Below, in pieces: positions 1-40,297 of a stretch of 40,297 nt of DNA. Position numbers and translations under genes: made by a program. The stretch comes from a bacterium. Its GTDB lineage: Bacteria > Fidelibacterota > UBA2242. A model generated the notes under the pieces. It was not told the DNA's origin. It did not search any database and saw only the letters and a list, made by a program, of their open reading frames with translations. Position 1 is the stretch's first letter. Every line of letters starts with the position of its first letter. The stretch lies in the NCBI GenBank assembly GCA_018824205.1, contig JAHJGX010000244.1, positions 1-40,297 of the forward strand, given 5' to 3'.

Positions 1-178
1 TGAAAAGAGTTTAAAGAAGGGTGTTTTGTCACATATGCGGATGCTGCAGAAAATGCCTAAGCGTGTGATGAATTACTTTAAACATCCAAAGATTGCATAC
101 GCAAGATGAATTACACAATTAATACCCGCCGGTTTAATAGTAGTATCAGTTTATTTTGAATCCGGTACTGATACTGAT

Positions 179-2572
179 GTGAGACTCTATGAAGTAAATC
201 TTCCTACTACGTATAGTTGCACATTTAGAAATATTGTGGTTGATGAAGATGCCGGTGGCCAACTTACACTTACCAATACTACCACCAGTTCCTCAGAGAC
301 ATTTAACTCGGGAAGCAGTAAAACTCTAAATACGAATTATAATTACAGTATAAAAACACTTCCCCGAGTATTTGAAGATTATGAGTACAGTGGTCAAACC
401 GGTGATTATCAACATCATCATTGGAAAGATGGTGACAATGTAAAGTATAACAAGTATAAACTCTTAAAAACGGTTGATACACCATTATTCATAGATAAAC
501 AATCTGCTATATACGAGGAAGATAACACCGTCAGCCTAAGTTCCTCGTATCCCATCGAATTCCATGACCCATGGTATTATGATAGCCAAACGCAGACTCA
601 GCCAGATGATTATCGGACCGTGTCTTCCGGATCTTTTACTGTGTTTTTAGGCCAGAATTCAGGAGGAGATCCCGATCAACCAATCTATTCACTCAAAGCG
701 GATAAACGAATAGTGAGTACCAGTGATATTCTTGTATTCACGGGTTGGTCGGCATCAAATGGTTCAGCAACATTCCTGGATGGATCCAGTTCTTTAGAGA
801 CAAGAGTGGTTTTTGAGAGTGCTAATGTCACGGTTTCAGCGAATTACTCCAGTGCTATTGCGAATGGGTTGACTGTTGAAGTCAGTGCAGGTGATACCCT
901 GACTATCCCCACCGGTGCTACATATAATATCACTCCCGGTAATTTTAAAATCGATGTCTATGGAACACTGAGTATCAATCAAAGTTCATCACAGCAAGTC
1001 ACTTTCCAGTCCAATGCCGGAACACCGACAAATGCCGATTGGGGTGGGATACTGATTCGAGATGCTACGGTTGTTATGCAAAATGTCACAATTAAAAATG
1101 CGGTGAATCCGCTTTACATTTACGGAAACTCTACCATTTCGACAAAATACATCAATAACTGTACAATCGAAGATTGTAAAAACGGAATTGAATTATATCA
1201 GGCCAATTATAATGAATCAGTTTACTTGAATAGTTCAATTACAATCAAGAATAATGTTATCAGCGATATTGGTGATGCTGACAATGAGAACCCGGGAATA
1301 AGAGTACAGGCAAATATCAAGACTGTTGAAATAGACAGTAACGAGATTTATGAATGTTACGGCGGTATCTATCTCAGTTGCGATTTTACATCCATCCAGG
1401 TATCAACATACACAATTCCTTCCGAGATTTTAATCAGTCATAATGTTATTCATGATCTGTTTTCCGATGATAATACGGCATGTGGAATTAAAGTTATTGA
1501 TAATTCGACTAAATCCAGCCCCTATACGCTTCCCTATGGAAAAATCGTGAATAATACTATCGATGGGATCGATGGTTATGGTATTTACATGGATCGTGAT
1601 GAAAGTGGTCTCTGGTATGTGAAAAATACAATTATTACTGAAATAGGTGAATGGGATTCCGGAGCAGGATATGCTGTTTACAGTGTTGGATTTACCTTAC
1701 CGGTGAAATATTGTACTATATATGCCGTTGAAGGAACAACATATGGGTGTAGTACCGTTAGTCTGATTCAGGATAATCCGGATTATGTGTCTGCTTCTGA
1801 TTACCATTTACAAACCGGTTCTCCCTGTATTGATACCGGAGATCCGGACACAGATGATGATAATAGTGAATGGGAGAACGACTTTAATGATCGGGATCCC
1901 GATGGGACCCGTATGGACATTGGCGCCTTCTATTGTGATTATCCTCCTTCTACACCCACCGGATATGATGGACTCTGGTATAATAATCACCCCAAGGTGT
2001 ATTGGACGGCAGTAAGCGATCCGGATCTGGATTATTATGAAGTCTGGAAAAGAAGGGATGGATATTGGTCTTTAAAAACGACTACAACAAGTACAAACTA
2101 TGTTGATAATTCTGAAACCAAATGGACCAGACCATTGATTATGGAGACAATCGACTATAGAGTACGATCGGTTGATGAGGGTGATAATTCATCAGGTTAT
2201 ACTTCGACTGAATCATTTATTGTTAATAATGTCGAATACGATAAAGAACAATTTTTCCCGACAGTAGAGATTGATCCTATTCCAACGGAATTCTGTTTAC
2301 ATCCAGTGTTCCCTAATCCATTCAACATCACAACGACACTGAAACTGGACCTTCCGGAAAAAACTAAATTCTCCCTGGCCATCTATGATATTAAAGGATC
2401 GGAGGTCTGGCGTCTGAATAATCAGCGAACGAATACTTACCGGGCCGGATATCATACGATTCTTTGGGAAGGCAGGAATAACTCCGGGTCGGTCGTACCC
2501 ACCGGCGTCTATTTCATTGTGTTCAGCTCGCCGGAGCACAAACTGACCCAAAAGGTTGTTTTAATGAAGTAA
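179..2572 (+). CDS. Right-handed beta-helix / FN3-like surface protein with C-terminal T9SS sorting domain; N-terminus probably truncated
   Basis: 797-aa ORF. Parallel beta-helix-like repeats (NNCTIEDCKNGIEL..., ISHNVIHDL...), and C-terminus 'HPVFPNPFNITTTLKLDLPEKTKFSLAIYDIKGSEVW...GVYFIVFSS...KVVLMK' typical of T9SS type A sorting domains. No signal peptide at the GTG start. Confidence 0.8.
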   Translation: MRLYEVNLPTTYSCTFRNIVVDEDAGGQLTLTNTTTSSSETFNSGSSKTLNTNYNYSIKTLPRVFEDYEYSGQTGDYQHHHWKDGDNVKYNKYKLLKTVDTPLFIDKQSAIYEEDNTVSLSSSYPIEFHDPWYYDSQTQTQPDDYRTVSSGSFTVFLGQNSGGDPDQPIYSLKADKRIVSTSDILVFTGWSASNGSATFLDGSSSLETRVVFESANVTVSANYSSAIANGLTVEVSAGDTLTIPTGATYNITPGNFKIDVYGTLSINQSSSQQVTFQSNAGTPTNADWGGILIRDATVVMQNVTIKNAVNPLYIYGNSTISTKYINNCTIEDCKNGIELYQANYNESVYLNSSITIKNNVISDIGDADNENPGIRVQANIKTVEIDSNEIYECYGGIYLSCDFTSIQVSTYTIPSEILISHNVIHDLFSDDNTACGIKVIDNSTKSSPYTLPYGKIVNNTIDGIDGYGIYMDRDESGLWYVKNTIITEIGEWDSGAGYAVYSVGFTLPVKYCTIYAVEGTTYGCSTVSLIQDNPDYVSASDYHLQTGSPCIDTGDPDTDDDNSEWENDFNDRDPDGTRMDIGAFYCDYPPSTPTGYDGLWYNNHPKVYWTAVSDPDLDYYEVWKRRDGYWSLKTTTTSTNYVDNSETKWTRPLIMETIDYRVRSVDEGDNSSGYTSTESFIVNNVEYDKEQFFPTVEIDPIPTEFCLHPVFPNPFNITTTLKLDLPEKTKFSLAIYDIKGSEVWRLNNQRTNTYRAGYHTILWEGRNNSGSVVPTGVYFIVFSSPEHKLTQKVVLMK

Positions 2573-2592
2573 CTTCGGTCACTATCTACCTT

Positions 2593-2623
2593 AAAAGCCC
2601 ACTCCTCCGGGAGTGGGCTTTTT
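2593..2623. terminator. Rho-independent terminator (possibly bidirectional) between convergent genes
   Basis: AAAAGCCCACTCC-TCCG-GGAGTGGGCTTTT followed by T: 13-bp perfect stem with A/T flanks on both sides. Confidence 0.9.
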
Positions 2624-2629
2624 GTATCA

Positions 2630-2664
2630 AAGACCTGACAGGTTTTCAAAACATATCAGGTCTT
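2630..2664. repeat. Imperfect palindromic intergenic element
   Basis: AAGACCTGACAGGTTTT-C-AAAACATATCAGGTCTT: 17-bp arms with 2 mismatches. Confidence 0.8.
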
Positions 2665-2687
2665 ATACTACCCACACAAAGAAAGCG

Positions 2688-3935
2688 TTAATCTAATAAA
2701 TGAACCACCAGCCCGCTGCGTAGTTTGGGCTCGAACCAGGTGGTTTTCGGAGGCATAATCTGACCGGCGTCGGCAATCGCCATCAGCTGCCGAATAGATA
2801 CCGGGTAGAGCGCAAAGGCCACGGCCATCTCGCCGGAATCGACCCGTTTTTCCAGTTCGCCGAGGCCACGAATCCCGCCAATAAAGTCGATCCGCTCATC
2901 TTTCCGCAGATCACCAATACCGAGAATTGGCTGGAGGATATTTTTCGTCAGGATCGATACATCAAGGCTGGCCACAGGATCAGCTTTATCGAAGGTTTCC
3001 GGTTTGGCCTGTAAGGTGTACCACTGATGATTCATATACATGCCGAAAGTGTTGGCATTTTTCGGTTTGGCGGAACCACTGCAGCAGACCGGGGCGATGG
3101 TGAATATTTCAGCGATTTTCCTGATGAATTCCTGCTCACTAAGGCCGTTCAGATCCGCAACGACCCGGTTATAGTCAATAATATTCAGTTGGTTATGAGG
3201 AAAGAGGGCCGCGAGAAACCAGTTGTATTCTTCATTGCCGCTGTGATTGGGATTGGCCTTTCGGCGCATTTCACCCACCATGGCCGCGGATTTGGAACGG
3301 TGATGACCGTCGGCGACGTAGGAAAAAGGGATTTGATTGAATTGAGTAATTATTGACCGGATAAGATCAGGATTGCTAATGATCCAGACCGCATGTTGAA
3401 TTCCGTCATCAGCAGTGAAATCGTATTCCGGTTGCTCTTCTACAACTTTTTCCACCAGCTGATCGATCTTCTCATCGGCATTATAGGTCAGGAATACCGG
3501 GCCGGTATTGGCATTTGTATATTTGACGTGATTGATACGGTCTTTTTCTTTGACTTCCCGGGTCAGTTCATGGATTTTGATTTTCCCATTGAGGTAATCC
3601 TCAACCGACGCATCGACAACCAGCCCGTACTGCTCATGATTGTCCATAATCTGACGGTAGACATAAAGGCGCTCTTTCTCATCCTGGATCAGCCAACCCT
3701 TTTCCTGCATTTTCTGCAGGTTTTCGGCGGCTTTCAGGTACACTTTTTCATCATAGTGATTGATGTCTTCCGGCAGATCGATTTCCGATTTGACGACATG
3801 CAGGAAGGAATAGGGATTGCCTTTTGCTTCAATGCGGGCTTCCTCGGAATTCAACACATCATAGGGTCGGGAGGCGATTTTATCGGCCAAATCCTGTTTT
3901 GGGCGGATTCCTTTGAATCCTTTGATTTTAACCAT
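2688..3935 (-). CDS. DUF1015 family protein
   Basis: 415-aa ORF; sequence style (KGIRPKQDLADKIASRPYDVLNSEEAR..., YVADGHHRSKSA) matches the DUF1015 family; downstream of serA-like and class V aminotransferase genes. Confidence 0.85.
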   Translation of the reverse strand: MVKIKGFKGIRPKQDLADKIASRPYDVLNSEEARIEAKGNPYSFLHVVKSEIDLPEDINHYDEKVYLKAAENLQKMQEKGWLIQDEKERLYVYRQIMDNHEQYGLVVDASVEDYLNGKIKIHELTREVKEKDRINHVKYTNANTGPVFLTYNADEKIDQLVEKVVEEQPEYDFTADDGIQHAVWIISNPDLIRSIITQFNQIPFSYVADGHHRSKSAAMVGEMRRKANPNHSGNEEYNWFLAALFPHNQLNIIDYNRVVADLNGLSEQEFIRKIAEIFTIAPVCCSGSAKPKNANTFGMYMNHQWYTLQAKPETFDKADPVASLDVSILTKNILQPILGIGDLRKDERIDFIGGIRGLGELEKRVDSGEMAVAFALYPVSIRQLMAIADAGQIMPPKTTWFEPKLRSGLVVHLLD

Positions 3936-3956
3936 TCAATTTCTCCGGATGCAGTT

Positions 3957-4847
3957 TTATGTTAAAACGGCGACGATTTTTTCGGCAATTTCGATGCCTA
4001 CCCGGTCCTGGGCCTCTTTTGTACTGGCGCCGATATGGGGCGTGGCGGAAACTTTCGGATGATTGATCAACTGCGGATTGGGGGTGGGTTCATTCAGAAA
4101 AGCATCGATCCCGGCCCCGGCGATTTTCCCGGTATTCAAAGCTTCAAGCAGGTCATCTTCATTGATTACGCCACCACGGGAAGTATTAATAATGAATACA
4201 GTTGGTTTTAATAATTCAAATTCGGCTTTGGTAATGAAATTATGGGCCTGTTTGGGGACGTGCAATGTAATGAAATCCGACTCTTTCAGCAGTTCTTCTT
4301 TGGATACTGTTTTAACATTCATGTCGGTTTGAATATCAGCCAGGTCGAAGACAATGACCTTCATTCCGAAAGCCAGTGCCATTTTTGCGGTAATCTGGCC
4401 AATCTTTCCAAAGCCGACAATACCCAGGGTTTTTCCGGCCAGTTCAGAACCTTTGTAAGCTTTCTTGTTCCATTCGCCGTTGCGCATGGTGATATTGGCC
4501 TGGGGAATAAACCTAGCCAGGGCAAACATGTGCGCGAAAACCAGTTCCGAGACCGAAGCAGAATTGGCGCCCGGAGTATTCAGAACCGGAATGCCTTTCG
4601 ACTTGGCATACTTATGATCGATATTGTCGATACCGGTGCCGCCGCGGGCGATGAGTTTCAGATTTTTACCGGCGTCAATGACATCCTTCGGCACATTTGT
4701 GGCCGAACGGACCAGAATTCCGTCGTATTGCGGAATGACTTTCAGCAGCTCATCATGTTCGTAATACTGAACATCAAAATCGATATGATTGTCCTTCAGA
4801 ATTGTTTTACCAAAAGGACTGATTCCATCAGTAATTAAAATCTTCAT
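3957..4847 (-). CDS. serA: D-3-phosphoglycerate dehydrogenase-like D-2-hydroxyacid dehydrogenase
   Basis: Rossmann motif GKTLGIVGFGKIGQITAKMA, 'INTSRGGVINEDDLLEAL', 'PHIGASTKEAQDRVG'; short SerA without an ACT domain. Confidence 0.9.
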   Translation of the reverse strand: MKILITDGISPFGKTILKDNHIDFDVQYYEHDELLKVIPQYDGILVRSATNVPKDVIDAGKNLKLIARGGTGIDNIDHKYAKSKGIPVLNTPGANSASVSELVFAHMFALARFIPQANITMRNGEWNKKAYKGSELAGKTLGIVGFGKIGQITAKMALAFGMKVIVFDLADIQTDMNVKTVSKEELLKESDFITLHVPKQAHNFITKAEFELLKPTVFIINTSRGGVINEDDLLEALNTGKIAGAGIDAFLNEPTPNPQLINHPKVSATPHIGASTKEAQDRVGIEIAEKIVAVLT

Positions 4848-4867
4848 CGCGCTTCTCCTTTAATTAA

Positions 4868-4885
4868 AACCACCAAGACACGAAG
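4868..4885. repeat. Short copy of a 'CCACCAAGACACGAAG'-type intergenic repeat
   Basis: AACCACCAAGACACGAAG in the serA/aminotransferase intergenic gap; resembles a repeat seen in many bacterial intergenic regions (recollection, not searched). Confidence 0.5.
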
Positions 4886-4936
4886 ATTTTATTTTTTTGA
4901 ATATCTAATCATCAGTGCCTGGGAGTTTTGTCATTT

Positions 4937-6004
4937 TTAGATTTCCGTTTCCAGCAATGCCAGCAATGCTTTCAATTCTGCCATGGTCCGGTCGGCCATA
5001 TGGGCGATCCGGAAGGTTTTTTCCTTTAAATCACCATAGCCGTTGGAAATCATATAGCCTTTTTCGCCGATACGTTTATTCAGATCACCGACGGAAATGT
5101 TTTTGGTATTTTTAATCGTGGTCAGGGTATTGGATTCGTAACCTTTGGCTGCAAACTGTTCGAAATGCTTGTTGGCCCAGGCGCGGGTCACTTTGGCCAT
5201 TTCCAGATGGCGGGTAAAGCGGTTTTCCAGACCTTCGACATTCAAAATATAATCCAGCTGTTTGTCCAGGGCATAATAGTGGGACAATGACGGTGTTGAT
5301 GGATACTGATAGGGCTTTTTCTGCATGTAGTCATAGATTTCGATGAGATCGAGATACAGTCCGCGATTCTCAACGGTGCGGCCCTGGGCGATTGCTTTTT
5401 CGCTGATAGTACAGACGGACAATCCCGGAGGCAAACCCAATGCCTTCTGGGTGCTGGTGATACAGACGTCGATGCCCAGTTTATCGACTTCGATTTTTAC
5501 TCCGGCAGCCGAAGATACAGCGTCTACCAGCCAGAGGACATCGGGATACTTTTTCTTGATTTCGGCGATTTCTTCGATGGGATTCATGACGCCGGTTGAG
5601 GTTTCGTTATGAGTAATCGTAAATACGTCGTATTTGCCGGTAGATAGGTATTCGTCCACAATTTCCGGCAGGGTCGGCTGGCCCCATTCGGCTTCGACCT
5701 TGTCAACGGGGACGTTGTTGGCCTTGGCCATTTTTGCCCAGCGGTTTCCAAAAGCACCAACGGAAAATACAATGGCTCGTTTGGTCGTCAATGAGCGGAC
5801 AGAACCTTCCATCAGTCCGGAGCCGGAGCTGGTCGATAACAGGATCGGATTTTCGGTGAAAAACACTTTCTGCAGTTTTTTACAGACACTTTCACCAAGC
5901 GCCGAGGCATCCTTGGTACGGTGTCCTATCATGGGGGTGCCCATGGCTTCAAGGATTTCTTCACGAACATCCACCGGACCGGGGATAAATAATTTTTTAT
6001 GCAT
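4937..6004 (-). CDS. Class V aminotransferase (phosphoserine / serine-glyoxylate / alanine-glyoxylate aminotransferase-like)
   Basis: 355 aa; 'LFIPGPVDVREEILEAMGTPMIGHRTKDA', PLP-lysine region 'DVCITSTQKALGLPPGLS'; upstream of serA in the same operon. Confidence 0.88.
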   Translation of the reverse strand: MHKKLFIPGPVDVREEILEAMGTPMIGHRTKDASALGESVCKKLQKVFFTENPILLSTSSGSGLMEGSVRSLTTKRAIVFSVGAFGNRWAKMAKANNVPVDKVEAEWGQPTLPEIVDEYLSTGKYDVFTITHNETSTGVMNPIEEIAEIKKKYPDVLWLVDAVSSAAGVKIEVDKLGIDVCITSTQKALGLPPGLSVCTISEKAIAQGRTVENRGLYLDLIEIYDYMQKKPYQYPSTPSLSHYYALDKQLDYILNVEGLENRFTRHLEMAKVTRAWANKHFEQFAAKGYESNTLTTIKNTKNISVGDLNKRIGEKGYMISNGYGDLKEKTFRIAHMADRTMAELKALLALLETEI

Positions 6005-6522
6005 AACTCCTCCTACGGGTTTTTGTTTGATTTGCTACACCACTTCTATCTGTCTGCAATTTCTCTACCAATTTTTAATTTCTTAATATTTTTAAGGATT
6101 CCTTCAAGATTGATGCACAATTCTTTAACAATTTAAACGATTCCGTCGGAGAAGAAAAATAGTTTACGCTGTTCTAATGGAAAGTAGATTTCTGTCGATG
6201 CCAGGCAGAATCACCGGAATGAAATCAATAAAAATCAGGTTCTTATTTTCGGATAATATGTTAGACCGGATTTTCAGAATTAGGAAAGAAACCGGATTGA
6301 ACATAATTATTGGCGGTGAAGGGTTTTTCTCAAAAGTAAAAATTATTTTTGCATGGTTTTGGGTTTATAAAAAGTGAAAATCTATGTTCCCCGTCGGTTG
6401 GGTAGCATTGGTGTTCCGGGTGGCATGAGTTTTGACATTCCAAATCCGGAATGATCACCATTGTATAAGCGAAAACTTCTGGTGAATTATTCAGACTCAC
6501 AATCAAAACGGGAAGGAATATC

Positions 6523-7551
6523 ATGGATCCGAGGACAACTGAATGGAGCAAACTGGATTTCAGTTACAAATACATTCCCTACCGGTTTCATAGCTATTGG
6601 AAAGATGGAGCCTGGGATAATGGAAAGCTGACTACCGAAAACAAACTGTTGATTGATGAAGGGGCCGTCTGTCTGCATTATGGTCAGGAAATATTCGAAG
6701 GCATGAAAGCCCAGCGTTCCAAAGACGGCCGCATCCGGCTCTTCCGCCCCTATGAAAATGCCCGCCGCTTTAATGAATCAGCACGGCGTATATTAATGCC
6801 GGAAATTCCGGAAAAGAAATTTATTGATGCAATTAAGCAAACACTCCTGGCTAATGAAGCATACATTCCGCCCTACGGAACTGGCGCGGCGATGTATATT
6901 CGTCCCTTTATGCTGGGTGTGGGGGAAAATCTGGGCGTTAAACCGGCAAAGGAATACCAGTTTATCGTTTTTGTGACGCCGGTGGGCCCCTATTTTAAGG
7001 AAGGCTTTAATCCGATCAGTCTGAAAGTCGAGACCTATTATGATCGTGCGGCAGCCCATGGGATCGGTCAGGCCAAGGCCGGCGGCAACTATTCCGCCTC
7101 ATTGCTGCCCCTGAAAAATGCCCGGGATGAAGGCTATGACGAAGTCGTTTATCTCGATTCCATCCATCATAAATATTTTGAAGAGACCGGCGCTTCCAAT
7201 GTATTTTTTGTACTAAAAGACAATGTCATTGCTACACCGAAATCGGAGTCCATTTTAAACAGTATTGTACGGCGCTCGGTGATGGATGTTGCCCATGAGG
7301 ATTTTGGGTATACCGTCGAAGAACGGCCGGTTGGCGTTGATGAAATCGATACATTTCTGGAAGCCGGTGCCTGTGGAACGGCGGCGGTCATTACCCCGAT
7401 CGGCTGCCTCGGTTTTGAAGGCAAACGCTATCAGTTTTATGCCGACGGCAAAGAACCGGGTCCGATCACGACGCAGCTGTACAAGCATTTAACGGCACTG
7501 CAAGTGGGTGATATAGAAGATACCCGCGGCTGGCTGGAAGAAGTTCGCTGA
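6523..7551 (+). CDS. ilvE: Branched-chain amino acid aminotransferase
   Basis: 342 aa; 'LHYGQEIFEGMKAQRSKDGRIRLFRPYENARRFNESARR', 'GGNYSASLLPLKNARDEGYDEVVYLD', 'EAGACGTAAVITPIG'. Confidence 0.95.
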   Translation: MDPRTTEWSKLDFSYKYIPYRFHSYWKDGAWDNGKLTTENKLLIDEGAVCLHYGQEIFEGMKAQRSKDGRIRLFRPYENARRFNESARRILMPEIPEKKFIDAIKQTLLANEAYIPPYGTGAAMYIRPFMLGVGENLGVKPAKEYQFIVFVTPVGPYFKEGFNPISLKVETYYDRAAAHGIGQAKAGGNYSASLLPLKNARDEGYDEVVYLDSIHHKYFEETGASNVFFVLKDNVIATPKSESILNSIVRRSVMDVAHEDFGYTVEERPVGVDEIDTFLEAGACGTAAVITPIGCLGFEGKRYQFYADGKEPGPITTQLYKHLTALQVGDIEDTRGWLEEVR

Positions 7552-7588
7552 TAAACAGCATGGATTTATTGAATAAAGGAAATTAATC

Positions 7589-7945
7589 ATGGTAACGGAT
7601 AAATTTAAATGGGACGATCTGGATAAAGACGGGATGACCTACCTGATGGAAAACCGGAAAGAGGTTTTCAAAAGTTATCAGAAAATGGTCAGTAACCTGG
7701 GGACCCACCTCGATGAAAAAACCCGGCAGCTGGTGATGCTGGCGATCCAGGTCAACAGTCCGTCGCCGGATGCAATAAAAATCATTATACCAAAGGCTAT
7801 CCGGGCCGGCGCCGCCCGGGATGAGATCATCGACACATTAATTCTGACTACTCCGGTGGTCGGCTTATCAACGGTGATGAAAATGCTGCCTTTTGTATTG
7901 AAAGAGCTGGAGTCTTTTGAAAAAGCCTACGGCGAGGTCCGCTAA
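7589..7945 (+). CDS. Carboxymuconolactone decarboxylase (CMD/AhpD-like) family protein
   Basis: 118-aa helical protein 'LDEKTRQLVMLAIQVNSPSPDAIKIIIPKAIRAGAARDEIIDTLILTTPVVG' resembling the CMD fold; lacks the CxxC of AhpD. Confidence 0.7.
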   Translation: MVTDKFKWDDLDKDGMTYLMENRKEVFKSYQKMVSNLGTHLDEKTRQLVMLAIQVNSPSPDAIKIIIPKAIRAGAARDEIIDTLILTTPVVGLSTVMKMLPFVLKELESFEKAYGEVR

Positions 7946-7988
7946 TTCTCAGTAGTGAGAATGCATTAATTGAAAAGCAGGGAACACT

Positions 7989-9173
7989 ATGCCCGTCTCC
8001 AAAAAGATCGCTGACAGTATAACCAGGTCGTCCTGGATCCGAAAGATGTTCGAAACGGGAATTGTCCTGAAAAAAGAACACGGCAGCGAAAACGTATTTG
8101 ACTTTTCTCTTGGTAATCCCGATTTGCCGTCACCGTCGGAATTCGATCGGATATTGATTAATGAATCCAAGAAAATCGGCGATTTTGTACACGGTTATAT
8201 GCCCAATGCCGGTTATCCGGACACCCGTCAGTCCATCGCAGATATCCTCAGCCAGGAGAGCGGCCTGCCTTTTACTGAGAATCATGTTATTATGACCTGT
8301 GGCGCCGCCGGGGCGATAAATGTATTTCTCAAATCAGTGCTGGATCCCGGAGATGAGGTTGTCGTAATTTCGCCCTATTTTGCCGAGTATAATTTCTATA
8401 TTGACAATCATCAGGGTGTTCGGATTATATCGGAATCCACTTCGGAATTACTGCCGGATTTGGATGAACTGAATCAGAAAATCGGCCCGCGGACCAAAGT
8501 CGTCATCATTAATACTCCCAACAATCCCAGCGGACGGGTGTATTCGGAAAAGATGCTGATAGACCTGGGAAATCTGTTGAAGCAGAAAAGTCAGGAACTG
8601 GGCCACCCAATCTATTTATTGGCGGATGAGCCCTATAAGAAGATCATTTTTAACGGGTCGACCTATCATTCGCCACTACTTTATTATCGTAATACAATTC
8701 TGGCCACATCCTTTTCAAAAGATCTTTCGATAGCCGGCGAGCGAATCGGCTATCTTGCCGTCAGCCCGCTGATTGAAGATGCAAATACAATCGTCAATGC
8801 GGCTACATTTTGCAACCGGATTCTGGGCTATCTCAATGCACCGGCACTGATGCAGCGGGTTGTTAAACATGTCCTGAATGCGAAAGTGGATGTGGCAGTG
8901 TATCAAAAACGCCGGGATATCATGTGCGATGGGTTGACCGAAATTGGTTACGATCTGATTATACCGGAAGGCACTTTTTATATTTTTCCACGGTCTCCGA
9001 TTTCCGATGATGTGGCCTTTGTAAAGGCGTTGCAGGATCGATTGATTCTGACCACGCCGGGCAGCGGTTTTCAACGGCCGGGATATTTTCGGATTGCCTT
9101 GTGTGTTCCGGAAGAGACAATTGTAAGATCGCTGGATGGTTTCAGGCAAACCTACAGACAGTTAAAAAATTGA
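7989..9173 (+). CDS. Class I/II PLP-dependent aminotransferase
   Basis: 394 aa; 'VVIINTPNNPSGRVYS', 'LLADEPYKKIIFNG', 'ATSFSKDLSIAGERIGY'. Confidence 0.92.
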   Translation: MPVSKKIADSITRSSWIRKMFETGIVLKKEHGSENVFDFSLGNPDLPSPSEFDRILINESKKIGDFVHGYMPNAGYPDTRQSIADILSQESGLPFTENHVIMTCGAAGAINVFLKSVLDPGDEVVVISPYFAEYNFYIDNHQGVRIISESTSELLPDLDELNQKIGPRTKVVIINTPNNPSGRVYSEKMLIDLGNLLKQKSQELGHPIYLLADEPYKKIIFNGSTYHSPLLYYRNTILATSFSKDLSIAGERIGYLAVSPLIEDANTIVNAATFCNRILGYLNAPALMQRVVKHVLNAKVDVAVYQKRRDIMCDGLTEIGYDLIIPEGTFYIFPRSPISDDVAFVKALQDRLILTTPGSGFQRPGYFRIALCVPEETIVRSLDGFRQTYRQLKN

Positions 9174-9202
9174 TGAATAATCATTTATAAATGGAGTGAA
9201 TT

Positions 9203-9553
9203 ATGACAATATCAAAAAGCAGAGGACATGTGGTGATCAATACCGAGGAGTGCAAAGGGTGTGAACTCTGTATTGAAGCCTGTCCGTCCGACGTATTGTT
9301 TTTGTCCGATAAGTTTAACACCCACGGGTATCATCCCTCCGCATACAAAGGCGAGGACTGTACCGGTTGCGGCATCTGTTTCTATACCTGCCCGGAACCC
9401 GGAGCGATCACTGTGTTTAAACGCTGGGATTTAATGACGGAAACCGCCGCCTGTTCGCATTGTGGTGGTGATTATAAAGTATTCCACACGGATGAAAAAC
9501 CGGAAGCACTGATCTGCACTAATTGTCTGAAACCAGTAAAAGATTCCCAATAG
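9203..9553 (+). CDS. 2-oxoacid:ferredoxin oxidoreductase delta-like subunit (4Fe-4S ferredoxin) with C-terminal CxxC/CxxC tail
   Basis: Two ferredoxin motifs [12 protein letters not shown] and [12 protein letters not shown], followed by CSHC...CTNC; directly upstream of vorB. Confidence 0.85.
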
Positions 9554-9569
9554 AGAGAGTGAGGTTGAT

Positions 9570-10622
9570 ATGGCGAAACAATTTTTAAAAGGGAATGAAG
9601 CGGTAGTCAAAGGCGCCATCCTGGCTGGTTGCCGGGCCTATTACGGGTATCCGATTACCCCTGCCAGTGAAATCGCGCATGCGGCTGCGATGTACATGCC
9701 GCTGGCTGGCGGAACATTCGTTCAGGCTGAGAGCGAAGTGGCCGCGATTAATATGGTCTACGGAGCATCCGCTGCCGGTGAACGGGTAATGACGGCTTCA
9801 TCAGGTCCGGGCATAAGCCTGAAACAGGAAGGTGTATCTTACTGTGCCGGCGCGGAACTGCCTTGTGTTATTGTCGATATTGTTCGCGGCGGCCCCGGCC
9901 TGGGAAATATTGCCCCGGAACAGAGTGATTACAACCAGGTGGTCAAAGGTGGCGGTCATGGTAATTATAAAGTACTCGTTTTAGCGCCAAATTCCGTCCA
10001 GGAAATGTGTGATTTTGGAATGTTGGCATTTGACCTTGCCGACAAATATCGAAATCCCGTTTATGTGTTGACTGATGGGTTTATCGGGCAGATGATGGAA
10101 CCGGTGGAATTTCCCGAACCGGTGACGACGATTCCGGAAAAAACCTGGGCAGTCAAAGGAACCGATGAAACAACCAACAATTTTATTACCTCCATTGATC
10201 TAGATCCCGATGATCTGGAACGTCACAACCAGAAACTTCAGCAAAAATATGCCATTATCGAAGAGCAGGAACAACGTGCCGAGGAGTATCGTACCGACGA
10301 TGCAGAAATTGTTCTGATTGGGTACGGCATTATTTCCCGGATTATTCAGACGGTTGTCGATGAATTGCGGGATAAGGGCGTCAAAGCCGGTATGTTGCGG
10401 CCAATAACCCTTTTTCCATTTCCGAAGAAAGCCCTTGAAAAACTGACTAAGACCACCCAATTTTTTCTGACGGTGGAAATGAGCAACGGGCAATTGGTCG
10501 ATGATGTTCGCCTGCTGGTGGAAGGGCGTAAACCGGTTCATCTGTATACCCGTATGGGTGGTAATGTGCCATCCACGAAGGAAATTCATGATGAAGTAAT
10601 GAAACTGATGAGGTTATCATGA
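9570..10622 (+). CDS. vorB: 2-ketoisovalerate:ferredoxin oxidoreductase alpha subunit
   Basis: 350 aa; '[35 protein letters not shown]', '[38 protein letters not shown]'. Confidence 0.92.
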
Positions 10623-12049
10623 ATACAATCTTAAAAAAATCATCCAGTTTTTTTGATGTCTATGAACGCCGTCCCGGATCGGATAAACTGACAACCACTT
10701 ATTGTCCCGGTTGCGGTCATGGTGTTCTTCATAAACTGATCGCGGAAGCGCTTGACGATTTTGGTGTCCGTGAGAAAACTATCTTTATCAGCCCGGTTGG
10801 CTGCAGTGTATTTGCCTATTACTATTTTCATACCGGCAATGTGCAGGTCGCTCACGGGCGGGCACCGGCAGCGGCTACCGGTATTAAGCGCGCTCATCCC
10901 GGGAGTATTGTGATCAGTTACCAGGGCGACGGCGATCTGGCTGCAATCGGAACGGCTGAAATTATACATGCTGCCAATCGTGGTGAAGGGATTACGGTGT
11001 TCTTTGTCAACAATGCAGTCTATGGAATGACCGGCGGACAGATGGCGCCGACAACCCTGATCGGACAGAAAACAATGACAACACCCCGCGGACGATCGGT
11101 GGAGAACGATGGCTATCCGATTCGCATGAGTGAAATAATCGCGACCCTGGATGCACCGGTTTTTGTGGAACGCGTCATGATCGGCGATACCAAGTCAACC
11201 ATGCATACCAGACAAACGGTTCGCAAAGCGCTGAAACTACAGATAGAGAAAAACGGATTTTCCTTTATTGAAGTATTAGCGGCCTGTCCGTCCCAATTGA
11301 AAATGACGCCCAGTCGTTCAAAACTCTGGGTGAAAGAGGTCTTGGAAAAACGTTTTCCCCTGGGTGTATGCAAAGACATTTCCGGTGAATTTGAAGGACG
11401 AAAATTTACCCGGAAAGATGTAAAGAATGATGAATTGCACGACATTTTGGATCTTGAAACGGCGCAGGTCGATCTGGAAAAAATCAGCCGGTTTCAGGAT
11501 AAGCCTATTAATGAGGAGATCAAAGTTGCCGGTTTTGGCGGGCAGGGTGTGTTGAGCCTGGGAACCGTGCTGTCCGAGATGGGGATGCGGCACAATTATG
11601 AAGTCAGCTGGCTGCCGTCTTATGGACCGGAAATGCGCGGCGGTACGGCCAACTGCAGCGTTAAAATTTCCAAAAAGAAAATCGGTTCACCCCTGGTGGC
11701 CAATCCCACAATTCTGATTGCCATGAACCGGCCGTCGCTGGATAAGTTTGAAAACGATGTGGTTTCCGGCGGCTTGATCATATACGACGATTCTCTGATC
11801 GACCGCAAACCGGTCCGGGACGATGTGGACATTATCCCGATTCCGGCAACAAAATTGGCCGACGAACTGGGCAATACCAAAGCTGCAAATATGGTTATTG
11901 TCGGGGCATTAATAACGGTCAAAGAGATTATGTCACAGCAGATAATCCTGGATTCTTTGGGTGATGTCCTGAAGCGCAAGAATCTGGTGGAACTGAATCA
12001 GAAAGCGATCCTGCGCGGCGCCGAGTATATTAAAAACCTGAAAAAATAG
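10619..12049 (+). CDS. 2-oxoacid:ferredoxin oxidoreductase, fused beta (TPP) and gamma subunits
   Basis: N-terminal half '[21 protein letters not shown]...[20 protein letters not shown]' (TPP-binding beta); C-terminal half '[22 protein letters not shown]...[18 protein letters not shown]' (gamma). ATGA overlap with vorB. Confidence 0.92.
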
Positions 12050-12070
12050 TTTCATTGTTCATCCTTAATA

Positions 12071-12103
12071 AAAACCTCTTCTGCCAAGCGTGGAAGAGGT
12101 TTT
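12071..12103 (+). terminator. Rho-independent terminator of the VOR operon
   Basis: AAAACCTCTTC-TGCCAAGCGTG-GAAGAGGTTTT plus T-tract, about 20 bp after the beta-gamma stop codon. Confidence 0.88.
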
Positions 12104-12170
12104 TTATTACTCTTTCGGGGCTTCGCTGCTGAACGTCTCCTAGTTAAGCTTTGGAAAAAAATGACCGTCG

Positions 12171-12313
12171 CCTGTCCCCTTGGGGAATTTATTCGATGGG
12201 ATAGACGTCCTGACTTTCCCAACAGGTCACAGGGGACTCCGATAGATCGGAGGACAAACCGAATAAATTCGGCAAATACTCCCAGGAACATCTGATCCAC
12301 TCAATAAATTGAG
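12171..12313. repeat. Cluster of short perfect palindromes / hairpins
   Basis: TCCCC-TT-GGGGA (12175-12186), GAATTTATTCG (12185-12195) inverted against CGAATAAATTC (12260-12270), CTCCGAT-AG-ATCGGAG (12237-12252), CCGAAT-AA-ATTCGG (12259-12272), CTCAAT-AA-ATTGAG (12300-12313). Confidence 0.75.
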
Positions 12314-12412
12314 CGGTTAGTGGTTATTATTTTGCTTCAGGATTGTGATACGGAAGAGGCTTTTTATTATTATTGCCGGAACATTATATTAACGCTGAGA
12401 ATAAAATTAAAA

Positions 12413-15223
12413 ATGAAACGCTTCACTTTATTAGCGCTGATCGCTCTACTGGTCCAAACTCAATTGCTGGCACAGTTAAGTGCCGAGCAAAATCCGTCGG
12501 GGATTAACTGGAAAAAAATCCGCACCAACTACTTTGATATTATTGTCCCGGAAGAGATGCTTGCCGAGGGACAGCGGGTGGCGAACACGCTGGAATACCT
12601 GCGCCCCTCCCTGGAAAAAACCATGTATTCACGACTGCATAAATGGCCGGTGGTTTTGAATAGCCGCAGTGCAGTGGCGAACGGTTGGGTCGGGTATCTC
12701 CCGCGCATGAGTGAGTGGTATCCGGCGGTTCCACAGGACGAGTTTCCCGGAACACTGGATTGGTATCATCTGCTGGCTGTTCACGAAGGACGCCACATGG
12801 CCCAGTTTGATGCTTTTGACCGGGGTTTTAACCGTTTTGCAGGAATCTGCTTTGGTGATCTCGGGCTGGGCGCCTTTACCTTTTTCGGGACGCCGCTCTG
12901 GTTTATTGAAGGTGACGCCGTGGCCATTGAAACGGCCCTGAGCAATTCCGGACGGGGACGCCAGCCAATTTTCGATATGGGAATTCGGACACTCCTGCTT
13001 TCCGGAGAACATTACTCATACTATAAAGCCTATCTGAGAAGTTATAAAGACTATTACCCGGATTACTATGCGCTTGGGTATCAATTGGTAACCCATAACC
13101 GGCGGGAGTATGGCGCGGATACGTGGTCATTGGTGATGCGACGCTCTTCGAAATATTCCTACTGGCCCTATGCGTTCAGCCGTTCCATGAAAAAAATCAC
13201 CGGCCGTAATGCCCGTCAAACTTATGATGATACAATGAAAGAGCTGAAAACATTATGGACGGAACAGATAAAAGGACTCGAAGAAACGCCGGTGGAACAT
13301 GTAAATCAAAAATCAAAGAAAGTTTGGACAAATTATAAATTTCCACACCGGAATTCCGACGGCAGTATCGTCGCTTTAAAGACCGGCCTGGCCGATCCCT
13401 ATACATTGGTCCGACTGACTCCTGAAGGTAAAGAAAAACGGATGATTCAGATTGATTATACTGAAAGAATTTCCGCTAATGCCGATAAAATTACCTGGAG
13501 TGTTCAGAATATCGATCCCCGCTGGTGGGCACAAAGTTTTTCCGAAGTGATTATTTACGATATCCCATCGGACACACGGCAGCAGATTACTCAAAAAGGA
13601 AGATATTTTGCGCCGGCAATGTCACCCGACGGAAAACAGATCGCAGCCGTAAAACAGGGCCTTGACCGGCACTGTTCACTGGTGTTGCTGAATGCAAAGA
13701 ATGGTCATGAAATCCGGGAATTCCCTAATCCTGAAAATTACTTGATTAAAACTCCGGTGTGGTCGGAAGACGGGCTTAAAATGGGGTTTACCCGTCAGCG
13801 AAACGGTTTGCGGGCGTTGACAGTTCTGGATGTTGAGACTGGCCGCCAGGCCGATATCATTCCGGCAGGTTCGGAAGACATAACCTGCCCTGTATTTTAC
13901 GGTGACTATCTGCTATATGATTCGCCGTGGTCGGGCATTGATAATATTTACGCGGTTCATATACAGACCGGGCAGCGCTACCAATTGACATCGCGGAAGT
14001 TCGGGTCCTTTTACCCGGCGCCTGCCGGTGAATCGCTGCTGTTTTGCGATTATCAGGTCGCGGGAATGAATATCGTTTCTGCAATGCTGGATGCGACGCA
14101 ATGGACACCGATTAAGCAAGTTGAACAACGTCTGGTGAATTACTTTGAGCCATTGGTTGAACAGGAACAGGGACGCAATATCCTGATAGAAGATGAAATT
14201 CCCCAAAAGCAGTACCCGGTTGAAGATTACTCGCCATTTATGCACAGTCTGAATGTACACAGCTGGTATCTGCTGCCCCTGCCGCCTTATGTATTCTACG
14301 GATTTTTATCCAATGATCTCCTAAACACACTGGAACTCGGCGCCCATGCGACGTATCATGCCGGGGAACAGGTGAGCGCCTATTCATTGAGCGCCAGCTA
14401 TGCCGGGTTTCGCCCGATCATTGACACGGAGATCAGTTTTGGCAAACGGACGGCAATATATGATTATCAAGGCAGGGATACTACGGATGTATGGAATGAG
14501 GTGAAAACTACAATGGGTCTCCGTTTTCCGGAGATCCAGAACCATGGCGCCCGGACAATGTTTTTACAGTATGAGCTGAATGGCAGTCTGGCCCATGTGT
14601 CAGATAAAAACCATAATAATACTGATGAGCCATATAACGGAAATTTCCAGATTATGTCTCACAGGATCGATTTTTCCACGACATTGAATAAGTCACGACG
14701 GGACATCTATCCGCGCCTGGCTACGGAATTTCAAATCTACTATGCTATGGCATTTTATGATTTTGAAGAGAGTAACGACCTGCGATTTGGTTCAATCCGT
14801 CAGTATATTCCCGGGATTTTTAAACATCACAGTCTTAGTGGATATTTAGCAGGTGAAAGCACGAATGACTGGACGGATTATACCTTTCAAAGCCTGATGC
14901 CGCGAATCCGCGGTTATATGATCGACGCCGATGTTCTCGGATCGCTGAATTACTCTTTTCCTCTGTTTTACCCAGACTTCTCGGTTGGTTCGCTTTTGTT
15001 TATTAAACGGGTCCGGGCCAACCTTTTTTATGATTATGGTCTTGGCGATTACAGGCACAGGGATGATCTAAATCTGTATCGTTCCTGCGGGGCGGAATTG
15101 ACATTTGATTTTAATCCGCTGACCCTCTACTACCTGGAACTCAATGCCGGAATCCGTTATTCCTACCGGGTGGAGGATGCTGACCGGGTGATTGAGATAA
15201 TATTGGGCAGCGTTGCGTTTTAG
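12413..15223 (+). CDS. Secreted/outer-membrane protein: gluzincin-like protease domain + TolB/WD40-like beta-propeller + C-terminal barrel-like domain
   Basis: Signal peptide 'MKRFTLLALIALLVQTQLLAQ'; 'LLAVHEGRHMAQFD' (HExxH) with 'FIEGDAVAIE' downstream; propeller-like 'YFAPAMSPDGKQIAAVKQG', 'PVWSEDGLKMGFTRQ'; beta-rich C-terminus ending '...IILGSVAF'. Start set to ATG 12413 rather than 12320. Confidence 0.75.
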   Translation: MKRFTLLALIALLVQTQLLAQLSAEQNPSGINWKKIRTNYFDIIVPEEMLAEGQRVANTLEYLRPSLEKTMYSRLHKWPVVLNSRSAVANGWVGYLPRMSEWYPAVPQDEFPGTLDWYHLLAVHEGRHMAQFDAFDRGFNRFAGICFGDLGLGAFTFFGTPLWFIEGDAVAIETALSNSGRGRQPIFDMGIRTLLLSGEHYSYYKAYLRSYKDYYPDYYALGYQLVTHNRREYGADTWSLVMRRSSKYSYWPYAFSRSMKKITGRNARQTYDDTMKELKTLWTEQIKGLEETPVEHVNQKSKKVWTNYKFPHRNSDGSIVALKTGLADPYTLVRLTPEGKEKRMIQIDYTERISANADKITWSVQNIDPRWWAQSFSEVIIYDIPSDTRQQITQKGRYFAPAMSPDGKQIAAVKQGLDRHCSLVLLNAKNGHEIREFPNPENYLIKTPVWSEDGLKMGFTRQRNGLRALTVLDVETGRQADIIPAGSEDITCPVFYGDYLLYDSPWSGIDNIYAVHIQTGQRYQLTSRKFGSFYPAPAGESLLFCDYQVAGMNIVSAMLDATQWTPIKQVEQRLVNYFEPLVEQEQGRNILIEDEIPQKQYPVEDYSPFMHSLNVHSWYLLPLPPYVFYGFLSNDLLNTLELGAHATYHAGEQVSAYSLSASYAGFRPIIDTEISFGKRTAIYDYQGRDTTDVWNEVKTTMGLRFPEIQNHGARTMFLQYELNGSLAHVSDKNHNNTDEPYNGNFQIMSHRIDFSTTLNKSRRDIYPRLATEFQIYYAMAFYDFEESNDLRFGSIRQYIPGIFKHHSLSGYLAGESTNDWTDYTFQSLMPRIRGYMIDADVLGSLNYSFPLFYPDFSVGSLLFIKRVRANLFYDYGLGDYRHRDDLNLYRSCGAELTFDFNPLTLYYLELNAGIRYSYRVEDADRVIEIILGSVAF

Positions 15224-15226
15224 AAG

Positions 15227-16081
15227 ATGATAAAACCCGCATTCATATTCAGTATATTGATTCTGGCGAGTTGTGCATTTGCCCAGAACAATATAATCGG
15301 GACCACGGCTCCCGGTGATATGATTACCCTGTCGGTTTCTTCCGGGATTGGAAAAAGAACAATCTGGGTCAGTCCGACGCTGTCTGTCGTCGATTATTCC
15401 TATGAACAGGGTGATAATGAACTGTACCTGGCGCTTTGTGCCGGCCTGGATTGGAAACAACGTCTGCGGATTTCGCTGGTAATGCCGGCCCGGCGCAGCC
15501 ATGAAGGCGGTATCGGTGATTTGTTAACGCGCGATCTGGATTGGATCAGCAGCCGGAAACGAGTCACGGCCCTGGTCCGGGTAGCGGAACTGCCGGCTAG
15601 CCGAATCACGCTTGGTTTTTCTGCGGGACTCTGGCAACTGGCTCCCCCACGATACTGGGATGACCCGCCCCGGTTTGCCTGGAACGAGTGTGCCGGATTG
15701 CATATTGATAAACCGCTGAATAAGGGGAACGCGGCGCTATCTGTTGAACTTGTCCGCTTATCCGATGAATTTCAATCGAAGAGTAATCAATATGTTCTGG
15801 TTCATGCCGGCGCCGGCTGTCAACACAATATTACCGGTAAATTATTGGTACTGGGCGAACTGCGCTATGATCAGGCCTTCCCGAAGTATCTGGACAATGA
15901 ACTGCTGGAGGTCCTGGACTGGTATTCCGCGTCTCTGGGATTGAAATACAATATTTTGTCACATGTGATAATCAGTGCGAATGTCACGGTCGGGTTTCGT
16001 AATTCTATTATTTTATGGCCGAAATCGGAGAGTAGTTTTGACCTGGCGAAAGAAACCGTGCAGATTATCTGGGCAATTTGA
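15227..16081 (+). CDS. Secreted, probably outer-membrane beta-barrel-like protein of unknown function
   Basis: 284 aa; signal peptide 'MIKPAFIFSILILASCAFAQ'; alternating beta-strand pattern; 3 bp after the preceding gene. Confidence 0.6.
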   Translation: MIKPAFIFSILILASCAFAQNNIIGTTAPGDMITLSVSSGIGKRTIWVSPTLSVVDYSYEQGDNELYLALCAGLDWKQRLRISLVMPARRSHEGGIGDLLTRDLDWISSRKRVTALVRVAELPASRITLGFSAGLWQLAPPRYWDDPPRFAWNECAGLHIDKPLNKGNAALSVELVRLSDEFQSKSNQYVLVHAGAGCQHNITGKLLVLGELRYDQAFPKYLDNELLEVLDWYSASLGLKYNILSHVIISANVTVGFRNSIILWPKSESSFDLAKETVQIIWAI

Positions 16082-17084
16082 TCGTTTCCAGCACCATCAT
16101 CGGCGTGATGTTCCGCATGCAGTCGAAATGCTTTTTTGGGCATTTATCAAAACCGATGTGGGAGCATGGTCGACAGGAAAGGGTATTGTCTTCCAGGATG
16201 ACGGCATTGGGATTTTCCGGGTAGAAGCCGAACTGCCGGACGGTGTTGCCAAAGATGGCAATTTGTGGTTTTCCGAGCAGGGCCGCCATGTGCATGGCCG
16301 CCGAATCGTTGCTGATAATCAGGTCACACAACGAAACCAGCACAAAATTTTCATAAAGGCCGAATTTACCACTGGTATCGAAAACCCGGTTTTGATCTAA
16401 TTTGGTGAGCGGCCGAATATATGCGGATTCCTCCTTGCTGCCGCCGAGGATGATCGTTTGATCGGTTTTTTCGAGGACCATGGTGATTAGTTTTTCGTAG
16501 TATTCCAAGGGCCAGCGCTTGGTGAAATGCCGGGCGCCGGGGTAGATGAGCATGTACTTTTTCCCGGCGTCTAACGCTGGGATGTCTGTTGTTAATCGAT
16601 TAGCAATATCAGACTCCGGTGGGAATTCCAGAGTTTGAAAACCGTAGTCCTGAAAATTCAACGGAACGGTTCGTATATATCGCTGCCAGACTGGAACTAC
16701 ATTGAAAATATTCCAGTACCATTTCACGTAGAAAAAGCGCCGGATGCGGTGTTTTTTAAATCGGGACACTTTGGCATCTTGTCCCAGGGTTAACCGGAAT
16801 GTCCGCAGATTATTATGCAGGTCAGCGATCAGCGGGTAGTGGTTCTCACGGATGATTTTCCGGATTCGGCGGGTCTCCGAACGGCTGTTATTTTTATCAT
16901 AGATAATGACGTGCCGCAGCAATGGCCGGATCGGTTTCAGGACATCTTCAAAGTCATTGCCGACAATGAAATCGATGGCAGTTCGGGGATAGTCACGATG
17001 CAGCGCCCGGATCAATGGAAATGTCAGCAGAATATCGCCGATAGACGACAGGCGGATGAGTAATATTTGCGAGGGAATTTCCAT
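16065..17084 (-). CDS. Glycosyltransferase family 9 (LPS heptosyltransferase-like)
   Basis: 339 aa; 'ILLIRLSSIGDILLTFPLIRALHRDYPRTAIDFIVG', 'YPGARHFTKRWPLEYYEKLI', 'LISNDSAAMHMAALLGKPQIAIFG'. Confidence 0.92.
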   Translation of the reverse strand: MEIPSQILLIRLSSIGDILLTFPLIRALHRDYPRTAIDFIVGNDFEDVLKPIRPLLRHVIIYDKNNSRSETRRIRKIIRENHYPLIADLHNNLRTFRLTLGQDAKVSRFKKHRIRRFFYVKWYWNIFNVVPVWQRYIRTVPLNFQDYGFQTLEFPPESDIANRLTTDIPALDAGKKYMLIYPGARHFTKRWPLEYYEKLITMVLEKTDQTIILGGSKEESAYIRPLTKLDQNRVFDTSGKFGLYENFVLVSLCDLIISNDSAAMHMAALLGKPQIAIFGNTVRQFGFYPENPNAVILEDNTLSCRPCSHIGFDKCPKKHFDCMRNITPMMVLETIKLPR

Positions 17085-17096
17085 AGGAACTGTGAC

Positions 17097-17990
17097 TCAG
17101 GAACTCATTTCAAGAATGTATTTGTGCAAAGTCGGGATCGTTTCGGTGTGATTTCCCCGAATGTCAAAACCCTGACCGCCGAGCACCTTCGGCCACTCCA
17201 CGATTCGGGTGCGGGAGCGGTACATATCCAGAAAGTCAAAATTGGCGGTTGTGAAGTTTTTAACGTCGAAATCCATATTTCGCACCATGGTAATGGCTTT
17301 CAGAAACACTTCCGGTAAATTAACCGCTGAACCCACATTAAGCAATACGCCGTCAGTTAGTCTGGATACGGTTTTGATCATGTGTTGAAAATCGATAAAG
17401 GATGTTTTTCCCAGCGCCGCACCGTCACAGCTGGGATGTTGGTGGATAATATCACCACCAATGGCAATATGAACTGTGCCGGGAATGTTCTGGATCATGG
17501 CATTGTAGAGGATGTTCAGACTTTTATGGGGAAAGTCGAGTTCCGCTACTTTGCGTGCTACCGACAAACCATAACCTTCGTTTTTTTCATAGCCCGTGTT
17601 CAGGGCAGCGTTCATATAAGTCAGGGTTTCCGTGGCCATTCCAAAGGTCCCGTCTTTCAGGCCGTTTTGTACATCTTCCGAGGTTTCCCCGATCATGGCA
17701 ATTTCAAAATCGTGAATTGACGCGCCGCCATTCATGGCAATATGATCGATAAATCCGCGGCGGATCAGGTCGATTAATATGGCCGAACAGCCAAGCTTTA
17801 CCACGGCGCCGCCCATCATCAGCATGACCTTCGCGTCTTTTTCCTTGGCCTCGACAATCAGACGGGCCAGCTGACGGATGTCATCATTTTGCAGGTCAAT
17901 GCCGGAAACCAGGGGAATCATGTCGTTTGTGGAGAATTTATTTTTACGCTCGCTGATCGGATAGGTTTTGATTTTATTTAAGTCAATCAT
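17097..17990 (-). CDS. Deoxyhypusine-synthase-like (DHS NAD-binding fold) protein, divergent
   Basis: 297 aa; 'AKVMLMMGGAVVKLGCSAILIDLIRRGFIDHIAMNGGASIHDFEIAMIG' and 'LLNVGSAVNLPEVFLKAITMVRN'; resembles a conserved uncharacterised family; weak similarity by eye to the DHS-like protein at 33067-34098. Confidence 0.6.
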   Translation of the reverse strand: MIDLNKIKTYPISERKNKFSTNDMIPLVSGIDLQNDDIRQLARLIVEAKEKDAKVMLMMGGAVVKLGCSAILIDLIRRGFIDHIAMNGGASIHDFEIAMIGETSEDVQNGLKDGTFGMATETLTYMNAALNTGYEKNEGYGLSVARKVAELDFPHKSLNILYNAMIQNIPGTVHIAIGGDIIHQHPSCDGAALGKTSFIDFQHMIKTVSRLTDGVLLNVGSAVNLPEVFLKAITMVRNMDFDVKNFTTANFDFLDMYRSRTRIVEWPKVLGGQGFDIRGNHTETIPTLHKYILEMSS

Positions 17991-18042
17991 GATTGTCTGT
18001 TCCTTTGTTCTGTCTGTAAAATAGAGAATATCCGGTATTTAT

Positions 18043-18135
18043 CCAAGATGGAAGAGTAGAGAATGGAGTACTGGAGTAATGGAGTGTTGGGGAAATGGAA
18101 TCTTGATTCTTGCATCTTGACTCCCGACTCTCTGT
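18043..18135. repeat. Degenerate low-complexity TGGAGTA repeat tract followed by a CT-rich tract
   Basis: ...GAATGGAGTACTGGAGTAATGGAGTGTTGGGGAAATGGAATCTTGATTCTTGCATCTTGACTCCCGACTCTC... Confidence 0.65.
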
Positions 18136-18193
18136 AACAATGCCATTGTTATTGCATCTAATAACGTTAAATTCATATCAAACCTGGAGAAAA

Positions 18194-20413
18194 ATGTCAA
18201 ATACACAAGAAAATACGGCAATCCTCAACATCGGCGGGATGCATTGTGCTATGTGCGTAAAAACCGTGGAACGGTCTTTGAATTCACTGGACGGAGTTCG
18301 TGGCGCGACGGTCAACCTGGCGACGGAAAAAGCGCAGATAGTCTTTGATTCAGAAAAAGTAACATTGGCTGATCTGCGGACGGTTGTAGAATCCACTGGC
18401 TATCAATACCTGGGCAGCGACCAGGATGACACAGGTTTAGCGGAAAAAAAAAGTCTTGAAGATGATCTGAAAACCCGGCGCCTCAGTTTTACACTGGGGT
18501 TCGCGGTCGGTATTCCGCTAATGCTGCTGATGTGGCTGCCAATCCGGCTGCCGCAGTTCTGGCCTTATATTCTGTTTGCGGTTACGTCACCGGTGTTTTT
18601 CTTTATTAGTTACCCGATCTTTCGGGCGGCCTTCCAGGCGTTGCGAAACCGTTCCCTCAATATGGACGTCATGTACAGCATGGGCATGGGCGTGGCCTAT
18701 CTTTCCAGCGTAATGGCGACCTTTGGCCTTGTGCTTTCCCGGGATTTCATGTTCTATGAAACCGCCCTGATGCTGGCAACCTTTCTAACTCTCGGACGCT
18801 TTTTAGAAACCCGCGCCAAGAGCCGAACTTCGGATTCCATTAAAAAACTCATGGAGCTGCAGCCGCCGGTTGCAACAGTGATTCGCAATAATTTTGAAAT
18901 GGATATTCCGCTCGCTGAAGTGCTTGTAGGCGATGTGATTATCATAAAACCCGGTGGTAAAGTACCTGTGGACGGCTTCGTACAATCCGGTGACAGTTTC
19001 GTGGATGAATCCATGCTCACCGGCGAACCGGTTCCTGTATTTAAAGAAAATGGCTCAAAAGTGGTTGCCGGTACTGTGAATCAGGATGGTTCATTCAATT
19101 TTATCGCAGAAAAAGTGGGCAAAGAAACCATGCTGGCACAGATCATCCGTATGGTGGAAGAGGCCCAGGGTTCCAAGCCGCCGGTGCAGCGAATTGCCGA
19201 TACCGCCGTGAGTTATTTTATTCCGGCGGTGCTGGCGATCGCCTTGATTTCCTTTGTTGTCTGGTATCTGATTGTCGGGAACAGTCTGCTGTTCTCGCTG
19301 ACTACTTTGATTGCGGTGCTGGTCATTGCCTGTCCCTGTGCCCTGGGTCTGGCAACCCCGACAGCCGTAACGGTCGGGATTGGTCGGGGCGCAGAATTGG
19401 GTGTGCTTATCAAAAATGGTGAAGTTTTGGAAGCTGCCGGTAAAATCAGTACCGTAGTATTCGATAAAACCGGAACTTTGACCGAAGGTAAACCCCAGGT
19501 TGTCGATGTGAAAATCTATGAAGGAAACGAGCAAGTATTTCTACAATTAGCTGCCGGTATTGAAGCAAAATCCCAGCATCCGCTGGGCAAGGCAATTGTG
19601 GGATATGCCCGGACAATATCGATTGAACCCGGAAACGTAGATTCCTTTCAGAATTTTGGTGGTAAAGGGATCAGTGGAAATATCGACGAAAAATTGGTTA
19701 TTGTCGGAAATCGGAAACTATTCAATGAACAAAAAATTGATATTTCAGAGGATGTTATCAACGATATTGATCGTTTCGAAAATGAGGGGAATACAGTGGT
19801 ACTCGTTGCGATTCAAAACAAAATCGCCGGGATCATTGCCATTGCCGATCAGCTGAAAGAATCGGCCCAGCGGACAATAAATGCATTGAAAAAACGTGGT
19901 TTCAGTGTCGGACTTTTAACCGGCGACAATGAGCTGTCCGGGAATGCGATTGCCCGGAAGCTGGGACTGGATTTTGTACGGGCCAACATCCTGCCCAACG
20001 AAAAGGCGACGGAAATCAAGTCCCTACAGTCGGATGGCAAAATTGTGGCCTTTGTGGGAGACGGTATTAATGACGCTCCGGCGCTGTCTCAGGCGGATAT
20101 TGGCATTGCAATGGGCAAAGGGACCGATGTGGCGATTGAAAGCGGTGAAGTAGTTTTGATGTATGATGATTTAACCGGAGTGGTAACGGCTATCGATCTC
20201 AGCCGGAAAGTCCTGCGCCGGATCAAGCAGAACCTGTTCTGGGCCTTTGCCTATAATACGGCATTGATACCGGTCGCTGCTGGTATCCTGTACCCGCTGT
20301 TCGGCATTGTCTTCAAACCGGAGCTAGGCGGTCTGGCGATGGCCATGAGTTCGGTGACGGTGATTACCCTGTCGCTGATGCTGAAACGATATAAGCCTGA
20401 GATGGCAATTTAA
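18194..20413 (+). CDS. copA: Copper-translocating-type P1B ATPase
   Basis: HMA domain '[17 protein letters not shown]', '[16 protein letters not shown]', '[14 protein letters not shown]', '[20 protein letters not shown]'. ATG 18194 ('MSNTQEN...') preferred over 18110. Confidence 0.95.
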
Positions 20414-20443
20414 AAAGTAAAAATTTAAAATAATGGAGATTGA

Positions 20444-20476
20444 ACGTTTGCGAAAGTTCCAAACTTTCGCAAACGT
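20444..20476. repeat. Perfect 15-bp palindrome between convergent genes
   Basis: ACGTTTGCGAAAGTT-CCA-AACTTTCGCAAACGT. Confidence 0.85.
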
Positions 20477-20490
20477 ATAGTCGGCGCTAC

Positions 20491-22830
20491 TTATTTCAAA
20501 AGGATACACTTTTTTACGGCGGTATATTCCGGTGAATTGATTTGAATGAAGTAGATGCCGGAAGCCAGGTTATTACTACTCCATTGAATCCGGTAATTAC
20601 CGGGCAATTGAATTCCTGAAGAAAGGGTTTGGATACGAGAACCATTAATCGAATAAATACTTAAATCCAGATCGGTTTTTTCGAATACCTGATAGCGTAT
20701 TTCTGTCACATTATTGAAGGGATTGGGATAATTCTGATAGAGAGTAAATTGGTGGGCCTGGTAAGAAGGTTGGCATTTAGAAGCAATATCCGATATATCA
20801 CCCCGAACATATAAGCCATCATGGGCGGCAAGATAGGTAACATCGGGAACATCTTGGGAAAAGGCAACTTGATAGGCGACAAGTTCATCCAATCCTTCAT
20901 TATAATCATTCCAGCTTACTCCCCTGTCATTACTGTTATAAATACCGGAACCCCAATGCAGGAAATAAAGTCTGTTTTCATCTGGATGCCAAACAAACTG
21001 TGCCGGAACCGGGTAGATATGTCGGTCATTATATTGTGTTGTATTATTAAGACTCAAGGATACCGATTGCCAGTTTTTACCGAAATCTGGCGAGCGATAA
21101 ATTCTGGCGGAATCACAGTTCACATAAAGAACCGTACTGTCAATGACGATCCAATTAAATGAGTAACTTTCACTTGGTATATCAATTGAATATTTTAAAC
21201 TGTCATTTAACGGATCGACACCGATGATTTTTGATGGAATTATTCCCCAATCATTACTATTTGTGCTCCAGATACACTGGTGAAAAGAATCGAACTGGTT
21301 GGTAAGCACTCCATAATATTCACTATCATTCCAGTGTTTAACCGTCCATTGCCAATTTCCGGAGATTAATTTAACCAATTCTATATTATGAGTATTTCCA
21401 ATAATGTCCAATGACTTGTCATTATAACTAAGAAAAAATTTCGTCTCATTCAATGGATCAACATCCAGGTCCAATGCCCGGCTGTCCCCACCATAAAATA
21501 TTAATTCGGGAATATCGGTTTCATTTGGATAAATTGTTGTCCATGTAGATCCTGAATTGGTTGAAAAATATACATATTCTCCAGCAGCATAAATATACCG
21601 AGGATTTGACGGAGCACATTTCAAAAGTCCCGGCGAAATGTACGCTTCTGATGCAGTTATATCCCAGGTCCAGCCACCGTCATCGCTGCTGAGCAAACCG
21701 CCATACCTGGTTGCAGCAATGATACGTTCGGAACCATCGTTACGAGGGACTATCTGAACACCGGTGACCTGGTTCTGAAAAATGCCTTGGTCGCATTTAT
21801 GCCAGTTTTCCCCATTATTTGTGGTTTTAAAAATTCCTCCATAGCTGGCAACGATTATCTCGCCGGATTCCAAGTATTTCAGATCGATGGAGATAATTAG
21901 CCCACCAAAAGTACCGACGAGAATTTCAGATTTATTTAAAATGTTATAATGGATTAATTCACCACTTTCTTTGCCAATAAATATGTTATTTCCAAGCATC
22001 TCTATTGCCGTTGTCGAATGACTAGTAATACCGGTCCAGTCTATTCCCCAATTAGTACTGTAATATGCACCGCCGCCTATCCCTCCCATGGGATGAAAAT
22101 CATAGGATTTACCAAAGTAAAATAGTGTATCGCTTAATGCAGAAGACTGACTCAAATATAATGCATTATATTTAGAAAGATCATTTGTAATCAGTGACCA
22201 GTTTGAAATACTGTCAACATGCGTCCGATAAAGACAACCTTTATCATATTTAAATATCTTACCGCTCTCATGAAAAAGTATACCGCACTGAAAATCGTGG
22301 ACATAGTTTAATGCTTGATTATCCGGTCGTTGTGCCTGGCTCCCTTCCCATATCTGCCAGTTATTTCCATAATCAAAGCTGATGATCCAGGGATCACTGT
22401 ATCCATTACTGTTATATTCTTTATTAGATGTGTCCGCAGCGACGAATCCGTTTTCTCCGGCAAAAACAGCTTTTGTCCGAAATGGTAAAATAATTTCCCA
22501 ATCGACACCAAAATTAGAGCTTTTATAAAGCGCTGTTTCGCCGGAGATATAGGCAATACCATTATCTATAACGGTGATGTTATAGCAATTATCATCTATC
22601 GCTTTTTCCCAGGAACCGGCGCGATTGCCACTCCGATAGAGTCCGTCATCCTGAACACAGGCAAGCATGACTGTCTCCCCGCCATGAAAGCTGCGCATAT
22701 CCAGAGTGAGGCCGCCGCTCAGATTCATCTTCTGCCATTGCGCCTTACTTGTTGTTGACAACATTATCAAACACAACACCGTAACGAAAATCGACCGCAT
22801 TGCTCTAATTCGTTTCATCTGTATCTCCAA
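20491..22830 (-). CDS. Secreted BNR/sialidase-propeller-like protein with T9SS C-terminal sorting domain
   Basis: 779 aa; signal peptide; repeated 'SxDxGxxW' motifs (e.g. SSDDGGWTWD, TTNNGENWHK, SPDFGKNWQS); C-terminus 'YQNYPNPFNNVTEIRYQVFEKTDLDLSIYSINGSRIQTL...ASGIYFIQINSPEYTAVKKCILLK'. Confidence 0.88.
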   Translation of the reverse strand: MEIQMKRIRAMRSIFVTVLCLIMLSTTSKAQWQKMNLSGGLTLDMRSFHGGETVMLACVQDDGLYRSGNRAGSWEKAIDDNCYNITVIDNGIAYISGETALYKSSNFGVDWEIILPFRTKAVFAGENGFVAADTSNKEYNSNGYSDPWIISFDYGNNWQIWEGSQAQRPDNQALNYVHDFQCGILFHESGKIFKYDKGCLYRTHVDSISNWSLITNDLSKYNALYLSQSSALSDTLFYFGKSYDFHPMGGIGGGAYYSTNWGIDWTGITSHSTTAIEMLGNNIFIGKESGELIHYNILNKSEILVGTFGGLIISIDLKYLESGEIIVASYGGIFKTTNNGENWHKCDQGIFQNQVTGVQIVPRNDGSERIIAATRYGGLLSSDDGGWTWDITASEAYISPGLLKCAPSNPRYIYAAGEYVYFSTNSGSTWTTIYPNETDIPELIFYGGDSRALDLDVDPLNETKFFLSYNDKSLDIIGNTHNIELVKLISGNWQWTVKHWNDSEYYGVLTNQFDSFHQCIWSTNSNDWGIIPSKIIGVDPLNDSLKYSIDIPSESYSFNWIVIDSTVLYVNCDSARIYRSPDFGKNWQSVSLSLNNTTQYNDRHIYPVPAQFVWHPDENRLYFLHWGSGIYNSNDRGVSWNDYNEGLDELVAYQVAFSQDVPDVTYLAAHDGLYVRGDISDIASKCQPSYQAHQFTLYQNYPNPFNNVTEIRYQVFEKTDLDLSIYSINGSRIQTLSSGIQLPGNYRIQWSSNNLASGIYFIQINSPEYTAVKKCILLK

Positions 22831-22938
22831 TCATTTTAAATCTAATGCGCAGTCAAATAAATTGCAATGACAATATGAATTATTAAATTTACACAACAGA
22901 TTTGTCCTTGATTGACAGACTTACAGAAAGGAAACAAC

Positions 22939-23514
22939 ATGAACATACCCCGCTGTGCCTGGCCGACGAATGACGAGTTGATGATTGACTATCACGATCA
23001 TGAATGGGGTGTGCCGGTGCATGATGACCGCAAGATTTTTGAATTCATGGTACTGGATGCCTTTCAGGCTGGTCTGAGTTGGTCAACGATTCTGAAGAAG
23101 CGAAAAAATTTCCGGGCGGCTTTTGATAATTTTGAACCGGAAATTATTGCGAAATATAATCAGGACAAAATCGATAATCTGCTTCAGGACACCGGTATTA
23201 TCCGCAATAAAGCCAAGGTTAATGCTACAGTGAAGAATGCTAAAGCATTCTTATTAGTTCAAAAAGAATTCGGAACGTTTGACAATTACATCTGGCAATT
23301 TGTCGGCAATCAGCCCATCATCAATAAATGGAAAACAATGGCGAAAATTCCAGTCAAATCCCCGGAAGCCGAGGCCATGAGCGTCGATCTGAAAAAGCTG
23401 GGATTCGGTTTCGCGGGACCAACCATCTGTTATGCCTTTATGCAGGCAGCCGGGATGGTGAACGACCATGAAGTCGGGTGTTTTCGGTATACTGAGATTA
23501 ATTCGATAAAATAG
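22939..23514 (+). CDS. tag: DNA-3-methyladenine glycosylase I
   Basis: 'RCAWPTNDELMIDYHDHEWGVPVHDDRKIFEFMVLDAFQAGLSWSTILKKR'; start ATG 22939 preferred. Confidence 0.95.
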   Translation: MNIPRCAWPTNDELMIDYHDHEWGVPVHDDRKIFEFMVLDAFQAGLSWSTILKKRKNFRAAFDNFEPEIIAKYNQDKIDNLLQDTGIIRNKAKVNATVKNAKAFLLVQKEFGTFDNYIWQFVGNQPIINKWKTMAKIPVKSPEAEAMSVDLKKLGFGFAGPTICYAFMQAAGMVNDHEVGCFRYTEINSIK

Positions 23515-23517
23515 ATT

Positions 23518-24429
23518 ATGTGGAAATTGCCGACTAAATATATCCTTCTGGCGATTTTGGCCTGTTTATTGTGGTCAACGGCATTTGTGAGCGTCAAGAT
23601 CGGTCTGCAGTATGCCAAACCCTTTGGTTTTGCGGGAATTCGCTTTATGATCAGCGGATTGATTCTCCTGCCATTTACCGGGGGCATTCTCCGGTATTTC
23701 GGGATAATCCGGGCAAATTTCCAAAGAATCCTGATTCTGGCGCTGATTCAGACTTTTATTGCCTACGCGTTTTTCTATTTTGGAATGACGCTGGTTCCCG
23801 GTGCCCTGGCGGCGATTGTGATTGGCGCGTCACCGTTGATTTTTGCCGTGGTGGCACACGTCATGATGCACGATGACAAGATTACGCTGCCGAAAATGGT
23901 TAGCATGTTGATTGGTTTTACGGGTGTGGCGATTATCGGTGTCAGCCGGCGCCCCTGGCAATCCGCCGGACTGACGGAATTTATCGGGATTTTTATTCTT
24001 CTGGCGGGTAGCACGTCCGGCGCCATCGGCAACGTTCTGGTATCAAAAGATGGCATTCGGATTCCACCGCTGGTTTTGAATTCAGCACAACTGTTTCTTG
24101 GCGGATTGATGCTGTTTATCATTTCACTGATACTTGAGGGGAGCCCGGTAAAAGCATATCCATTGGAATATTATATTGCCCTGATCTATCTCTCAATATT
24201 ATCAGCCGTCGCTTTCTCGATCTGGTTTTATCTGCTGAAAAAACCAGGTGTAAAGGTATCCTCGCTAAATTTGTGGAAATTTATTATTCCGGTACTCGGG
24301 GCGGTCATTGCATGGATTGTTTTGCCTGACGAGAAGCCGGAAATATCAGCGATAATCGGGATGGTTTTTGTTGCACTGTCGATTCTTTCTTTTAATTTGT
24401 GCAATATGGTTAGTAAAAACTGCGATTAA
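23518..24429 (+). CDS. DMT superfamily (EamA) transporter
   Basis: 303 aa, about 10 hydrophobic segments, 'LACLLWSTAFVSVKIGLQYAKPFGFAGIRFMISGLILLP'. Confidence 0.9.
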   Translation: MWKLPTKYILLAILACLLWSTAFVSVKIGLQYAKPFGFAGIRFMISGLILLPFTGGILRYFGIIRANFQRILILALIQTFIAYAFFYFGMTLVPGALAAIVIGASPLIFAVVAHVMMHDDKITLPKMVSMLIGFTGVAIIGVSRRPWQSAGLTEFIGIFILLAGSTSGAIGNVLVSKDGIRIPPLVLNSAQLFLGGLMLFIISLILEGSPVKAYPLEYYIALIYLSILSAVAFSIWFYLLKKPGVKVSSLNLWKFIIPVLGAVIAWIVLPDEKPEISAIIGMVFVALSILSFNLCNMVSKNCD

Positions 24430-24518
24430 TTCAATAATATCCTGAAAAATATTTTCATTCCTGATTGGATTACAATAAATTCAAACCGTTATGCAATAAT
24501 CAGTTTGAGGAGCAATAC

Positions 24519-24971
24519 ATGGACAGACAAAAGTTTGGGGGCGTACTGGATTTTGCCATTGAGCGTGAAAAAGAAGCGGTCACGTTTTATAATGACCTGA
24601 TCAAACTGACCAAATCCTTCGATATCATGGAGACAATCCGGACAATTGAATTGATGGAGCGAAATCATATCAAGGTTATTGAAAAGATGAAAAGTCAGGA
24701 GATTGGCGATGTGGTTATCAGGCCTGTGAATGATCTGAAAATCAGTGAGTACCTTGTTCTGCCCGAAGAAAAGGCGCCGTATAATTACCAGGATTTGCTG
24801 ATTAACGCTATGAAACGCGAAGAACTCTCTCACAAACTTTACGTGTCTCTGGCTGAAGAAATTGGCGACACCGAAGTTAAAAAAGTATTTCAAAAACTGG
24901 CGTCTGAGGAGGCCAAACATAAACTGACGTTTGAGAATCTCTACGATAACGATATTCTAGTAGAAAACTAA
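24519..24971 (+). CDS. Ferritin-like / rubrerythrin-type diiron protein
   Basis: 'DFAIEREKEAVTFYNDLIKLTK', 'MERNHIKVIEKM', 'AMKREELSHKLYVSLAEE', 'ASEEAKHKLTFENLYD': Glu/ExxH pattern of ferritin-like bundles; start ATG 24519 preferred. Confidence 0.8.
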   Translation: MDRQKFGGVLDFAIEREKEAVTFYNDLIKLTKSFDIMETIRTIELMERNHIKVIEKMKSQEIGDVVIRPVNDLKISEYLVLPEEKAPYNYQDLLINAMKREELSHKLYVSLAEEIGDTEVKKVFQKLASEEAKHKLTFENLYDNDILVEN

Positions 24972-25003
24972 ACCGTTACTTAAAAAGGCCGGGGGATTCC
25001 CTG

Positions 25004-26395
25004 ATGAAATTTATTGTACTGAACGGCAGCCCGAAGGGACCTGTCAGTGTGACCATGCAGTATATTCATTTTCTGCAAAAGCGGTTTCCTGAGCACAATT
25101 TTGAAATGTTTCACGTCGCTCAGCGTATCCGTAAGATTGAAAATGATGAGAATACGTTTCGGGAGATCATTGAAAAAATCAAAAACGCCGATGCTGTTGT
25201 CTGGGCATTCCCGTTATATGTCTACCTGGTGCATGCCCATTACAAACGCTTTATCGAACTGATTTTTGAAAGAAACGCCGCTGAATCATTTGCCAATAAA
25301 TACACGGTGATTTTTACCACATCGATCAAATTTTATGATATCACGGCGCATAGCTATATCCACGCGGTTTGCGACGATCTGAATATGAAAGTTGCCGGCG
25401 CCTATACTGCCGATATGCCGGATTTGACGAAGGATAAAGAACGAAAGCGTTTTACGCTATTCGTCGAACATGTATTTCAGGTTATTGATGGAAAACAGCC
25501 GGTTCAGCCCCAGTATTCTCCTCTGAACTGGCGGAAGTTTGCCTATAAACCGGCTGATGTCGAAAAACCGGTTTCTACCCGAAAAAAACGGATTGTGTTG
25601 GTTTCCGATGCCAAGGCGGAAGATATTAATTTAAACGGGATGATTCAGCGGTTTCAGGCCAGTTTTGCTGAAGATATTAAAGTGATTAATCTTCATGAAT
25701 TGTCGATTAAAGGTTCCTGTCGGGGCTGTCTGAAATGTGGCTATAATTTTGAGTGTTTTTATGACGGTAAAGATGATTATCGACAGTTTTGGGAAGAGGA
25801 ACTGGAGACGGCGGATATCATTGTTATCGCGGGTACAATTCGGGACCGTTATTTATCTTCGCTCTGGAAATGCTTTTTCGATCGGCGCTTTTTTCATACT
25901 CATACGCCGCGGTTAATGGGCAAACAGATTGTCTATCTGATTTCCGGCCCGTTGAGCCAGATTCCCAACTTGCGCATGATCCTGGAAGCCTATATGGAAT
26001 TGGAAATGGCCAATGTGGTCGGATTCATCAGCGATGAATTTGGTGATTCACAGGATATTGATTCGTTAATTTCGAATCGCACAGCCGATGCAGTTCATTT
26101 TTCAGTAGAGAAATATATTAGGCCGGAAACATTTTTGGGTGTGGCTGCCCGAAAACTGTTCCGGGATGAGGTTTACGGCCGTCTGCGAATGGTATTTCAG
26201 GCCGATTACCGTGAGTATAAAAAATTGGGACTGTTCGATTTTCCACAAAAGAAGATCAGGCTGCGCATGCTGAACGGCATTACCGGAATTCTTCTGAAAA
26301 TTCCGATAATTCGAAAATTTTTTCAGGGATTCATGAAACAGGGCATGATTATGTCACATCAACGGATTTTAAAAAAATTATATCCGGAGGAATAA
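25004..26395 (+). CDS. Tandem flavodoxin-fold (NADPH-dependent FMN reductase-like) protein
   Basis: Domain 1 'MKFIVLNGSPKGPVSVTMQYIHFL...NADAVVWAFPLYVYLVHAHYKRFIELI'; domain 2 'KKRIVLVSDAKAEDINLNGMIQRF...CRGCLKCGYNFECFYDGKDDYRQFW...ADIIVIAGTIRDRYLSSLWKCFFDR'. Confidence 0.82.
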   Translation: MKFIVLNGSPKGPVSVTMQYIHFLQKRFPEHNFEMFHVAQRIRKIENDENTFREIIEKIKNADAVVWAFPLYVYLVHAHYKRFIELIFERNAAESFANKYTVIFTTSIKFYDITAHSYIHAVCDDLNMKVAGAYTADMPDLTKDKERKRFTLFVEHVFQVIDGKQPVQPQYSPLNWRKFAYKPADVEKPVSTRKKRIVLVSDAKAEDINLNGMIQRFQASFAEDIKVINLHELSIKGSCRGCLKCGYNFECFYDGKDDYRQFWEEELETADIIVIAGTIRDRYLSSLWKCFFDRRFFHTHTPRLMGKQIVYLISGPLSQIPNLRMILEAYMELEMANVVGFISDEFGDSQDIDSLISNRTADAVHFSVEKYIRPETFLGVAARKLFRDEVYGRLRMVFQADYREYKKLGLFDFPQKKIRLRMLNGITGILLKIPIIRKFFQGFMKQGMIMSHQRILKKLYPEE

Positions 26396-27298
26396 ATGGA
26401 ACGTATTTTTGAAATCATTGAAACGGCCATTGGCTTCAGCCGATCTGTCCAGATTCGGATCATTAACACATTAATAATATTATTAGTGTTGTGGTCAGTA
26501 AAATTTGTGATTCGCAGGATTATATACCGGCAGACAGAAGATGTTAAAACCCGGTTCGTCTGGATAAAAACCCTGACATATATTGTTGTAGTTTTAGGCT
26601 TGATTATGGTCGGTAGTGTCTGGTTCAGGGGGTTCAAGGAACTTGGCACCTATCTTGGTTTGCTGTCGGCTGGTATCGCCATTGCCTTGAAAGACCCACT
26701 GACCAGTATCGCCGGATGGCTGTTTATCATATTCCGGCGCTCATTCAGCGTTGGTGACCGGATCCAGATTGGTGATAAAGCCGGTGACGTGATTGATATT
26801 CGAATATTTCAGTTTATACTTTTGGAAATTGGCAACTGGGTCGATGCAGACCAAAGTACTGGTCGGGTGATTTATATTCCCAATGGTCAGATATTCACAT
26901 TGCCATTGGCCAATTACAGTAAAGGATTTCAGTATATCTGGGATGAAATCAAGGTTTTAATTACCTTTGAAAGCGACTGGAAAAAGGCCAAGGAAATCAT
27001 GCTGAACATTGCCAAAAAACACTCCGAACATTTGAGCAAATCAGCGGAGCGGAGGGTCAAAGAAGCCAGTAAAAAATACATGATTTTCTATAAAAACCTG
27101 ACCCCGACAGTTTATACAGCGGTCAAGGATTCCGGTGTGCAACTGGCTATTCGATATCTCTGTGAACCAAAGAATCGCCGGGGAACTCAGCAGGCTATCT
27201 GGGAAGAAACCCTGGACAGTTTTGACCGTGAAAAAGATCTTGAATTTGCTTATCCAACGACACGATTTTTTAACAATCCGCCTGAAATTTTAAAATGA
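26396..27298 (+). CDS. MscS family mechanosensitive ion channel
   Basis: 'GLLSAGIAIALKDPLTSIAGWLFIIFRRSFSVGDRIQIGDKAGDVIDIRIFQFILLE...IYIPNGQIFTLPLANYSKGF'. Confidence 0.92.
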   Translation: MERIFEIIETAIGFSRSVQIRIINTLIILLVLWSVKFVIRRIIYRQTEDVKTRFVWIKTLTYIVVVLGLIMVGSVWFRGFKELGTYLGLLSAGIAIALKDPLTSIAGWLFIIFRRSFSVGDRIQIGDKAGDVIDIRIFQFILLEIGNWVDADQSTGRVIYIPNGQIFTLPLANYSKGFQYIWDEIKVLITFESDWKKAKEIMLNIAKKHSEHLSKSAERRVKEASKKYMIFYKNLTPTVYTAVKDSGVQLAIRYLCEPKNRRGTQQAIWEETLDSFDREKDLEFAYPTTRFFNNPPEILK

Positions 27299-27320
27299 TC
27301 TTTCACATACTTGCATGTTA

Positions 27321-27358
27321 GACTTGACTTATCCCGATGGGTTGGGATGAGTTAAGTC
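27321..27358 (+). promoter_or_regulatory. RNA hairpin in the mscS-GNAT intergenic region
   Basis: GACTTGACTTATCCC-GATGGGTT-GGGATGAGTTAAGTC: 15-bp stem with two G-U pairs; competing pairing ATCCCGA(27331-27337):TCGGGAT(27357-27363). Confidence 0.55.
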
Positions 27359-27381
27359 GGGATTCAAAATTTGGAGTGAAT

Positions 27382-28509
27382 ATGGCTGTCATTACACGAC
27401 CGGTCCAGACAAAAAAAGACCTGAAAAAATTCATTGATTTCCCCTTTAAACTGTATCGGAAAAATCCATATTGGGTGCCGCCACTTCGAAAAGGAATTTT
27501 GGAAACCCTGAACAGGCAAAAGAATCCGGCCTTTGAAACCTGTGATGCGGAACTGTGGCTGGCCTATAAAGACGGAAAGGTCGTTGGCAGAATCGCCGGG
27601 ATTATAAACCATCGACATAACAGATATACCGGTAAACAACAGGCGCGCTTTGGTTGGATCGATTTTATCGATGATCCTGATGTTTCGGAAGAATTGCTTT
27701 TAACCGTTGAGGTATGGGCAAAGGAACGCAATTGCGAGACATTACACGGACCATTGGGCTTTAACGATCTTGATCAGGCCGGAATGCTGATCGAAGGTTT
27801 TGAAGAATTGGGGACTATGGCTACGTTCTATAACTATCCGTATTATCTGGAATACCTGGAAAAACTTGGGTTTCAAAAAGAAGTGGACTGGATCGAATAC
27901 CAGATTCAGACACCCAGAGAGATACCGCCCCAAATCGATCAGTTCGCTGAACGAATTGCCCGGCAACAGAACTTGCATATTGTTGAATTAAACAGTCGTA
28001 ATGACATTCTTAACTATGCCCGTGAGATCTTTGATCTCTTTCAGGAGGCATATAAAGTTCTGTACGGTTTTGTTCCCCTCAGTTCCAGCCAGGTGGATGA
28101 TGTGGTAAAAAAATATTTCAGCTATATCAGCCACGAATATGTTGCGTTAGTTGCTGACGAAAACAATAAACTGGTGGCTTTCGGGATTACCATGCCGTCA
28201 CTGTCAAAGGCGCTGCAAAAGGCGAAAGGGCAACTGTTTCCTTTCGGTTGGTGGCATCTTTATCGTGCCATGAAATGGTGCAAAGTAGTCGATTTTTACC
28301 TGATTGGGGTCAAGTCGGATCTGCAGGGTATCGGTATTCCGGCGCTGATTCTGAACCAGCTTGGGCACTGCTTCCTGGATAAAGGAATTGTCTATGCGGA
28401 GTCGAACCCGGAGCTGGAAGCGAATACCAAAGTCCAGTCACAATGGAAATTTTTCGAACGACGCCAGCATAAACGCCGGCGCGTTTATGTCAAAAATCTG
28501 GAAATCTAA
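27382..28509 (+). CDS. GNAT-like N-acetyltransferase family protein
   Basis: 'KKFIDFPFKLYRKNPYWVPPLRKGILETLNRQKNPAFE...AYKDGKVVGRIAGIINHRHN'; start ATG 27382 preferred. Confidence 0.8.
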   Translation: MAVITRPVQTKKDLKKFIDFPFKLYRKNPYWVPPLRKGILETLNRQKNPAFETCDAELWLAYKDGKVVGRIAGIINHRHNRYTGKQQARFGWIDFIDDPDVSEELLLTVEVWAKERNCETLHGPLGFNDLDQAGMLIEGFEELGTMATFYNYPYYLEYLEKLGFQKEVDWIEYQIQTPREIPPQIDQFAERIARQQNLHIVELNSRNDILNYAREIFDLFQEAYKVLYGFVPLSSSQVDDVVKKYFSYISHEYVALVADENNKLVAFGITMPSLSKALQKAKGQLFPFGWWHLYRAMKWCKVVDFYLIGVKSDLQGIGIPALILNQLGHCFLDKGIVYAESNPELEANTKVQSQWKFFERRQHKRRRVYVKNLEI

Positions 28510-28539
28510 CAGGATCGGTTTTACCAAGAAAGGACAAGC

Positions 28540-29706
28540 ATGAAAAAATACTTAGTCACACTAGCGTCTTTCCTGATAATGTTATGCACCGGAGGCGTCT
28601 ACGCCTGGAGCATTTTTGTACCTCCGTTAAAAGATGAACATGGTTTGCACACCGCACAGACTCAGCTGGTCTTTGGATTCACCATCGCCACATTTGCCCT
28701 TGTCATGATTCTGGCGGGTAAAATTGAAAAAAAACATGGTCCACGAATAACTGCCATCATTGGAGCAGCGCTATTTACTCTGGGGTATTTACTGGCTTCC
28801 TTTTCCGGCGGTAAAGTCGGCCTGTTGCTTGTCGGAATCGGGATTTTATCAGGCGCCGGAATCGCTTTTGGCTACGTGACTTCGCTGGCAACACCGATCA
28901 AATGGTTTCCCGATTATAAAGGGCTGATAACCGGTATTTCGGTCGCCGGGTTCGGTGGCGGTGCAATTCTGCTATCCTGGATTGTTAAAGTTATGCTGGG
29001 AAATGGACAACCGGTCCTGCAAATTTTCCGGATTGTCGGCATTAGTTATGGAATTATCGTTTTTCTAAGCGCCTTGCTGTTCTCGGTTCCGGAAAAAACT
29101 CAAACAGTTTACGCTGGATCTTCGCAGTCGGTCGCCAAACTCTTACGGGATTCCAAAATATGGGCGCTGTTCCTCGCGATGTTTGCCGGCACATTCGCCG
29201 GATTGCTGGTTATCGGAAATCTAAAACCCATCGGACTGAACTTTGGTGTCTCCGAAACCTACGCAACCACAGCTATCAGTTTTCTCGCTATTGGAAACAT
29301 GGTTGGGCGGGTTTTGTGGGGGTTCGTTTCGGATAAGCTAGGTGGGCGCAGGTCTGTTCTGCTGGCGCTGATTTTACTGACCTTATTTACGTTGCTCATC
29401 ATTCCCGGCTCTCAGTCAGATTTGACATTTTTATTTATTCCATTTCTGGTAGGTTTGGGATTCGGTGCCAATTTTGTTCTATTTGCAGCAGAAGTCACCC
29501 AACTCTATGGCATCGATAACCTGGGAACCATTTATCCTTATGTATTTCTCAGCTACGGTTTTGCAGGAATCATCGGGCCTTCCGTCGGCGGATGGCTGTT
29601 TGATTTGACCCACTCCTATACAATACCCATTCTTTTATCGGCTGTCATTTGCGCCATCGGTGTGTTGATTTTTCAGTTTATGATTCCCATCTGGAAAGAA
29701 AATTGA
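28540..29706 (+). CDS. MFS transporter, oxalate/formate antiporter (OFA)-like
   Basis: 'CTGGVYAWSIFVPPLKDEHGLHTAQTQLVFGFTIATFALVMILAGKIEKKHGPR', 12-TM-like hydrophobicity. Confidence 0.88.
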   Translation: MKKYLVTLASFLIMLCTGGVYAWSIFVPPLKDEHGLHTAQTQLVFGFTIATFALVMILAGKIEKKHGPRITAIIGAALFTLGYLLASFSGGKVGLLLVGIGILSGAGIAFGYVTSLATPIKWFPDYKGLITGISVAGFGGGAILLSWIVKVMLGNGQPVLQIFRIVGISYGIIVFLSALLFSVPEKTQTVYAGSSQSVAKLLRDSKIWALFLAMFAGTFAGLLVIGNLKPIGLNFGVSETYATTAISFLAIGNMVGRVLWGFVSDKLGGRRSVLLALILLTLFTLLIIPGSQSDLTFLFIPFLVGLGFGANFVLFAAEVTQLYGIDNLGTIYPYVFLSYGFAGIIGPSVGGWLFDLTHSYTIPILLSAVICAIGVLIFQFMIPIWKEN

Positions 29707-29744
29707 AAAGCAACGCATCGCTGTAATCATAAAACAAAACACCG

Positions 29745-29778
29745 AACTTTAATAGTTGCATGCGCAACTATTAAAGTT
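29745..29778. promoter_or_regulatory. Perfect palindrome, probable MarR operator
   Basis: AACTTTAATAGTTGC-ATGC-GCAACTATTAAAGTT, upstream of a MATE gene followed by marR; resembles MarR-type TAGTTGCATATGCAACTA sites. Confidence 0.8.
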
Positions 29779-29818
29779 TATATTTGTGGCCAATATTTAA
29801 TAGTATGAAGGAATAAAT

Positions 29819-31183
29819 TTGAAAAGTAATAATCATATCCTGGCCGACGAAAAAGTCGGTCGCTTACTTGTTAATCTATCTGCACCGGCGATGGTCGGTA
29901 TGTTTGTTATGGCGCTCTATAATGTGGTGGATACCATTTTTGTAGGACGCGGTGTTGGTGCTATGGCAATTGCCGGAATAACTATTGTATTTCCGATTCA
30001 ATTGCTGGTAATGGCGATTGCGATGATGGTCGGAATAGGTGGAGCCTCAGTTATTTCGCGAGCCCTTGGCGCCGGGGATTATGAAAAGGCTAATACAACA
30101 TTCGGTAATGTTTTGCTTTCCATCGTAATCTTTGGGTTCTCACTGGCATTGCTTGGCAATATATTCATCGATGAGCTGCTTGCGCTGTTTGGTGCCTCGG
30201 ATACAATTTTACCTTTTGCCCGTGATTATGCCCAGATAATTTTATTAGGCACTGTTTTCTTTTCTTTTTCCATGGCCAGCAACAATGTTATCCGGTCTGA
30301 AGGGCGTGCTAAAGTTGCCATGACGACAATGCTGATTTCAGCAATTTTAAATATTATCCTTGACCCGATTTTTATTTTCGGGTTTAAATGGGGTATCAAA
30401 GGAGCTGCCGCCGCAACCGTCATTTCTCAGGTTGTGACAGTGCTGTACCTGATCTATTATTTTTGTTCCGGTAAAAGCAGTTTGACGGTGCATTTTCGCA
30501 ACCTTCGTCTCAACAGATTAATCATGCGGGAAATTGTCGCTGTGGGTTCACCGTCTCTGATCCGGCAGCTCTCTGCCAGTGCACTGGTTGTGGTCATCAA
30601 TAACACGTTACGGGTTTATGGGGGGGATTTTTCCATTGCGCTGTTTGGAATAATGCACCGAATGCTGATGTTTGTATCTATGCCTTTATTCGGAATTGCC
30701 CAGGGGATGCAACCGATTGTGGGGTTTAATTATGGCGCAAAGCGCTATGATAAAGCCAAGCGGGTCCTGGCATTGTCAAATAAAGCGACTACCATTGTCT
30801 CAACAGTCGGAGCGATAGTGCTGTTTTTATTTCCGAAAGCTATTATATCGGTATTTACAAATGATCCCGAAATAATCCGGATGGGAATACCGGCGGTTCG
30901 GATTTTCATTGTGGCGCTGCCGGTATTTGGATTTCAGGTGGTTGGATCGACGCTTTTTCAGGCGATCGGCAAAGCCAAACAGGCGCTGTTTCTAACCGTT
31001 AGCCGTCAGGTATTTTTAATAACATTGATATTGATTTTACCTCGCCTGTATGGTTTGACCGGTGTATGGATGACCTTTCCGGCAACCGATATTTTATTCT
31101 TTTTCGTGACACTCTGGTTATATCTTCCGCAAATCAGGAAATTTGATCGCGACATGCTGATCCTGCAGGGAGTCTCATCATGA
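29819..31183 (+). CDS. MATE family efflux transporter (TTG start)
   Basis: 454 aa; 'LLVNLSAPAMVGMFVMALYNVVDTIFVGRGVGAMAIAGITIVFPIQLL', 'PLFGIAQGMQPIVGFNYGAKRYDKAKR'. Confidence 0.95.
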   Translation: MKSNNHILADEKVGRLLVNLSAPAMVGMFVMALYNVVDTIFVGRGVGAMAIAGITIVFPIQLLVMAIAMMVGIGGASVISRALGAGDYEKANTTFGNVLLSIVIFGFSLALLGNIFIDELLALFGASDTILPFARDYAQIILLGTVFFSFSMASNNVIRSEGRAKVAMTTMLISAILNIILDPIFIFGFKWGIKGAAAATVISQVVTVLYLIYYFCSGKSSLTVHFRNLRLNRLIMREIVAVGSPSLIRQLSASALVVVINNTLRVYGGDFSIALFGIMHRMLMFVSMPLFGIAQGMQPIVGFNYGAKRYDKAKRVLALSNKATTIVSTVGAIVLFLFPKAIISVFTNDPEIIRMGIPAVRIFIVALPVFGFQVVGSTLFQAIGKAKQALFLTVSRQVFLITLILILPRLYGLTGVWMTFPATDILFFFVTLWLYLPQIRKFDRDMLILQGVSS

Positions 31184-31626
31184 AAAATCATCCTTCCATC
31201 AGCCGGTTTCTTTCATGCCTGTATCGGCATACCCAGATGTATTTTGATCGGCAGTTAAGCCAGTTTGAACTTAGCTATGGCGCTCTCTCTTTTCTCATGG
31301 TTCTATTTCACCATGACGGGATTCACCAGGAAGAAATCAGCCGCAGGCTGGCTATCGACAAAGCTACCACGGCGCGGGCAATTCATAAATTGATGGAATC
31401 CGGGTATGTTCGACGGGAGACTGATCCTGGCGACCGACGGGCATATTATATTTTTCTTACTGAAAAGGGTTTGATACTGAAGCCTGAATTAAAACGACTG
31501 TCCCGGGAATGGTCCGATCAGTTGACCTCGGGATTTGCATTAGAAGAAAAGGAACAGGTATTTCAATTACTGGAAAAAATGAGTCGGAATGCGGCTACGC
31601 TGAAATCCATTCATAAACATTCTTAA
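31180..31626 (+). CDS. MarR family transcriptional regulator
   Basis: 148 aa; wHTH 'IHQEEISRRLAIDKATTARAIHKLMESGYVRRETDPGDRRAYYIFLTEKG'; overlaps the MATE stop codon. Confidence 0.93.
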   Translation: MKNHPSISRFLSCLYRHTQMYFDRQLSQFELSYGALSFLMVLFHHDGIHQEEISRRLAIDKATTARAIHKLMESGYVRRETDPGDRRAYYIFLTEKGLILKPELKRLSREWSDQLTSGFALEEKEQVFQLLEKMSRNAATLKSIHKHS

Positions 31627-31782
31627 ACAGATCGAATTTACCATCTGAAAAACAGCGAATTATTTTGTTTGGATTTGATTGAAAATAACTGTATTATTGC
31701 TCGTTTTTTTGACCAGTTTTAATCATCGGATTATGAATTGGTACGGCGTCGTCGGAAACTAATATAGGGGGATTTATGCGAT

Positions 31783-32184
31783 ATGGAAAAAGAGATCAAG
31801 GCTTATGGCCCACACTTAATGCTGGATTTGAATGACTGCAATCCGGAGATTCTTGACAATCTGGATGCCTGTTATTATCTTCTGAATGAATTACCTGCAA
31901 TGATTGGAATGACTAAAATAACCCGCCCATATGTTTTTCGATACGAGGGATCGACCCTTGATGATGACGGGATTACCGGCGTGGTGATCATTGCGGAAAG
32001 CCACATCTCACTGCATACCTATCCAAAGAAAAATTTTGTGTTTGTTGATCTGTTTTCATGCAAAGATTTTGATGTTGAAAAAGCGAAACAACACGTGATT
32101 GATTATTTTCAGTCTAAATCGCCGAAAATCCATCTGCAAATCCGCGGAGAAGAGTTTCCCGACGCCGGAAACGCCAGCAACTGA
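31783..32184 (+). CDS. speD: SpeD-type pyruvoyl-dependent decarboxylase (AdoMetDC family)
   Basis: 133 aa; 'GVVIIAESHISLHTYPKKNFVFVDLFSC' with the ESH self-cleavage site. Confidence 0.9.
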   Translation: MEKEIKAYGPHLMLDLNDCNPEILDNLDACYYLLNELPAMIGMTKITRPYVFRYEGSTLDDDGITGVVIIAESHISLHTYPKKNFVFVDLFSCKDFDVEKAKQHVIDYFQSKSPKIHLQIRGEEFPDAGNASN

Positions 32185-32185
32185 T

Positions 32186-33064
32186 ATGACCAATAAAAAA
32201 CAAAACCATTATCCCGGTGCCTTCGGTAACTTGGAACAGCCTTATTGTTCTTATAATTCCGCAAGGATTGCCGTTTTGCCGATTCCCTATGATGGGACCT
32301 CCACCTGGATCAAGGGCGCAGACAGGGGGCCGGCGGCGCTCCTGGAAGCCTCCGGAAATATGGAGCTGTATGATATTGAGACGGACAGTGAAGTATATCT
32401 TCAGGGGATCGTAACCCTGGAACCGCTGAATTGTCCCGATGACCCGCAGAAAATGAGCGAACAGGTTTTTTTGGCCGCCCAGAAAATCTTAAACGATAAT
32501 AAATTTCTGGTTGGCCTAGGCGGCGAACATTCCGTCAGTGGCGGTTTGGTTAAGGCGGTGGTTGAAAAATTTGAAAATGTTTCAGTGCTGCAACTGGATG
32601 CCCATTCCGATCTCCGGGATGAGTATGAAGGCAGCCCCTACAACCACGCCTGTGTGATGGCCCGGATTAAAGAGCTGTGTCCTATCGTTCAGGTGGGTAT
32701 TCACAGCATGGATGTTTCAGAAAAGAAAAACCTGAACCCGGATCGGGTATTGTTTGCCCATGAATGGTTTGATCATTCTGACCCGCTTGAATGGATCAAC
32801 TCCAGATTAACCGATAATGTATACCTTACAATAGATCTGGATGTCTTTGACCCGGCGATCATGCCGTCTACCGGCACACCGGAACCCGGCGGACTATGGT
32901 GGTATGATGTCATGAAAATAATAAACGGGGTTATCGCAGAAAAAAACGTGATCGGACTGGATGTGGTAGAACTCTGCCCCGATCCATCCAACAAAGCGCC
33001 GGATTTTATGGCGGCAAAACTCGTTTATCGTACCCTGAGTATGATATTCCAAAAGGAGAAATAA
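32186..33064 (+). CDS. speB: Agmatinase-family ureohydrolase
   Basis: 'LGGEHSVSGG', 'LQLDAHSDLRDEYEGSPYNHACVMARI', 'LTIDLDVFDPAIMPSTGTPEPGG' (Mn ligands). ATG 32186 sits 1 bp after speD. Confidence 0.92.
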   Translation: MTNKKQNHYPGAFGNLEQPYCSYNSARIAVLPIPYDGTSTWIKGADRGPAALLEASGNMELYDIETDSEVYLQGIVTLEPLNCPDDPQKMSEQVFLAAQKILNDNKFLVGLGGEHSVSGGLVKAVVEKFENVSVLQLDAHSDLRDEYEGSPYNHACVMARIKELCPIVQVGIHSMDVSEKKNLNPDRVLFAHEWFDHSDPLEWINSRLTDNVYLTIDLDVFDPAIMPSTGTPEPGGLWWYDVMKIINGVIAEKNVIGLDVVELCPDPSNKAPDFMAAKLVYRTLSMIFQKEK

Positions 33065-33066
33065 GC

Positions 33067-34098
33067 ATGAAAAAACATGATTTTCTTAACAAGGAAATTC
33101 AGCATATCGATATTAAATCCTTTGATGCCAGACCGATTATCGACAGTTACCGAGATATGGCATTTCAGGCCCGGAACCTGGCGACGGCAACGGATATTTA
33201 CAGCCGCATGTTGAAAGATAAAGACTGCAGCGTAATTCTGACTCTGGCCGGGTCGCTCTTCAGCGCCGGACTGAAAAATGTGGTGGCGGATATGATTGAG
33301 CATAATATGGTTGACGCTATTGTGTCCACCGGTGCGGTTATTGTCGACCAGGATTTTCTGGAAGCGCTAGGCTACAAGCATTATATCGGAACACCTTTTG
33401 TCGATGATGCCGAATTAAGAGAGCTGATGATCGACCGGATTTATGATACATATATTGATGAGGAAGAACTGCGGGTCTGTGATATGACGGTTGCTGAAAT
33501 TGCTGACGGGCTGGAGCCGCGGCCCTATTCATCCCGTGAATTCATTTTTGAAATGGGACGCTACCTGGATAAGGTCGGCATTAAAACCGAGAAATCGGTG
33601 ATCTATTCGGCGTATAAAAAAGACGTGCCGATTTTTGTACCGGCTTTTTCCGACTGTTCGGCAGGCTTTGGTCTGATTCACCATCAATGGCATAATAAGG
33701 AAAAATATCTGAGCATCGATTCCGCCCGGGATTTCCTGGAGCTGACCCAGATTAAACTCGAATGCGCCGAGACCGGTATCCTGATGATCGGCGGCGGTGT
33801 ACCAAAGAATTTCACCCAGGATATTGTGGTGGCCACAGAGGTACTGGAAGAAGACCGGCCGATGCACAAGTATGCGATCCAGCTGACGGTAGCCGATGAA
33901 CGTGATGGCGCGTTGTCGGGATCGACCCTGAAGGAAGCGAGTTCCTGGGGCAAGGTTGACACTACTTATGAGCAGATGGTCTTTGGTGAAGCGACGGTGA
34001 CCATGCCGCTGCTGGTGAGCGACGCCTACCATCGGGGTTACTGGAAAGAGCGGCAGCCAGCGAATTTCCAGAAATTGTTTAAAAATAATCACGAATAA
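33067..34098 (+). CDS. speY: Deoxyhypusine-synthase-family protein (probable homospermidine-type biosynthesis enzyme)
   Basis: 343 aa; 'VPIFVPAFSDCSAGFGL', 'GILMIGGGVPKNFTQD' (active-site Lys context), 'SGSTLKEASSWGKV', 'VTMPLLVSDAYHRGYW'. Confidence 0.88.
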   Translation: MKKHDFLNKEIQHIDIKSFDARPIIDSYRDMAFQARNLATATDIYSRMLKDKDCSVILTLAGSLFSAGLKNVVADMIEHNMVDAIVSTGAVIVDQDFLEALGYKHYIGTPFVDDAELRELMIDRIYDTYIDEEELRVCDMTVAEIADGLEPRPYSSREFIFEMGRYLDKVGIKTEKSVIYSAYKKDVPIFVPAFSDCSAGFGLIHHQWHNKEKYLSIDSARDFLELTQIKLECAETGILMIGGGVPKNFTQDIVVATEVLEEDRPMHKYAIQLTVADERDGALSGSTLKEASSWGKVDTTYEQMVFGEATVTMPLLVSDAYHRGYWKERQPANFQKLFKNNHE

Positions 34099-34122
34099 TT
34101 AATTCATTTATGCTATAGTCTG

Positions 34123-34152
34123 GTTGCACTGCTCTGCGGTGCGACTTTTTTT
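34123..34152 (+). terminator. Rho-independent terminator of the polyamine operon
   Basis: GTTGCAC-TGCTCTGCG-GTGCGAC + TTTTTTT (one G-U pair). Confidence 0.75.
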
Positions 34153-34305
34153 CAATGATATTGTCGTCATCATCGTATCATTATAATGAATTTTACAGAA
34201 TTAAGTTTATTAGTTGCGAACAAGATTTGAATCCGTTAATTTTCACTATAAGTAATTAGAATAATGAGTTATCGCACTAACCATTTTATATAAACCGGAG
34301 TTCCC

Positions 34306-35478
34306 ATGGCGAAATATCTATGTTTGAATTGTCATCAGATTTATGAAGAACCACAAAATGGAAAGTGTCCGCATTGTCAGCATCCAGCATTAACGGAGAG
34401 ACTGGGATTCAGCAACAGTGATGAATTTCTCCGTAAGGAAACTCCAAAAATTGTTAATGTTCGCAAGGCTTTGGGATTGGAGGGCCTGGTTGACAGCCTC
34501 GAAGCTGTAATCATCAATACCGAGCCGGAAAACCAGAAAGCGGCGGCAGAAGAGCTGCTACGCTATACCGGATATGATTTTAAAGATTCTTTTGAAGACG
34601 ATGAGTATAAAACCTGTCTGTTGTGTTGTCCGAAATCGGCGGATTTACTAATTCGATCGCGGATAAAACCGGATAATCCGTTTGTACCTTTTAACGCCGG
34701 CCCGAAGTCCAGCCACATGCCTAATACACGTTTGGAAACCTTTATATATTCCTGCAAGGATCTGCAAAAGTATGTCCAAATCCAAAAGATGCGTGGGGTC
34801 GAATTTATGACACCGGAAATTCAGCAGTACCGGGATTATATTTTCATTCAGACCATGCCCTCAAAATATACGGGAAACTCATTAGGCTTTATTCAATGGA
34901 AAAAGCCCAATGGCAGTTGGCGGGGCAAAGCGAAACCACTGAAATGGAACCTGAAGAAACCAAAACATGCTTATTTGAAAAAAATCGGGACGCTAGATCA
35001 TTGTGCAACCCGGATCAAAGCCCTGGACCGGGATGCTGCGATTGTGGAATTTATGTATCTGACCAATTATCATTTCGATTTTGCCATTTATGTGAAATCC
35101 CAGAATTCGATTACCACCGTTGCCCGTCTTTCCCATAAAGATTACGCCCAGGTCTTTACTTCGGGTATCGCGCCCTATAAAAATGAAACCGAATCCGGGC
35201 CAACCGAAAAATTTATTCATAATTTTAACCTCCGCGTTCACCACATGGCCTTTGTTACAAAAGACATTGAAGCCACGTTCAAGGCACTGGGTGATGACGG
35301 TCTCGAATACCTGCTGGAATTGGTCGGTTGTGAAGATGATGGCCTGAAGCAGACGTTTACTGCAGCGTCGCCGAATACATTATTGGTAAATGAATATATT
35401 CACCGCTATGGCGACTTCGATGGCTTTTTTACGAAAAGGAATGTCACATTATTAACCGAAGCGACGGATAAACAGTAG
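34306..35478 (+). CDS. Zinc-ribbon + VOC/4-hydroxyphenylpyruvate-dioxygenase-like protein
   Basis: N-terminal CLNCHQIYEEPQNGKCPHC; two VOC-like segments; 'LDHCATRIK', 'VHHMAFVTKDIEATFKAL', and 'NEYIHRYGDFDGFFTKRNVTLLTEA' resembling the HPPD C-terminal metal-ligand region. Confidence 0.65.
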   Translation: MAKYLCLNCHQIYEEPQNGKCPHCQHPALTERLGFSNSDEFLRKETPKIVNVRKALGLEGLVDSLEAVIINTEPENQKAAAEELLRYTGYDFKDSFEDDEYKTCLLCCPKSADLLIRSRIKPDNPFVPFNAGPKSSHMPNTRLETFIYSCKDLQKYVQIQKMRGVEFMTPEIQQYRDYIFIQTMPSKYTGNSLGFIQWKKPNGSWRGKAKPLKWNLKKPKHAYLKKIGTLDHCATRIKALDRDAAIVEFMYLTNYHFDFAIYVKSQNSITTVARLSHKDYAQVFTSGIAPYKNETESGPTEKFIHNFNLRVHHMAFVTKDIEATFKALGDDGLEYLLELVGCEDDGLKQTFTAASPNTLLVNEYIHRYGDFDGFFTKRNVTLLTEATDKQ

Positions 35479-35570
35479 CTCATGCAGCTTGACTATTGGA
35501 ACATAAATTGTTTTTATTCGTCTATAAAGACGAAAACGTAATATGAAAGTAAGCATCCAGAGGAGGAAGT

Positions 35571-37859
35571 ATGTCTGCTAAGCGGTCGTTCCCGTTATGG
35601 ATTATCCTGATCAATGTTTTGTTCCTTGGATTGCTTTCCGCTGATCCTGATCTGCGGGTAGCTGTCCTGGATTTTCGGAATCTTACTCAACGTCCTGATC
35701 TGGTGTATCTCGAAAAGGCCATTCCGGAGATTATGGTTACCGATCTGAGTTTATGTGACAAAATTACACTGATAGAACGTTCACGGCTTCAGGAAATCCT
35801 GGATGAAATGCATCTGGCGTTATCGGGTGTCGTTAATGAGAAACAAGCAGTGGAAATCGGTGAACTTGCCGGAGCAAATGCCATTCTGGTGGGCAGTATC
35901 ATTTCAGGGGGTGGGGTTTATCGGATCGATGCCCGTCTGGTGGATGTAGCCAGTGCTGAAATTTTGATTGCCGAAAAGAAAGACTGGCTTTCCGATTATG
36001 AAATTATCCGGGCTGTCGATGAACTGGCGGAACAAATTATCCGCAAACTAACCGGGGATGAAGTGATAATGAATCCAGATTTTGATTATGAACCGCTGAG
36101 CGTTTACGACGATCATGTCCTGAAACTGGAAACCGCTCTCGATCAGCCGGTCTGGCTCAACGGTAGCGGTGAATCCGTGTTTCTGCAGGTAGATATCTAC
36201 TCCAAGGAAGTTCCCCGGCGGGACCGGATACCGCTGAATCTGGCGCTGGTGATCGACCGCAGCGGCAGTATGGCAAGGGAACGAAAACTGGATTATGCTA
36301 AAAACTCAGCCAAATTTATTGTCCAGAACATGTCGGATGACGATATTGTTTCTCTGATTACCTATGAATCGAAAGTTCAGCTGATTGTCCCGGCTCAAAA
36401 TGCCCAAAATAAACGCAAGATCATCGGACTTATTGACGACATTGAAACCGGCGGATCGACGAACCTCAGTGGCGGCATGCTGGAAGGGTATTCACAGATT
36501 GCGAAAAACCTGAAAACCGGCCAGGTAAACCGGGTGTTGCTACTTTCCGATGGGCTGGCCAATGAGGGTGTGACCCGGGCCGATAAATTGCAGGAAATCT
36601 GTTATGATAAATCCATTCAGGGCATGTCCATCTCGACCTTTGGGGTTGGCGCGGATTACGATGAAGACCTGCTGCTGGGCCTCGCGGAACTGGGGGTAGG
36701 AAATTATTATTTTATTCATTCACCGGAGGAGATTCCTACTATTTTTGCTTCTGAAATGTCCGGCCTGCTGGCGATAGCTGCTCAGAATGTAAAAATTCAA
36801 ATCCAGACTGCCCCGGGAATTAAAGTGCTGGATGTGTTCGGTTATCTTTCCGAAACCAATGAAAATCAGACCCAAGTGTCGATTGGAGATATTTTTTCCA
36901 ACGATCACTATTCCATTACCTTTGAATTGCAGTTGCCGAAAACCATTGCCGATTCGCTGCAAGTGGCGAATGTAGTTTTGCAGTACGACGACGTCGTGAA
37001 TAAAGGCAACCGGGTTCACTCTAACTCACCGGTACTTATCCAATCTACCTCGAAGCCGGAGAGGCGCGATTATTACCGGAATCCCTATGTGGGTGAACGG
37101 CTGACGCTGCTGAATACAACCTTACAGATACAGTCCATTGTGCAGCGGGCGGATGAGAGCAACCTGGGTGAAATTCAGCAGTCTTTAGCGAAACAGGCGA
37201 TCCAGGTGGCCTGTTCTGCAAAGGAATACAAAAGCCCCGATCTCAAGAAGCAGATTTTAACCATTCATAAATATTCCCAGCAGTTTGCGGATGTGGAAAA
37301 GAAGGAAATAGAATATAATAAATACGGCAACACTGCGCTGGAAACCAGCAGTTCGACAGATGATTTACAGATCATGAAAAAAGCGGCCAAGTATAATTCA
37401 TACCTGATGCAAAAACGTGATATTCAGGAAACTATAGTCTTTGAGAAGCCCAAAGAAGAAGTAAAAAAAGATCCACCGGGACCGAATCCGTCACCAAAAC
37501 CAAATCCCGATTTCCCGGATCCAATATTTTTTCCGACGCCAACTCCAATACCGGACCCCAATCTGAATCTGCCAATCCGTGAAAAACCGAGTTCCGAACC
37601 GGAAAAGATAAGTACTGAAACCGAAAGAAAAGAAGTCAAGCCGCTACCAAAACCGGATGAGCTCAAGAAACGTGACGATAGTGAAAGGAAGGAGATTAAA
37701 CCACAACCTGAACCTCAAAAAACTAAACCGAAACCATCAATTAAACCACAGCCGGAACCTCCAAAAACCGAACCTGGGCCAAAGCCTGCTCCTGAAAAAA
37801 CCGACTCGCCGGGTAATAAGACCACTGAGGAACCGGAGAAACCAAAACCGGATAAATAA
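35571..37859 (+). CDS. CsgG/FlgO-like domain + VWA (MIDAS) protein with Pro/Lys/Glu-rich C-terminal tail
   Basis: 'LRVAVLDFRNLTQRPDL...ITLIERSRLQEILDEMHLALSGVV...GANAILVGSII' then 'LALVIDRSGSMARERKLDYAKNSAKFIVQNMSDDDIVSLITY...LLSDGLANEGV', ending in a long PKPEPKP-type tail. Confidence 0.85.
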   Translation: MSAKRSFPLWIILINVLFLGLLSADPDLRVAVLDFRNLTQRPDLVYLEKAIPEIMVTDLSLCDKITLIERSRLQEILDEMHLALSGVVNEKQAVEIGELAGANAILVGSIISGGGVYRIDARLVDVASAEILIAEKKDWLSDYEIIRAVDELAEQIIRKLTGDEVIMNPDFDYEPLSVYDDHVLKLETALDQPVWLNGSGESVFLQVDIYSKEVPRRDRIPLNLALVIDRSGSMARERKLDYAKNSAKFIVQNMSDDDIVSLITYESKVQLIVPAQNAQNKRKIIGLIDDIETGGSTNLSGGMLEGYSQIAKNLKTGQVNRVLLLSDGLANEGVTRADKLQEICYDKSIQGMSISTFGVGADYDEDLLLGLAELGVGNYYFIHSPEEIPTIFASEMSGLLAIAAQNVKIQIQTAPGIKVLDVFGYLSETNENQTQVSIGDIFSNDHYSITFELQLPKTIADSLQVANVVLQYDDVVNKGNRVHSNSPVLIQSTSKPERRDYYRNPYVGERLTLLNTTLQIQSIVQRADESNLGEIQQSLAKQAIQVACSAKEYKSPDLKKQILTIHKYSQQFADVEKKEIEYNKYGNTALETSSSTDDLQIMKKAAKYNSYLMQKRDIQETIVFEKPKEEVKKDPPGPNPSPKPNPDFPDPIFFPTPTPIPDPNLNLPIREKPSSEPEKISTETERKEVKPLPKPDELKKRDDSERKEIKPQPEPQKTKPKPSIKPQPEPPKTEPGPKPAPEKTDSPGNKTTEEPEKPKPDK

Positions 37860-37893
37860 TTATTTAAAAGTAGTCAACCAGTTCCTTCCAATG

Positions 37894-37930
37894 AAATCCT
37901 CATAAGATCGGAGAATTTCTGAGGATTTTT
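37894..37930. terminator. Hairpin terminator between convergent VWA gene and trkA
   Basis: AAATCCTCA...TGAGGATTT followed by TT; 9-bp stem, 17-nt loop. Confidence 0.55.
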
Positions 37931-37992
37931 ATCCACTATCGGGATTGCGTTTTTCTTAAATCAAAATCACCTTAATAAAATCAGCCGGGTGC

Positions 37993-38673
37993 TCATTTGC
38001 TGAGTTTTATTAAGAAATCAGTTGACCGTTTAATATCCTGATTTTTAGCGCTGAGGAAGATATTATCTTTCTCATGAATTTTGTGATTTCCCCGGGGAAT
38101 AAAAAATTCCTGGGATTCTTCACGGTATATACCAACAAATACACATTCATCGGGAAAATTCCGGTCTTCAGTGATTTCCCTGATAGTCATTGAGATGCAT
38201 CTGGCGTTTTCAGGTACTCGTACCTGATATATATCCGCTTTTCCTCCACCCAAGGTAATTATTTTACGAACTTTCGGCTGTTCAATTTCCATTATGATCT
38301 GATTGACAAGTAAATCGGCCATCCTGACGATGGTTGTTACGCCCGCTAACTTGTATGCTTGTTCATATTGTGGATCTCGCAGTCGGGCTATTATATTCGG
38401 AATCCCTAAACTCTTTGCAAGTAATGAGCAGGCCATATTATCGGCAGAATAATGCATGAGACAGAGAATGACATCCGTCTTGCCGGCGCCTGCCTGTTTG
38501 AGGATTTTTAAATTTGTTGCATCGCCATTTATCGTAATGGCGCAGGTTTCCTCGTAAACACCTTGGCAGACTGCGGTATCTTTATCAATGACAATGACAT
38601 CATGTTTATTTTCAACCAAAAGATTGGTTAATTGACGTCCGATAATTCCTGCTCCTGCAATTATAATATACAT
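37993..38673 (-). CDS. trkA: TrkA/KtrA-type potassium uptake regulatory subunit (single RCK)
   Basis: 226 aa; 'MYIIIAGAGIIGRQLTNLLVENKHDVIVIDKD...', one KTN/RCK unit. Confidence 0.92.
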   Translation of the reverse strand: MYIIIAGAGIIGRQLTNLLVENKHDVIVIDKDTAVCQGVYEETCAITINGDATNLKILKQAGAGKTDVILCLMHYSADNMACSLLAKSLGIPNIIARLRDPQYEQAYKLAGVTTIVRMADLLVNQIIMEIEQPKVRKIITLGGGKADIYQVRVPENARCISMTIREITEDRNFPDECVFVGIYREESQEFFIPRGNHKIHEKDNIFLSAKNQDIKRSTDFLIKLSK

Positions 38674-38695
38674 AATGTTTCCCTTTTATTATTTC

Positions 38696-40189
38696 TTAAC
38701 CAATTCTCCAGGCCTTTCGACTGAATATTAACAAGACCGGCAGGATTTCCAATCGACCGGCAAGCATACCGATAATATAGACTGTTTTTATCAAAGGATT
38801 GAGTTGTCCCATTTCCTGATAGGGAATATAGCAGGGGCCAATATTCCCAAGCGCGCTGAACATTCCGGAAAAGGATTGAATTGCATTGTGATCGGACAGT
38901 AATGCGGTGCACAAGCCGCCAATTACCAGGAAGATGATCCAGGTAAAAAAGAGTCCGCTTACCCGCGAGATTTCGTTATTATCCACTTGTTTGCCGTCTA
39001 TAATCACCGCTGATACAGCCCGGGGTGGAGTGCGCAGACGAAATACTTCCCGTCGGATGATCTGTACTAAAATTCCGATTCGTAATACCTTGATTCCACC
39101 GCCGGTCGATCCGACACAGCCACCGATAACCATCATTACCAGGAACAGTTGCCGGGCGGCGACACCGAAAAAAGGAGACCCGATGTCACGGGTTCCAAAT
39201 CCGGTTGTTGTGATAATTGAAACTACCTGAAATGCGGTTATTCTAAAATTTTCTTCAAGGTTTCCCAGTCCTCTCTGAGATTCGGGCGTGACTTTTAGAA
39301 AAATTTCGATAAGGATAATCAGAATAAATAGTCCGATAAAACCCCACCAGTACCGCATCTCCTTATTATCAAAAAGTGCCCGTGGCTGACCTTTAAGAAC
39401 ACGGTAATGGATCAAAAAATTTGTACCACCGAAAAGCATACCAAGAATCAGGATATATTCAATCCGGATATAGTGTCGAAAACCGCTTATCTGATAATAT
39501 TCAATACTGGCATCATGAGGAGAAAATCCGCCCGTTGATAAGGCTGTAAAGCTGTGGCAAACACTATCGAAAAGAGACATTCCGGAAATATATAATCCAA
39601 GTAAAATTACAATTGTGAAGGCGGTGTAAATTCCCCATAAAATCGCCAGTGTATTCGCTAAACCGGGAACCGGTCGGGCCAGATCAATTTTATGGCTCTC
39701 GGCTCCAAATAACCAGTGTGCACCGACTCCCTTTGAGCTGATCGCAAGGAAGAATGTCAAAATTCCCAGGCCACCGATCCACTGGGTTAACGCCCGCCAG
39801 AAAATGACACATTTAGGCATATTGTCCAGGCCGGTATACATGGTAATTCCGGTAGTCGTAAATCCACTCATCGCTTCAAAAAATCCATCGATGAAACTGC
39901 TGTCTATGGCGATTACATAGGGAAGCGCGCCAATTGCTGAAAAAACCAACCATCCCAGTGTGCAGATTAACATTGCCTGGATATTATTTATCGTATCTGA
40001 TTTAAATAATTTCAGTAAAAGAAATCCCACGGCTAGTGACAGTATTATCGGGATTGCAAAAGCAAGCAAAAGCCGGATGTTATCCGCCAGATTGCCTTCA
40101 TAAACAACCATCAGTAAAGGCAGAATCAGAAAACCGCCGAAGACAATAAGGAGGGAACCTAGTGTCATGTCATGCTTGTAATGACGCAT
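38696..40189 (-). CDS. trkH: TrkH family potassium uptake protein
   Basis: 497 aa; 'EAMSGFTTTGITMYTGLDNMPKCVIFWRALTQWIGGLGI', 'GGCVGSTGGGIKVLR', 'SALGNIGP'. Confidence 0.95.
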   Translation of the reverse strand: MRHYKHDMTLGSLLIVFGGFLILPLLMVVYEGNLADNIRLLLAFAIPIILSLAVGFLLLKLFKSDTINNIQAMLICTLGWLVFSAIGALPYVIAIDSSFIDGFFEAMSGFTTTGITMYTGLDNMPKCVIFWRALTQWIGGLGILTFFLAISSKGVGAHWLFGAESHKIDLARPVPGLANTLAILWGIYTAFTIVILLGLYISGMSLFDSVCHSFTALSTGGFSPHDASIEYYQISGFRHYIRIEYILILGMLFGGTNFLIHYRVLKGQPRALFDNKEMRYWWGFIGLFILIILIEIFLKVTPESQRGLGNLEENFRITAFQVVSIITTTGFGTRDIGSPFFGVAARQLFLVMMVIGGCVGSTGGGIKVLRIGILVQIIRREVFRLRTPPRAVSAVIIDGKQVDNNEISRVSGLFFTWIIFLVIGGLCTALLSDHNAIQSFSGMFSALGNIGPCYIPYQEMGQLNPLIKTVYIIGMLAGRLEILPVLLIFSRKAWRIG

Positions 40190-40202
40190 AATATGTTGTA
40201 TA

Positions 40203-40230
40203 TTACTCCATCAAACAAAAGATGGAGTAA
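40203..40230 (+). promoter_or_regulatory. Hairpin overlapping the transposase ribosome-binding site
   Basis: TTACTCCATC-AAACAAAA-GATGGAGTAA, perfect 10-bp stem containing GGAG, 2 nt before ATG 40233. Confidence 0.7.
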
Positions 40231-40232
40231 CA

Positions 40233-40297
40233 ATGAAGAAGTACAAAGTGACATTGACCAATGAGGAAAGGCAAGAATTAAGTTCAATAATCCAAAA
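40233..40297 (+). mobile_element. IS630-family-like transposase, 5' end (runs off window)
   Basis: 'MKKYKVTLTNEERQELSSIIQ' resembles IS630-family transposase N-termini; only 21 codons visible. Confidence 0.6.

Follow-up and report, generated by a model that had tools for sequence, protein, structure and literature searches.

An operon of three genes in a member of Candidatus Neomarinimicrobiota (genome G000; 3.89 Mb, 94% complete) very probably encodes the conversion of arginine to homospermidine, and on sequence grounds the likely intermediates are agmatine and then caldomycin. The operon lies in a window of 40,297 nucleotides, the whole stretch of DNA analysed here (assembly GCA_018824205.1, contig JAHJGX010000244.1), and would constitute a self-contained route needing neither AdoMet nor PLP. 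Its features are as follows:

31627 to 31782, plus strand: leader/promoter region with a GGGGGA Shine-Dalgarno sequence and an out-of-frame ATG at 31776, aligned with relatives
31783 to 32184, plus strand: speD homologue, 133 aa, predicted SpeDA-type pyruvoyl L-arginine decarboxylase (PF02675, 93 bits)
32186 to 33064, plus strand: speB homologue, 292 aa, agmatinase-family ureohydrolase (TIGR01230, 231 bits; PF00491)
33067 to 34098, plus strand: DHS-like gene, encoding protein P0003 (PF01916, 332 bits; NF002699, 584 bits)
34122 to 34146, plus strand: strong intrinsic terminator with an 11-bp stem and T-tract (-16.2 kcal/mol, z = -3.3)

The genes follow one another at 1 to 2 bp, speD ending at 32184 before the speB ATG at 32186 (1-bp gap) and speB ending at 33064 before the ATG of the DHS-like gene at 33067 (2-bp gap). 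An earlier sequence-only reading of this DNA had described these ORFs, strands and coordinates correctly, together with the terminator that closes the operon, the lack of a spermidine synthase gene (speE) among its members and the retention of GGGVPK in the DHS-like protein (residues 242-247; catalytic lysine, K296). That reading had also proposed a pathway from arginine via agmatine and putrescine to homospermidine, with a SpeD neofunctionalised to an arginine decarboxylase. The proposal is not new, since the same cluster and its SpeDA have been published; a speD-speB-speY cluster was described earlier in Ca. Marinimicrobia (Li et al. 2023, PMC10407285), and further clusters of these genes were named in other phyla (PMC10407285). 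The purified Marinimicrobia SpeD (PIS27863, 131 aa) decarboxylated arginine with a kcat/Km of 770 but not ornithine or lysine, is without AdoMet decarboxylase function and failed to bring back spermidine when expressed in an E. coli strain mutated in speD (PMC10407285). Judged from its description, the cluster of Ca. Marinimicrobia CG08_8_20_14_0_20_45_22 resembles the window operon in phylum, in its three gene families, in having no SpeE and in SpeD length (131 versus 133 aa); the SpeD of one relative of G000 (G014) has exactly 131 aa and is 67% identical to the window SpeD. The third gene of the CG08_8_20_14_0_20_45_22 cluster was called speY (putrescine to homospermidine), with no assay reported, whereas the third gene in the window is CdmS-like by sequence. 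Of the sequence-only proposal, an arginine-decarboxylating SpeD, a SpeB ureohydrolase, homospermidine as the product and the lack of SpeE are supported, while the proposed order of steps does not fit a CdmS-like P0003.

The window SpeD belongs to the class 1b SpeD family, combining PF02675 with a conserved processing serine (Ser73, in E72-S73), catalytic His78 and Cys93, which correspond to S63, H68 and C83 of T. maritima. Two AdoMetDCs from the PDB and the SpeE-linked SpeDs of genomes G018, G020 and G043 all have F49, P51, W70, E72 and G84 and a short loop. All five of these AdoMetDC-type positions are replaced in the window SpeD, which together with 12 close DHS-linked relatives carries Y, D/E, Y/F, K/M/Q/R (E once) and K there, as well as a 5-residue insertion in the loop preceding them. 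A SpeD tree separates the window type from the AdoMetDC type with support of 100/99, in a small sample with long branches. The more divergent SpeD of locus L025, also found beside speB and a DHS gene, groups with the AdoMetDCs and could represent an independent case. With its substrate-side residues changed and no SpeE linkage, the window SpeD falls outside the bona fide AdoMetDCs, and like a SpeDA it has no SpeE partner in its genome.

The third protein is not of the SpeY type and, by its sequence, belongs with caldomycin synthase (CdmS). On the CdmS equivalog NF002699 (cut-off 500), P0003 reaches 584 bits and the one Thermus orthologue tested 549 bits, whereas the homospermidine/SpeY-type model NF001980 (cut-off 450) gives P0003 only 201 bits. 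A true DHS role was rejected (236 versus 304 bits for TIGR00321; 307 versus 434 for NF002006). Identity to the Thermus orthologues, which come from Deinococcota genomes of 2.0-2.4 Mb assigned to Thermus on the strength of genome size, phylum and residue numbering, is 62-64% by search and about 61% over the alignment with the one compared. The same equivalog, identity of about 61% and all seven CdmS residues link P0003 to the T. thermophilus system of CdmS (TTHA1570) and TtSpeBap. These residues (S67, E136, D143, F204, L286, E293 and K299 of CdmS) occur in the Thermus orthologues at a constant offset of 5 (5/5 checked) and in P0003 as S63, E132, D139, F201, L283, E290 and K296; being common to 107 of the 123 aligned sequences, they say more about family membership than about substrate and are weakly diagnostic. 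In a tree of 54 sequences, P0003 and the Thermus proteins share one large group, from which an alphaproteobacterial/Bacteroidota group is separate. A residue test for agmatine versus putrescine was tried and abandoned: the position of Leu283 is Cys in one sub-clade, but this sub-clade mixes members linked to PLP decarboxylases with members linked to SpeA/SpeB. The closest named relative of the DHS-like gene is from Neomarinimicrobiota UBA9312 (88% identity).

The CdmS of T. thermophilus couples two agmatines in vitro but accepts neither putrescine nor spermidine (Kobayashi et al. 2024, PMC10981699), and a ureohydrolase then turns its product into homospermidine (PMC10981699); our literature search for caldomycin found nothing besides this study. 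Gene content alone does not reveal the order of steps, but as P0003 groups with an enzyme that uses agmatine and not putrescine, the ureohydrolase of the window operon probably acts last, a finishing role like that in T. thermophilus. By analogy with the assayed family member, SpeD would cleave itself at Glu72-Ser73 to generate a pyruvoyl group and decarboxylate L-arginine to agmatine; the CdmS-like P0003 would join two agmatines into caldomycin; and the SpeB-family ureohydrolase would remove both guanidino groups as urea to leave sym-homospermidine, so that free putrescine would not be needed as an intermediate. SpeB exceeds the agmatinase model (TIGR01230, 231 bits; cut-off 174), a score that cannot separate agmatine from caldomycin as its substrate; the enzyme is predicted to act on caldomycin, removing its two guanidino groups, and/or on agmatine, removing its single one. 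The two systems differ in their agmatine supply, which is via TtspeA in T. thermophilus and would be via a SpeD-derived arginine decarboxylase here, and in their layout, as the window has three genes in one operon whereas neither SpeD nor SpeB was detected beside cdmS in the Thermus loci examined.

A genome-wide profile search indicates that G000 encodes a single AdoMet_dc (SpeD). Searching for speE and speA, a check put forward with the sequence-only reading, returned no stand-alone SpeE in this 94% complete genome and no SpeA above cut-off; normal-type SpeE is likewise missing from the family genomes examined, and SpeA was below cut-off in all 16 genomes examined across the genus, family and order. 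The sole PF01564 match in G000 lies inside a 736-aa membrane protein and scores far under the SpeE models. The search of G000 also turned up no PLP-dependent arginine or ornithine decarboxylase; PF01276 is below its cut-off there (passed by only one order-level genome among the 16) and the sole PF02784 match is LysA (388 bits), which argues for the absence of SpeA, AR-fold ODC and CASDC. G000 does encode a second, unlinked PvlArgDC-family protein (C25:60671-61204, locus L151; 212 bits), around which no polyamine genes were recognised, so that SpeD is not strictly required for agmatine supply. PvlArgDC is patchy in the family, being present in G000, G001, G004 and G007, and a rule that SpeDA genomes lack any other arginine decarboxylase therefore fails when applied strictly. 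No PvlArgDC turned up in three relatives with a window-type speD (G003, G005 and G008; 70-94% complete), so this protein is an unlikely general source of agmatine.

The order speD-speB-DHS is also found in the relatives G001, G003, G005, G007, G010, G011, G014 and G031 and, outside the phylum, in a Desulfobacteraceae MAG (L022), a deltaproteobacterium (L043) and a Sericytochromatia MAG (L063). Recurrence in other Neomarinimicrobiota and in unrelated phyla indicates that the arrangement is not due to chance, and the operon looks like one that moves as a unit. Depending on lineage, speB and the DHS gene are accompanied by SpeD or, in other phyla, by the unrelated arginine decarboxylases SpeA (L047) or PvlArgDC (L056), and the constant product of this slot would be agmatine; 60 of the 80 loci have no recognised partner nearby, so this slot-swapping pattern rests on few cases. 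SpeE was never found beside a CdmS-family DHS gene in the 80 loci. Other CdmS-family relatives neighbour PLP decarboxylases (L021, L089, L099 and L101) or, at L078, have aguB and aguA downstream, a setting that fits putrescine coupling better and suggests that substrate use may differ within the family. As such relatives may use putrescine (PMC8594446), the CdmS family name may be over-extended. In three cyanobacterial loci (L019, L020 and L082, two of them on plasmids) the CdmS-family gene adjoins a gene annotated as rocD (ornithine--oxo-acid transaminase), and neither speB nor an arginine decarboxylase was detected near it. A different layout, speD-pvlADC-speE-speB, holds a SpeE-linked SpeD in both G018 and G043; the G018 cluster shares the SpeD and SpeB families with the window operon but differs in the AdoMetDC type of its SpeD, its stand-alone pyruvoyl arginine decarboxylase and its lack of a DHS gene.

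Window-type SpeDs are also found in phages. Microcystis phage MaAM05 (L170, 2486-5264) encodes an AdoMetDC-type SpeD, a window-type SpeD, SpeE and SpeB (agmatinase) consecutively, and its second SpeD may be a phage-borne SpeDA within a full spermidine pathway; V. chlorellavorus has the same gene set, and its SpeD2 is a proven arginine decarboxylase (PMC10407285). An uncultured 735-kb phage (LR756501; L169, 3013-3384) has a lone window-type SpeD of 52% identity, and no polyamine genes were recognised next to it in the stretch examined. The DHS gene was absent from all phage records examined.

The published annotation of the third gene as speY (PMC10407285) implies a different order, in which SpeDA makes agmatine, SpeB converts it to putrescine and the DHS-like protein joins two putrescines into homospermidine. 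This order is in keeping with the SpeB score above the agmatinase cut-off and with the aguA/aguB- or PLP-decarboxylase-linked relatives of P0003, which hint at putrescine use somewhere in the family. We nevertheless regard it as unlikely given the scores of P0003 on the SpeY-type and CdmS models, its identity to the Thermus orthologues, where CdmS shares only 27-33% identity with the enzymes it was compared with, SpeY-type ones among them (PMC10981699), and the failure of purified CdmS to use putrescine. That SpeD instead makes putrescine directly, as an ornithine decarboxylase (SpeDC), is highly improbable. SpeDCs are a second neofunctionalised branch, some of them beside hss (PMC10407285), with four diagnostic residues (Gln, Thr, Phe and Tyr), but the genomes from which most were picked have no route from agmatine to putrescine, whereas the window speD is followed after 1 bp by an agmatinase-family gene, and the assayed Marinimicrobia homologue rejects ornithine.

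The sequence-only reading had offered dcAdoMet plus agmatine chemistry as its alternative, which is disfavoured by the failure to find a stand-alone aminopropyltransferase. In this scheme SpeD would be a true AdoMet decarboxylase, with dcAdoMet serving to aminopropylate a substrate such as agmatine via an unrecognised transferase. The window SpeD just reaches the TIGR03330 AdoMetDC cut-off (75.7 versus 75.65 bits), retains the processing residues and, although Pro51 is lost, keeps Pro71, which may be the marker proline published for AdoMetDCs; the 736-aa membrane protein has a SpeE-like domain, and agmatine could come from the unlinked PvlArgDC. However, large SpeE-like membrane proteins are also present in family genomes without speD, the substrate-loop residues are unlike those of every SpeE-linked SpeD examined, and the Marinimicrobia SpeD from a cluster of the same gene order made agmatine without restoring spermidine. 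The dcAdoMet/aminopropylagmatine route was rejected because neither the genome nor the family yielded a normal SpeE, and we consider AdoMet decarboxylation by this SpeD very unlikely.

Upstream of the operon, the out-of-frame ATG stands 7 nt before the speD start, a position at which an ATG occurs in 12 of 13 window-type speD genes from three phyla (it is absent from L063), against a baseline of 6 in 577 ORFs. The four bases between this ATG and that of speD vary among loci, and shared ancestry may explain part of the conservation. The upstream ATG would open a 19-aa frame (31776-31835, plus strand) overlapping speD. Further upstream (31660-31720, plus strand), relatives have in common a stretch resembling GTATAATAGCGCGCTTTTTT, a candidate promoter for the operon; no Rfam elements were found in the window. 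Elsewhere in the window (17097-17990, minus strand), a gene encodes a GSU2086-family protein (NF052581, 365 bits) that weakly and in part resembles DHS and nickel-pincer-dependent ornithine cyclodeaminase.

Earlier work has described both the cluster and its SpeD-derived arginine decarboxylase, and the useful part of the present analysis is that it links the literatures on SpeDA clusters and on caldomycin synthase. This link predicts that the third enzyme condenses agmatine, bypassing putrescine, and that caldomycin would be a transient metabolite outside Thermus; if true, it would correct the annotation of this pathway in many uncultured phyla. More tentatively, we suggest that the 'speDA-speB-speY' clusters, at least those of Neomarinimicrobiota and Desulfobacterota, might represent a transferable, one-operon caldomycin route free of putrescine, AdoMet and PLP, the order of which would be wrong as published, and that the conserved ATG at -7 may control translation of its first step.
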